Shown here: piece by piece, positions 1-64,000 of the stretch
How positions within the stretch are numbered: the first letter of the stretch is position 1
How the letters are laid out: each line of letters starts with the position of its first letter
Source: Diphasiastrum complanatum
Lineage: Eukaryota; Streptophyta; Lycopodiopsida; Lycopodiales; Lycopodiaceae
Length of the DNA: 64,000 nucleotides
Direction: 5' to 3'
Assembly: GCA_029204225.1 (NCBI GenBank)
Contig: CM055092.1
Coordinates: 99,636,651-99,700,650 of the forward strand
Notes under the pieces: generated by a model
Told to the model about the DNA's origin: nothing
Seen by the model: the letters and a program-made list of their open reading frames with translations, nothing else
The model's database searches: none
Translations under genes and position numbers: made by a program

Positions 1-36
1 TGAGCAAACATATGAGTACGCTGGCTTGTGTTACGT

Positions 37-394
37 GTAAGGCAGCTGATCAATGAAGGAACTGTGAAAGTTGAGTCTTGCATAGAGACTTGGTATTTCG
101 AACGGACGCCTAAGGGATAGTTCGTGTTGAGATCGGACTAGTGCAAACTCTGGGTGCATGTTTCTGATTCAAAGAGAGCTACTTGAAGCTAAGCTCGATG
201 TACACTTCTTGTTTGACTGTGAGGCAACTAACCAGTGATGGAATTGTGAAAGTCAAGTTTTGCGCGACGGACATGGTGCTTCAAACAAACGCGAAGAGAT
301 AGTTCGGATGCGGATCAAACTGGTGCGACCCTTTGGCTTTCCATGAGGTCAATGGTTACATTTGGGCTGATTCAAAGAGCTACTTCAAGCTAAG
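37..394. repeat. Imperfect tandem repeat, period about 180-200 nt
   Basis: Two diverged direct copies start near 37 and 219. Both contain 'gaactgtgaaagt'-like and 'gattcaaagag..gctactt' segments in the same order. No coding potential is evident. The position just upstream of a polypurine tract and LTR suggests the 3' non-coding part of a Gypsy-like element, where tandem repeats are common. Confidence 0.55.
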
Positions 395-966
395 TGAGAG
401 GTGCATTGCGGAGTACTCAATCTTTGCCTACCTTAAAGAGCCAAGATGGAAAAGTATCAAGATCAGGCTGGGACAAAGAGAGAAATCAAGGTGCAGAAGC
501 AACAAGGCACGGAGTGGACCAATAAGTGGGCAATCAAACGATAAATCCTTCGGCTCAGGGAGCCTTGATACCTGTGCGGAACCCGAACAAATCTGGAGCT
601 CAGGGAGCTCAACACAAAGTGCATCAAGGACAAATAGGAGCTCAAGGAAGTTCCAAAGTCGAAAGTCAGAAGCGACAGGGGCGAACATTTCAAAGAAAGG
701 CCTCTGTCACCAGTTAATAAGGCTCTCGGGTTTTACGAAAGCGATATCAAATCTACGCTTTTCCCAGACAAAGATATTTGTTTCAAGTTATGTAATTTTT
801 TTCAGTACAAAGAGCTGAGCCTCCGACTTGTGGTGTGCCAGTTTCAATGTTAATAAAAAGTGGCCAGTAAATTGAGTACTGTGCCAAGTAGCATAAATAT
901 ATAGTCATTTTAATTGGGAGACACCTTTACTTTAATCTGACATCTGATGAGGACATCAGATTTTAT
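395..966 (+). other. Non-coding or decayed retroelement 3' region
   Basis: Open reading is possible here (333-818) but the translation is low in complexity and matches no family I know. The minus-strand ORFs overlap it and look like shadows. Directly downstream lies a purine tract and an LTR start, so I read this as the 3' end of an LTR retrotransposon body. Confidence 0.35.
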
Positions 967-1590
967 AAAGGTGGGGTGGATGTTGTAAAGCTACCTTTAC
1001 AAGCTTTACTTCCGGCGCCATTGGCGCCAGCTATGTCCCCGGCGCCAGCAGCGCCCCTGCTGCTCCCGGCGCCAACGGCGCCGGCGCCGCTCCCCGGCGC
1101 CACTGTGACCAGAATCCAGCCGGCGCCAAGTTCCTATGGCTGAAAATCTTTGATCGGTTCTAGCGGAGTCCAGAGAGCTCAGATCGATGTGCAATCACCT
1201 CACACGATCTAGGCATGATTAAAGGAAGCCTGGGATCAATAAAATCTAGAGAGAGAAAATGACTTTCTAGAAAGAGAAAATCCTAGAGAGAGAAAAACGT
1301 GCTTTTACCAGCTTAGGTAGAGTGCTTGTTATGAGGGGAGGTGCCGAATCACACCAATACTATAGGAGAGTGTGGGGTTGCGACTCAGGACGAGCTCCAA
1401 CCAAGTCTCAGCCTCCCTTGCTGGAATGTTGTCATGGCTCTCGCCTTGGCATGCTAGCGCCCCGGAGACTAGGGTCGGTCACACACTTGAAATGTAACCT
1501 TCTCAAATTTATCAATAAAGTGGGATTTTCCTCAAACTGACTCTGATTACCTTCTGGGTTTCAGTGTTCGGTAAAAGCGCCAGTTGTAAG
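967..1590 (+). mobile_element. Polypurine tract and LTR of a Ty3/Gypsy-like element
   Basis: A purine-rich tract (967-980, AAAGGTGGGGTGGA) immediately precedes TGTTGTAAAG at 981, the usual layout of a 3' LTR. A possible polyadenylation signal (AATAAA) lies near 1514. The right end is uncertain: I could not find an unambiguous CA terminus or a target-site duplication, and 1590 is an estimate. The left LTR would lie outside the window. Confidence 0.5.
1014..1127. repeat. Cluster of eight GGCGCC palindromes
   Basis: GGCGCC occurs at 1014, 1023, 1041, 1068, 1077, 1083, 1096 and 1122, all inside the candidate LTR, in a window that is otherwise AT-rich. It creates a small CpG-dense island. Further copies occur near 1679 and 1875. 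Confidence 0.85.
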
Positions 1591-1642
1591 GCCGCTTTCA
1601 AAATTTTTAACTTGGCACATAGCTGAGGGTCGTATCCCGGGA

Positions 1643-1718
1643 CGCCAGCGGTATGCCGTCGGGACCATTCGGTCCGTGGCGCCAGCGGTATGCTGTCGGG
1701 ACCATTTGGTCCAGGAAC
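1643..1718. repeat. Two 38-nt tandem units with an internal palindrome
   Basis: Two adjacent units differ at few positions. Each includes GGACCATTYGGTCC, a near-perfect inverted repeat. Confidence 0.8.
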
Positions 1719-1779
1719 TGGTTGTTTCCATATCTGTCGCGGCTTGTGGTTCTGAGTGTTCCTTGCATGAACGTGAATG

Positions 1780-2170
1780 GGTTAAGCTCTTGGGGAACGG
1801 GCTCTAACCTGTCGGCTGAGTTGGATGGCTTGCTTGGGTGGATGTTACCTGTTTATGGCTGTCCAGTCTGGCGTGGCGCCAGGTTGGCTTCCAGCGCTCG
1901 TGACGAAGCTTTCAGTTGGTTAAGTCTGATGTAAGTCAGACCGCTTGCTTGGAATGGATGTTACTCGTTTGTAATGAAGCTTCGAGTTGGTTAAGTTTGA
2001 TGTATGTCGGGCGGCTTGCTTGGAGGGAAGTCACCCACGTCGGGACTCCCGATCTGGCATGGCTCCAGGTTGGGATCTCAATGTTGGTTTTCGGAACTTC
2101 AAGTTGGTTAAGTCTGATCGTTGTTGGCGAGTTGGCTGCTTGTATGTCAAGTGGGTTTGGATGGCAAGAG
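1780..2170. repeat. Degenerate tandem repeats, units about 70-115 nt
   Basis: The phrase 'agttggttaagtctgatg' followed by 'gcttgcttgg' recurs near 1912, 1984 and 2099, with a weaker unit near 1820. Open frames across it on both strands are a by-product of the repetition, not genes. Confidence 0.6.
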
Positions 2171-2332
2171 TTGAAGGCTGGGAAGCTAAGTCGTGGTTCC
2201 CGGCTCCCTTTGGGATGCCTGCGCATACACATATAGACAATGTCTTCCATATTGGATGAAAAAATCATCAAATTTTTAGAGATGCGTCTTGAAGATTACT
2301 TTATTGATGGTTTGTGATTGTTGGAATTGCGA

Positions 2333-2650
2333 ATATTGAGAAACTGAGAAAATGAGATTGAGAAACTGAATAACTCAGATTCTGAGAAATTGAGATTCTA
2401 GAAAACTGAAATTGAGAAACTGAACATCTGAGATTATGAGAAACTGAGATTCTAGAAAACTGAAATTGAGAAACTGAACATCTGAGATTATGAGAAACTG
2501 AGATTCTGATAAACTGAGATTCTGAGATTTTCATCGTGAATGTTGTGAATAGTGATTGTAAATATTGTTAATATTGATCATGAACATTGTGAATACAAAT
2601 CGTGAATACTGATGTGAAATTGTGAATATTGAGAAACGTATATTGTGAGA
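2333..2650. repeat. Minisatellite of 'gagaaactgaga' type
   Basis: Many short units of the form gagaaactga / gattctagaaaactga fill 2333-2530, with a higher-order duplication of roughly 70 nt between about 2390 and 2510. It grades into 'gtgaatattg'-like units to about 2640. The encoded Ser/Ile-rich peptide on the minus strand is an artefact. Confidence 0.85.
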
Positions 2651-3690
2651 TACGTGTATAAATTGGTCCTACTAGATCAAAGCAAATACCAAATTAGACA
2701 AGGTTATTATTATAGTCAATTCAATTGTTAAGTTTTTCTTATTTTCTTCTTAGCTTGAAAAGCATACTATTTTATCTTTTAAATGACCAGCAATATTTGC
2801 ACAAATGGTTATGGACCAAGAGACTATATAGAGCTAGAGATTTTTTCTATTTATCAAATCAACCATGACATTTTCAATGTCTTTTCATTTTTTTTGAATC
2901 ATCGTGTTACCGCAAGCAAGGGCTAAGCAATATTTTTTGCTAAGTTTAAGAGAAAATGACTGTAATGCTTCGATTTGGAAAGAACACTGCAAAAACGATC
3001 CAATTGTTTAAAATCCATTTTGAGCAAATCACATCAGTAGTATATTATTGTGATAGTGATTCAACAACAACAATTCAAGGAATTGTGATTGATAAAAATG
3101 CAGCAAAATAATCTCATTTGATCCTAGAAATGATGGAGAAAGCACCTACTTAAGATCCAAACAGGATCTAGAAGCTAGATTAATAATCAATGCATTGATT
3201 CCTAGCTTATCTTGGTTTGAACTCCATGAATTAGCTCCAAAACTCATTAATACAAATTAAGAATGTTAAAATTTGATTATTTAAAATAAAGATTGCGCTC
3301 GTTAATCTTGGTTATTTGTGCTAAAATTTTATTAACTGGAAATTACAAATCTTATCGATTTTTTCTAACATGAAAATGTCTAAAAAAGCTTACGTCAAAC
3401 TAATATCCAAAATTTGAAAGTAGAGAATAATTGCACAAAATAATTTCTAACACCAATATCTAAAATGCCTTATCCAAAACCTAAAATTTTAGAATTCATG
3501 CAAGTTATGACATGGCAATACCTTTGTGTACAATACCACATCGTTTTTGTTTATTCATGCTATTATGACATGGCAAGGCCTTCGTGGTATACACATCGTT
3601 CTTGTTTCGTAATAACGTGATGTGATGTCTTGTTTGTGGGCTGGTAGCTATTGGGAAGCACAAAGAGGAGTTAAGGTTTTTGAGTGGCAA
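2651..3690. other. AT-rich intergenic DNA, no gene seen
   Basis: No ORF above 70 codons with recognisable composition and no LTR boundary. A short duplicated phrase about 'atgacatggcaa' and 'cacatcgttnttgttt' occurs at 3507-3545 and 3565-3605. Confidence 0.5.
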
Positions 3691-3692
3691 AG

Positions 3693-3921
3693 ATGGCACC
3701 AAGAACTCCAAAAGCAGTTGTGAAAGTGGATCCTCAGAAAAGGCCTTAGGAGCAAGAGAAGCCTTTGCACAACAGATGGCACCCAGACATTCCCCCTGCC
3801 GCAGAGGTGCAGGAAGGAGAATTATTTGGAGTGGAGACTGTGGATCGGACTGGTGGGCAGATTCATGACAATGACTCTGCTGAAGATGTCAATTAATATT
3901 GACCTCTCAACGGTGATCATC
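3693..3921 (+). pseudogene. Formamidase (acetamidase/formamidase family) first-exon remnant
   Basis: From the ATG at 3693 the frame reads MAPRTPKAVVKVDPQKRP, a stop, then EKPLHNRWHPDIPPAAEV and, further on, GGQIHDNDSAED. After a one-base frame change near 3893 it continues NIDLSTV. This order matches the N-terminus of plant formamidase, a cytosolic metal-dependent enzyme that hydrolyses formamide to formate and ammonia. The family motif HNRWHP and the GDDSAED/LDLSTVHY region are recognisable. The stop (TAG 3747-3749) stands where Trp is expected, consistent with TGG to TAG. Homology ends near 3921, and no downstream exons follow in the next kilobases, so this is a fragment of about 75 codons with a stop and a frameshift. 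I am confident of the family, less of the exact right end. Confidence 0.8.
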
Positions 3922-4257
3922 TGGGTGGGAAAGGCAACCGCGATGGCAGTTAACACAGCCAGGCTGTGGGCAGTGCTGTGGCCATGTGGGCAACCCCACG
4001 TTTTCCAGCTGCGCAGCCTGGCTGAGCATGTGGCCAGCGTCAGAGAGAGATGCCCTCGTACTACTGCAAAGAACCCATTTCTCGTTTATTTGGGAAATCA
4101 GCATTTTTTTCCTTATCTGTTAGAAATGTAGAAGCTTCTAATTACAATCCATTTCTTGTGACGGATGACGAAGGTGGAGGCCATGAGAGTCATGCTGGGG
4201 ATGATCGACAAGTAGATACAAAGTGATTTGCGTATAGCAAATATACGCAAATCACTT
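3922..4257. other. No gene seen
   Basis: An open frame continues to 4131 in the frame shared with the formamidase tail but its product resembles nothing I know and is probably chance. A short inverted phrase around 'gcgtatagcaaatatacgc' (4231-4249) could form a hairpin. Confidence 0.4.
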
Positions 4258-5035
4258 CATATGCAGAGCAAATAAGCAAGGTTGATGAGAAGGTGGAATG
4301 CTTGCAAGAGAATTTCTCCATGTTGCAGAAGGCAGCAAAGGGAGGAAATGAAAATCTTCATAAAATCTCCACGTATCAACAGTAAAGGTGGAGGATCTAA
4401 GTCGAAAGCTAGCCATAATATCCATGGAAATAGATTCACAGCAAAAGAACTGCCCTACCACAGAATCTAAATTTTGGCTTGAAAGTAGACAAAAGATAGA
4501 GGAAGAATGAGATTAGCGAGCTAATTTTCTATTTAAGGAAGAAATAATGCTAAAGAGTGACTTGAACGAGATTGCATTATTTTCCTTGGAAAAGGTGGAA
4601 TCCCTTGTACTATGTAGATCCAAGTTATGTGGGACAACGATACACCGGCTAAGATCCAGGGAAAAAGCAAAGGCTTGGGGCCAATTATGCTTCATTCTAA
4701 TGCAAATTGTGACTTGCAAAAGTTATCAGGAAAAGCTTCTTGGAATACAAGAAACTAACAAAGTTTTGGAGGTGCCTTAGCAGCAAAGCAGAAAGAAAAT
4801 TTGCTACTCAATTATGATGTATTACCTCAGAACATGAGGACTGAGAATCTGAAGCATAGTCAAAGTATGAGCAGATTGAGAGGCTGCAAGGTTTGAGTGA
4901 GCATATAAGTCTAGAAAGATCTACTCATACCTTGTGGAAGGGATGATGGAGTTGCTTCAACTAATTCGAAGTGAGGAACACCTGCTTTCAATCTCTTGTT
5001 CCATGCAGCAAACTGCAGCAGAAGTATGAGAGGGA
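4258..5035 (+). pseudogene. Decayed coiled-coil protein gene
   Basis: Short open stretches in changing frames give heptad-like, Glu/Lys/Leu/Gln-rich peptides: EQISKVDEKVECLQENFSML from about 4266, VEDLSRKLAIISMEIDSQQK from about 4391, then FKEEIMLKSDLNEIALFSLE from about 4533, and MMELLQLIRSEEHLLSI near 4943. Stops and frame changes separate them. The pattern fits remnants of one long coiled-coil protein, perhaps with some introns, but I cannot assign a family. It lies between the formamidase and PPR remnants in the same orientation, so this block may be old genic DNA that has decayed. Confidence 0.4.
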
Positions 5036-5163
5036 ATTTTCAAATCTGTCTTCTTCACCAGATACACACAGCTCCAGTGAAGAGAGGGCGGTGGGCGCAG
5101 CAGAAGGAAGAAGAGCGGTGCAGCAGCCGTGACAGAGAAGCGCAACAGCAGAAAGCTGACAAA

Positions 5164-6310
5164 TAAGCTATTAAATTGTTCGATCAGATGCTGATAGAAG
5201 GTATCCAGCCGGATGAAAGAACCCTCACCATCGTTCTAAATGCTTGCTCTAACCCTTCAGTCCTTGCCAAAGGGAAACAGATCCATGCCCTAATTGCTGA
5301 TTTCCGACTGGAGTCGCATGTTATTTTGGGAACTGCTCTTGTGAAAATGTATTCAATATGTGGTAGTGTGCATGCGGCAAAAGATGTATTCGACAGGCTC
5401 CCTGTTCGGGATTTAATCTGATGGATAGCATGATTGCAGCGTATGTTTGGAAGATGGAAAAGCAATCCATGGCCAGATTGTTGAACTGAACACAGTAACC
5501 TTTGTTAACCTACTTAACGCAATATTTAGCAACTTACCTTTCTTGGACTTGGGTAAAATCCTTCATACTTATGTTATTGAAAGTGGATTGCAGGTGGATG
5601 TTGTTTAGGAAATGCCCTTGCCAACATGTCTGTAAAATGCGGAAATCTGGAGGATGCATGGAAAGTTTTCGAGACAATGCCAGTGCAAGATGTTATGCAA
5701 TGGAATACGATGGTGGGAGCTTATGCACAATGTGGTTGCAGAAAAACGGCTTTAAAAACTTTTTAAGTTGATGCAATGAGAGGGTGTTCAACCGAATAAG
5801 ATAACAACTCTAACATCCTACATGCAGTGGACAGCCCAGCAGCCCTAGCAGATGGGAAGTTTATTCATGCTTGTATAAAAGAGGCTGGATATGAGATGGA
5901 TGTTTCTGTTGGAAATGCTCTACTTAATATGTACAGCTGTTGTAGAAGCTTGGAGGGGGGACATTTTCAACCGAATGCAAGAGAAAGATTTAGTTACTCT
6001 GAATGCTATGATTGGAGCCTTTGTTCAGCAGGGATTGGGAGCAGAAGGCCCTCAACTCTTCAAACAAATGCAATTCAAAAATTTGAAGCCTGATGAAATC
6101 ACAATAGTGAACGTGCTACATGCCTGTTTCAGCCTAGCAGAAGGCAAGTTGGTTCATGCTTACATAGTTGAATGTGGCTTTGAAGGCAATGTTATTGTAG
6201 GAAATGCTCTCTGAACATGTATGGAAAGTGTGGAAGCTTAAGAGATGCATGTGAGCAATTTGAGAAGATGATTCACCGTGATATAGTAACATGGAATGCC
6301 ATCATCGAAG
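5164..6310 (+). pseudogene. Pentatricopeptide repeat (PPR, PLS-type) pseudogene
   Basis: Intact stretches read as successive PPR motifs: FDQMLIEGIQPDERTLTIVL, then GKQIHALIADFRLES, LVKMYSICGSV, AKDVFDRLPVRDLI (stop at 5419). It resumes in other frames with GKILHTYVIESGLQVDV, KCGNLEDAWKVFETMPVQDV, WNTMVGAYAQCG, and later FNRMQEKDLVTLNAMIGAF, LKPDEITIVNVLHACF, and KCGSLRDACEQFEKM. This alternation of 31-36 residue units with 'WNAMIGAY', 'PDEIT' and 'GKLVHAYIVECG' phrases is typical of PLS-class PPR proteins, which bind organellar RNA and act in editing or processing. At least six frameshifts or stops break it. No E or DYW domain is visible after 6310, where homology stops. It is a dead copy; PPR genes usually lack introns, so the breaks are not splice sites. 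Confidence 0.9.
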
Positions 6311-6795
6311 TGTCAGCACACACTCTCTAGGTCCTGTGCACCCATCCCCATGCATTCCAAAAAGTAGCACTATTATGGGTAATCATGCCTCTTACAAAAC
6401 ACGTGCTAGCATAAAACGAGTTAGTGGATACCACATGATATTGCCCCTCTTGATCTCGATTGCCCTTATCCTGTGAACCTCGGCCCACTCTGCTTCCGAA
6501 AAATTTCTCTTGAACTATTCACTAGAGCACTCACACAGCCTACGCACGTTGTATAACTAGTCTCCTAGCTCGGTCTTAATGACGCCGATCTCGTTGAGCC
6601 TAAGTCAGTAACAGCACATAACAACACTTAGAAGATAGAGCTGCAATATGATGTGAGTCCACGAAGGCAAGATTGTCAAAAAAATTGGCAGATTTTTGTC
6701 AAACGTACATGTTGATACGATTCATGGACGATAAAAGCATCATACTGGTCTCGGCATCTGGCTCAATAGAACTTGCACGAACCACAACGTGCTTG
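6311..6795. other. No gene seen
   Basis: Moderately GC-balanced DNA without a supported ORF or repeat boundary. Confidence 0.4.
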
Positions 6796-7524
6796 CTAAT
6801 ATCCCCAACGTAGTCTTCCTGAATGGCCACCATCCAAGCATACAAACATACAAAACATATGACCCTGCAGATCAGACCAATGGAGATTTTCGGACACTAC
6901 CTCATCGAAATCCTTACTCATCTTCTCCCGTATGGCGTCCCACTGGGTCTTCGCATGGTCTTTGACCAACACACTGGACCGGTAGAGGTGGTCGTAGATA
7001 GAACAAAGTCCCCCTTCTCCACTATATAATCGTCCCGCTTTCAGTTTCAGTCTTTGCTTCCCCACTGTACGAATTGCCTTGTGAATTTCATCATTTCATC
7101 ATGGGAGGAGGGGAATCTCGCACCAACCTAAAGCGTGCGAGTGTAACGGAAAGCATGTCAAGATGAAATGATATGGGGAATGTGCCAATCTCATCCCCAG
7201 TTTTCCTACCACCCTTGGTTTTGTCTTCGCCACCATCATGTATTGCAAGCTCATTTTCCTCAATGTGTTGGCTTGCCTTTGGCTCCAAATCATCTGCTGG
7301 AACGCCTTATGTAGGTAACTCGTCTGCAGTCTTTGTTTGCAAAAAAATAGTAGATTAGCAACAAGAAAAAAACAAAAATTATGGTTGAACTTAATCTTAC
7401 ATAACATAAAAAGGAGAGAATTTACCTCTTCTGCAAGAGTCTTCTCCATGGTCTCGGCTTCGGCTGCCTTCATGTTCTTCCTAAAAACTACTTTGTTTCC
7501 ACTCTTCTTCCGCCCTCTTACCAT
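6796..7524 (-). pseudogene. Split hypothetical gene, unknown family
   Basis: On the minus strand an ATG at 7524 opens a basic exon, MVRGRKKSGNKVVFRKNMKA, ending LAEE near 7426 at a good GT donor. A T-rich stretch with an acceptor near 7336 follows, after which the same frame reads TADELPT, a stop, then ADDLEPKASQHIEENELAIH to about 7180. A third block (7065-6796) reads SSVLVKDHAKTQWDAIREKM and SENLHWSDLQGHMFCMFVCL. Between the blocks is a small ATGATGAAAT duplication that shifts the frame. The Lys/Arg-rich start suggests a nuclear protein, possibly transposon-derived. I do not recognise the family. The stop and shift suggest decay, though alternative splice sites could rescue part of it. Confidence 0.4.
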
Positions 7525-7778
7525 GGCTGCAATGTATTTAGAATCCTGGAAAGTATTTCTTAAGAACGACTAAACACAATGTCATTTGTTTTGATTCGTG
7601 CTAATACGATCCACATCAGTTATAAACAATAGTGTCACAAAAAACATAAGCATTACCATACAACTTTTAACAAAACCTTATTCGTGGAATTTGTTATAAA
7701 TATCCCTTGCACAATCTATTCAAATGCCAATAAATCTAATCAATTTTTCACCTTCATAGCCCAAACCAAGCACTCTAT
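7525..7778. other. No gene seen
   Basis: AT-rich DNA upstream of the palindrome-bearing region; it could contain the promoter of the minus-strand gene remnant ending at 7524 but shows no clear element. Confidence 0.3.
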
Positions 7779-8820
7779 GTGGTATGGTCGCCGGCGACCA
7801 AACCGTACAGATGAATTTCAACAAGAGCAACTAAGCGAAGATGACCATCAAACTAAGCGAAAGCTCGGACAAATAATGTGCGGCCTTAAGGGTTAGCGTT
7901 TACAAAGACAGCTCGTACGGTATGGTCACCCCGGCGACCAAACCTTTTGTGGTTCCAATACACTGCACCATCGCTCAAATATTCAGCTGTATGGTATTCC
8001 AAGTTTAATAGTAGCTCATGAAAAATTTCGTGGATCGCTATCCATATAGCCTAAGTAATGATTGAATACAAACAAAAGACAATATCAAATGCATGTCTAT
8101 TCCTGCATAGAACCAGCACTGGCCTAGTTGTGGGTAAATCATTGTTAGGGCATAAAAAAAAAGTAGGTCAATTGTTATTCCAACAACCAGCAGAGCTTGG
8201 ACTTTGACATAGCATAACTACATCCCTTTACGAAGCCAAAAAAATGTGTGAAAGAGGGCCGGGGTATTCCAAGTTTAATAGTAGCTTGTGAAAAACTCAG
8301 TTGATCGTTATTCCTTTACGAAGCAAAACGAAGCGGAAAAGACTTATATTGACCCTAAATCATACCTTCCAGAAAATAGTACTATTTTGTAGGAGGTCAT
8401 TGGAAACCTCTTGTACGGTATGGTCGTCGACGACCATAACATATAGGGGGTTCGAATCATCATCAATAACTAAACAGAATCATCATCTTCTACGAACTTT
8501 ATCATGCATAATTTCTAATGATAATCAATTCGAGGATATTATGCCCAAACTCGAGATTGATGAGAGCCTGCAAGACAATTGTTTGCAAGCTAGGATGAAC
8601 AAAACACACTGTACAATGGCTTCAGAACATCAGATCATATGTACTTCAGCTCATCTCATCTCACTTCTACTTCAGCTCATCTCATCAAAATATGTACAAT
8701 ATCAGAGATCACGAACCAGTTTCTGAGGCGAGCTACTTTTACTCCTATTCAGTTGAGACCCCCGCAATGCCACTCAAGAGATCATCTATATGGTATGGTC
8801 GCCAGCAACCATACCATACA
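7779..8820. repeat. Four dispersed copies of a GC-rich palindrome
   Basis: Near-identical inverted repeats with core GGTATGGTCGCCGGCGACC occur at 7779-7809, 7914-7944, 8412-8440 and 8788-8820. Each can form a hairpin, and flanking bases (GTAC..GTAC or TATGG..CCATA) often extend the symmetry. The sequence between copies is AT-rich and partly repeated. They may be terminal or subterminal inverted repeats of a small DNA element. Confidence 0.75.
7990..8316. repeat. Direct repeat of about 50 nt
   Basis: The segment starting 'ggtattccaagtttaatag' and running to a 'gatcg.tat' phrase appears at about 7992-8042 and again at 8265-8314 with few changes, alternating with the palindromes. Confidence 0.7.
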
Positions 8821-9324
8821 GATGTTAGAATAAATATATCTATGTGTAGTATAAATGTGAACGCGCCTATAAGATACCGAGCTAATGTGTGGGTCCCCAA
8901 ACGGTGTGACTCTTCACATCACACATCCATTCGCAACCATGTAGAGGTTCTACCTCATTTGTTACAGATCAATAATACAGTATGTAGTTAGAGAACATGT
9001 GTGCACTCTCTCAATTCTCTCTGCGATGCTTTCTCTCTGATCTCTTTTCATGTTGATCCGCTGCTGCATATTCTGTAATAACAGATGGATTTCAACAAAC
9101 ACAAAACAGAACAACATACAGAGGAATGCAAAACAAACACAACCCAAAACTTTACCTTCGTTCGTTTTCTGAGGAGAGCTACTTTGTCAACAACAATCAA
9201 TGAAATGCCAAAGGAATATAATGGAAACCAGATGTTCGAATTTCCACCCACACAAATATCAGCAATGTAAGGAATGTAGAGGGCCATTGACTGCCATAAC
9301 TGTATTCCTTATGCAACCTCTACC
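8821..9324. other. AT-rich DNA, no supported gene
   Basis: Contains a second copy of the phrase 'tctgagg.gagctacttt' (8723 and 9169), linking it to the repeat region upstream. A CxxC-containing peptide (QCKECRG) near 9258 may be the start of the Cys-rich protein that follows, in a different frame. Confidence 0.35.
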
Positions 9325-9693
9325 ATGCAAAGATTTCTTGGTGTGGTGCGACTATCTTCATGTGGTGGTGCGTTTGAATGTCCAAATTCTAATTGTGGTT
9401 ATTACATGTCTTTTGGTAAGAGGAACACTACACAGTTCCACGACACACTAAATGCTAGATGTCCAATTGGACTTGTTCCAAAGGGAGTCGGCAGCATGCG
9501 ATGTCATCATTGCAACCATCCACCATTTTGCATCATACATTGTAAAGCCAAGATATGTTATTGCATCCCTAGGGACACTAGCGATATGAGAATGGTCATT
9601 CACAATGGCTATCATGATCATGACTTTGGTGTTGCAAAATCCCACATCGGCATGGAGAAATATGGAGTCTTTGGTGACGAGGAAGACATCTGA
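9325..9693 (+). CDS. Cys/His-rich putative zinc-binding protein, probably a fragment
   Basis: An open frame of 122 codons. Cysteines and histidines are ordered like zinc ligands: SSCGGAFECPNSNCGYYMSF near the start, RCPIG at about residue 46, a dense block MRCHHCNHPPFCIIHCKAKI followed by CYC at about residues 58-80, and an ending MVIHNGYHDHDF at about 90-101. The final HxH resembles the last ligands of WRKY/GCM1- or FLYWCH-like fingers, but spacing differs and I do not assign it. The frame remains open upstream of the ATG (NCIPYATST), and a CxxC motif lies upstream in another frame, so the true start is probably lost. Likely an N-terminal DNA-binding part of a transposase or a derived factor. 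It is followed at once by LTR-A. Confidence 0.5.
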   Translation: MQRFLGVVRLSSCGGAFECPNSNCGYYMSFGKRNTTQFHDTLNARCPIGLVPKGVGSMRCHHCNHPPFCIIHCKAKICYCIPRDTSDMRMVIHNGYHDHDFGVAKSHIGMEKYGVFGDEEDI

Positions 9694-9830
9694 AAATGTT
9701 TCTCGCCACCTGAAGGTGATATTGAAAGAAATAGCGACGACGCTTATCTGTGATTATCTGTTGTCTTCATCATCAACAAATACGAACATTGATTCCACTA
9801 AGCTAGATGAATTGCTAGCAACCATGGAAC
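9694..9830. other. Tail of the Cys-rich region, no function seen
   Basis: Continues after the stop at 9691-9693 without coding signal and ends where homology to the LARD LTR begins. Confidence 0.3.
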
Positions 9831-9953
9831 CTATTATGGCCCTATTCGGTTAAGGACCTTGAATAGTCCTAATATGGTAGACCGACCCTCCAGTGTTCGA
9901 GATCATTGGTCACACCGTGATTTAATTCCATGTCAAGGCCAGTTTGTGACTAA
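9831..9953 (+). mobile_element. LARD copy A: left part of 5' LTR
   Basis: About 120 nt match the start of the LTR at 38371 (phrases 'aaggacctggaatagtccta' and 'tatggtagaccg'). The homology stops at 'gtgactaa' exactly where another LTR terminus (TGTGAAAG) begins, so a later insertion split this LTR. Its terminal TG is mutated. Confidence 0.8.
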
Positions 9954-10603
9954 TGTGAAAGATTTCAGATCCTTAAGATCCAATCTACTTGAATGATCTT
10001 TGGTTAGAAAGAGAAATACACTACCAATTTCACCAATGTAGAAAAATCAGCATCTACACACAATTTGAGATGCAAACACTAATAAAACTTGATCAAACTT
10101 GAATGAAATGATTATGTACTGTTGCTGTCCGTACAAAACCAGCAAGCTACTGTATTTCACACATGTGGATTCAAAAATAGCAAATATAGATCATTCTACA
10201 CATAGAATTGCAAGCAGTCACCAAGATAGTGCACCAATGGATAGTAGAACCCAAGAGAACCATGTATAAGCATGAAATGAGATAGAGAAGAGAGAAGATG
10301 ACTCTCTCCACGAGTTACATCCTTTTATAACAGGTCCAAACCCTATTTGGCCACTTGGCTTTCCCACCAAAATGCTAACCCTACCAATTTTGGGTCTAGA
10401 TTCAATGTACCCAACTTATTCAAATTGAATCTACTCAAACTCGCATTCTATCTTTCCCCCACTTTCAAAAAGTGTTTATTCAAATGAAATTTAGACTAAT
10501 GAACTTTGAAAAGTCAACCTCTAAGTCTAAAACAAGTTTTGGCCTCAATATGCCAAATATGGAAATATTGCAAAATGTGATGAAACTAGTTGAATCTTTC
10601 ACA
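9954..10603 (-). mobile_element. 3' LTR of truncated Copia element (E3)
   Basis: Starts TGTGAAAGAT and ends ATTCTTTCACA-like on the plus strand (TGAATCTTTCACA), giving a clean inverted terminus. The minus-strand purine tract GAAGAGGGAG lies directly outside at 10604-10613, followed by the RNase H end of pol, so this is the 3' LTR of a minus-strand element. About 650 bp. A TTATAA near 10325 could belong to its promoter. Confidence 0.85.
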
Positions 10604-10623
10604 CTCCCTCTTCAACTAGTTTT

Positions 10624-11205
10624 AGCATAGACTTTGATAATACTCCAAGTGAAGTCCTATGCTTCATGAACAAGTCTTTTCCCAATGCTTTGGTGAAGAT
10701 ATCAGCTACACATTCCCTTGAAGACACATGTTGAAGCTCCACCTCCTTTGCAATGACTCACTCCCTCACAAAATGATATTGTATCTCAATATGCTTGCTC
10801 CTAGCATGAAAGACAGGATTGGATGCCATTCTTTGGGCTGATTGATTGTCACAAAAGATGATTGGGCTCTCTGAAAAATCCAGCAAGTGAAGATCCTTGA
10901 TCATCCTCTTGATCCATACCATCTCCTTTGTGCAATGTGTAAGAGCTTTGTACTCGACCTCACTAGATGACAATGAGATAGTGGCATGTTTCTTTGACAT
11001 CCATGATATAGCTCCATCACCTATGAAAATACAATAAGAACTAATGGATTTCCTATCCATTACATCTCCAGCATAGTCCGAATCTGAAAATCCAAAAAGA
11101 TTAGGTGATGATCCCTCATACAATATGCCAAAATCTCGAGTTCCAATGATGTATCTCAAAACTCGCCTTCCTAGCTTCCAATGCTCCTAGCATAGTTTTT
11201 GCCAA
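10624..11205 (-). pseudogene. Copia RNase H and end of reverse transcriptase (E3)
   Basis: Reads HWKLGRRVLRYIIGT, then FGFSDSDYAGDVMDRKSISS with the first RNase H aspartates, LSSSEVEYKALTHCTKEMVW with the catalytic Glu, IFCDNQSAQRMASNPVFHAR, SKHIEIQYHFVRE, a stop at about 10758, then VELQHVSSRECVADIFTKAL to the end of pol. This is the standard C-terminus of Ty1/Copia polyprotein. RNase H removes the RNA strand during reverse transcription. The polymerase palm (YxDD) is absent: upstream of 11181 the pol homology stops and unrelated sequence begins. Non-functional because of the stop and missing domains. Confidence 0.9.
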
Positions 11206-11860
11206 TAGAACTTTGATCCATCATAAGAATGATCTTCTTCCTAAGAATAGATCTCCTTTCAATGATCATGTAATGCTCAAAATAGAAACAACCATAAGTG
11301 ATATAGAGAATAGTGTCCACTTGGGATGCTTCACTATTTCTTACATCAATTTTACATGTAAAAATGTGACTAGAACATGAAGAATCAAATAGAATGTAAA
11401 TGAAATGATTCCACCATGCTTCTAACTCTGAACTCTCTGGAAAAATACAACAAACAAACAATAAATGTGAGTGATCAACTTTTGCTTGCATGTCTCCTCC
11501 TTCTTTGTCCTTTGTTGCCTTGTATCCACCATGATACTCCATGAATGAGCCTCCATCTTCATCTTGCCACAAGAAACCAACAAACCTTGGAAATCCATGA
11601 GTAGGTGAGTACATAAATGATGCAAATCCATCACCACATGACTCCATAAACCAAGTAGTTTGCACTAGTCCATCTTCAAGATCTACTTGACACAAGAAAA
11701 TGACCATGAATTCACCAAAAATTGACAATCTCCAAGTATTGACACCAAGTAGCTCAACACTTGAGAACTTAGCCATGGATGAGTGACATAATGAACCTCC
11801 AATAACTTCATTTCTATCAGCAAAATCAGCCAAGAATGCTAGTACAATACTCCTAGCATA
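11171..11860 (-). CDS. Unknown module replacing Copia pol core (E3)
   Basis: A continuous frame (part of 11171-12226) runs from integrase into about 215 residues that look unlike integrase or reverse transcriptase. It includes FLADFADRNEVIGGSLCHSS, FGEFMVIFLCQVDLEDGLVQ and SSHIFTCKIDVRNSEASQVD. A direct repeat of about 22 nt ('ctcctagcatagtttttgcc' and flanks) lies at both borders (about 11185 and 11852), so both ends of the module read GKNYARSI. The HIFTC...SEAS.VDT segment recurs in the unknown ORF of element E1. Function unknown. It could be captured host sequence or a relic domain. Its openness suggests recent insertion or selection. Confidence 0.5.
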   Translation of the reverse strand, partial: YARSIVLAFLADFADRNEVIGGSLCHSSMAKFSSVELLGVNTWRLSIFGEFMVIFLCQVDLEDGLVQTTWFMESCGDGFASFMYSPTHGFPRFVGFLWQDEDGGSFMEYHGGYKATKDKEGGDMQAKVDHSHLLFVCCIFPESSELEAWWNHFIYILFDSSCSSHIFTCKIDVRNSEASQVDTILYITYGCFYFEHYMIIERRSILRKKIILMMDQSSIGKNYARSIGS

Positions 11861-12150
11861 GTTTTTGCCAAACTTGACAAAGACATCATACACTTCATCC
11901 TTGCTCTTTAGTAGATAGATCCAACAAAATCTATTAAAATCATCAATGAATGTTACATACATCTTAGCTCCACTATTGCTAATTGTAGTAAATCCATGAA
12001 TATCCGAATGTACAAGTTGAAAAGGCTTTATAGATCTAGAAATAGATCTAGTATAAGGTAGTCTATGTGACTTAGACAAAGCACAAGACTCACAAACATG
12101 CTTGTCATTACTTAAGGAACTTGGAAGACCAATCACAACCTTCTTCCTTG
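11850..12150 (-). pseudogene. Copia gag-pre-integrase and integrase N-terminus (E3)
   Basis: Reads VIGLPSSLSNDKHVCESCAL, SKSHRLPYTRSISRSIKPFQ and LVHSDIHGFTTISNSGAKMY, then VTFIDDFNRFCWIYLLKSKD. This matches the zinc-binding and first catalytic-Asp part of Copia integrase (LVHSDIHG, YxVTFIDD). The second Asp and the Glu are absent because the module begins. The 5' LTR, gag and protease of the element are missing: sequence returns to LTR-A at about 12151. Confidence 0.9.
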
Positions 12151-12286
12151 CCATTACCTCCACATGGCATGGCTTGGGGACTAGATCCAGGTTTGATCTA
12201 GGATTGGTTGGGCGGTTTGGCTCCATAGTCTCTCTTATTGTGTTCTCCTATCCTCATCTTAGGGGTAATCCTTTAGGGTCATTACA
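12151..12286 (+). mobile_element. LARD copy A: right part of 5' LTR
   Basis: Matches 38721-38853 almost throughout ('catggcatggcttgggg', 'gttctcctatcctcatctt'), ending ATTACA just before the primer-binding site. Together with 9831-9953 it forms one LTR interrupted by E3. Confidence 0.9.
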
Positions 12287-12287
12287 T

Positions 12288-12300
12288 TGGTATCAGAGCC
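12288..12300 (+). other. Primer-binding site of LARD copy A
   Basis: TGGTATCAGAGCC, complementary to the 3' end of initiator-Met tRNA, one base after the LTR end. It proves that the LTR at 9831-12286 is a 5' LTR. Confidence 0.95.
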
Positions 12301-15300
12301 TGGCTAAGACACGGTCTTGGATAGGATGGAGACAAGCTCTACATAAAATTGGAAGCACATGGATTTATGTCCTGGATAGGTGTGTGGAACTCTCAAGGGA
12401 AAAATCGAAGTTTGGATTATCTAATTTTTGGTTGAAGCGTGTTGGCAAGAGGAGTGGTAGAGTGCACTTCCACTAGATTATCTTTTTGTTAATATTGCTT
12501 CTAATTAGTATGATTCATGTCTTATTTTTTTGGAACTTTGAGGGAACCTTTTTTGAGGTTGTATGATTTGTGTATACAAATCCAGTAGCTTGTTTCCCAT
12601 ATCATTGATGATTGATAACACACAGGACAGGTTTATGTTTGTTGATAGATTGAATATGTTCAGTTTATCTTGGAAAACAAATTATGGGAACCAAGTTTAA
12701 GGATTCTACTGTTTGCAAGTGAGGATTCAGATTTGAAGACGTAATTCTCCAATATTATATGCTGAATTGTAGACCTTAGGTGAACTGCTTTTGTATCTAT
12801 TCTTCAACGATATTCTGTGGAAACTAGAGACTTGTTAAAGTAAATCATCCTTATATGTGTGAATACCTGTTCTCCGAAAAATCAATGATATTTCTTCTTT
12901 CCATCGTTTTCAAGGTTTCGTAAAATAGCAAGTAGTAATGATTGGGATAGGAATGACATGCATAATCCCGGTGAGAGACTTTGGAAAAACTATGTCATGA
13001 CATGTTGTCTTCTTCATTCTTGCTTGAATGACAGTAAAACATATTTAGGAATCAGGACATGCTTTCCAACTTGGGATTGAAATTAGCTGTCAGCTTTTTA
13101 AGCTAAGTCACCTATGGATCAAATAACTTGTTTGTTGATTACCAAGAAACCATTGTCTGCTATCTGTGCTTCTAGGTGCTGAATGAACAGGAAAGTTCAA
13201 CCCGTGCCTATCTTATTCTAGTTTTCATATGCCTTTTGGATGGTCGTTTTATAAAAAAAACCCAACCCAGATTTCATGTGAATGAACTCTACTTTGCGCC
13301 TGTCGTGGATTGTTTTGAGATTGAGTTGCCTTGACCTCTGATAGCCTGTTGATGATAGTTTCAAGATCAGTTGTTCCCTATCCCTGATGGGTAGGAATAT
13401 CCTTGGAAATTAGCTGTCAAAGATCAGCTGTTGCAGTGCTGGTCGTTGTCTGATTTGAAGGCATGATGCATGGGATGGAAGCGCGGACCCTATCGTGCAT
13501 TCAATCAGTCTTTGACAACGATGGAGGGCATAGAGTAGCAGAGATGGTTAGCCCTGGAGATATGGCGGATGGGCAGTGGTTGGGGGGGAACATCATTAAT
13601 GGAAATAGCTTTTGAGCATGTTTAATTAGGTTGCACCCTCTTTAGGGTTGTTTGACCTTGAAGGAGTTCATGCCATTTGCATGAGGTGTGTCTTGTTGCA
13701 TGCAAGATATTAGTTAGGTCTCTTTGATATGAGAACTTTTCTTGGTAGTTGCATTTTTGTTTTTGAATGTTAAGTGACGGTGACTAACATGTAGCCTTGA
13801 CCAGAAAATGGATTGAACGAATAATTTTGTTATCCTAAAGGTGAGTCGGTGAACTAGGGTTCACGGATTTTGGATTTACAGCAAATTATTAGGTCCTCCC
13901 AAAATTTTCGCAAGCATGTACTCATTTAGGGGATTTGATTCTTTGGTACTATGCTTTATAGCCACTTATAACTCTGGAGTATTCATACTTCCAGTAAATG
14001 GAGTTAAGTGGGGTTTTTAGTTTTCTTCTTTTCAAATCGGTGGAACACCAATGGGTTTGTTATTGTGTTCTTGATGATTTTGATCATTAGGATTGAACAA
14101 GCCAAAGCTTTTGAGATACTTGTTAAATTAATTAATGAGAATTAAATTGATAATATTTGGTGGTAGCTCTTTATTTGGCAAAAACTTATATGTCAAATTA
14201 CAGTAAAAGAAGTACCCGAATCCAAATTTTATGGATTTTTCATTAATTAGAGACAACTTTAACGAAGTAACTCTTAAGCCAGTTTATTAAAAAGGAAAAA
14301 CAGTCCAATTTTATTGAAGAAATTGTAATAATACAAATATCCTATATAGATTATAGGACAACTAGATGATCAATGGATCTCTAGAATATCAGATGAGGCG
14401 ATTAAGGGTTTTCTGGAAAGGAAAGCTGATGGTAGACATTAGTAATTTTGGAAAGGGAATTCTAGGACTGTAAGATCTGATGATCAATGGTGTGTTTACC
14501 TAGTCGCAATGTGGGAAAGAAAAGAAAACCATTAGATCAAATGTGGAGTATTTTAAATTTTTTGAAGTTTAATCTAGATCCTAATGTGGTATCTCAGTAT
14601 TTACAAAATCAAAAGCCCTCAAATCTATTTCTCGCTTTCTTAATTAATCCTTTAATTCTTTGTAATTTCTCGATTATAAGACATCAGACTGCTTTATATA
14701 TTTCTTTCCAATATGGAGTTATTCTTTTGAAAGACTATTATGTCATATAAATTACTACTTGTGGGAATAGACTTGGAATTCAGATAAATTCCAAAAGTTA
14801 AAGTGTTTCAATTTTCTAAACCTAAAATATCTCTTTGTGCATAAATGGATTTCGATGGAATGGTAGTTTCTGTCACTCGATTGAAAATATTTGAAAGTGA
14901 AGTCCTGTTTGTAATAGAGTGAATCCTTTTGTGGAATGTACTTATTATTGACTTTTCTTGGATTTGGATATTTTCGTATGTCATCTTTCCAGTTAACTTT
15001 TATTGAAATTGATAATTTCTTTAAAAGGAGGGGTGAAGTGATGGGGTAAAATTCTATTTGGGAATCTGTGGGCTGCATAGTTTTTGGAAGAGAACCTGAA
15101 AGTAATTTCAGATAGATTCAGAGTAAGATACACATATGTGGGTTCTAGAGAAATTTGCCAGATAAGAACATGTTTATGTACTGGGTCATAGTGAGATTAT
15201 TCACATATGTGCACGATTAATCTTGTATAAATCTACTGTATATTCCTAGTTACTTGGGTTATTTGGTGCACTTAATCTAGTCGGTGAGCATGAACCTATG

Positions 15301-15605
15301 ACTAAGTATTGTTTTGACATATACTTGCAGAGTTAATGGATCTTTCTATGAAAGATTTATGGGTTAACTAATATATGATTTGGATAAGGATCTAAAGAGA
15401 GTGTTATGCTAGTATAATTAAGATCTGCACCTAGACATTTGAGATTTCTGAATCATTGACAATTAACTTGAGTAGTTGATTGCTCTAGGATGAAGTTAAT
15501 TGGTAAAATGATCAGTGTGATGAGGATTCACCAGAAACTGATAGTTTTGATTTATATTACTTGTAAGATGCATAATCAGTGAATTATTTAGATTCATCAG
15601 TCATT
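12301..15605 (+). mobile_element. LARD copy A: non-coding internal region
   Basis: About 3.3 kb without supported ORFs. It is colinear with 29143-30930 and 36032-37090 (for example 'tcggtggaac', 'gaacaggccaaa', 'cacatatgtgcacgatt', 'aagatctgcacctagacatt'), diverged by point changes and small indels. Homology ends near 15601 after 'ggattcatcagt', so the right half and 3' LTR are missing. Long non-coding bodies between good LTRs and a PBS are the mark of LARD-type non-autonomous elements or very old Gypsy copies. Confidence 0.75.
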
Positions 15606-16179
15606 AGAGAAAATATGGGCCCTATTAAAAATGCCATGTAGCATAGATAAAAATAACTATAAAGTAATTATAATATCATTTTCTAACTTCTTTACGCATC
15701 TGCCCGCACTACTTTCCATGTAAATGAATGCACCTTAGTTTAGTCACATCATACTTCACTGGTGCTTAACCGTAGTTAAAATATAATTTTCAAAATGATG
15801 AAATATTCCCTCCCAATAATTGGGAACACTCGAAAATTGAAATTAGGAGTGACATCTCTGAAACAAAGTCTACGCCATCTCTATCTCCAACAGGGTCTAG
15901 CGCCTTCTCCAGCTTTGTTATTGTCATTGTGTTGTTTGTTACTATACTACTGTATTGATGACAAAGCTTCATCATCTTCATGTGGATCTGTCACCAGGAT
16001 ATGCTCCGCACTAGACAAGAAATTCAAAGCAACCCAAATTGTCAACTTATGATATGGTTTGATATAGAGAAGAAAAATTAAATCATATAGATTTATGGTC
16101 ATCAAGAACATTGTATCATGTTGATCCATATTCATTGCAACATCCAGATTTTCATTCGGTGAGTTAGTTAATAATCTAT
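15606..16179. other. No assigned gene
   Basis: Contains short open stretches, including a peptide YHVDPYSLQHPDFHS near 16114-16158, which looks protein-like but is not recognised. It may be an exon of the gene containing the ORF at 16180. Confidence 0.3.
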
Positions 16180-16578
16180 ATGTGTCATGTCAAAAATGGC
16201 CTTTTGGGTTACTGTGAGAATTTGATGTTTTATGGGAATGCACATTCATTGCAAAAAGTACATTATTTGGAAGAGAAATCAAGGAAAATATCAAAGGAGT
16301 GCAAAGAAAAATCTACAAAGTTAAAAACTTGTTTGGATGAAAATGAGATGCTCAAGAAGGAGATCGAAATGTTGAAATCTTCTTTGCATCATTATGCAAC
16401 TAGTAATGATGAGATAAAAACTTCATTTCAATCCATGCGTATCTCATATTTGTCTCTTGTTAAAGATATGGATGTGCTCAATAAAAAGGTCCAAAGCAAC
16501 AAGAGGAAAAGACTGGTAACCAAGGATATATGGTTCGTCATAGAAAAAGACGAATCCGTGCATTCAAGTAAGTTATAG
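16180..16578 (+). CDS. Hypothetical coiled-coil protein or gag-like fragment
   Basis: 132 codons. The centre (about residues 28-75) is strongly charged and heptad-like: LEEKSRKISKECKEKSTKLK, ENEMLKKEIEMLKSSLHHYA. A basic patch SNKRKR near residue 108 could be a nuclear signal. Long coiled coils of this kind occur in plant cytoskeletal proteins and in the gag of some retrotransposons. No zinc knuckle follows. I do not recognise the family. Confidence 0.35.
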   Translation: MCHVKNGLLGYCENLMFYGNAHSLQKVHYLEEKSRKISKECKEKSTKLKTCLDENEMLKKEIEMLKSSLHHYATSNDEIKTSFQSMRISYLSLVKDMDVLNKKVQSNKRKRLVTKDIWFVIEKDESVHSSKL

Positions 16579-17301
16579 CTTATCTGGTATTGAATATTGC
16601 TTGAACTTTTTGATTCATCCATAGTCACTAGTTTTGTTATTTATTCATTTCAACTTTATGTTGATTTGTTTATTATACTGCTGAATGCAGGGCACCCCCA
16701 AAATTCAAGATAAGGCCCCTAAACCAAATTAGACCTCTAAGGACCCATGAATCAGTACATAATCAAAATTGGGTCCATCATAAATTAAGACAAACTTAAC
16801 ATGGCCAACAACCCAATTGTTGAAATTCATTTTCACCTCTTCATTTTAGATTTACAAGTTTTTCATATGGCTTCATTAAATATTAGGCTTTAAGGTTTTT
16901 ATGAACCTTAGGTTTTAAGGTTTTATTTTAACCTTTTACCGATTCCGTAATGGTTTTGTGGGTTTTTTATATGGTTAGTTTGAAACGTTTTTACGAGCAC
17001 CAAATGCTCAAACCCTAAGACTCTTCAAACATCATTCTTTTGTAATATACCATGTGATGGTTTTGTTGGAGTGATATTAGATGTATAATAGGATTGAGAG
17101 TACATGAAAAAGAGGGCCTCTAATGTGTATTCATTTTTGACAAAGTCCATCATCGGAGAATGTTCTTCTACATAGGGTACACAAGTAAAACATACACCCC
17201 CAAGAGGGAGTACACTTTTAGGGGTCAATTTCAACTAGAAGTAAGTACCCAAAATCTCCCTTCATAATCTTTTTAGTCATTGTTGGCACCTGCAGTAGTC
17301 T
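16579..17301. other. No gene seen
   Basis: Low-complexity 'aaggttttatgaacctta' repeats near 16890-16940; otherwise unremarkable. Confidence 0.4.
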
Positions 17302-17340
17302 TGCCATGCATATATAGTATTGCCATGCATATATAGTATT
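17302..17340 (+). promoter_or_regulatory. Tandem TATA-like 19-mer upstream of the dioxygenase pseudogene
   Basis: TGCCATGCATATATAGTAT is present twice in tandem. Each copy has CATATATAG, a plausible TATA box, about 470-500 nt before the ATG at 17811, with a pyrimidine-rich leader (CTCTCC, CTCTCTCTCG) between. GCATGC/CCATGCAT (RY-like) is also present. Promoter role is inferred. Confidence 0.4.
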
Positions 17341-17810
17341 GTTGGTTCTCTCCGAGAAGACTTAGGCTGCAGTGCCACCGCCACCTCTCCTTCACCCTTA
17401 ACCCTTCATCCCTACACGCGGCTCTGACCTTCTCGATCTATTACGCTACTTCGAAATCTGGGAAATCTCTCTCTCGATCCTTTGGTTGCTTTTGCTCTCG
17501 TGCGCGCATACATATCACTGACGGTGGAGAAACTACCCCACTAATGCTCTATAGCTAAAGATACTGCTAGCTAGTCCGCTGCTATTGCTCAAAAAACTAC
17601 TCCACCGCCCACTGATCGGGAGAAGTTTCCTGTCTCCAACGCCACCACTGCACTGCACTGCTGCTCTCTGCACCACCGATACCAGGACCAATTCTGATGC
17701 ATTGTTCCTGTATAAAGCCTACATTGGCACTCACTGGCTCTAACAGCATTTTGGGCTTCTGCTGCATAGTGTTTTTTGTTCGGTCTTATCTTAGTATATT
17801 CAATTTCAGC

Positions 17811-19508
17811 ATGGATATTGCCCAGATTCACGTTCAGGTGAGTGTTTACACACTTGTTTTTGTGATGCTCGTTCGCAGCAGGAGTTTTCGTCTATGCTAT
17901 GTGTTGATAGTTGGTTGTAACTAATTGTATATTGGGTAGCTATTTGGGAGTGTGTACGGGCACCTGGGTGGTCATTGCTTAGTATTGTGGGATAATTATT
18001 GAACATAGACTGGCCAGAGTGTGAGTTTGATTAAACTTGCTGTTCCACGATCCGCCACTTACTCTAATTAATTTCTCTTGCATTCGGTTGCTTTTCTATA
18101 TATTAGCTTGTCAGGGGATGTTTTTCTTTCGGAATTGGTGAGAACATGTTTTTGAGTCGAAAGATGGTTTGATCCAAAGCCCATGCAAGCAACACACATC
18201 GCTTTCTTTCCTTCATAGCTTTACATAGTCTTGCCAGCATTGTTCTAACATGGACACAGCAACCTATAAATGAACTGATACTGTGGTTGATCAGTTATGG
18301 CACTTCAGTTATAAAAGCTTTTGCTAGTTAAGACGTTCTAATTATATTGTTTTCACTGAATGTAGAAAGAGTTGGAAGCTTGGGAGTACAATGCAAACGA
18401 TGAGGATCACCGGCATACGCACAAGTTTAGTCCCAATCGTCCAGTGCCACAGGAACACATCCACGGTATTCACACTCAACAAGCAACTACTAAGATTAGT
18501 TTTGCTTGTACCTATTGGAGATATTGGAGAGGATATGAAAGGAGCAAATTCAAGCTGAATTTACTAACCATGCAAGTTTTGACTGTCAGAGCTGGGAGTG
18601 CTGACATGGAAGCTTGATGTAGACGAACGGGAAAAGAACACTTTGCTAGAAACAATCGAGATGGATCGTGGGTACAAATACTCGGTATTGTCCTCGCGTA
18701 AATTGATTCAGCAGTTGGTTTGGACTCTGGCGTTTCTATCAGCTTGAGTTTATTATTGGAGTCGGATGCTAATATTCTCAATGATGTGTGGCACTAGGAG
18801 GTCGTGACTGTTTGCCCCAAAGAGATGGAAGATTTCGAAGAAAAAGTGAAGGATTTTTCCAAGAACATATGCATTCTCAAGAGGAAATACGGTTGATACT
18901 GAATGGCAACGGTCAGAAGAGGCCATTAACGAATATTAGTTAAAAAATTAGAATATGTTTTTTTGTCTGTGTTTCCAGTCAAATTCAGTGATTGCAAGAA
19001 CAATTTAGCCGTAATGGGTTGATCTTGCGTTTGCAGGCTACTGGGACATTCGAGATTATGACGGTAAATGGATTCGTTTCCGCGTAACTAAGGGTGATAT
19101 GATTGTTCTTTCTTCCAGGAATGTGTCACAGGTTTACGATTGATGAGAACAATTATATCAAGGTAATGCAACCATGTATGAAACTTTTTCCCATCATAAC
19201 GATTTCAGAATCTTATACAATCTAAAGCCAGCATACTTGGGTACAGGCACTTCTCTTGTACACAGACGTTCCATACAGGACTCAGCATGGAGCGGAGAGT
19301 GAAAGTGCTGCAAGGTAAGAAAGCCGGCTTCAGCATGGGTAACATTCGCAAATTTTCCTAACATTCATAAAGTTTTCGACTACCACGAAGAGAAGCAAGC
19401 TCTATGTACTTGCTCTCATTGTCTGGATCGTGGTACAGGAAAGAATACGTGGTCAAAGTGCTGAATAACCCTGTGGCCGTTCATAGACACCGGATTACAA
19501 CTCAGTGA
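17811..19508 (+). pseudogene. Acireductone dioxygenase (ARD) gene, copy 1, seven exons, frameshifted
   Basis: Exons inferred from GT-AG sites and homology: 17811-17837, 18366-18465, 18590-18684, 18798-18911, 19037-19162, 19247-19314, 19439-19508. Restoring one base in exon 4 and removing one in exon 5 would give 600 nt (199 residues), the normal ARD size. Recognisable parts: KELEAWEYNANDEDHR, ELGVLTWKLDVDE, EVVTVCPKEMEDFEEKV, YWDIRDYDGKWIRFRVTKGD, HRFTIDENNYIK, LLLYTDVPYRTQHG. The metal ligands HMHSQEE (exon 4) and the later His (HRFT) are encoded but fall partly outside the broken frame. ARD acts in the methionine salvage pathway, oxidising acireductone to the keto-acid precursor of methionine. 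Breaks: one-base deletion near 18848, one-base insertion near 19111, with an in-frame TGA between. Both lie in or beside homopolymers, so an assembly error is possible. All splice sites look sound. Confidence 0.88.
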
Positions 19509-21080
19509 CAGCCAGTCTAAGTCTAGTCTGTTAACACAAACTTTCCAGCCAAGATGGTGGCTGTTGGTTCTTTTATATAGCTGTCCTAAAAATATCTCTA
19601 GGGGCTGTGTCCGGACCACATATATACCCAGTTATAGATTAGTTCATATCGGCATATCTCGTTTTTTAAGACGCTCCTAATTCGCAGGATATATTAGTCA
19701 GATATACTATTGATTAGTACAGTACAAAACTGATACAATCATAGAAAATGAGCGGGATTCTTTCCATTCACCTGGATAAGTTCTGTGCTTGTACAAGGTA
19801 TATAGTTATCTATATGATGAATTGTCACACCAGGGAGTTCTGGAATATAAATATGAAGTTAATTTTCTGTCTGCAGAGCTCATAACATTCTATTTTATTA
19901 CCCTTTTGAGCATTAACATGCTGTCCAATTTCTTTCTTTTTTTTGGAATTAAGGGCTGCATGGAAGGTGAAATTTTCATGACAATTCCACATGAATCTAC
20001 TTGATCTACAATGCCCACATAAAGCAACTTGATATTTAATATGACAAATTCCCTGAAATATACTTAACGATACCTTTCTGACTTAATATACTTAACGATA
20101 CCTTTCTGACTTAATTCTTCTCTCTGTAGAATTATATCTTATTCACTTGAGTTTCAACATAATACATATTCTTGTCTATCGGAAATTAGCTTCAGATCTA
20201 GATGTCTTTCTATGTGCCGAAATCTCAGAAGTTATTATTCCTTCTTTGGATAACTGCAACAAGAAATAATAACTTCTGAGGGCATTGTAGGTCACAAACA
20301 ACCTACACTATTATTCTAACCTGAAGCAAAATTTGAGGCTTGGCATATCCTTCGAACTCGTCGTGGTATCCCATACATTTTTATCTGCTGAAGGTTTGAA
20401 TTCTTATGTGAAAGTGCATACTATGGCTACAGTCACTTGGATGATGATCATAGCTTGCTTGGAATCCTTTGTTCTTGGAGCCTTTGAGATCATTTAAGTA
20501 TCTTTCTATGAATCATGTAGATGCAAATAAGTGAGGATCGAGAGGAACATTGCAAGGATTATTAGCTATATAATGAGGAGTTGGATTACTAATTGCTCGC
20601 TACCTGTACTAGAAATCTTGGTGTATTACACTAAGGAATCCTCTTTTAATTAACATAGATGTGACTAATTGAGGCAACTTTTGTCTAACAAATTAAAGGC
20701 CAAAAGTAAATTCTAAAAAATTATGTACATCTTTCATGAATCCATGAATTGTTAACTATATGAGCCTGCTCATTAGCTTTTTATAGAGAGTAGTGTCTTC
20801 AGAGGATGGTTCTCTATCTCTTATACCTCGCTTACTATCTCTTAAACCAAGTTAATTTGAAACACTTGGCTAAGTGCTAGCTTCATTTCATCTTTACAAT
20901 TTCTCCATGACTATCTTTCTTGAACAGTGTCATCAACACATAATATAAAAATTTGATGTTAAATTAATCAATCATAAATGTGATGTTAAGAAAATGCATT
21001 ATGCTCACTCACAATGAACTAAAGACCAACCTAGAAATTTAGAATCGAGCATTCAAATATCTTGGGGCTTGCTTGAGCCC
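19509..21080. repeat. 3' flank duplicated with 24279-25830
   Basis: Colinear with 24279-25830 at high identity, from the stop codon of ARD copy 1 through 'gagctcataacattctat', 'cagaagttattattcc' and 'tcttggggcttgcttgagccc'. It contains an internal hairpin of 'cagaagttattatt...aataataacttctga' (20229-20280) and a tandem 'cttaacgatacctttctgac' pair (20064-20109). No gene seen. The duplication shows that ARD copies 1 and 2 spread as one segment. Confidence 0.9.
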
Positions 21081-21724
21081 ATACAATAGCATAACACCAC
21101 TCCTTATATAGAATTAAGTCTACCTTATCTAGATTCATGATATGAAATAACAAACTATTTACATAATCCTAATCTTCAATGGCAAGCGAGGGATAAATTG
21201 GTCCCAAACTTGTTGCCCCTCATCCGGTGCCATCCTAACCACGTTCTTGTGATCACTTGCTGCGGTTGTTGGGTTGAGCTTCTGCACCAATTTAGCAATA
21301 ATAAAAATATATGTTGAACAAACATAAGAAATGACAATGTCATACATGAGAATTCATTTATGCGAATGAATTTTGAGGTCCAAATATCACCATATCAAAA
21401 CAACAATTATTACAAATTGTCTCATCCATAAAGTATACACCAATACAATAAATTGAATAGTTACCTAGTGCCTTAAAGAACCATTTTTACTTCGAACACT
21501 GGCTCAAGGAGCAATCTCCTTTCTTACATTTCTTCAAAAAAATCTTGGATAAATGTCTTTTTTCATGCAAGAGTGTTGGGAACTTAGTGAGTCCTACCGC
21601 TAAAGTACTATTGGCTAAGATTACCAAGTGGGCCTGCCACAATACATTGTACAACTAGAGTAATAAGTACGAGGGCACTAGCATACTGTGTGTATAAGCC
21701 ATGAATCATCATCTAAGTCTTCCA
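21081..21724. other. No gene seen
   Basis: AT-rich; begins where homology with the 24.3-25.8 kb flank ends. A minus-strand frame at 21159-21347 is not recognised. Confidence 0.35.
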
Positions 21725-22227
21725 TCTTCTTTTCTGATAGCATCTTCCATGGCTTCCTGCAACGAGGCATTTTGTTTTCGACATTTAAGCTCTCTTCGGA
21801 TGCTTTGTGGTAACTCAGCGAGGAAGCACATAATCACCACATGATCGGGAGTTAGGGCCGTGTTGCATTGAGATCATAAATGTTTGACCTGTTCAATATA
21901 GTCTTAGACCCTTTCTCATTTTCTCATTTTAATTTTGCTTAACAGGAGAAACGGGTCTTCCAAGAACTTTCTTGGTTTAAAGTGGGTGATGAGAGCCACT
22001 TTAATCCCTTCCCATGTGGAATCTTCTTTAGCTGATTGGTTGAAGAAGCAATCATGGGCTGCAGCTACTAATGCCTTCTTGCTCTCGTCTTTGGAGCTTG
22101 AATCTCCATCTTTCCCTCGACCTCTTTGCCTAGGTTTTTTTTGGATGGATTTGTAATAATTGCCAAGTGAAGATCCGACTAGATCTTGTTGTATGCAAAC
22201 AAAAGGACACATGTGGAGCAAAACCAC
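21725..22227 (-). pseudogene. Ty3/Gypsy gag fragment
   Basis: Minus strand reads AHDCFFNQSAKEDSTWEGIK, VALITHFKPRKFLEDPFLLL, SKIKMRK, then after a frame change LTPDHVVIMCFLAELPQSIR and LKCRKQNASLQEAMEDAIRK. The order 'W..ik..l...F.p' followed by 'FLaGLp..ir..i....n.sLqeA' is characteristic of plant Gypsy gag (retrotrans_gag domain), which forms the capsid. No zinc knuckle or pol follows. The basic, Ser-rich N-terminus (RQRGRGKDGDSSSKDESKK) is also gag-like. Confidence 0.7.
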
Positions 22228-22610
22228 CCAACCAACAGAAATTGGCCAGTCAATACCCTAACCATTTCACCCCCATGCGATGGTGAATGAATGCAAGAGA
22301 GGAAGGGCTCCTGGCTTCAAGGATCGAAAAATCCAATATGTAGATGGGGGAGTTTCCACTAGTATATATTCTCTCCCATGAGGAGATTCTCTCCCATGAG
22401 GAGAGAATATTTCTCTTAGGATCCCCATGAAACCTGAATAAGCAATTGACCTCCTATTCTTGCATCCAAACACCATGCAAGTAATCCTATGTCCAACTAT
22501 ATAGGTATGGGCCCTCATACGATTATTAATTACTTTATTGGCCAAACCCAGAATGATGAGGCAAACTAATCACCATATACGCTGGAGAAACCGTCTATCC
22601 ATGTCAGGAA
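22228..22610. repeat. Non-coding stretch with a 45-nt repeat-palindrome
   Basis: At 22366-22410 the phrase 'ttctctcccatgaggaga' occurs twice in tandem and the outer ends (ATATTCTCTCC ... GGAGAGAATAT) are inverted repeats. The rest shows no gene. Confidence 0.6.
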
Positions 22611-23309
22611 TTATTTCAAATCCCACATACTGGACATGGACATAACATGATTAGTCTTCTTCTTGTCTTTGAATGAGAAGTTGGACTTCTCATCTCCATC
22701 TTGCAAGAACAAAGATCCCCTCCTTGCCTTGACATGTTGTATCCTAGTCTCCTTGGCCACAAGCACACTATGGAGCTTGTCAATGGTAGAAAGTTGGACT
22801 TGGATGGCAAAAATTGGAACTAGAGTAGTGCACTGTTCACCTAGCCCATTAATAATGACTTGCACAAGTTCATAATCTTGTATTTTATCTTAAATGGGAC
22901 CCAATTCCTTGTTCAAATATTTGATTCTTAGCACATAATCTTGTGCATTCTCACCACTTCCTTTCATGCTTTGAAGTACTTGGTTTCTAAGCATGAGAAT
23001 CCTTGAAGTGTTGTTGGATTCATAGATTCCTTTCATTGAATCCCAAGCCTCCTTGGTTGAGATACAAGATGACACCTCTTTCAATAGGTCATTGCTCACA
23101 TTCATCTTTATGCAATGTAAGGCAAATCTAGCCTTCCTCTTGTATCTAACTAGTTCTTGCCCACCAAGAGGCACATCTGCCTCTTCATGGACAATGTCAT
23201 AGAGATCATGTAGAACCAACAGTGACTCCATTCTCACTTTCCAAATGGCATAGTTTGTGGATGTAAGCCTCTCATTGGCTTCAAGCAAGAATCCACTCCT
23301 TGATGCCAA
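22611..23309 (-). pseudogene. Copia gag fragment related to element E2
   Basis: ATG at 23309. Reads FLLEANERLTSTNYAIWKVR, MESLLVLHDLYDIVHEEADV, KMNVSNDLLKEVSSCISTKE, AWDSMKGIYESNNTSRILML and QDYVLRIKYLNKELGPI (stop at 22890), then after a frame change TIDKLHSVLVAKETRIQHVK and FLQDGDEKSNFSFKDKKKTN to 22611. This is the UBN2-type gag of Ty1/Copia elements and is close to the E2 gag at 56264. Zinc knuckle and protease are missing. Its right border with ARD copy 2 is at about 23530; the intervening 220 nt resemble the E2 leader. Confidence 0.9.
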
Positions 23310-23529
23310 GATGAATGATTTAACTCTTGAAATTCACAAAGATTTCACTTTTGGAATGATCCAAGGTATAAATCTAGCACTCTTATTGCTTCTAGTCTTA
23401 GCCCAATCAATCTAGCACATAGCTTGGATGATGGTACAATAAAATCAATTCACAAATCAAGCAAATCACTCCCTAGATCTTCAGTTTATGACAATCAACC
23501 CTTTAGTTCTTACCACTCCCTATCAAGAT

Positions 23530-24278
23530 CTAGAAACAATCAAGATGGATCGTGGGTACAAATACTCGGTATTGTCCTCTCCTAGATTGATTCAGTTGGT
23601 TTGGACTCTGGAGTTTCTATCAGCTTGAGTTTATTATTGGAGTCGCAATCTTAAATCATAGGCCATAAATAGGAGGGAGATGCTAAATAGTAATATTCTC
23701 AATGATGTGTGGCACTAGGTAGTAGGAGGTCGTGACTGTTTCCCCAAAGAGATGGAAGATTTGGAAAAAAAAGTGAGGATTTTTACAAGAACATATGCAT
23801 TCTCAAGAGGAAATACGGTTGATACTTGATGGCAACGGTCAGAAGAGGCCATTAACGAATATTAGCTTAAAAATTAGAATATGTTGTTTTGTCTGTTTTC
23901 AGTCAAATTTAGTGATTGCAAGAACATTTTGTCTTTTAGCCGTAATGGGTTGATCTTAACATTTTGTTCACACTCAACAAGCAACTACTAAGATTAGTTT
24001 TGCTTGTACCTATTGGAGATATTGGAGAGGATATGAAAGGAGCAAATTCAAGCTGAATTTACTAACCATGCAAGTTTTGACTGTCAGAGCTGGGAGTGCT
24101 GACATGGAAGCTTGATGTAGACGAACGGGAAAAGAACACTTTGCTAGAAACAATCGAGATGGATCGTGGGCTATGTACGTTGCTCTCATTGTCTGGATCG
24201 TGGTACAGGAAAGAATACGTGGACAAAGTGCTGAATAACCCTGCGGCCGTTCATAGACACCGGATTACCACTCAGTGA
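23530..24278 (+). pseudogene. Acireductone dioxygenase copy 2, rearranged
   Basis: Pieces appear in the order: end of exon 3 (to 23568), intron 3, exon 4 (23726-about 23837), part of intron 4 to about 23958, then a jump back to intron 2 and exon 3 (24088-about 24170), fused directly to the end of intron 6 and exon 7 (24209-24278). Exons 1, 2, 5 and 6 are missing. Exon 4 has lost two bases in the 'gtgaggattttt' tract. The exon 3/exon 7 fusion leaves a 60-codon frame (24096-24278: MLTWKLDVDEREKN ... RKEYVDKVLNNPAAVHRHR) that is probably meaningless. Not functional. Confidence 0.88.
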
Positions 24279-25830
24279 CAGCCAGTCTAGTCTTTTAACA
24301 CAAACTTTTTCTAGCCAAGATGGTGGCTGTTGGATCTGTTATATAGCTGTCCTAAAAATATCTCTAGCGGCTACCCAGTTATAGATTAGTTTATATCGGC
24401 ATATCTCGTTTTTTAAGACGCTCCTAATTCGCAGGATATATTAGTTAGATATACTATTGATTAGTACAGTACAAAACTGTTACAATCATAGAAAATGAGC
24501 GGGACTCTTTCCATTCAACTGGATAAGTTCTGTGCTTGTACAAGGCATATATTTATCTATATGATGAATTGTCACACCAGGGAGTTCTGGAATATAACTA
24601 TGAAGTTAATTTTCTATCTCCAGAGCTCATAACATTCTATTTTATTACCTTTCTGAGCATTAACATGCTGTCCAATTTCTTTCTTTTTTTTGGAATTAAG
24701 GGCTGCATGGAAGGTGAAATTTTCATGACAATTCCACATGAATCTACTTGATCTACAATGCCCACATAAAGCAACTTGATATTTAATATGACAAATTCCC
24801 TGAAATATACTTAATGATACCTTTCTGACTTAATATACTTAACGATACCTTTCTGACTTAATTCTTCTCTCTGTAGAATTATATCTTATTCACTTGAGCT
24901 TCAACATAATACATATTATTGTCTATCGGAAATTAGCTTCAGATGTAGATGTCTTTCTATGTGCCGAAATCTCAGAAGTTATTATTCCTTCTTTGGATAA
25001 CTGCAACAAGAAATAATAACTTCTGAGGGCATTGTAGATCAAACAACCTGAACTATTATTCTACCCTGAAGCAAAATTTGAGGCTTGGCATATCCTTCAA
25101 ACTCGTCGTGGTTTAGATCCCATACTTTCTTATGTGCAGAAGGTTTGAATTCTTATGTGAAAAGTGCATACTATGGCTATAGTCACTTGGATGATGATCA
25201 TAGCTTGCCTGGAATCCTTTGTTCTTGGAGCCTTTGAGATCATTTAAGTATCTTTCTATGAATTGTGTAGATGCAAATAATTGAGGATCGAAAGGAGAAT
25301 TGCAAGGATTATTAGCAAAACAAGGAGTTGCATTGCTAATTGCTCGCTACATATACTAAAAATCTTGGTGTATTACCCTAAGGAATGCTCTTTTAATTAA
25401 CATCGATGTGACTAATTGAGGCAACTTTTGTCTAACAAATTAAAGGCCAAAAGTAAATTCTAAAAAATTATGTACATCTTTCATGAATCCATTAGTTGTT
25501 AACTATATGAGCCTCCTCATTAGCTTTAATAGAGAGTAGTGTCTACAAAGGTTGCTTCTCTATCCCTTATACCTAGCTTAATATTTCTTAAACCAAGCTT
25601 TATTTCAAACACTTGGCTAAGTGCTAGCTTGATCTTTACAATTTCTCCATTAGTATTTTTCTTGAACATTGTCATCAACATATAGTATAAAAAGTTGATG
25701 TTAAATTCATCAATCATAAATGTGATGTTAAGAAAATGCATTATGCTCACTCACAATGAACTAAAGCCCAAGCTAGAATTTTCGAATTGAGCATTCAAAT
25801 ATCTTGGGGCTTGCTTGAGCCCATACAAGT
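24279..25830. repeat. 3' flank duplicated with 19509-21080
   Basis: Second copy of the ARD 3' flank, with the same hairpin 'cagaagttattatt..' at about 24973-25025. Ends at 'gagcccatacaa', after which the two loci differ. Confidence 0.9.
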
Positions 25831-25839
25831 GTTCTTGAG

Positions 25840-26250
25840 GAATACTCTCTGTCCATCACTTCTTTCAAATATCGGAGTCAGGTTGGCTTAGTGCCTCATC
25901 GAAAGTAATCGGTTCCTAAATAAAAAGATAGGTAGACCCATGAATATACCTTGTGGGTTGTATGCACACTCGGTTTGATCTTTTCGAAGGTGGTGTTGGT
26001 TGTGTTGTCAATGAGTAACAACAACATTTTCATCTGATTCGTTGTCAACTATCTGCATTCTTGAGCTAGAGAATCGAATTGTCGTGTCGTAGGCAAGGGC
26101 TATCGAAGGTTTGCATGTAACTTTGCTCTTGCCTTTGAAGTCGATGAATTGATCCTCAATAAAGACTGTATCCTTGCTGAATAAAATTTGTTGGGTATCG
26201 GGACCATACAACTTGTAAGTATTGTCAGAGAAAATGTAATCAATTAAAAT
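25840..26250 (-). pseudogene. Copia integrase C-terminal fragment
   Basis: Minus strand reads TYKLYGPDTQQILFSKDTVF, IEDQFIDFKGKSKVTCKPSI. The motif 'Y.P.t...l.SrDV.FiE' marks the end of Copia integrase where it joins reverse transcriptase. The same family is present at 47.98-48.35 kb (DPNTHQFLY). Confidence 0.75.
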
Positions 26251-26306
26251 GGTCTTTAGACTTTGGAAATCGAATTCTCCTTTGTGCCAACTTGCAAAAC
26301 AATGGC

Positions 26307-26396
<90 letters not shown>
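26307..26396. repeat. Compound microsatellite (CT)n(TA)n(GT)n
   Basis: Three successive perfect dinucleotide tracts. Confidence 0.98.
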
Positions 26397-26397
<1 letters not shown>

Positions 26398-27413
26398 GTA
26401 GGGTGTAGGGATCCAAAGGCAACCCTAACCCTGGTCAATAAGTGAGAGGAATTTGGCACCTTGCGTGTGTAAGTCCAACCCAATGATCACATAGTTATTT
26501 GATTAGTTACAAGTCAATAAAAGGACTTTAGGCCTTTTTGTAGGACTTTTAATGTCGCAGGGCCTAAATGTCAAGTTAGTGAATAAAGTTGGGTTTTCTT
26601 CCAATTTGGATGGTTTTCACTCTTTTTTAAATTTGAATAATTAGGGAGACAGAAATGGACCAATAGGATTCAAAGACTAGGGTCCTCCTCTCTACTATAA
26701 GAAGGGACCAACTCAAGTTCTTACACATGTTTCATTTCTTCATTTCAATAAAGCAGATTGGTTCTCTTGTGAAATGGATTTATGAATGTCCTTGCTCTCT
26801 ATCACTTTTCCTCCATCTCTCATGCTTTCTTTGGATTTATCAATTGTTGGATTTGATTGTTATTGGGATTGCATGTTATTATATATAGGAAATGACTTGG
26901 AGACCCATTTTTTTAAATTTTTTTAAATTTTATCCAAATTTAAAATGCTTCGAATAAATATATTGTAATGTTCAAAAAATGTTGTATTTTGCAAGAAAAT
27001 CATTCAAGCTACAAAAATTTGGTCAATAAGATTTTCATAAATAGCTTAAAATTAGTTTAAACATCAAATAAACACAAATGAAATTACTTTACAATAATCG
27101 AGATTAAATCACCTTAAAAAAAATCTTTTCATTTCTTAAAATTTCTAACAATATTTTGTTTTACAAAAAATATTATAAAAACACATCCAAAATTAAAATA
27201 ATATAAACTTGACAAATCGTTACACTTTTAGTTTTTGGTAATGATTATCAATGTTAAAATTTTTAAAATATTTCAAATTCTTAATCTTAAATCATTAAAA
27301 AACAAATTCAAGAACATTAAGTCAATAAAAAAGATTTCAAAACACATTACATAAATATAAACACAATACATAAATATAAACACAATTATTCTTTAAAACA
27401 AAAAAAAAAAAAT
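26397..27413. other. AT-rich intergenic DNA
   Basis: No ORF of interest. A TATA-like 'actataagaagggacc' near 26695 and AATAAA at 26748 could belong to a transcribed unit or old LTR. From 26880 to 27413 it is very AT-rich and would contain the 3' UTR of the minus-strand methyltransferase remnant. Confidence 0.4.
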
Positions 27414-28310
27414 TTATTCCCAAAAATCATCGAGGTCATTTACATCTTTTTCTTTTTCTTGAGTAGCCACCGTACTTTCAAGTGGCACCTCTTCTATAGT
27501 TTCCTCGACTACCGTAGCCACATTATAATCTTGAACCAAGACATCAACAAATTCTCTTGTGTCGCCTACTTTTCCGCTGGCAGGAGGCTGAGGTTCCTTG
27601 GACAAGGGAATTACTGAATCCTCGCTATCTAAACTCTTTTCCACCTCAAATAGTTCATCTGGCAAAATTGAAAGAGATTTCTTTCTCATTTTTACAAAAT
27701 CAACTAAATTAGTATCTAAATCTATTGCAGCAACATGTCTGCATTTCTGAACAACACATGCGCTCGTAGTGCCGCTACCGCTAAATAAATCCAAAACCCA
27801 ATCAGCTGGGTGAGAAAAAATATCAATTAAATGATTAATTAATTGTTGTGGCTTCTGGTAGAGACAAGCCACGGAACCCGTCATTGGATTCTTTAATTTT
27901 TTTGTCACGGTTGGATATTGGAACAAGTTTCTAAAACTTGTTAGCCTGGAAGTGTTGTAATGAAGCATCGAGCATTTGCCATCCAAAGAATAATAACCGA
28001 TGGATATGTATTCTACTTCATTGCAAAGTCGTGCTCCTCTCGAGTTTCTGACATTTCGGCAATGCAGAGTGTATAAGGCTTTTGTTTTTAAATTTTAAAA
28101 TTTCTCTGCAATCATCCTCCTCAATCGAGTAGAAGCATGGTTGATCATCGACACTTTTGGGAAGGTAGGTCTCTAATGGATCCTCCTCCGCAATGGTCTC
28201 ACCCCGTGCCAATATCTCCCTGTCCCCTTTTTTTGCTTTTCCCTTTAGAATATGTCTTTTAAATTGCTCTGGAAGGACTTTGTTTTTCTCATCTTCGATA
28301 GATTGAAAAA
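27414..28310 (-). pseudogene. DNA amino-methyltransferase (N4-cytosine/N6-adenine type), C-terminal part
   Basis: From about 28310 the minus strand reads KNKVLPEQFKRHILKGKAKK, DPLETYLPKSVDDQPCFYSI, EEDDCREILKFKNK. After a one-base shift in an A-rich tract near 28090 it continues LYTLHCRNVRNSRGARLCNE, VEYISIGYYSLDG, LKNPMTGSVACLYQKPQQLI, NHLIDIFSHPADWVLDLFSG, SGTTSACVVQKCRHVAAIDL and an acidic tail ending DDFWE (stop 27414). 'KP..LI..LI..fS..gd.VLD.FsGSGTT..a....r...aiD' is motif X followed by the SAM-binding motif I of the amino-methyltransferase superfamily (Pfam N6_N4_Mtase). Motif I near the C-terminus means a beta-class order. The catalytic (S/D)PP(Y/F) motif would lie upstream and is absent. 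Either upstream exons are beyond an intron and lost, or this is a fragment. Land plants with 4mC methyltransferases of this superfamily are known (Marchantia). Confidence 0.75.
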
Positions 28311-28480
28311 GAAAAAGCTATGCTTAGCATGGGAGAGACAAAATATAAAATAGAATGGAAGACTTAAAGTATCAAAAAGAAATAATTAAATAAAGAAAAA
28401 GCTATGCTTAGCATAGGAGAGATAAAATATAAAAAAGAAACAATTAATAAGCACCTATGCTAAGCATGGGTGAAATGAAT
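28311..28480. repeat. Repeated palindromic phrase 'ctatgcttagcatggg'
   Basis: Copies at about 28318, 28404 and 28458 (the last CTATGCTAAGCATGGG). The core ATGCTTAGCAT is self-complementary, and 'agataaaatataaaa' follows the first two, giving a roughly 85-nt direct repeat. Confidence 0.75.
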
Positions 28481-29142
28481 ACCATGTCTCTAAACAAAAT
28501 AAAAAATGGACTCAAAGATTCATTTCGGTTGCTCAGAGGATAAAGCCTCTGGCACTCTTCGAAATCTTGACAATTTAACCTTGTCACAAGGGCTTCTTGA
28601 ACTTGCATAATTAATTTATGCTTGCATTTAAAAAGTATAATTGTTAAAACGTGTACTCATCATGTGTGGGAGAACGTCCCACAGCGGCTCACTGCACAAA
28701 CATTCCAAATTTTGATCATATAAAGAGAGCATCGTATTCCAACGTGTTTTACGAAAAACCCCTGAAGATAAGCAAATGAGGTATGTGATCAATCTTCATA
28801 TAAAAATTTTGTGATTTCATTTAAATAAATGGTTTGGTAAATTTTAATGCTAATTTTGTAGTATACGTTTAGTTGTTGATACTAGATTACACAAACTATA
28901 TGTGAGTTACCTAAATTGTGTTTATAAAACGATGAACATTCTTATAACAAAAACAAGATCTTAATACAATCATAGATGGTGCACAACAAAAGTTAAAACA
29001 AACAATGCAATTATTGACAATACTTGAAATGTACATTGACGGTTGATAAACATAGATGGTGAAACAAAAATCACATATATATATATATCTTTAAACTTAT
29101 GTACACTTTTGCGCATGTGTATGGGTGCACCCATGCATCTTA
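28481..29142. other. No gene seen
   Basis: AT-rich DNA between the methyltransferase remnant and LARD copy B. Confidence 0.4.
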
Positions 29143-30930
29143 GGATGGAAGCAAGCTCTACATCGATTTGGAAGTTGAAGTGCTTAGATTTACATCCCGG
29201 TTGGAGTGCTGTTTTTTCTCAAGGGAATTATGGAGCTGGATGCACAAATTCCGGATAAGTAGCATACTTTTCGAAATTATGGTAGAGTTTTCTTCTACAA
29301 GGTTAATTTTGATTGAAAGATGCTGAGAATTTGTGTGAATTCACTAGTAATTTCCATTTTTTTGGAGGAAAATTTCAAATGATGTAGAAGGATATGTTGT
29401 GTGAGATTCTATTGCTTGATTTGAGGCCGGATTCTGCTTGGATACATATGTTAATCCACAGTGTTTCAAATTCTGACATCTTGTTTAAGTTCATAGTAAA
29501 ATTTCAAGAAATTTGATTCTTTTCTGCATGCTTAGGAACATAGAAGGATGAACTAGAGACAAATTTTCTTTGCTTTCTAAGCGATGGACATTCAACAGTG
29601 TCCTGCAGTCACTCGGCCATAACATGATTAGTTTGTGTTGATTTGTGGCTCACCTTTCTCTACAATCAATACTTCACGAGTTTGTGTAAGCACGCTCTCT
29701 TGCTTTGAAAATTGTAAGAGAAGATGCATCTGGGAATGGAATCCCAGCAGATCGACATCTTGCATGCTAATCTCATTTTCTTGGAACATGAGCTGAATTC
29801 TTTTTGCTAGAAGGGCTGAGAGATGGCCGAGGCAGGAGCCCAATTGGCTCCAATTGTTTCCTTGAAACGATCTATGGGTGCAACAATTTATCAGAGTCTC
29901 AGATTCCCTTTGACATTTGTGAAGATTGCAAAAGCTGTGAAGCCTCATTTCCTACGCGATGCCTTGCTGTGTAAGAGGTCAATCCTGGTCCTATTTTGTC
30001 TCTCTCTCTCTCAAATGCGATGAGGAAGCATCTTCTCCAAAGATATGAAGGCTGCTGTTTGGGTTCAGGTTTCCCCTCAACCTATTAGGGTTTGAGGGTC
30101 AAGTTTTTGCATGGCCTTGAAAGTAGATACTTTTAGGCATGTTGGTTTGGCCTTTCTGAAGGGAAGTGATCGACGGTTTTGACTATCATGCAGGGAAACC
30201 TTATAATGATGTAGCTTTTGATAGTTACATGGACTTTGTTTCTTACATCGGCATATACATGTAAGCCCAGATTTATGGAACTTTGGTACTATTGGATCTT
30301 TGGTCAAGCTGTAATAATCGGTTTTTGGAATGAATCTTTTTAAGCCGATCTTGACGGAAAAGTGAAGAGTCGTATGGTTCTCAGACATATACCCACCGAT
30401 ATAGGAATTCGATTCCTTGGTATTATGCATTTTAAACTATTTAACTATGGAGTATTGATACTGCAGGTACATGGAGTTAAATTGTATTTTGTTTCCTCCT
30501 TTTCAAGTCGGTGGAACGCTGATCAATTGGTTTTGGGTTCTTGATGATTTTAATCATTAAGATTGAACAGGCCAAAAGCTTTTGAGATACTTGTTAAAAT
30601 AATTATTGGAATAAAATGGATAATATTTGGAGACAATTCTTTATTCCACAATCCCGTGTGAATACAGGAAAAGAAGTACCTGAATCCAAATTTTATGAAA
30701 TTCCCATTAATTATAGACAACTTTAACAAAGTAATTCTTAAGCCAGTTCAATGAAAAAGAAAAATAGTCCAATTTTATTTGAAATTGGTAATTGATAAGA
30801 ACTGATCAAAAGAAAAAAAAAACTGATTTCATTTCCAGTTAAATTCTATGGTGAATTATATTCAATAGATCAGACTAGTAGTGTTTGTCATACTAGTAGA
30901 AAATTATTAGAATGCACTTATTACTGACCT
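29143..30930 (+). mobile_element. LARD copy B: internal region, left part
   Basis: Begins with 'ggatggaagcaagctctaca', matching the sequence just inside the PBS of copy A (12324), so the 5' LTR and PBS of this copy are lost. No coding frames are supported. Interrupted at 30931 by element E1 and continues at 36032. Confidence 0.75.
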
Positions 30931-30935
30931 GTTTT

Positions 30936-31755
30936 TGTTGAATTTCACACGTGTGGATTGTCCACTACATGTACTTGTGATCTCCTAAGGTGTGTAGATG
31001 CACCAAGATCAAGACTAGATTGAGATTCAAGATCTATCTTTGATTCTATGGCAAAAACACACTACTACATGCATTCAATCACTTCCAACTCTCACTCACA
31101 CGTGTGGGAAGTGTTCCAAAAGTATTCTAAGTAAAAACAAGCTTCTCTCCTTGGGTAGAGAGAGAAAAACCATCATGAGCTCTCGGGTAGAGAGAGAAAG
31201 CTAGAAATTCAATGACACTCAAAATCCACTCAATCTCAAAATCAATTAGATCCAAAAGGAGGAGTACAATGATACTAATAGATTCATGAGCTACCACTAT
31301 GCTTAACTATGATTGGATCACACTTTGCCACCTCTTAATCCTATTGGACCATTGATCCATGCACCTCTAAATTCTATTGGACTATATTCAAGCACACCTC
31401 AATTTTCTATTGGACCTCACAAGGTTCCACCTCTAAATCCTATTGGACCTCTTAAGCTTCATCAAACAAAAGCATGACACTTGTCTACACTCTAATTGGC
31501 ACAAGTTTGGCTCTATTTTGGCTCAATAGTGGCATTACAAGTGGAAATGGATAATTTGCCATCTATGCCAAATTTGACCCTATCAACATCCTACACCTAA
31601 ATGCTTGACTATGAAATTCTATGAGACCCCTATATCAAACATTTTGATTTACTTTACAATTCTCCACACGTGGGAACATCCTCCACACATGTGAGTTTCA
31701 CTTACAAACTTCTATCATAAAAAATACCAAGCTAAATTTTTGCCAATTTCTCACA
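30936..31755 (-). mobile_element. E1 3' LTR
   Basis: In element orientation begins TGTGAGAAATTGGCAAAAAT and ends CACGTGTGAAATTCAACA. Preceded on the minus strand by the purine-ended tract TTTTTTGAGGAG. Rich in ACACGTGTG-type palindromes (about 30950, 31098, 31666). Confidence 0.95.
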
Positions 31756-31878
31756 CTCCTCAAAAAATAGCTTGGAAAGGTACTAGATCACTTGAGAAGT
31801 TTGTAAATCTTTTTGAGTGGATCCTTTGGTATGCATAAGAAGTGAAGATCAGCCAAGGGATCCATCATAGCAGCACCC

Positions 31879-32685
31879 TCACCATATCCATGATAAGATC
31901 TCTTTGGTAGAGATCTCTTGCCAATGCCTTTGAAGAGTGCTCCACCAATATGCCACTATTATCATGGGCTTCCTCCATGCTTGATGATGATCTTTGCCTT
32001 GAAAGTTCCACTTGCATGATGGATGCACCATAAATAGAGAAATACGAGGCTTCCAAGCCTCATAAGGATCATGGAGATCAAGATCATAAGATGTGAAACA
32101 ATGATGATTATCAAGATTATACTTTCTAGCTTGACTAGTCCACATACAATGAACTATATCCATGATGGATCTAATCTTGATATCAAAGACTATCTTGATC
32201 TTTTTTAGGCTAGTTACTCTCTCAAGGATGTAAGTGTCCACTTTGGATGCTTCACTTAATCTCAAGAGGAGTTTACAATTTGCCTCAAAACATGTGAAAA
32301 CATGATTTTCAAAAAAGTGAGTACCAAGCTCAATCTTGTTCTTACTAGAACCAAGAGCATACTTTTGACAATACAATATCTTGCTTTCAAAAAGTATTGG
32401 AAACACATCTAATTCAATAATGACAAGAAACATGTCCATACCATAAGCATCATACAAAACTAGTATAGCTTTTCTTGAACTTTGAGATCCAAAAAATTCA
32501 ATGAAGCAAGATAGCATTTCAAGCAAAGGAAGAGAAGCATATATGAATGTGTTGTAGTAGATACAACATGAAAGATGCCCCTCTTTGCCATGTAAGGTGA
32601 GCCATAAAGACTCGGCCATGCATCTTAAAGATCTTCTTGAAATCATATGAAGAAGAAACTCCTCCTCACACATTGGCCCCATCAT
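31879..32685 (-). CDS. E1 unknown ORF in place of pol
   Basis: 268 codons from ATG 32685, uninterrupted. It begins MMGPMCEEEFLLHMISRRSL, is rich in Leu, Ile, Phe and Cys, and has no signal of reverse transcriptase or RNase H (no YxDD, no DxxxxG..SS). The middle includes FFENHVFTCFEANCKLLLRL and SEASKVDTYILERVTSLKKI; the nucleotide sequence here (GTGTCCACTT.GGATGCTTCACT on the plus strand) also occurs in the module of the truncated element E3 at about 11314-11335. The C-terminus contains DLDLHDPYEAWKPRISLF. It could be captured host sequence or scrambled pol. Function unknown. Confidence 0.5.
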   Translation of the reverse strand: MMGPMCEEEFLLHMISRRSLRCMAESLWLTLHGKEGHLSCCIYYNTFIYASLPLLEMLSCFIEFFGSQSSRKAILVLYDAYGMDMFLVIIELDVFPILFESKILYCQKYALGSSKNKIELGTHFFENHVFTCFEANCKLLLRLSEASKVDTYILERVTSLKKIKIVFDIKIRSIMDIVHCMWTSQARKYNLDNHHCFTSYDLDLHDPYEAWKPRISLFMVHPSCKWNFQGKDHHQAWRKPMIIVAYWWSTLQRHWQEISTKEILSWIW

Positions 32686-32688
32686 AAC

Positions 32689-33366
32689 TTAAATACCTTC
32701 AAAAAGGATAACTTGTGATGCTTCTTGAGAAGCCTTGATCTCGGCCACTTCCAAGATTGAATCTTCATGCAATATGACATCTCTATTCACCATCACATTT
32801 GAAATAGAGAGTGTAAAGACACTAAAGGCCTCCTTGATGGATGAGTATCCAATCATGATCCATGAGCTTGGATCATCCTTCCTTCTTGTTTCCAAGGGAA
32901 TATATGCAAAGCAAGCACTACCAAGTTCACTAAGGTGATCAACCTTAGGCTTCATCTTGAATAAAACTTCATATGGTGCTATTCCTTCAAGAGCTCCAAT
33001 ACTCCTCAAAGCTTTGATCTTCAATGAGAATTTCTTCTCAACATATGCTTTGAATAATAAGGAATAATCATACACCATAATACTTGAAGAGAGAAGATAT
33101 GTGCATCTTGTGTGATCCTCCTTTTTTGAAATATTGGAAATATAAGAAACATCAAGAGAGTTTGCACTCTCACTTGGATCAAATTTGTAGATGCCTTCAA
33201 ATCTTGATCCATATGCAAGGATCTCACCATCCTTCTTAATCACACAATTGTCAATATTGAAATTGACATCAAAGCCACTATCAAGAAGTTGGCCAACACT
33301 TGATGTTCTTTGTAAGCTTTGGGACAAAAAGAACATTGTTGAGAAAGAGATATTTAGAAGATGCAA
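32689..33366 (-). CDS. E1 gag-pre-integrase plus integrase C-terminus, core deleted
   Basis: Starts in frame with SSVGQLLDSGFDVNFN, a gag-pre-integrase segment, continues KDGEILAYGSRFEGIYKFD, then passes after about 60 unassigned residues to APYEVLFKMKPKVDHLSELG, SACFAYIPLETRRKDDPSSW, IMIGYSSIKEAFSVFT and VMVNRDVILHED. The latter is the normal end of Copia integrase (PyE.....P...hl..fG....... GY.......y.......SRDV.F.E). The HHCC zinc finger and DDE core between them are gone. The frame is one base out of step with gag-protease. Confidence 0.8.
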   Translation of the reverse strand: MHLLNISFSTMFFLSQSLQRTSSVGQLLDSGFDVNFNIDNCVIKKDGEILAYGSRFEGIYKFDPSESANSLDVSYISNISKKEDHTRCTYLLSSSIMVYDYSLLFKAYVEKKFSLKIKALRSIGALEGIAPYEVLFKMKPKVDHLSELGSACFAYIPLETRRKDDPSSWIMIGYSSIKEAFSVFTLSISNVMVNRDVILHEDSILEVAEIKASQEASQVILFEGI

Positions 33367-34450
33367 GCTTCAAGGGAATAATCCCTACTCCTTCAATATT
33401 GCACTCATGCTTACTTGCAAAATATATGGTCTTCTTGACTCCATCATAAGGCATAATAGATGAAAAAAAGTGCTTGGAGCCACACATATGTGAAGATGCT
33501 CCACTATCAATATACCATGAGTCATCCTTGTTGAAGGTGGAAGAGGAGAAGCTTGATGCCATAAGAGAGCCTTCTCCATCACTTGCAATATAGTCTTCTT
33601 TCTCATTGGTGATGTTGGCTTGATTGAGTTGATTCTTCTTCTTGAAGCAATTGGTGTCATAATGGCCTTTCTTGCCACAATAAAAGCACTTGATCATCTT
33701 CTTCTTGAGATTTGAATTAGAAGCATGAGAGGTATCCTCCTCCTCTCCATCTTGGTCTTTAGCTTTGTCATTAGAGAAATGATGGTGTTGCTTCTTACTC
33801 CTCTCTTTGTGCTTGGCAAATAGAACTTTGCCATCATCATGATTGAGTGATAGCTTGTCCATCCTCAAGAGTTTGTACTCTTGTCTTGATTCTTCAGAAA
33901 TAAGCACACTTTGAAGGGCCTCCAAACTTGGTAGCTCCTCCTTAATAGCATAGGATTGGACAAGGTTGTCATATTCATCTCTCAAGCCATTGAGAATGAC
34001 TTGGACTAGCTCACTTTGATTGATTGAGTCACCAATACATGCAAGCTCCCTATGAATATCCTTGACCCTCAAAACATAACTAGATGCACTCTCATCACTC
34101 TTTTGGCTACTTTGAAAGATTTGATTCCTAAGAGTGAGAAGCCTAGAGGTATTTTTAGCCTCATAGATAGTCTTGAGACAATCCCAAGCTTCCTTGGATG
34201 TAGAACAATCACCAATCTCCCTCAATGTCTCATTAGAGACATTCATCTTAATGTAGTGGAGAGCCATCCTAGCTCTCTTCTTGTATTTTTGTACTTCTTG
34301 AAGGACTTGAGGCTCCTCCTCAATCCCAAGTACAATGTCCATCACATCTTGGAGTATCAAGATGGACTCCATCCTCAACTTCCATATTGAATAATTGGAA
34401 GTAGACAATCTCTCACTTGGTTGCAACAAGTATGAGCTCATTGAAGTCAT
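33281..34450 (-). CDS. E1 gag-protease
   Basis: 389 codons from ATG 34448-34450. Residues 1-230 are UBN2-type Copia gag (LLQPSERLSTSNYSIWKLRM, KMNVSNETLREIGDCSTSKE, AWDCLKTIYEAKNTSRLLTL, YVLRVKDIHRELACIG). The zinc knuckle CFYCGKKGHYDTNC (CX2CX4HX4C) is at about 258-271. The protease active site DDSWYIDSGASSHMCG follows at about 312-327. It ends after NNVLFVPKLTKNI because of an extra base, where the integrase region should continue. Gag packages the RNA and the protease would process it. The frame is full and undamaged, unlike pol. Confidence 0.95.
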   Translation of the reverse strand: MTSMSSYLLQPSERLSTSNYSIWKLRMESILILQDVMDIVLGIEEEPQVLQEVQKYKKRARMALHYIKMNVSNETLREIGDCSTSKEAWDCLKTIYEAKNTSRLLTLRNQIFQSSQKSDESASSYVLRVKDIHRELACIGDSINQSELVQVILNGLRDEYDNLVQSYAIKEELPSLEALQSVLISEESRQEYKLLRMDKLSLNHDDGKVLFAKHKERSKKQHHHFSNDKAKDQDGEEEDTSHASNSNLKKKMIKCFYCGKKGHYDTNCFKKKNQLNQANITNEKEDYIASDGEGSLMASSFSSSTFNKDDSWYIDSGASSHMCGSKHFFSSIMPYDGVKKTIYFASKHECNIEGVGIIPLKLASSKYLFLNNVLFVPKLTKNIKCWPTS

Positions 34451-35194
34451 GTAAAGTGGAGATAAATAAAAGTGATGAACAAAAAATGTTGCTTCTCTCT
34501 CACTATAGGATCCAATAATGGTGTGCTACCATCTCCTATGCAAGATCTTGCAACAAACTGTGAGATGATTCTCACTAGCTATCTCAATCTCTCCAAAACT
34601 AGATCTACTTCACATCAAATGATGGAGTATGGGCAAAGTTAGGATCAAACACTCTTAGCACGTGTGAAATACACTAAGAAACCAAATTTGACTCAAATAC
34701 AATGATATTGCATGAAACAAAATGGCTAAGATCTCAAAACAGTGCCTAGATCACATATAGATGAGATTGGTAAGCATTCAACTGTGATTTTGGATCAAAC
34801 AAGCAATCTTTTGACCAAACCAAATGTGTCCACCCAGGTCTAGGTGCCCTACCTAACCCTCTTCAAAATCTTATAACTTTTGATTGGCTCAACCAAATGG
34901 AATGAAACTGATTGCATCAGAAACTAGACAAAAATAGCTTCAAAACAAGCTATCTAGCAAGATTTTTGGATCAAACATGAAAGAGAACTCCCAAACTGAA
35001 ATTGGATGTTCCTCACACGTGTCTGAGCACCTGATTTCGTACAGTACCAGGTCAGACCCAATCAATGTCCTTTTGATCTCTTTTGATCCAAAATTGAACA
35101 AGATAGCTAGGAAAATGGGCCTTGACAATTTCTAGCTCAAGATTGATGAATAGTTTTCACTCAAATGGATCAAAATGCATGGTAACCTTAGGTA
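34451..35194 (-). mobile_element. E1 5' leader
   Basis: About 745 nt between PBS and gag ATG without coding potential; would hold packaging signals. Confidence 0.7.
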
Positions 35195-35207
35195 GGCTCT
35201 GATACCA
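35195..35207 (-). other. E1 primer-binding site
   Basis: Plus strand GGCTCTGATACCA, i.e. TGGTATCAGAGCC on the element strand, directly abutting the 5' LTR; initiator-Met tRNA type. Confidence 0.95.
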
Positions 35208-36026
35208 TGTTGAATTTCACACGTGTGGATTGTCCACTACATGTACTTGTGATCTCCTAAGGTGTGTAGATGCACCAAGATCAAGACTAGATTGAGATTC
35301 AAGATCTATCTTTGATTCTATGGCAAAAACACACTACTACATGCATTCAATCACTTCCAACTCTCACTCACACGTGTGGGAAGTGTTCCAAAAGTATTCT
35401 AAGTAAAAACAAGCTGCTCTCCTCAGGTAGAGAGAGAAAAACCATCATGAGCTCTCGGGTAGAGAGAGAAAGCTAGAAATTCAATGACACTCAAAATCCA
35501 CTCAATCTCAAAATCAATTAGATCCAAAAGGAGGAGTACAATGATACTAATAGATTCATGAGCTACCACTATGCTAACTATGATTGGATCACACTTTGCC
35601 ACCTCTTAATCCTATTGGACCATTGATCCATGCACCTCTAAATTCTATTGGACTATATTCAAGCACACCTCAATTTTCTATTGGACCTCACAAGGTTCCA
35701 CCTCTAAATCCTATTGGACCTCTTAATCTTCATAAAACAAAAGCATGACACTTGTCTACACTCTAATTGGCACAAGTTTGGCTCTATTTTGGCTCAATAG
35801 TGGCATTACAAGTGGAAATGGATAATTTGCCATCTATGCCAAATTTGATCCTATCAACATCCTACACCTAAATGCTTGACTATGAAATTCAAGGAGACCC
35901 CTATATCAAACATTTTGATTTACTTTACAATTCTCCACACGTGGGAACATCCTCCACACATGTGAGATTCACTTACAAACTTCTATCATAAAAAATACCA
36001 AGCTAAATTTTTGCCAATTTCTCACA
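35208..36026 (-). mobile_element. E1 5' LTR
   Basis: Nearly identical to 30936-31755; differences include the 'ttgggtag/tcaggtag' site and a one-base indel in 'tatgcttaac'. Confidence 0.95.
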
Positions 36027-36031
36027 GTTTT

Positions 36032-38370
36032 GGATGTAGATATTTTCATGTATCATCTTTCCAGTAAACTTTGATTGAAATTTATAATTTCTTTTAAAGA
36101 AGGGGTGTAGTGGTGGAATAAAATTCTATTTGGAAATCTGTAGGTTACGTAGTTTCGGAAGAGAACCAACTGTGTATAGAAATGAGATTTGGTCTGAATT
36201 TCGGATAGATTCAAAATAAGATACCTCATTGGACTTTTTGAAAAAGAGGAATTCTCTAGGGATTGTGTGGACAATCTAGAACTAGAACACATTTGATATT
36301 TGAATTATTATCTATAAGTAGTACAATGAAAGGTCAAAGATTACTAATTCCATGTTGGAATAGAAGTAAGTGTGATCAAAATTTAAGTTGAGAGTTATGT
36401 ATTGGATCAACCTAATCCTAGTTTTAGTACTAGGATCCGTGAGGGGTTGATTGAGTGGAATAAATTATGTAATTAGAAGGTAAATTGGATTGGCAAATTG
36501 TTGAGAGGGAATCTTATTTGTCTTAGAGATTTTATGGATATCTTATTTACTTATGAGAAATAGAAAATCTTTCGTAGCTGAGTTACAAGATCTCAATGAG
36601 ATATGTGAGTAACATATGTGGGTTATGGAGGAATCTGCTAGATAAAAATGTGTTTATGTGTTGTGGGTCATAGTGAGATTATTCACATATGTGCACGATT
36701 GATCTTGTATGAATCTATTGTGTATTCCTGGTTACTAGAGTTATTTGGTGCACTTAACCTAGTCCGTAAACATAGACATATGATCAAGTATTGTTTTGAC
36801 AGATACTTGTAGAGTTAACAAATCTTTGTATAGAAGATTTAAGGATTAACTTATAAATGATTTGGATAAGGATCTAGATGGGGTGTTATGCTAGTAAAAT
36901 TAAGATCTGCACCTAGACATTTGAGATTTTTGAATCATTGGCAATTAACTTGAGTAGTTCATTACTCCATGATGAAGTTAATTGGTAAAACAATCAGTGT
37001 GATGAGAATTCATTATAAACTGATAGTTTTGTTTTATATTGCTTGTAAGACGCATGATTAGTGAATCATTTGGATTCATCAGTTAAAATTATGTGCATTG
37101 GATATACAATATTCTTGAGATAGAGTATTTCTTAGCTAAGAAATAAACTCAGCTCATTAGTGATTGTATCCCAGAGTGCTCAATTGGATAACGAAAATCA
37201 TAATGAATCTAAGAATAATAACTGAATTGATATTCAACAGAACTTTAGGTATCTAGATTTGATTTTAGATTGTAATCTAAATTTTTTTGTAGTTGAAGAT
37301 GATTGTCATTTTGGTATGCGTTCAGTCTTTAATTACTAGTGGTTTATAGAACTTGAATCATGCACTTCCGTTAAGGAATTCTGTTTGAAAAATATTTCTA
37401 AATCCAATATCTTTTTAGTGGAAAGATTTTGGAATGATTCTTACTTTTCTCGAGTTATGTTGGACATATGCTCCAGTATCCTATAAATGATTATGGTTTT
37501 GGAATCCAAAAACTTATGATTGACGAATCATACGAATCTAAATATTTATGATTGACAGATCATAAATAGATACTTAATTATTGTTAGAGGATTATATGAA
37601 ATTGAGATGATTCTCAAGTGTGATGATTAAAATGGAGTAAGAATTTGAATCTCTCTACTCTAGTATTTATCTGAGAACCTATGGATCTCACAGACATTAT
37701 TTTATTTATCTAGTGGGTGCTATTCTGCTACAGTTTATGGTATGTAGATGCTTGAGTACAGTTCTTCATTTGACTGGATCTCCAGATATCCTAGGAGACA
37801 GACAAGTCTATTAAGATAAATGAATGTTATTTTCTTGTATTTGGTGTTACAAACAGGAGCATTTAACTCAAAAGAGTATCTGGAATACTCAGAGTTGAGT
37901 TTTAATCATTCTATATCTTAATGATTCTCATAGAGATTCTAGTTGAATGAATTATTATATCTTAGAATTAGATTCTAAAGATAGTTGTACTTGGAAGTTT
38001 TTTTATGAATTATCTGCAGAGGTTGTGGATAATTTCAGATTGTAATTATTATTACTCTAAATCTCCTAAGTAAGGGAATATTTCACTCAGTGATTCATGT
38101 AAGTGTTTTACATGAAGGTGATGTTACTAACTTGTCTTGAGTGTAACCATGTTGAGAAAATATATCTCTTAATGTACTTTTTCAAACTAGAGTTTGTACT
38201 CCAGAACAGAAATTAACGGTTGAAAACAGTTTTTCTCAGAGTACTTATTTGATATGAAAGTCAGATTAAGGATAATGATTTTCTCAGTTAATCCTGAAAG
38301 TTAAAAGAACTGCATTTCTTTCTTGTTTTGAGGAGCTTCTAAGAATAAAAGCAGTTTAAGGAGGGAAGAA
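36032..38370 (+). mobile_element. LARD copy B: internal region, right part, with polypurine tract
   Basis: Resumes after the E1 target duplication, colinear with 14961-15605 of copy A to about 37085, then unique to copy B. No protein-coding frames are seen. Ends with the purine tract AAGGAGGGAAGAA (38358-38370) before the 3' LTR. Confidence 0.8.
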
Positions 38371-38853
38371 TGTCATGGCCATATTCAGTAAGGACCTGGA
38401 ATAGTCCTAATATGGTAGATTGGCCCTCCGGTATTCGAGATTGTTGGTCACGCCATGATTTAATTACATGTCAAGGCTAGTTTGTGACTAATAACCTTGA
38501 GAGGACCCAGACACCCCAATTGAGACATATGGAGTATTGCATGTCTGTGTCATGGATATAGACATGAGGAATGCATGAAGAGATGAGACCTATTTATAGT
38601 TGACCTGCATGGGGGTTGCATGGTTTCAAAAATGCACAGGACTCTACTCTCTATATAATGAGGTAGGGATTCTCCCGTCGACATATTGGAGTTTAGGTTA
38701 CCAATTTCTCTCTTCTCCTCTTGCTTCACATGGCATGGCTTGGGGGCTAGATCCAGGTGTTGATCTAGGATTGGCTGGGCGGGTTGGCTCCATTGTCTCT
38801 CTTATTGTGTTCTCCTATCCTCATCTTGGAGGTATTCCTTTAGGGTCAATACA
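38371..38853 (+). mobile_element. LARD copy B 3' LTR
   Basis: TGTCATGGCC ... CAATACA, 483 bp, homologous to the split LTR of copy A. Contains 'gacctatttatagttgacc' near 38586, a plausible TATA region. It cuts into a minus-strand ORF at its right edge. Confidence 0.9.
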
Positions 38854-39207
38854 CTTATTCTTGTCATTTTGGTCTTGTTGGTCCCAAGGAGTGAATAAGT
38901 TGTGGCCAAAATATTTGAGTGCAAGCTTGTGCATCATATTGATGACGACGTTTCTCTTAGTATCTTTGATGATGGAACCATTATCTCCTAAATTATAGAA
39001 TAAATTGTATAATTCCTCCAATGGGATATCCATCGAAGGATTACCTCTATTGGACTCTTCTTCCAAAAGACAAAAATGTTTCAATCTTTGTCTCTCTTTG
39101 GGATATAGTGAACCATGAAAGTCTGCAATCCGATAGGAACCAGATCCTCCTCCTCCACTACAAGAGGATCTTGGTCTTCTCCTAGAACCACTACCACTAG
39201 AAGACAT
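38854..39207 (-). CDS. Unknown gene, 5' part, cut by an LTR
   Basis: ATG at 39207 (MSSSGSGSRRRPRSSCSGGG) followed by GSYRIADFHGSLYPKERQRL, FCLLEEESNRGNPSMDIPLE, ELYNLFYNLGDNGSIIKDTK and FGHNLFTPWDQQDQNDKNK. The last ten codons before the stop lie in the LARD LTR, so the original 3' part is lost. The N-terminus is Ser/Gly/Arg-rich and probably disordered; the rest looks like a folded domain I do not recognise. GA and CA microsatellites form its leader. It may be a host gene or a transposon gene. Confidence 0.4.
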
Positions 39208-39378
39208 TGTGTGTGTGTGTGTGTGTGTGTGCGTGTGTGTAGAGAGAGACAGAGAGACATAGAGAGAGAGAGAAAGATAAAAGCTTAACAAATGGAAAGA
39301 AATAACGAGACTTGAGAGAAAAAAAGAGCTTGAGAAAGAGAGAGCTTAAGAAAAATAAAACTTCAAATTTTGTGTGTT

Positions 39379-39411
<33 letters not shown>

Positions 39412-39485
39412 TGAAAGCTTAACAAATGGAAAGAAACAAAGGGAGCTTGAGAAAGGGAGAGCTTAAAAAATATAAAACTTCAAAT

Positions 39486-39555
<70 letters not shown>
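39208..39555. repeat. Series of (GT)n, (GA)n and (TA)n microsatellites
   Basis: (GT) at 39208-39240 then GA-rich to 39275; (GT)(GA) at 39370-39411; (GT)n at about 39487-39522 and (TA)n at 39524-39555. 'gaaagcttaacaaatggaaagaaa' recurs three times between them, so the whole is a local duplication. Confidence 0.95.
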
Positions 39556-39559
<4 letters not shown>

Positions 39560-40284
39560 GCTTAATCACTAACACAATGAAAACAAAACCACGCATGGCA
39601 AAAATAAAAAAGTTTTTTTAGTACTGTCGTACTCTCATGGCCTGCAAGATATCAAAATGCAAATTTTTTTGTGTCCACGACGTGAAAGGAGTTGAAATCT
39701 AATTGTGTGCAAAAAAAAAATCATTACTTTAGTGATTTAAAAAAAGGATGCGAGTTGATTTAAAAAATTAAAAAAATTAAATGTCTTGTCTCGTTCTTTT
39801 AAGGACAACAAGTGAAAGTGAGACAAGACATTTATTTTTTTTATCTTAGAGGACAACTATAATCAAAATAATAAGACATTAAACTTAAGTAATTTAAACA
39901 ATTCTGTTAAAAATTATAAAAGAATAAAGAATAGTTTGACATGTTTTAAATTTTTTTAATTTTTTTGATGTTAGTGACATGTAAGGAAATTGTCGAGGAC
40001 TTGTGCACCCACTCGAGCTCGTGGCTCAAAGTGGTCGTTCTCCAGGGGGTCCTGGTTGTTGGAATTCGATGCTCGGCCTCAAATCCATTCATTAATAAGC
40101 ATCCTAAAAGCTGTACAAAATCCATAAAAAAGAAGGCTTGAATTTTGAACAGAAGATTGAAAAATTTAGGATCAAAATTCCTAGAATTTTTTGATACCGG
40201 ATCGACATAAAAAATCCATAATTTTTTACAGTATATATTTTTGAGTCATTGTACATTTTTTGATACATTGTAAATTTCGATATT
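39556..40284. other. No gene seen
   Basis: AT-rich. Includes an inverted pair 'aaatgtcttgtct...agacaagacattt' (39779-39832), a perfect-looking stem with a loop of about 28 nt. Confidence 0.5.
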
Positions 40285-40698
40285 GTCGGTTAGAAATCTG
40301 ATCTGCATTAACAGTCTACCTACTTTGTAATTCAAAAGTGGTTGTAATTAATGAGCCAGATAGGATTTAATGCTAATTAGATATTTAGCAATTAGAAGAT
40401 ATTTTGTAATAGACAAATAAACTATGGATATGAAGTTAGTTAAGACTTAATCTTCATCAAAAAGCTTTGAATTTCTATAGCCAGTGTTTATCACGCTTAA
40501 CTAGCTGAAGTTACTATTTCAAGCAATTGTACTCGTTTGTTAATATTAATCAGAGTGCAATTTCAGTCCTACTACTGTATCGTTTCATTGTGCATCTATA
40601 AATCATTCATTTTGAACGATCTGTTGCTAAGTGTGGCGCTTCCAATCCTACACCAAGCTCGCTCATCAGTTTCTGCTCATTCTTACTAATTTTCGTCA
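40285..40698 (+). mobile_element. 5' LTR of a Copia element (family 4)
   Basis: The end is fixed by TTTTCGTCA before the primer-binding site. The start near 'ggttagaaatctg' is estimated, as the terminal TG seems mutated. Contains 'catctataaatcattc' (about 40602), a likely TATA region. Confidence 0.65.
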
Positions 40699-40712
40699 TG
40701 GTATCAGAGTGA
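40699..40712 (+). other. Copia family 4 primer-binding site
   Basis: TGGTATCAGAGTGAGC, initiator-Met tRNA type, next to the LTR end. Confidence 0.9.
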
Positions 40713-40843
40713 GCATTTTAGTAATCTGTTTTTTTTTTATTGCGGATTATTAGTCGTGTTTCTATCAAGACAACGTTTTAACAAGCGCACAACAAACAAT
40801 ATTCCAAAATTGTTGTTACTACCAAAGATCTCGCTCAACCAAA

Positions 40844-41911
40844 ATGAATCTGTCTTTTCTAATCGAGAGACTCGATGGAGAGAACTATTGTCTCTAGAAG
40901 CTAAAAATGAAAGTCATGTTATCAGCCAAGGAACTGTGGGACGCTGTTGATGGCACAAAAGTCAAGCCAGAAGGTGATGCATCCATTATCACCAAATGGA
41001 AACTGAGAGATGGCAATCACTCTCAATATCAAGGATACATAGATAATTCCCATACGTAATGCTCAGATAGGAGATGCATGGGACATTCTAGCATCCCTAC
41101 ATGATATCAAGAATGTTTATACTTCCAAGTTACATTTGACGAATAAATTTTTCAACCTAAAGATGTCTGAAGTAGAAAGTGTTACAAGTCATATGAACAC
41201 TTTCAACAATCTTATGGAGTAAATGGCTGCAATCGACTCAATCATTGAAGATTCTGATGCTATTATGAATCTACTATCGAGTCTACCTGAAGCCTATAAA
41301 AATTGGATCATGATAATTTTGACCCAAGAGCAAATCACTCTATCAAGAGAAATTTTGATGTTTCTACAAGAGGAAATCAGAAAATCTACATCCTCCTCAG
41401 GCTCAGGGTTGGATCCTCAAGCTCTATATTCAAAAAATTAGAAGTTCAGATCGAAAAAGAAGAGCAATATGCAGCCAGGGTCGAATTTTGGCTCTGGGTC
41501 GAATTTTGACTCAGGGTCCAATTTGAACCCTTCATCTTTCCAACCAAAGTAGAAACTTTTCTGCAGATACTGCAAGAAAACTGTACATGAAATCAAGGAC
41601 TGCAAAACGTTGAAATATAACAATGAGAAAAAGTAGTACCAACAACAAGCACATAAGACCAAACAACATGATATCGATTCCTGATATCTCGATTCTAGAG
41701 CAACACAACATATGACTCACCACCAAGACTGGTTAAAATATTATAAATCTTTCAGCCACTCTCGAGTTGTGCAACTAGGAGACAACTCATCACATTCTAT
41801 CCATGGTGAAGGAATAGTAAGGATCGAATTTCAAAAGGGTGATGTCAAGTTGCTGTCCAATGTTCTCCATGTACCAAATCTGACCAAGAACCTACTCTTA
41901 GTTAGCATAAT
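40844..41911 (+). pseudogene. Copia family 4 gag-protease remnant
   Basis: Broken frames read FLIERLDGENY, LKMKVMLSAKELWDAVDGTK, VKPEGDASIITKWKLRDGN (gag), then MAAIDSIIEDSDAIMNLLSS and LPEAYKNWIMIIL (41223-41441), FCRYCKKTVHEIKDCKTLKY (zinc knuckle, about 41565), and YLDSRATQHMTHHQDWLKYY (protease, with DSG changed to DSR), QLGDNSSHSIHGEGIVRIEF, VLHVPNLTKNLL. Several stops and shifts. Ends where a miniature retroelement inserted at 41912. The gag part is duplicated at 51932. Confidence 0.9.
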
Positions 41912-42195
41912 TGTGAAAACGTTTTACACTTGGTGTGTGTGGTCAGGCTAGGGATTGAACATAGGACTTCCCCCATTCAAGTGGGGTGCTCTACCACTAA
42001 GCTACCCGTCCATCTGTGTTCCAAGAGTGTTGTGCAAGGTCTATAGCCTTGACACTTTCTAACACTCCCCCTCAAGGCATAGCCTTGTTTAGCTACTACC
42101 CGCCTAAACCACACCCACAACCATGGCTCTGATACCATGTGAAAAGTTTTTATACTAGGTGTGTGTCAGGCTAGGTTTTGAATCTAGGATCTCCA
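41912..42195 (-). mobile_element. Miniature LTR retroelement (TRIM) with a tRNA-like LTR
   Basis: Minus-strand element. One whole LTR of 153 bp (41912-42064; element strand TGTTAGAAAG ... TTTTCACA), a polypurine tract CCTTGAGGGGGAG (42065-42077), an internal region of only 73 bp, a primer-binding site TGGTATCAGAGCC (42125-42137) and the start of the second LTR (42138-about 42195, cut off). LTR copies share TGTGAAAA.GTTTT.A.ACT.GGTGTGTG with about 80% identity. No coding capacity, so mobilised in trans. The design is that of terminal-repeat retrotransposons in miniature. It sits inside the Copia protease remnant. Confidence 0.85.
41941..42011 (-). tRNA. tRNA-like cloverleaf inside the TRIM LTR
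   Basis: Read on the minus strand: acceptor GGACGGG with CCTGACC (one mismatch, one G-U), D arm GCTT/GAGC with loop AGTGGTA, anticodon arm CCCCA-CTTGAAT-GGGGG (four pairs, U33 and A37 kept, anticodon TGA), T arm CTATG-TTCAATC-CCTAG (four of five pairs), discriminator A. Box A (TAGCTTAGTGGTAGAGC, 41988-42004) and box B (GTTCAATCCC, 41951-41960) are present. The short variable loop does not fit a true tRNA-Ser. Probably not a working tRNA but a possible pol III promoter module. Confidence 0.75.
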
Positions 42196-42829
42196 TGAAG
42201 TGTGTTTTGGTGAAAATGGTAAATATTTTTTGTTTGATGTGAAATAGTTCAAAATCAATTATCAAGAGTCAAATGCAACCGTGAAAAGAGATCGTAGTGG
42301 ATTTTTTGCTATCGATTCAACCAAGACATTAAGCATGAATTTTTCAAACACATTGGTGCTGCCTCATCATTGTGAACAAGTGTGTCACATGAGTTTGACA
42401 TCCATTTTTTCTCAATCATAATCAGTAATATACAGTATTTCAATGCAATTTCATGACATTATTGGAACAAATTTTTTAACTTAACATTGTTAAATGTGCA
42501 GGTATTTTTTCAACCAGATCCACTAAACAACAAGTGGTGATATGTTGTTCGAGTTAGCCATGAGCAAGACATGTATTTGAAAATGGATACATTGAGAATG
42601 AAATGGAGGACTTGAATATTGACAACACAAACATGGACGTTGATGAGGATATAGAAATATCTCCAAGTTTTTTTAATATTATAGAAAATACTATAAATGA
42701 ATCGAATGATTCTGACACAAACGACAATATTGAGAGAGTCCGATTACTATAGCACTGATGATGAAATTCATCTAAGCGGGGATGAGTTGCAAGATGTACT
42801 GGCTGATGAATTTGAATCTTGTTATGATG

Positions 42830-42837
<8 letters not shown>
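42196..42837 (+). pseudogene. CACTA transposase 3' remnant (copy a)
   Basis: Encoded peptides: FDVKWFKIN-like segment (broken in this copy), DRSGFFAIDSTK, LPHHCEQVCHMS, stop or intron from 42422 to about 42500 with acceptor TGTGCAG, then VFFQPDPLNNKW, a stop and YVVRVSHEQDMYLKM, and an acidic end LSGDELQDVLADEFESCYDE before TAA at about 42832. The order 'FdveWfd....vkrd..GF..in..k...dpfilp.hceQvFy..d.....W.vv....p' is that of the C-terminal region of plant CACTA (En/Spm) TNPD-type proteins. Stops show decay. Repeated at 52493. Confidence 0.7.
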
Positions 42838-42863
<26 letters not shown>

Positions 42864-42864
42864 C
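42838..42864. repeat. (TA)n microsatellite
   Basis: Directly after the CACTA stop codon; the duplicated copy has a longer tract at 53118. Confidence 0.95.
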
Positions 42865-43454
42865 ACTACCATTTATGTGATAAAATAATAGTTTGCATAA
42901 TTATTGCATCTCTATAATGCGTTCTTGTATTTTTCAAATTCATCTTGAGTTCTATCTGGCAATCACTTATGATTCATTTTAAATCAAATGCTTTCACTGC
43001 AATCTATATCTTATTAAAGATCTACCGAAAATTGATTGACCAAATAAGACAATTAGTAAACATACATTGATCATTTATATATGCTTAAAAAATAATTTTC
43101 TTTTGAAACATCCTTACTATACTAAAAATCTATATATTAAAACAATATCTTCATATCTTCACTTTGGTTGAAATAACTTTTCTTTTCAAATAAGAAAAAA
43201 AACTGTAGATATATTCTTGTTGGTTTCGATATTCTTTCTTTGCTTGTTTGCTAACATTGCTTTTTGTTCATCAACAAATTTTTGGAACATAATAATTTCG
43301 TCATAGCATAATAATTTGACATCATGATCATTTGATTTTTAGCTCAAAATCATGATCACATAATAATCATTTTATTATTAGTCAACACTTATTTAAAATC
43401 TCAAAAGAAGTATTATTCAAATTAATCCAACTTATTGGAATTTTCTGAAAATTT
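42865..43454. other. CACTA 3' flank, no gene
   Basis: AT-rich DNA colinear with 53193-53980, apart from an insertion in the second copy at about 53580-53795 that carries 'cacatagtcat' tandem repeats. Confidence 0.6.
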
Positions 43455-43624
43455 GCCACGCGTGGCAAATCTCCATAATTACACTTTGAGTGAAAGTTGG
43501 TTAAATAACAGCCATGCGTGGCACTTCCACACATGGCTCAACCATGACAATCACTTTATTACTAGACCCCACTTCCAGCCTGGATTTTCTCGGAGTACTT
43601 TGGCGTGGATGTGCCACGCATGGC
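43455..43624. repeat. Cluster of GCCACGCGTGGC-type palindromes (copy a)
   Basis: GCCACGCGTGGC at 43455-43466, GCCATGCGTGGC at 43511, CCACACATGGC at 43528 and GCCACGCATGGC at 43613. Motif arrays close to element ends are typical subterminal repeats that bind CACTA accessory protein. Confidence 0.75.
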
Positions 43625-43659
43625 AGAGCCACACAAAAGTCTCATATATACTGTTAAAA

Positions 43660-43935
43660 TATCCCACACTTTTTTGTAGGTGGTACTAGTTGATCCGTGA
43701 TCAATCCGAGTGTCCTTCAGATTCAAGAATACAATGGCAAGTGCTTTGCCATCCTTTGCTTCCCATGTTAGGAGCACTTCTAGTTCCGCCGGTCTGGCTA
43801 TCGAACCATTTTTGTATCCCCATAGCTTCTTTTCGATCAAGATCATCCTCATCTTGAATTTGCACGTGGAAATCATCTCTGTTGAACATTTTGATCAAGT
43901 GGATCTCAGAGGTTGAACCTTCCATAGTGATCGAA
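43660..43935 (-). pseudogene. Copia gag N-terminal fragment
   Basis: Minus strand: SEIHLIKMFNRDDFHV, frame change, CKFKMRMILIEKKLWGYKNG, LLTWEAKDGKALAIVFLNLK, DTRIDHGSTSTTYKKVWDIL. This is the beginning of a Copia gag of the family also found at 50147. It ends at 43660 beside the palindromes. Confidence 0.85.
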
Positions 43936-44033
43936 GAACAGAGATTGAACACAAATAAAATATAAACTAGCTTTGAAAACAAGAACTTATTAGGTTCCTT
44001 TTATATTCTAGACTATAGTAAATCCAACAACCT

Positions 44034-44125
44034 GCTTTGATACCACTGTTGTGAATGTGGCTTTGATATCACTAATGTAAAATGTGTCTCTGATACCACT
44101 GATGGTGATGTGGCTCTGATACCAC
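44034..44125 (-). repeat. Four tandem primer-binding-site-like units
   Basis: GGCTCTGATACCAC-like sequences at 44034, 44059, 44086 and 44112, the reverse complement of initiator-Met PBS, spaced 25-27 nt. The outermost abuts TGTGATGG, a possible LTR terminus of the gag fragment's own element. Local tandem duplication of an LTR/PBS junction. Confidence 0.8.
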
Positions 44126-44199
44126 TGTGATGGTAAGCATTGATAAGCACATGATCCTACTTATAAATACAAATCAATTGCTATCCTGAGTCTTGAATC

Positions 44200-44264
<65 letters not shown>
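44200..44264. repeat. (CT)n(TA)n microsatellite
   Basis: Perfect dinucleotide runs. Confidence 0.98.
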
Positions 44265-44265
<1 letters not shown>

Positions 44266-44971
44266 ATCTAACTCTGAGGAGTCAGATATTGTGAGACCAA
44301 TTTTGGTCGTAAGATCTTTGTTGGAATATCTTCATGCATCATTTTTCATCTACAATGCTCATTTCCTTAAATTAAAAGCTGGATGATCTTGTTCTATTCT
44401 AGCTTTACAATTACAAAATTGTTAATAGCTGTTTAACTGATCAATTAGATCAGTTATTATTGGAGCATGAAGACATAACAATCTCTACTTATAATCTTGT
44501 ATAAATCTATAGAGTTTTGCATTCTTCGCATTCTTCAAAAAAATGACGCATGTCTTCAAGTGCGCAAAATGGCCCGAAATCTTGAGTAAACACTTTGTTG
44601 GGTTTTTCGGATTTTTTGTGAGCTGAAATTTTCAAGTAAAAATGTAGACTGTTGCGACAAACAGTTCAAAAATGCAAACTTCCATGAGAGAGTGATTTAC
44701 ATAGAAGAAAAGGAGGGTAGTTAGGATGAATAGGAGTAAGATGAAACTCCAACAACCACCACACAATGCCTTGATGAGTCCAAATCTCTACAACTGCACC
44801 ATGAAGCTCTACCCAAACTTTGTGAGACTCGCTTATTGGCTGTGCATGCACTGGCAACTGAGAAAGTGCAACGCAAGGTGTGGAATGATCATCAGTTACA
44901 CAAGAAATATATTCATCTTGGAGATCTAGTCCTAATATATACGACGAAGGTGATCAAGTGAAAATTGACGT
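44265..44971. other. No gene seen
   Basis: A stretch at 44401-44530 has an inverted 'aactgatc..gatcagtt' and TATA-like motifs that may be LTR debris. A plus-strand frame at 44726-44929 is not recognised. Confidence 0.35.
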
Positions 44972-46088
44972 CCAGTGCCACAAAAATACATCCACGGTAT
45001 TCACACTCAACAAGCAACTACTAAGATTAGTTTTGCATGTACCTATTGGAGATATTGGAGAGGATATGAAAGGAGCATATTCAAGCTAAATTTACTAACT
45101 ATGCAAGTTTTGACTGTTAGAGCTGGGAGTGCTGACATGGAAGCTTTTGTAGACGAATGGGAAAAGAATACTTTGCTAAAAACAATCAAGATGGATCGTG
45201 GGTACAAATACTTGGTATTGTCCTCTCCTAAATTGATTCAGTTGGTTTGGACTCTGGAGTTTCTATCAGCTTGAGTTTATTATTGGAGTCGCAATCTTAA
45301 ATCATAGGCCATAAATAGGAGGGAGATGCTAATATTCTCAATGATGTGTGGCACTAGGAGGTCGTGACTGTTTGGCCCAAAGAGATGGAAGATTTTGAAG
45401 AAAAAGTGAGAGGATTTTTCCAAGAACATATGCATTCTCAAGAGGAATACGGTTGATACTTGATGGCAACGGTCAGAAGAGGCCATTAATGAATATTAGC
45501 TTAAAAATTAGAATATGTTGTTTTGTCTATGTTTTCAATCAAATTCAATGACTGGAAGAACAATTTAGCCATAATGGGTTGATCTTGCGTTTGCAGGCTA
45601 CTGGGACATTCGAGATTATGACGGTAACTGGATTCGTTTCCACGTAACTAAGGGTGATATGATTGTTCTTCCTCCATGAATGTTTCACAGGTTTACGATT
45701 GATGAGAACAATTATATCAAGGTAATGCAACCATGTATGAAACTTTTTCCCATCATAAGGATTTCAGAATCTTGTTGATTGCAGTGCTAGTGTTATACTC
45801 TAAATCCTGCATACTTGGGTACAGGCACTTCTCTTGTACACAGACGTTCCATACAAGACTCAGCATGGAGCGGAGAGTGAAAGTGCTGCAAGGTAAGAAC
45901 GTCAGCTTGAGCATGGGTAACATTCGCAAATTTTCTTAACATTCATAAAGTTTTCAACTACCCCGAAAAAAAGGCAAGCTCTATGTATGTTGCTCTCATT
46001 GTCTAGATTGTGGTACATGAAAGAATATGCGGACAAAGTGCTGAATAACCCTGCAGCCGGTTATAGACACCGAATTACCACTCAGTGA
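44972..46088 (+). pseudogene. Acireductone dioxygenase copy 3
   Basis: Carries the end of exon 2 (to about 44996) and exons 3-7 at 45121-45214, 45358-45471, 45597-45721, 45825-45892 and 46019-46088. Exon 5 keeps the ancestral length but has GGA changed to TGA just before MFHRFTIDENNYIK. Exons 3 and 4 have each lost one base. The exon 7 acceptor AG is mutated to AT. The ARD signatures EEKVRGFFQEHMHSQE (metal ligands His-x-His-x3-Glu), YWDIRDYDGNWIRFHVTKGD and LLYTDVPYKTQHGAESESAA are clear. Exon 1 and most of exon 2 are missing. The downstream homology with copies 1 and 2 stops about 45 nt after the stop codon, so it was copied separately or lost its flank. Confidence 0.9.
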
Positions 46089-46558
46089 TAGCCAGTCTAG
46101 TTAGGTAACACAAACTTTTCCAGCCAAGATGGTGGCTTAAGTCCACATCTGAGTTTACATTCTCTTTCAATGATGGCCCTATCTCTTGGAATAGTCGTAA
46201 ATAAACCTCTATCACTCTTTTCTCCAAAGAAGCAGAGTAGTACAATGTTGCTTCTAAAGCCATTAAAGAACCGATTTGGTTGAGAAATTTACTATGAGAC
46301 ATTAGTCTGAATCAATACACTCCGACAATCATGTTCTGTCCAACCCTAGATGTTACTCTAGTGGTAAGTACATTGAGATTTGATATCACTATGTTAGGAG
46401 TAAGGTTCTCGACAGAGATGTGAGCTTGACGTACTATCAGATGCAAAACATGATCACATATTTTATTACCAAAGCATTGAGCATTGATGCACACAACAAA
46501 TATTGTGCATCGCCTAGTCTGAAGATCAAGGAGTTTATGGGTCCAGATTAAAAGGGAG
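46089..46558 (+). mobile_element. Copia 3' non-coding end with polypurine tract
   Basis: Ends GATTAAAAGGGAG immediately before TGTTGAATTT, the usual Copia purine tract and LTR start. The preceding 400 nt show no readable pol. Confidence 0.55.
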
Positions 46559-47759
<1,201 letters not shown>

Positions 47760-48011
47760 TATGGGATTCTCTCTCTACCCAAGCATTGATTGTTGGTTTT
47801 CCTCTCTACCCGAGAGCAAGGCTTTTCCACAGTTAGTTTTTTCTTTGACAAGTCTCCACACGTGTTGATATATGCATGTTATCAAGAGCTCTTGCCTTCG
47901 TTTTTTGAGATAGATCTTGATTATCAATCTATGTTTGATCTTGTGCAATCACCAAGTCTTAGGAGATCATAATCACACTTTAGGGCACTTCCACACATGT
48001 GAAATTCAACA
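47760..48011 (+). mobile_element. LTR fragment related to E1
   Basis: 'ctctctacccgagagc', 'ccacacgtgt', 'tagatcttgattatcaatct', 'cttaggagatca' and the end CACATGTGAAATTCAACA follow the E1 LTR in the same order. Ends cleanly at 48011; the left part is unclear. Confidence 0.75.
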
Positions 48012-49660
48012 CTTCAGAATATGACTTCATCGAAGAATAATATATCAGGTGCACTATGCTAACTTGATCTTCTCGAAGGTGCTGTCGGCTGATGATCCAA
48101 TCCTTGGTTGTGTTGTCACTGAGTAACAACAACATTTGCATCTGATTCATTGTCAACTCTCTGCATGCTTGAGCTAGAGGCTCAAATTGTCGGCTATCGA
48201 AGGTTTGCATGGAACTTTGCTCTTGCCTTTGAAGTCGATGAATTGATCCTCGATAAAGACTGTATCCATTGTATAAAAACTGATGGGTATTAGGATCATA
48301 CAACTTGTAAGTATTGTCAGAGGAAATGTAATCGATCAGAATGGTCTTAAGACTTTGGAAGTCGAATTTCTTCTTTGCCTGCTTCGAGATCTACTCGTAG
48401 GTGATTCATCCGAACACTCGTATGCTTTTCACTGAAGTCTTAGATCATCTCCAAATCTCATAACGTGTCTTTCTTGAGAGGGCTCTGGTCGAACATTTGT
48501 TCTGGATGTAAGCTGCAGTGGAGACGGCCTCAACCCATAAACTCTCCTCTCAACAAGTCCATTCAATTGAGGAGAATAGGGAGTAATGAACTGTTGTTCG
48601 ATGTCTTGGCTTTGTGAGTACTTCTTGAATTCACTACAGATATACTCTTCACCATTGTTGGATGTCAGGGCTTTGATCTTTTTACCAGTTTCTTTTTCTG
48701 CATGCTCTTTCAAGGTCTTGGAGAGATTGAAGGCCTCTGACTTCTTCTTGATAAAATACATAATTGTGAATTTGGAAAATTCATCAATAAAAGTAATGAA
48801 ATACTTTGCATCCTTCAATAAGGCTTCTGCATTAGGACACGTCTGTCCATATGCACAATATCTAACAGTCCTCTAGCAACATGCTGGTGGCTTGATCTAA
48901 AAGGTTTCCTAGGCTGCTTACCGACTATACAGTCTTGACAGACAAGTAGTTCAACTTTCCTATCTGGATAGTCGAGATCAAGTACAAGTGACTGATTAGA
49001 CATGTGCGATACAGAAGCATAATTCAAATGACCAAGTATATAATGCCAAAGTAAACTTTTATTTATATGAACAAAAGTTCTGTGAGCCTAACTAGACATA
49101 GAAAAAGCAATGACTTAATCTGTACAAGTATCAATTTTTCTTTTTGAGTGCTAGGATCTTGTCTGTCCTATCGACTACTTTACATTGATCTGATTCGAAT
49201 TCTACTTTGTGTTTTAAATCTATAATCTTGCTAATAGAGAGCAGATTTGTAGATAGATTTAGTACATGCAAGACACTTGAAAGTAGTTTGGATTGATCAT
49301 TTGCAGACATTAATCTTACTGTACCTTCACCTCTGATAGCTTGTGTGCTATTGTCGCCCAGGTGAACATACTTTTTGGTACTATAAGACATATATGATTC
49401 GAAGCAACTAATACGGATGGTCATATGCTGAGTGGCTCTGGAGTCCAAAAACCAAGAGCTGTCGTCTGATGCTTCTTGATGGCTTGTCATGAATGCATCA
49501 TGGTCCGTTCTTGAAGGGGTTGAGTGCTTCTACAGTTGCATTTTCCATCTCATTCGATTGCCCTTTGCTATTGTTCTTGGCTTGTAGAATGCGACAATCT
49601 TGAATCTCGTGGTTTGTTTGTTTGTAATATCTGTAAAATAGCTTCTTCTTTGTCGCCGAG
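48012..49660 (-). pseudogene. Copia gag end, protease and integrase remnant
   Basis: Minus strand, from right to left: YYKQTNHEIQDCRILQAKN (zinc knuckle, near 49600), SSWFLDSRATQHMTIRISCF (protease, DSG to DSR, 49490 frame), KYVHLGDNSTQAIRGEGTVR, VLHVLNLSTNLLSISKIIDL, then LVCQDCIVGKQPRKPFRSSH (integrase zinc region, about 48950), DIVHMD, KYFITFIDEFSKFTIMYFIK, KALTSNNGEEYICSEFKKYS (second Asp replaced by Asn), QQFITPYSPQLNGLVERR (catalytic Glu kept), and DPNTHQFLY near 48300. Several stops and shifts. No reverse transcriptase follows. The same DSR change as in family 4 at 41.7 kb suggests a common, already inactive lineage. Confidence 0.9.
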
Positions 49661-49679
49661 TAGAAACTTCTAGATCAAA

Positions 49680-49909
49680 AACCCTATTACAATATGAACT
49701 AGATTCAATGTATCTAACATTAAAATTTGAATGTGTCCAAACTTGACTTTCTACTTTCCCTCACTTTATAAATGTGGTAATTTCAAATGCACTTAGGCTA
49801 AAAATAACTTCATAAAGTTTATCTGTAAGTATGAAATGCATATTGGCCTAAATTGTCAAATAGTCAACATAGACCAAAATAGATCAAACTAGTTGACAAT
49901 TTCTCACAG
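49680..49909 (-). mobile_element. LTR fragment related to E3
   Basis: 'agattcaatgta', 'caaacttgactttctactttccctcac' and 'caaactagttga...ttctcaca' follow the order seen in the E3 LTR (10390-10603). Confidence 0.6.
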
Positions 49910-49924
49910 GAGATTCCTATCACC

Positions 49925-50590
49925 ACCTCTTAACATGGTATTTGAGCCGATTTGATTCCTTTATTTGATATCCGCATTGTATCAAAAGCGATTTTATGTC
50001 AGAGCTATCTTCATACCTTGATAAGATTCCCACAGAACCTGATGCTATCATCCGAAAGAATAATTGTTTTCTTATTCTGTAAATAGAATTAGATTTTCAT
50101 TCTTAAGTCACTGATAGTAACTACTGTCACTTAGACTAACTTCCACATGGATTTTGAAAGCAAAGCCAGTCCCATCATGGACAAGCTTGATGGATCCAAC
50201 TATCATTTGTGGAAATTCAAAATAAAAATTGTGCTAATGGCTAAGGAATTGTATGATGTTGTCATAGGTGCAGAGGCAAGACCCGATGCAGACAACATTG
50301 CAATATGTCGATGGAAGTTGAAGGATGGCAAGTCCTTTGCGCTGATCATCCTTAACATCTCAAACACACAAATCGACCATGTGTCTGAAGCTCATACCTC
50401 AAAAGAAGTCTGGGACATTTTGAGCACACTATTGTACGATGTGCGAGATGTAGCTTCCAAGCCACACCTTAGAAGAATATTTTTCTCCCTCAAGATGACA
50501 AATGGTGATTCACTACAGAATCACATCAACCAATTCAAGAATCTACTACAATAGATGGCCATTGTTGGATCAGTCATAAAAGATCAAGAC
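49925..50590 (+). pseudogene. Copia gag fragment with degenerate primer site
   Basis: A PBS-like TGGTATTTGAGCC at 49925 precedes gag ATG 50147: SPIMDKLDGSNYHLWKFKIK, IVLMAKELYDVVIGAEARPD, WKLKDGKSFALIILNISNTQ, IDHVSEAHTSKEVWDILSTL, LRRIFFSLKMTNGDSLQNHI, then a stop at 50552 followed by MAIVGSVIKDQD in frame. Same family as the minus-strand gag at 43660. Truncated by the next LTR. Confidence 0.88.
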
Positions 50591-50639
50591 GTAGTGTGCT
50601 GACACTGTTTTTAAGCTTGCCAAAATCTCATATGACAAC

Positions 50640-50922
50640 TGGGTGATGATCATCATGACACACCCATAATTTATATACCTGAGTTCTCTTGGGTTTCTAT
50701 CCATTGGAGCACTATATTGATGATATTTTGCAATCTTGTGTATATAATTCTTTGATATATAGTTCATTGAGTTCACATCTTATTGAGTTTGCATCTTTTT
50801 CATTAAGTAGATGTTGATTTTCTACATTGCCAATATTGCTAATTGTGTTGTCTTTCATACCAAAGATCAATAGATGTTTTTGGAACTTAGTGATTCATAA
50901 TATCTTTGCATGGTATCAAAGC
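50640..50922 (+). mobile_element. LTR end of Copia family 5
   Basis: Ends TATCTTTGCA before a degenerate primer site TGGTATCAAAGC (50923-50934). The left border is a guess. Confidence 0.5.
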
Positions 50923-50991
50923 TTGTGTTGAAAATTATGAAAGGACCAACCATATTTAGCAAAGATCTAGAGTAGTTACCAATTCTAGAGT

Positions 50992-51770
50992 GTGCTAGAT
51001 TATTGCAACATGGCTACATCAAGTGGATTCATGTTGGAAGGCAATGATAGGCTTACCTCATCCAACTACTCTACATGGAAGGTGAGAATGGAATCACTTC
51101 TTGAAATGCATGAGTTAATGGATATTGTTGTAGGGTTGGAGGAGAGACCCTTGGTTGAACAAGATCAATTGAGGTATGACAAGAGAGAAAATAAAGCTCT
51201 ACACATGATCAAGATTAATATTACCAATGAGCTACTCAAGGAGATTGGTAACTGCAATTCATCTCACATTGAGGCTTGGGAAGCTTTGAAGAAGCTTAAT
51301 GAATCTAAGTCTGCATCCTAGAGTGTTGACTCAAAAAAGACAAATCTTTCAAAGCATACAAATAAATTAAGAGAGTCCTAATACATTTGTTTTGGGAGTG
51401 AAGGCTTTAAATGATGAGTTACCTTGCATTGATGAGAGCATTAAGGAAGGACAACTTGTACAAGTTATTCTTAATGGTTTGTTGGGTGCTCATGCTAACA
51501 TTGTACACAGTCTTATTATTCAAAAAGCTTTTCTAAGTTTGATGGATCTTCAAGAGATCTTGATCAATGAGGAATATAGGCTTCAAGCAAGAGGTGGATC
51601 TACGACAACATCTCAAGATGGTGAGGAGGCAATGCTCATCAAAGGTAAGTTCAAGGGCAAAGGAAAGGGCAAGTGGTCTAAAGGACAAGATTATGGCGAG
51701 TCTTCTTCTTTTGGCAAGAAGAAAGATAGGTCTAAATTTAAAAGCATTAGAGGAGTTCTAAATCCAAAAA
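50992..51770 (+). pseudogene. Copia family 5 gag fragment
   Basis: Reads GFMLEGNDRLTSSNYSTWKV, RMESLLEMHELMDIVVGLEE, INITNELLKEIGNCNSS, then with frame changes VKALNDELPCIDESIKEGQL, VQVILNGLLGAHANIVHSLI, DLQEILINEEYRLQA and a Lys/Gly-rich nucleic-acid binding stretch KGKFKGKGKGKWSKGQ. UBN2-type gag with start near 51010. The zinc knuckle and everything after are absent. Confidence 0.88.
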
Positions 51771-51931
51771 AGACCCTTTGTAAAGATTCTTTTTATATTT
51801 TTTCACAAATTTTTCTTACACATGGACCAATCAAAACACTCAAATTCGAAATCTACGTAACGTAACTTTTTGAGTCCACATTTTGATTCCATACTAAAAA
51901 TGACATAACTTTTTAGTGGTAATCTGAAATC
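51771..51931. other. Junction sequence, no gene
   Basis: Short AT-rich link between the family 5 gag and the duplicated family 4 gag. Confidence 0.4.
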
Positions 51932-52370
51932 GTTGTTACTACCAAAGATCTCGCTCAACCAGAAAGTATCTGACTTCTCTAGTCGAGAGACTCGATGGAG
52001 AGAACTATCATCTCTAGAAGCTCAAAATGAAAGTCACGTTATCAGCCAAGGAACTATGGGACATTGTTGATGACACGGAAGTCAAGCCAGAAGGTGATGC
52101 ATCCATTATCACCAAATGGAAACTGAGAGATGACAAGGTATACGTAATTCACATATCATGGATACATAGATAATTCACATACGTAATGCTCAGACAACCA
52201 AGGATGCATAGGGCATCCTAGCATTCCTACATGATATCAAGGATGTTTATACTTCCAAGTTACATTTGACGAAGAAATTTTTCAACCTAAAGATGTCTGA
52301 AGTAGAAAGTGTTACAAGTCATATCAACACTTTCAAAAATCTTATGGAGCAAATGGCTGCAATTGGCTCA
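51932..52370 (+). pseudogene. Second copy of Copia family 4 gag fragment
   Basis: Matches 40815-41235 closely ('gttactaccaaagatctcgc', 'ttatcagccaaggaact', 'gaaggtgatgcatcc'). Contains a small local duplication of 'ttcacatacg/atggatacatagataattc' at about 52146-52185. Confidence 0.92.
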
Positions 52371-52492
52371 AGGCATAGCCCTTTTTAGCTATTGCCCGCC
52401 TAAACCACACTCACAACTATGGCTCTAATACCATGTGAAAATTTTTTATACTTGGTGTGCGTGGTCGGATTGAACATAGGGCCTCCCATAAG
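52371..52492 (-). mobile_element. Second copy of the TRIM, truncated
   Basis: Matches 42070-42195: the internal region, a primer site with one change (GGCTCTAATACCA) and the first 55 nt of the LTR (TGTGAAAATTTTTTATACTT...). The 3' half of the tRNA-like structure (box B, ATTGAACAT) remains; the intact LTR seen at 41912 is absent here. Confidence 0.85.
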
Positions 52493-53111
52493 TGTGTTTT
52501 AGTGAAAATGGTAAATATTTTTTGTTTGATGTGAAATGGTTCAAAATCAATTATCAAGGGTCAAATGCAACCATGAAAAGAGATCGTAGTGGATTTTTTG
52601 CTATCGATTCAACCAAGATATTAAGCATGTATTTTTCAAACACATTGTTGTTGCCTCATCATTGTGAACAAGTGTGTCACATGAGTTTGACATCCATTTT
52701 TTCTCAATCATAATCAGTAATATACACTATTTCATCGCAATTCCATGACATTGTTTGAACAATTTTTTTTAGCTTAACATTGTTAAATGTACAAATCGAC
52801 TAAACAACAAGTGGTGGTATGTTGTTCAAGTTAGCCACGCACAAGACATGTATTTGAAAATGCATACATTGAGAATGAAATAGACGACTTGAATATTTAC
52901 AACACAAACATAGACGTTGATGAGGATATAGAAATATTTCCAAGCTTTTCAAATATTATAGAAAATACTATAAATGAATCGAATAATTCTGACACAAACG
53001 ACAATATTGAGAGAGTCCGATTACTATAGTACTGATGATGAAATTCATCTAAGCGGAGATGAGTTGCAAGATGTATTGGCTGATGAAATTGAATCTTGTT
53101 ATGATGAATAA
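52493..53111 (+). pseudogene. CACTA transposase 3' remnant (copy b)
   Basis: Here the first part is open: ENGKYFLFDVKWFKINYQGS, NATMKRDRSGFFAIDSTKIL, LPHHCEQVCHMS, ending in a stop at 52711 that probably reflects intron sequence. The second exon from about 52800 reads KWWYVVQVSHAQDMYL in one frame and LSGDELQDVLADEIESCYDE to TAA at 53109. Diagnostic of the C-terminal domain of plant En/Spm TNPD proteins. High similarity to 42196-42837. Confidence 0.75.
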
Positions 53112-53116
53112 ATTAT

Positions 53117-53117
<1 letters not shown>

Positions 53118-53192
<75 letters not shown>
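53118..53192. repeat. (TA)n microsatellite
   Basis: About 75 nt of TA, much longer than at the matching position 42838. Confidence 0.98.
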
Positions 53193-53195
<3 letters not shown>

Positions 53196-53987
53196 AACCA
53201 TTTATGATAAAATAATAGTTTGCATAATTATTGCATCTTTATAATGCATTCTTGTATTTTTCAAGTTCATCTTGAGTTCTATCTGACAATCACTTCTGAT
53301 TCATTTTAAATCAAATGCTTTCACCGCAATCTATATCTTATTAAAGATCTAGCGAAAATTGATTGACCAAATAAAACAATTAGTGAACATACGTTGATCA
53401 TTTATATATGCTTAAAAAATAATTTTCTTGTGAAACATCCTTACTATATTGAAAATCTATATACTAAAACAATATCTTCATATCTTCACTTTGGTTGAAA
53501 TAACTTTTCTTTTCAAATAAGAAAAGAAATTGTAGATATATACTTGTTGGTTTTGATATTCTTTCTTTGCTTGTTTGCTCAATCCACAATGTTGACAATG
53601 CAATTCATCACAATCAAGTACACACAATCATGCAAATTATATATGAATTCACATAGTCATGCACAATCATGCAAATTATATATTCACATAGTCATCATAT
53701 ATTCACATTATAATATGAGAGATAATAATATACTTTTTCGCAGTGTTCGATTATTCATTCATCTTTGCAAACACAAAAACATACATAACAATGTTTTTTT
53801 TTCATCAACAAATTTTTGGAACATAATGATTTTGTCAGAGCATAATAATTTGACATCATGATCATTTGATTTTTAGTTAAAATCATGATCGCATAATAAT
53901 CATTTCATTATTAGTCAACACTTATTTAAAATCTCAAAAGAAGTCTTATTCAAATTAATCCAACTTTTTGAAATTCTCTAGAAATTT
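53193..53987. other. CACTA 3' flank (copy b)
   Basis: Colinear with 42865-43454 except for about 215 nt (53580-53795) containing three 'cacatagtcat'/'catgcaaattatata' repeats. No gene. Confidence 0.6.
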
Positions 53988-54150
53988 GCCACTCATGGCA
54001 AATCTCCAGAATTACACTTCGAGTGAAAGTTGGTTAAATAACAGCCATGTGTGGCACTTCCACGCGTGGCTTATCCACGACAATCACTTTGGCGCTCATT
54101 TTTTTAAATTCTATTTTAAAAACAAATTGTGTGGTACTGCCACACATGGC
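53988..54150. repeat. Cluster of GCCACGCGTGGC-type palindromes (copy b)
   Basis: GCCACTCATGGC 53988, GCCATGTGTGGC 54043, CCACGCGTGGC 54060, GCCACACATGGC 54139. They have diverged by transitions mostly at CpG, compatible with methylation-driven decay. Confidence 0.75.
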
Positions 54151-54752
54151 AGTGCCACGCAAAACGCAGATGACCAATGTTCCTACCAACACCAACAACA
54201 ATGCTTCATTTGAAAAATGTACATTGGTCGCCCATACTACCACTGTTGTACATCATCCATTCAATCATCTGCAGAGGCCACAAAAAAAAGCACAAGTCAT
54301 CAGCGAGCGACATCCCATAGGCTTACGTAAAGTGAAAAAATCTCAAGTCAATAAGAGATTGAAGCTATGAGCGCACAACCTCAATGACAAAGCTTTCAAA
54401 GAGCATTGGTTATACTATGGATAGATATGCAAATCCACACAAGACCCATCTCATTCCTTTTTTCCATCCATTCATTCTCTCATGTTCCACCATATACTAC
54501 ATCTTGCAGCTTCATCTCACTTCTCCCATCCTTGTTTCAAGTCTTCATTCCTCCCTGATGAATCAATCTACACTTCTCTAGTTTGTTAACTACAGTACTT
54601 CGTGAAGCAGACAACTCTACGACATCTGCATCATACCATTGATAAAGTTCGTGGCGCTTGAAGCAACAAACTCAAGGATGTTAGAGGCTCTAAACAATGA
54701 TAATGAGCCATGTCTTAAATCCAAAAAAAAAAAAAATGACACATTAACAGCT
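54151..54752 (+). mobile_element. 3' internal region of a Gypsy-like element, left of E2
   Basis: No ORF. Pyrimidine-rich 'cttcatctcacttctcccatc' text resembles the segment right of E2 (59500-59770), and a purine tract plus LTR follow at 59880-59900, so E2 landed in the 3' non-coding part of this element. Confidence 0.45.
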
Positions 54753-54757
54753 TGTTG

Positions 54758-55458
54758 TGTGAAGAATTGCCAAAAATTGGCAAATCTAGGTTGATCAAAA
54801 ACCATGTAGAATAGTGTAAATTGTGTACACAAGTGGGTCCCACACATGTAAGGCCATGATGCCACATGGGAAACCCATCCTAATGTAGGTTAGGTCAAGT
54901 CAAGAGAGTTGGTCATGTCTATTTGGTGGTCATCCCTACTTTATAGGACCTACACCTAAGTTTAAGGTGAAAATTTGACCAACTAGCTACCTACCAAGCA
55001 TAACTCTAGGAAATAGACTAGGGTTTCATTTTAGGTCAAGGAGAGTGAGTTAACTTCCTTATTATATGCTGGAAATCCACCTAACTTCAAGAAGAAAGTC
55101 GAATTTGCTATGTATTCCCTCTCTCCATAGTGAGTAGATAGAAAATTTTTGGAACTCATTGGCAATCTCAAGCTAGTTCACTATGTACATTGAGTTTTTG
55201 TGATCCAAATGAAACCAAATCAATTTCTACTTGTTTCTTAGGTTGAAGGCCGTATTACAGTCTGTAGTACACACGTGTGGGCTCGGATTTCAATGTTTAT
55301 CGATGCTTTTGATTGTTAATGCTTGTTGTTTGTCAAATTGCCAATCTAGATCAACTTTTTTGTGTCTAGTTTTTTGATAGATTGTTAAGCAAGCATCCAA
55401 TCACTCTTGTGGATCTTTTGTAGATCCATTTATGGTCCTAAAGTACAGTACTTTCACA
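54758..55458 (+). mobile_element. E2 5' LTR
   Basis: TGTGAAGAATTGCC ... TACTTTCACA, followed immediately by the primer-binding site. Contains ACACGTGTGG at about 55271 and CTTTATAGGACC at about 54940. Confidence 0.97.
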
Positions 55459-55471
55459 TGGTATCAGAGCC
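55459..55471 (+). other. E2 primer-binding site
   Basis: TGGTATCAGAGCC, directly adjoining the LTR; initiator-Met tRNA type. Confidence 0.97.
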
Positions 55472-56263
55472 AAGTACAAGAGCATAAGCCATTGATCTAA
55501 TGCAAATCCATTTTTAGCAAGTTTTGGTGCTAAAAACTAGTATTGAGAGGGCAAGCTAGAATCTTGATTTTGGTGAGGAGATTTGATCCCAAACTTGGTA
55601 GGGGTCCAAATCCCTACTGTCCACATGTGTGGGCACCTCTGAACCTGCATTTAATGCATGGTATTCATTTAATCCAAAAAAATTCAATTTGTGAGCTATT
55701 GGTGTAATTTTTGGTGGAGATCTTAGGATAATCTACCAAGATCATTTGCCATTGATTAGATTTGAATTTGTTTCATGAAATCTAATTAATCTAGGCTGAG
55801 TTCAAGTCCTATTAAGGTTAAAAACAGGTCTTGAAAGTACACCAAGAAGGAAGAAAGAGATTAAGTCATTTTTTTGTCCAAAAATAGCCAAATTTGACAA
55901 GATTTGATTGTAAGTAGATTTCACATCATCTTATCTTCATTCCAACTTTGTGAGGGAGTGCTAGAACTGAGATTATAAGTCCATTTGTTGGATTAGAAAT
56001 CTAATTTGAGTGAAAAACTACAAGAGAGAGACCTTAGTGAGTTTCTAGATACAATCAAATCCATTTCTTGGCAAGATTTGTTTGAAAGTAGTTTTCACTT
56101 CATCTTATCTTCATTCCAGCTTTGTGAGGGAGTGATAGAACTGTGATAATAAGTCCATTTGTTGGATTAGAAATCAAATTTGAGTGAAACACTACAAGTG
56201 TGAGACCTTTGTGAGTTTCAAGTCAATCAAATCTATTTCTTGTTTGTAGAAGTCACTAGTAAG
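55472..56263 (+). mobile_element. E2 5' leader
   Basis: Non-coding, about 790 nt, with an internal direct repeat of about 110 nt ('tcttattttcattcca.cttt' to 'gtgagtttc') at 55905-56040 and 56085-56220. Confidence 0.75.
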
Positions 56264-57364
56264 ATGGGATCTGCTGGAGCATACCTTCTAGAAGCTAGTG
56301 AGAGGTTGAATTCTACAAATTATGCTATTTGGAAGGTTAGAATGGAGTCACTCTTAGTGCTCCAAGACCTTTATGAGTTCTTGATTGAAGATGAAGATGA
56401 ACCTCTAGGTGCACAGGAGTTACCTAGATACAAGAAGAGATCTAGGCTTGCACTTCGTTGTGTGAAGATGAATGTGAGCAATGATTTGTTGAGAGAAGTA
56501 TCAGCCTGTACTAATGCTAAAGAGGCTTGGGAGTCTTTAAAATCAATCTATGAGTCTAGCAACACTTCTAGAGTTCTTATGCTTAGAAATCAAATTTTGC
56601 AAAGCATGAGGAAAAGTGAGGAGAGTGCACAAGATTATGTACTCAGAATCAAGTCTCTAAATAGGGAGTTGGCTTCCATTGGAGAGAAGATTCATGATGG
56701 AGTTGTACAAATTGTCCTTAATGGTCTAGGAGATGACTTTGCAAATTTGGTCCAAAGTTTTGCCATCCAAGACACTTTGCCAACTATAGAAAAACTTCAC
56801 AGTGTATTAGTGGCTGAAGAGTGTAGGATGCTCCATGCAAAATCTAGGATGAGTTCCTTGTCTTTGCAAGATGGTGATGAGAAAGCCAATTTCTCATTCA
56901 AGGGCAAAAAGAAGACCAATGGAAAGAAGAAGCATCCAAAGCAGGCCAAAGAAGAGGATGATGCATCAAGCTCAAAGGACAAGTCAAAGCAAAAATGCTT
57001 CTTTTGTGGAAAGAAGGGGCATTATGCATCTAAATGCTACAAGAGGCTAAGAGCACAAGTGGAGGAGGACAAACAAGGAAACCTTGCAAAGGAGGAGGAG
57101 GAGGATGAAGTAGATGTATTCTTGATGGCATCTACATCCTCACCAACAAGCAATAACAATTCAAGAGACAATTGGTGGATTGATAGTGGGGCTAGCTCCC
57201 ACATGTCTTGTGAAAAGGACTTTTTCTCAACCTTACACTCATTCAATGATGCTAAAAAGTTTGTCTTTACTGCAAATGATGAAGAGTGTAGGATAGATGG
57301 TGTTGGCACCATCTCTTTGTGTCTAGAATCCTCAAAATGCATGGATCTAGAAAATGTCCTTTAG
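56264..57364 (+). CDS. E2 gag-protease
   Basis: ATG 56264 (MGSAGAYLLEASERLNSTNY); an in-frame extension to 56240 lacks ATG. Gag: AIWKVRMESLLVLQDLYEFL, KMNVSNDLLREVSACTNAKE, AWESLKSIYESSNTSRVLML, QDYVLRIKSLNRELASIG. Then a Lys-rich stretch, zinc knuckle CFFCGKKGHYASKC at about residues 246-259 and protease DNWWIDSGASSHM at about 304-316. Ends LENVL at a stop where integrase should continue one frame over. The frame is intact over 366 codons. The product would make particles and supply a protease. Confidence 0.95.
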   Translation: MGSAGAYLLEASERLNSTNYAIWKVRMESLLVLQDLYEFLIEDEDEPLGAQELPRYKKRSRLALRCVKMNVSNDLLREVSACTNAKEAWESLKSIYESSNTSRVLMLRNQILQSMRKSEESAQDYVLRIKSLNRELASIGEKIHDGVVQIVLNGLGDDFANLVQSFAIQDTLPTIEKLHSVLVAEECRMLHAKSRMSSLSLQDGDEKANFSFKGKKKTNGKKKHPKQAKEEDDASSSKDKSKQKCFFCGKKGHYASKCYKRLRAQVEEDKQGNLAKEEEEDEVDVFLMASTSSPTSNNNSRDNWWIDSGASSHMSCEKDFFSTLHSFNDAKKFVFTANDEECRIDGVGTISLCLESSKCMDLENVL

Positions 57365-58416
57365 TACCATCAATCACCAAGAATATGATTAGTGTTGGTC
57401 TACTCTTAGAAAGTGGTTTGGATGTCCACTTTAAGCATGGTGTTTGCTTCATCTTGAAGAATGATGTTTGCATTGCAAAGGGATTTAGACATGAAAGATT
57501 GTTTAAGTTGGAAGCTAGTGTTGCTTTTAAAAGAATGAGCTTGGCAAAGGAGGAGATCACTCAAGATGAGATCTTGGCAAAGTGTGATCTTGCTTGCATT
57601 GAGGAGGAGCATCAAAAGGAGGAAGACCTTGAGGATCAGCCTCAAAGCATGAGAGTTCCAAGGGAGTCCTCAATGACAATGTTTGAGTCATCAAATTGCA
57701 TGCAAATTGTCCATTCAAGTGTGCATCTTGCAAGGGTGGTGAGCATTGGAGAGTCTACTATCTTTGAATACTTTTTGGAAAGTATTAGTAGACATGAGGT
57801 GACTTGTTTCTTACCTTTAAGATTCATGGTGTTTATTACTTTGTATGACAAGACAATGAAATGGGATGCTTTGAAATCTACATTTGTTGTTGATAAAGCA
57901 ATTTCATTGGATAACTATTTTTGTAATAGTTTGAATAGTGTCATAAAAGATGAAACATCATTTGTATTGGAAATCTTTGGGTCCACATGCTTTGAGCATG
58001 ATCATTCCAATGTAAGGACCAAAGATTATCCTATTTCAATGATAGGAATAATGGTAGTGTTTTGCTCTTCAAGTAGAGATTGTAGAATCTACTTGTTTTC
58101 AGCCAAAGAATTTGTCAATGGTGGAAATGTGATCTTTCAAGAGTGGAAGATTTGTAAACTTGAAGAAGCACCTTTGGATCAACACCTTATTCAATTCATT
58201 GATGGTTTGGAGTCAAGTCAAGTGGAGGAGCAAGCTCAAGACCCGAGGACTCCAAGAAGAACCTTGAGTATCGAGATGGAGCCATCTAGGCTCAATCATA
58301 TGGATCAAGCAAGACAAGTTGTCTTTGGCAACATTATTTATGCACTTAATATTTTAATTGATTTATCTTCAAGTGCACAAAATGCCTTGGAATCCATGGC
58401 TTGGCATGATGTTTAG
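57365..58416 (+). CDS. E2 second ORF: gag-pre-integrase and remodelled integrase end
   Basis: Open from 57319 in the -1 frame relative to gag; homology starts at PLVPSITKNMISVGLLLESG. FKHGVCFILKNDVCIAKGFR is gag-pre-integrase. After about 150 unassigned residues (Glu-rich EEEHQKEEDLEDQ; SISRHEVTCFLPLRFMVFI) a segment VLEIFGSTCFEHDHSNV followed by FVNGGNVIFQEW matches the layout of a diverged integrase C-terminus (fG...f.HDHs ... fvs.dVtF.E). The integrase zinc finger and catalytic core are gone, as is everything after. The C-terminal 60 residues are Ser/Leu-rich. The ORF of about 350 codons is uninterrupted, which is unexpected for dead sequence. Confidence 0.7.
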
Positions 58417-58626
58417 TTTTGAAGTGTGCTACATGTATATAGACACATTTATGGAACATCTTGTAAGGGATCCTCTAAGAGGTGGTGAAAGATCCTTCAT
58501 GGACATCATTCTCTATTGGAGTCTCAAAAGTTCCTTCTTTGTAGCTGGATTTTTTAGACACTTCTAAAAGCTTTCATTGATCTATCAAGAGAGTTGTAAA
58601 TAGATCAAGCTAAATTTGAGGAAGAG
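58417..58626 (+). mobile_element. E2 3' non-coding end and polypurine tract
   Basis: Ends AAATTTGAGGAAGAG before the 3' LTR. Confidence 0.8.
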
Positions 58627-59327
58627 TGTGAAGAATTGCCAAAAATTGGCAAATCTAGGTTGATCAAAAACCATGTAGAATAGTGTAAATTGTGTACACA
58701 AGTGGGTCCCACACATGTAAGGCCATGATGCCACATGGGAAACCCATCCTAATGTAGGTTAGGTCAAGTCAAGAGAGTTGGTCATGTCTATTTGGTGGTC
58801 ATCCCTACTTTATACGACCTACACCTAAGTTTAAGGTGAAAATTTGACAAACTAGCTACCTACCAAGCATAACTCTAGGAAATAGACTAGGGTTTCATTT
58901 TAGGTCAAGGAGAGTGAGTTAACTTCCTTATTACATGCTGGAAATCCACCTAACTTCAAGAAGAAAGTCGAATTTGCTATGTATTCCCTCTCTCCATAGT
59001 GAGAAGATAGAAACTTTTTGGAGCTCATTGGCAATCTCAAGCTAGTTCACTATGTACATTGAGTTTTTGTGATCCAAATGAAACCAAATAAATTTCTACT
59101 TGTTTCTCAGGTTGAAGGCCGTACTACAGCCTGTAGTACACAGGTGTGGGCTCGGATTTCAATGTTTATCAATGCTTTTGATTGTTAATGCTTGTTGTTT
59201 GTCAAATTGCCAATCTAGATCAACTTTTTTGTGTCTAGTTTTTTGATAGATTGTTAAGCAAGCATCTAATCACTCTTGTGGATCTTTTGTAGATCCATTT
59301 ATGGTCCTAAAGTACAGTAGTTTCACA
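58627..59327 (+). mobile_element. E2 3' LTR
   Basis: TGTGAAGAATTGCC ... TAGTTTCACA. The ACACGTGTGG of the 5' LTR reads ACAGGTGTGG here. Confidence 0.97.
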
Positions 59328-59332
59328 TGTTG

Positions 59333-59899
59333 ATCATTCAAAAAAAAAAAAAACAAGGCCATACACGCCTCTATACATTCGCGACCGTTTGAAGAGTTCT
59401 TGAACTTTGTGAAGAATTCAAATAGCTGCAAGAAACGTCAAATGAGAAACCTCTGTTGCCAAAAGTGCTTCAAAAGACAATAATGAGTAAAGGAATTTTG
59501 ATCCATCCAGGCACTTCCATATATCCACCTTCACCACTTCCAAGATTTCAACACCCTCTATCACACTCACTCCGTCTTCATATCACTGTCGTTCAGTAAT
59601 CCCTTGTGTGGCATTCACATCATGTCTCAAGAAATACTAAGCTCGTGTACATCATCTGTTGAATAATTTGCATGAGCAATTGGAAGCAAGTCATCAACGA
59701 GCCAACTCCACTCTGCTTCAATTCAAATCTTCTGTAGAAACTCATACTTCTTCAAAGCTTCATCTCCTATAGAGCAGCACTTTATAAAAAGTTCCACATC
59801 TACAAGCTACACCAACTTTGACTCCTCCAGCACCATAAGGAGCGGGGTCTTAACATTGCACTTGGCATGGGACTGCCAAGTTCTTAGAGGAGGGGATAA
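59333..59899 (+). mobile_element. Gypsy-like 3' internal region, right of E2, with polypurine tract
   Basis: An A13 run at 59339, then pyrimidine-rich DNA without ORFs, ending TTAGAGGAGGGGATAA (59884-59899), a typical Gypsy polypurine tract. Confidence 0.6.
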
Positions 59900-60644
59900 T
59901 GTAGGCTGATATTCCAAGGAATATTCTAGCCATCCTATGGAACATCTTCAAACATACAAGTAGAATAGGATTTAAACGTAGAACTTGCCGAGCAAGTTTA
60001 GGCTTTTACGGTATCCGTACTGGCTTAAGTTATTTAGTTCTAAGTTTAAATTGCCATGGGCACTGCACATAGATATGTAATTTCAAGTTATGTAAAAGTT
60101 AGTCACAAAAGCCTATTGAGGGTTTGTCCCATGGCACCAATGTGATTCAAAGTAAGTTAGTCTATGTGGCTTACTTGTCCCACAGTGCATTTATGTAAGT
60201 GACTACCACTCCAAGTATAAATAGGAGTGCAAGAGTCCATTTTCGAGAAGAACCTCATTTGCAATACATGCTATCTTTCTCTCTGAGTGTTCTCCCTTGT
60301 GTGGTTTCATGTACTATGTTACTTCACATTGTATTGTATATTATTCATCTGGCAATAGATTAAGTTAACCTAGGCCCTCCATTCTCTAGTAGAGTAAGCC
60401 TTAGATGATGAGGCTTAGTTTATGGTTTTATCTTTTAGGTTAAGCCTTCATTTGTTAGAAACTAAGGAGAATAAAGAGAGAAGAGTGGATCTTACCCATC
60501 TGAATACTCACCACCATGCTCATGACTGTCTTTCTTGCATCCATATCCAAACTAGTTGGAGAAGCCATAGCGTAGACTAGTTGGGAGACTGCCATAGTCA
60601 TGCTAGTTGGAGCCATAGCCGGTGTGGAGGCTGAAGATCCAACA
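59900..60644 (+). mobile_element. LTR of the Gypsy-like element
   Basis: Starts TGTAGGCTGATATTCC after the purine tract. A TATA box (AAGTATAAATAGGAG) lies at about 60213. The candidate end GATCCAACA at 60644 is a guess based on TG/CA. Repeated 'ctagttgg.g' units occur at 60550-60612. Confidence 0.65.
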
Positions 60645-60728
60645 GAAAAAATATCGAAAGCAGATTAGATATTGCTGAATTGTACTTTGTAAATATTTTT
60701 ATTTAATTTACAAAATTTTACTGTGTAT

Positions 60729-62690
60729 CTATAGCCTAATGGCTTGTATAAATTTGCATGTTTTTTGAGATTTTTTATAATCCGTCAATTTTGTATTATG
60801 ACGAATTTGGATTCTTCTGTAAAACCATTGGAAAAGTTGCAGTACATAGCTATTTTTTGTGCTAGTCCCGCCATGTTGGGTACTTTTATGAAATGCCGCT
60901 CTTGCTTGCCAATGAGATTTTTCCATTCCTTGCGATGACCATATGCTAAGACTTCCACTATTTCTTGCAAAGAATGTCAAATGATGTTGTAATATGTGCT
61001 GCATGTCATAAAAACATAATCTAAATCAGTACCAAAAGTATCTAATTTAATTGCACATATTTGTCTATCATAGTGTAAAATCATAATCTTACCATATAAT
61101 GTGTTATATGATCTACACTCCATGTCATTTGAGCTGCATCCACAATTCATTGGTTGTTTTCTGTATCATTTGTATATCAGTATTTGAAAATTTATCTTTT
61201 CTCAAGTATTTCACCATGTTGTCTAACTTTTTCCAAACTTCTACTTTGTGTATACGAGTAGAACATTCTTCTTTGAAATCTTGAGTTGCTACAATAATTT
61301 CCAAACCGTGTATTGAACCTTAGATTGTTTGCCAGAATAATTTGATAAAAATCTTCGAGCTTTAGATCCTCCAATGCTCGGCTTGCATGAAATATTTCAT
61401 GTTTTACCTGATAGCTTGTCATCTTTTTTTATTTTAACGTGGCCTTTATGTAAGCCTTCTTTGGACAACACATCCTCTAATCTGGAAATAGCTTCCTTCG
61501 CAGAGACCTCTCACTCAAAATTCCATGCAAACAAGATGTGAAAATATATTATTTTTCTATAATACGCACCTCCGCATGCAATGTACAGATATGAACATTT
61601 TGTAGAGGATTCGGTAGTACAGGTTTCCAATTAGGATCTTCTCGATCTCTTGATATTCCTTTACTCCTTGTCATGTCTTTTGTTATTTTCATGCAGTACA
61701 AACAAGGGTGTTTAGAGTTAGCGCCATGAGATACATTGAACATACATTTTAATGTCTTCAAATATCTTGCTAAATGCCATTCAATGTTGAAAGTGCCAAT
61801 TCCAGAAATATTGAGTGGAACTCCCTCCATGTGATTTTTTATGGTGGCATGATATGATGTTCTATTAAATATCCATGAGAGAATGTCATGGTCGTTTTTC
61901 AACACCTATAAGAGAATACAAAAACGTGATTAGCCTCATAATATTAACACAGAGAAGATTTTAGATATAAAATCCATATTCAAATGATTATCCCTATTTC
62001 TTATGCAAAGAAACAGCTATACCTGAAATGCTGTAAACCACCAGATATCATTTTCTAATTGAACACTGAAATTGAGGCCTTCTGAGTCTTCTAAATTTGA
62101 AAGTGCTCCATTTATGATCGTGAGATTGACTCTTTTCATTTTTTGTCCTTTTATAATTTCAGACTCATCTAACTTGAGAACAACTATCAACTTGTTATTG
62201 ACATTCTCCTTGTAATACCGTAAAAAATTATGATGAATGTTAATAACTGATTAATGTCAATAAATAAATTGTTGGAATTGGTATAAGCTAGACTTTTCCT
62301 TTTGAGCAATACACTTCATTGATATGAGATGGATTACCAACTAATGTATGCATACCATGTTTTAACATGTCTCTTTTTTTTCTAAGATGAAAAGGTCATG
62401 GGATTGGAAACTTTTTCATATTTACCTGTGCAAATGCCTCCTTTATCATCTTAAACATTGTTGCATATGCTTCCCTACTGATACTAGAAAAGTCACATGC
62501 CCCTTGAAGCAATGTAGTGTCTAATATTTTTCCAACTTCATTCATAATGCTGTCAGTAACTGAAGCCTTAATCTTTTTCATTTTGTTACTATTTAACATT
62601 GATTTCATAGACTTAGAAGTCAAGATAGAGCCTAGTGAGTTTCCAATTGAAATCTCATCAGCCAAATGGTCTTCAACAACCAATGCTGAT
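60729..62690 (-). CDS. Multi-exon transposase-like gene, 5'-incomplete
   Basis: Exons inferred on the minus strand with GT-AG borders and matching phase: 62690-62426, 62208-62023, 61905-61570, 61507-61408, 61318 onward to about 61120, and 60998-60729. Peptides in order: DEISIGNSLGSILTSKSMKS; KLIVVLKLDESEIIKGQKMK with WWFTAFQ; FNIEWHLARYLKTLKCMFNV, SHGANSKHPCLYCMKITKDM; VSAKEAISRLEDVLSKEGLH; EVWKKLDNMVKYLRKDKFSN; GSLSIWSSQGMEKSHWQARA, AFHKSTQHGG. The CLYC pair next to HGANSKHP and the closing 'W S.QG.EksH..a...f...TqHGG' resemble uncharacterised transposase-like proteins with a late zinc finger; I cannot name the superfamily. A frame break near 61130 separates exon 5 from a small MTWSVDHITHYM segment. 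Its 5' end is lost against Gypsy DNA at 62.9 kb. Confidence 0.6.
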
Positions 62691-62865
62691 CTGCATTGCA
62701 AAAATAATGCTCATGAAAATGTCAGTAGAAATTAGGACACTCATAGTATTCACAACAGTATATAATAAGAAAATCAATAGAAAGTTGAAATGAATAAATA
62801 ACAAAATTATTGATTATGTGGACCCAATCAGTTTCTATCAATGCTAAATGACGATCCTCCTCCAA

Positions 62866-63833
62866 CTATGTTAAAGCTATCATTCGCTCTTGGAGGCTAT
62901 CGTTCTCATCCATACGTTCCTCATTAACAATGCAGAATGTTGAAATTTCGAACTCTATAGGTAATATGGGGTGCATTCCATATACAAGGTAATATGGTGT
63001 CTGCCTGGTTGTAATCTTTTTGGCAATCTGATATGCCCATAAAATTGATGGGAGCTTCTGATCCCAATCAAAAGAATGTGTTTCTATTATTTTGTTCAAA
63101 GTTTTACACAAGATTCCATTGGTCACTCACAAGTCCATTGGGTTTTGGATCATACTGAGTGGTTTGACGATGTGTGATGGAAAAATATGATAACATAGCT
63201 TCAAAGGTTTGGTTAAGAAAATGGGTTCCCCTATCACTAACTAGTTGTAAGAGACAACCAGAACGAGTGATAATGTTTTGGAACAAGGACTTTTCCACTG
63301 TTTTGGCATTGTTTTCGTCGATGGCTTCTGCTTCTACCATTTTGGTAGTATAGTCCCTCGTAACGAGTATGTAACGTCTTCGGGTTCTACGAGTGGTTGG
63401 TCTAATTGGTCCTACAAAATCCATTTTCCATTTCTCAAAAGGTGCTAAGGGAATAATAGGTGTAAGTGGCCAGTGAGTCACGAAGCTGGGTTTCCCCATT
63501 CTCTGACATGTGTCACATTGTTGGATAAACAATTTAACATCTCTATAAATGGTAGGCCACCAATACTTAGCGTTCAGAATTTTTTTGGCAATATTTTTAA
63601 GAGCAAAATGGCCCATCGAATCTTCTTCATATGATACACAGATTAGACTTATGACTTCAGTGGGTTCTAGATAGCAACGAAGATTATCGTCTACTCCTAA
63701 TTTATATAATACTTTATCTATAATCGTATATGGTCCTAATTTTGTAAGAAAAATAGTTTTTTGTTGTTTGTCAAAGTGATCAGGATATATCTCTTGTAAA
63801 AAATTTATAATATTTGTATATATAGATGATTCT
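62866..63833 (-). pseudogene. Ty3/Gypsy integrase
   Basis: Minus strand from 63833: IYTNIINFLQEIYPDHFDKQ, KLGPYTIIDKVLYKLGVDDN, then HFALKNIAKKILNAKYWWPT and LFIQQCDTCQR (HHCC zinc finger), FEKWKMDFVGPIRPT (first catalytic Asp), LVSDRGTHFLNQTFEAM (second Asp), and TQYDPKPNGLV where a base loss removes the third catalytic residue near 63115. It continues in another frame TNGILCKTLNKIIETHSFDW, QTPYYLVYGMHPILPIEFEI. This enzyme would insert the cDNA. No reverse transcriptase lies upstream: at 63840 a Copia fragment begins. Confidence 0.93.
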
Positions 63834-63839
63834 GCCTAG

Positions 63840-64000
63840 ATACGCATCATGTGCAACAAAGATAACCAAATACTCAGAGGTGTAGTAGACTGAGTTTGTA
63901 GCCATAAAAAGCTTCAAAGGGAGTCCGTGAGTCGACTGCTTTGGTCAAATAATTTTGCAGATCGCAAGCTGCTAAAATAGCTTTAGCCCAAAAGTTCTTG
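63840..64000 (-). pseudogene. Copia integrase C-terminal fragment
   Basis: Minus strand reads KNFWAKAILAACDLQNYLTK, AVDSRTPFEAFYGYKLSLLH, then a stop and VFGYLC. Standard post-core segment of Ty1/Copia integrase. It continues beyond the window on the right, so its full state is unknown. Confidence 0.9.

Follow-up and report, generated by a model that had tools for sequence, protein, structure and literature searches.

The window analysed here, a stretch of 64,000 nucleotides from contig CM055092.1 of the clubmoss Diphasiastrum complanatum (positions 99,636,651 to 99,700,650 of the forward strand, assembly GCA_029204225.1), carries on its minus strand a miniature LTR retroelement (TRIM) whose parts are collected in Table 1. 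Read 5' to 3' on that strand, they follow each other as the end of a 5' LTR, a primer-binding site (PBS), an internal region, a polypurine tract (PPT) and a 3' LTR. The original prediction, made from the letters of the window, had described an LTR of 153 bp with TG/CA ends, a PPT, an internal region of 73 bp, a perfect primer site for initiator tRNA-Met and the start of a second LTR. We confirmed the coordinates of all but the last, and LTR sequence is indeed present there, but it is the end of a 5' LTR and not the start of another one. The PBS is presumably complementary to the 3' end of the initiator tRNA-Met. The truncated 5' LTR of the window copy includes the T-arm half of a tRNA-like part found in the 3' LTR, and at least that half was therefore inside the element when it last moved.

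Table 1. Coordinates of the TRIM, its second copy and a Copia element (Copia-A) in the window
Feature	Position	Strand	Remarks
3' LTR	41912-42064	-	153 bp, TG...CA ends; coordinates checked
tRNA-like part, 72 nt (LTR positions 54-125)	41940-42011	-	Rfam RF00005 and ARAGORN
box A-like stretch (D arm)	41988-42004	-	motif with TRGCY and YGG, as in PMC10886601
box B-like stretch (T arm), degenerate in the window copy	41951-41961	-	position computed
T4 run near LTR end, candidate weak Pol III terminator, within the LTR end common to Copia	41916-41919	-	
internal region	42065-42137	-	73 bp; coordinates checked
PPT, end of internal region	42065-42073	-	
PBS TGGTATCAGAGCCA, starting at 42137	42124-42137	-	
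5' LTR, truncated (LTR positions 99-153 left)	42138-42189	-	80% identity to the 3' LTR over 55 columns
shorter copy of the TRIM (end of the 5' LTR, PBS and internal region), flank included	52367-52522	-	sequence comparison
5' LTR of Copia-A, a relative of the mosaic-forming Copia; PBS at 55459	54758-55458	+	
3' LTR of Copia-A	58627-59327	+	98% identical to its 5' LTR

The second copy, which had been predicted as a remnant at 52371-52492, is real and lies inside a duplicated block (40807-43557 versus 51927-54090) whose pieces are 88-92% identical. It is 84% identical to the window element over 160 bp. Its 3' LTR and most of its PPT are missing, and Rfam did not match it at E values up to 1. Another locus on the same contig as the window (L054) matches the duplicated block beyond the TRIM, and L055-L057 (C1, the window contig) and L075 (C7) have flanks in common with the block or with L054. 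Elsewhere in the window, an open frame at 27414-27986 on the minus strand contains an N6_N4_Mtase domain (Pfam PF01555), is 61% identical to a database protein and represents a DNA methylase of bacterial type in a genome that looks like that of a plant. The liverwort Marchantia also has a 4mC methyltransferase of bacterial origin (PMC8885841, accessible part), so that the frame would be in keeping with a seedless plant, though no proof of one.

The tRNA-like segment predicted inside the LTR, with a length of 71 nt, was recovered by both Rfam and ARAGORN, here with 72 nt. It scores 48.2 bits against the Rfam tRNA model RF00005 (gathering score 29, E value 3e-7 for the whole window) and is the only ARAGORN match of the window. 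The cloverleaf pair counts given earlier also proved correct, with 18 of 21 pairs formed (acceptor 6/7, D 4/4, anticodon 4/5 and T 4/5), but we rejected these counts as evidence for a tRNA because the same geometry reaches 18/21 at three other places in the window. It is by covariance score, not by pairing, that the likeness to tRNA goes beyond chance, and the case for the tRNA-like part rests on that score together with the family data presented below. The minimum-energy fold of the window copy as a single strand is not a cloverleaf (z -0.42), with -22.4 kcal/mol versus -13.1 kcal/mol for the cloverleaf. At Rfam gathering scores only tRNA was matched in the window, with no 5S rRNA; a sub-threshold match to Plastid-ycf2 on the plus strand (22.4 bits versus a gathering score of 65.7) was taken as chance.

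Searching the source genome (1,744,706,496 bases in 5176 contigs) with the whole element yielded 773 candidate places, the best 40 of which were scored; all 40 match, and all 40 were read. These are the loci nearest to the window copy and no random sample of the family. Two full LTRs are present in 31 of these best 40 of 773 and not in the other nine, and when loci with flanks more than 80% alike on both sides are counted as one insertion, the 31 loci represent 22 independent insertions. In this genome search, which the original prediction had proposed, the LTR borders recur as a unit: a perfect 5-bp target duplication (TSD) surrounds 13 of the 22 insertions, one more has a TSD with one mismatch, and eight have neither. 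As a control, pairing flanks across different insertions gave 2 perfect 5-bp matches out of 462. Complete copies, judged on representatives of the 22 insertions, are 373-379 bp long and contain no genes. Identity between the two LTRs of a copy ranges from 91.5 to 98.7% (median 97.4%), and by this measure the sampled family is young.

Among the eight insertions without a TSD, GGGAG (the end of the PPT) stands before two and TGGTA (the start of the PBS) behind one, so that these insertions may sit in tandem arrays; in one locus with such borders (L026), further reading revealed part of another internal region before the element. Tandem arrays of the TRIM were seen at L064 (1361-2495), where the LTR and the end of the internal region are repeated in steps of about 182 bp, at L065/L066 and L067/L068, and at L026. 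At two further loci (L020 and L021) the 5' LTR has no TSD and is immediately preceded by TGATACCA, which is the PBS start in reverse complement and in L021 comes after an apparent Copia LTR end. Genome matches frequently come two by two on a contig, nearly identical and in many cases inverted relative to each other (on C9, C19 and C6, for example), which reflects either segmental duplication or an assembly effect. Outside this genome, three patterns designed for further copies had no match in viral contigs; the one match of a D-arm pattern fell on a contig with tRNA-Ile at that place and was taken as unrelated. Pattern searches of GTDB contigs returned no further copies.

Because these loci had been found with the whole element, we also used the internal region alone as a query, which gave 426 candidates, of which the best 40 were scored and 30 loci read, including the window copy and its near-duplicates. 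A near-complete tRNA-like part is present in at least one LTR of 26 of these 30 loci, and the remaining four (L047, L051, L057 and L070) have 49-65 nt of it. A cut 5' LTR with a full 3' LTR is commoner than the reverse among L046-L075 (30 loci); this is partly due to loci related to the window copy, and the copy used as query itself has a cut 5' LTR. The tRNA-like part alone as a query returned 666 candidates, and the best 40, which were scored, all lie inside LTRs: 28 were newly read (19 full-length LTR alignments and nine covering at least 122 of the 153 LTR positions), and the other 12 are in full LTRs of loci from the earlier queries. A SINE with this tRNA head outside LTRs was found in none of these best 40 of 666. 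In the whole-element sample, Rfam scans of 20 of the 40 loci gave tRNA matches in every one, 38 in total with scores from 36 to 61.4 bits, and in complete copies both LTRs have the tRNA-like part at an equivalent position. Of the three outcomes listed with the original prediction as refuting it, not one was observed: copies of the family keep the tRNA-like part (in 20 of 20 loci scanned with Rfam and, with at least 49 nt, in 30 of 30 loci from the internal query), this part does not have the look of a SINE that inserted later, and the LTR borders recur together with 5-bp TSDs (13 of 22 insertions). A SINE or tRNA gene inserted into the window copy only, after the TRIM had formed, would fit the single tRNA match of the window and the truncation of its 5' LTR, and is next to impossible given the T-arm half in the 5' LTR remnant, the equal placement in both LTRs of complete copies and the location inside LTRs of all best 40 of the 666 tRNA-only matches.

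With family copies scoring up to 61.4 bits in Rfam, the LTR might instead have been built round a tRNA gene that still gives a working tRNA. Several features make this very improbable. The anticodon loop of the tRNA-like part has 6 nt, and among 34 ARAGORN predictions over 20 loci, 33 have a 2-nt 'anticodon' and no amino acid, the sole exception being one prediction in L011 that was read as Ser. The anticodon loop is moreover variable among copies, and in the window copy another fold is favoured over the cloverleaf. The tRNA-like part is probably a promoter and not a working tRNA, the latter being contradicted by the 6-nt loop.

An alignment of 36 stretches gave the majority forms TAGCTCAGTGG and GGTTCAATCCC, which we take, following the motifs given for the Helenus elements in the accessible text of PMC10886601, to be box A and box B, respectively. 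Both boxes had been predicted for the LTR, and both stretches were located in the window, but box B is degenerate in the window copy. Across the family the boxes are kept in most copies, although hardly more than other parts of the LTR: pi is 0.032 in box A and 0.024 in box B, compared with 0.105 in the acceptor stem, 0.128 in the anticodon loop, and 0.035 and 0.032 in the parts of the LTR outside the tRNA-like part. Eight columns of the tRNA-like part have less than 90% agreement, and six of these are CpG positions in most copies (as judged by eye). With CpG as a confounding factor and hardly any excess over the rest of the LTR, we rejected box conservation as proof of promoter function. The T4 run at the LTR end is present in 21 of 22 5' LTRs and 20 of 22 3' LTRs and in none of the 22 internal regions, but the lack of other T4 runs is uninformative as a sign of Pol III (P 0.80 in shuffles of one copy). 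In the 5' LTR this run stands before the PBS, where it would stop Pol III early, and since it falls within the LTR end common to Copia, it may be an integrase or integration signal.

We infer that the TRIM is probably transcribed by Pol III through its tRNA-like part. Initiation would depend on box A and box B and take place close to the tRNA-like part in the 5' LTR; the polymerase would have to read through the T run of that LTR and would continue into the 3' LTR, where the T run at LTR position 146 would end the RNA. This would give an R region of approximately LTR positions 54-149 and a U5 of only 4 nt, with the PBS presumably primed by initiator tRNA-Met. The hindrance expected from a T run before the PBS is one reason to consider a TRIM transcribed, as other LTR elements are, by Pol II, in which the tRNA-like part is a passenger derived from a SINE once inserted in the ancestral LTR. 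The slight difference in conservation between the boxes and other parts of the LTR agrees with a passenger as well, and in copies as young as those sampled (LTR identity 91.5-98.7%) the absence of decay says little. We nevertheless regard this explanation as unlikely: box A and box B are kept in most copies and the acceptor stem and anticodon loop vary, a difference to be read with the CpG positions in mind, and the same boxes are present in fungal and animal Helenus families (PMC10886601, accessible sections), a recurrence not expected of a passenger.

In some loci from the internal query, a Copia LTR and not the TRIM LTR lies directly before the TRIM PBS. Mosaics of this kind were seen at L060, L070, L071/L072, L073, L107-L110 and L113/L114, with a TRIM unit (PBS, internal region and LTR) directly behind a Copia 5' LTR. 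Three other candidates, L054-L056, were dropped after comparison with L075 and L057, their upstream end being more like a truncated TRIM LTR. The upstream LTR of L060 and L071 is 71% identical to the Copia-A LTR (scores 580 and 504, versus 88 and 73 for the best of five shuffles), and L070 and L073 have a more distant Copia LTR with 57-58% identity (scores 153 and 157 versus 77 and 70). Directly after the TRIM LTR, five of the eight loci read have a second PBS-like sequence, decayed in L060 and L071 and clear in L070, L108 and L110; it is absent at this place in L073, L107 and L109. Beyond the second PBS follows Copia internal sequence, which in L108 and L110 begins like that of Copia-A (by eye) and in L060, L070 and L071 matches the gag-pol part of Copia-A.

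A query made from the left junction of L060 gave 515 candidates, and among the best 40, which were scored, the junction is spanned by 10 (two each on C22, C9 and C7, and one each on C13, C16, C1755 and C17); the other 30 match the Copia LTR part of the query, in some cases together with the PBS. L071 and L072, the two places on C9, are 99.9% identical and represent a single duplicated locus; the C22 pair, the C7 pair and C1755/C17, which have equal or near-equal scores, may be duplicates too, leaving about six junction groups. A search for the far Copia LTR in five cases succeeded in four; the exception is L110, where the stretch examined contains no matching 3' Copia LTR. Identity between the outer Copia LTRs is 97% in L060, 92% in L071 and 91% in L070 (BLAST pieces of 474, 605 and 847 bp, respectively), or 87% for L070 in a longer alignment. 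In L113/L114 the outer Copia LTRs are 80% alike, TGATG is present on both sides of the whole mosaic, and no recognisable PPT was seen before the far LTR. The flanks of the L070 mosaic agree at four of five bases (ATTTT/TTTTT); as the L060, L071 and L110 mosaics each lack one end, the flank comparison comprises two mosaics, one with a perfect match and one with 4/5.

The signals used in replication are similar between the TRIM and these Copia elements to different degrees. The 11 bases before the LTR, which form the PPT, agree with the TRIM at 10 of 11 positions in the Copia of three mosaics (L076, L077 and L078), at 9/11 in Copia-A and at 7/11 in the other Copia of the window. The LTR end common with the TRIM comprises the last 10 bp in L060 and L071, 7 bp in Copia-A and L108, 3 bp in the other window Copia and in L070, and 2 bp in L073. 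With the PBS, PPT and LTR end in common, the TRIM looks like a set of Copia replication signals with a foreign promoter.

The mosaics point to Copia as the partner of the TRIM. Reverse transcriptase and integrase would be supplied in trans by a Copia that shares the PBS and the PPT (10/11), the nearest type also having the same final 10 bp of the LTR, and template switching between co-packaged RNAs would place the TRIM unit between the Copia 5' LTR and the Copia PBS. The simplest explanation of the mosaics is template switching inside shared particles. They could also have arisen by recombination after integration, between circles or copies of the TRIM and a Copia over the short PBS stretch, and would then say little about the partner. 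The junctions do lie at the PBS common to both elements, one-LTR circles could supply the TRIM unit, two different Copia LTR types occur among the mosaics, and the outer Copia LTRs, 80-97% alike, mean that these insertions are not fresh. TGATG on both sides of one mosaic argues the other way, this being a criterion for template switching of the kind used by Sabot and Schulman (PMC1950507, accessible part), as do three more mosaics with matching outer LTRs by the same criteria. On balance we consider recombination a substantial possibility, albeit one that we rather doubt.

The anatomy, the TG/CA ends, the 5-bp TSDs, the Copia mosaics and the presence of the tRNA-like part in both LTRs of insertions that are independent of each other were observed directly. 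We think it likely that the window holds a copy of a dispersed TRIM of the Helenus kind (LTR-PBS-internal-PPT-LTR) with a tRNA-like promoter module, which would be transcribed by Pol III, be mobilised by Copia in trans and form mosaics by template switching. A more specific proposal is that a Pol III TRIM is packaged by a Pol II Copia with which it has only the PBS, PPT and LTR tip in common, and that strand transfer in mixed particles repeatedly writes the TRIM, Pol III promoter included, into the Copia leader close behind the 5' LTR. This we put forward tentatively, as an idea with a good chance of being right but a somewhat better one of being wrong; if true, a Pol III promoter directed into the element's own genome is part of some Copia lineages. 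The family adds a plant to Helenus, a kind reported among plants, in the openly licensed PMC literature, only from Selaginella. Being young, it also offers a test case for Pol III transcription of an LTR element, and the mosaics name a concrete candidate for its partner. With its swapped promoter and a partner that can be traced, the family makes it testable which signals let an LTR retrotransposon replicate a Pol III RNA.

Several known systems resemble the TRIM described here in part. The tRNA-derived SINEs (SINE2) likewise have a tRNA-like stretch with box A and box B, and are distinguished from it by the LTRs, PBS, PPT and integrase-type 5-bp TSDs of the present family. The mosaics recall the template-switch elements of Triticeae (Sabot and Schulman 2007; PMC1950507, accessible part), which also have a third LTR inside, outer LTRs that are alike and a 5-bp TSD round the whole; in those, however, both units belong to one kind of element (Angela-like, for example), whereas here the unit inside the Copia is a TRIM whose LTR is unrelated. 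Cassandra, as described in the accessible text of PMC7215508, also has a small-RNA gene with a Pol III promoter in its LTR, the PBS TGGTATCAGAGC and tandem arrays. That gene is a 5S rRNA, as opposed to the tRNA-like part found here, and the window has no 5S match at the gathering score. According to Kojima 2024 (PMC10886601), nothing indicates which autonomous partner Cassandra has. Ajax, a nemertean TRIM with part of a 5S rRNA (PMC10886601, accessible text), likewise has an LTR presumed to contain a promoter for Pol III (TRIMp3), and differs in being animal and 5S-derived.

The original prediction of a tRNA analogue of Cassandra is supported by the family as a whole, but elements of this kind had already been published: Kojima 2024 (Biology 13:119; PMC10886601) named TRIMs with tRNA-like LTRs Helenus and, in the accessible text, reported them from fungi, animals and one plant. 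The sole plant member there is Helenus-1_SMo of Selaginella moellendorffii. We found no other plant Helenus in the openly licensed PMC literature, and the term tRNA does not occur in the accessible part of a survey of plant TRIMs (PMC4717578). By the same text of PMC10886601, Pol III promoters are proposed but unproven for Helenus, and a Copia partner of the fungal families was inferred from PBS similarity and one case of common internal sequence. Helenus has the following in common with our family: a tRNA-like part with box A and box B inside the LTRs, two LTRs with a PBS and PPT between them (two full LTRs in 31 of the best 40 of 773 places), a length below the 1000 bp used there as the screening limit (373-379 bp here), and, as in plant and fungal Helenus, a 5-bp TSD (perfect in 13 of 22 insertions, and with at most one mismatch in 14 of 22). 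In both, the tRNA part is unlikely to be a functional tRNA, and Copia is the likely partner, as in fungal Helenus. Compared by description, Helenus-1_SMo differs in its dimensions, with an LTR of 120 bp and an internal region of 85 bp versus 153 and 73 bp here. The clubmoss Diphasiastrum complanatum is therefore a further plant with a family of the Helenus kind, and what is new in it, and not described for Helenus in the accessible text of PMC10886601, are the mosaics, in which a Copia element contains a TRIM unit where its LTR meets the PBS.
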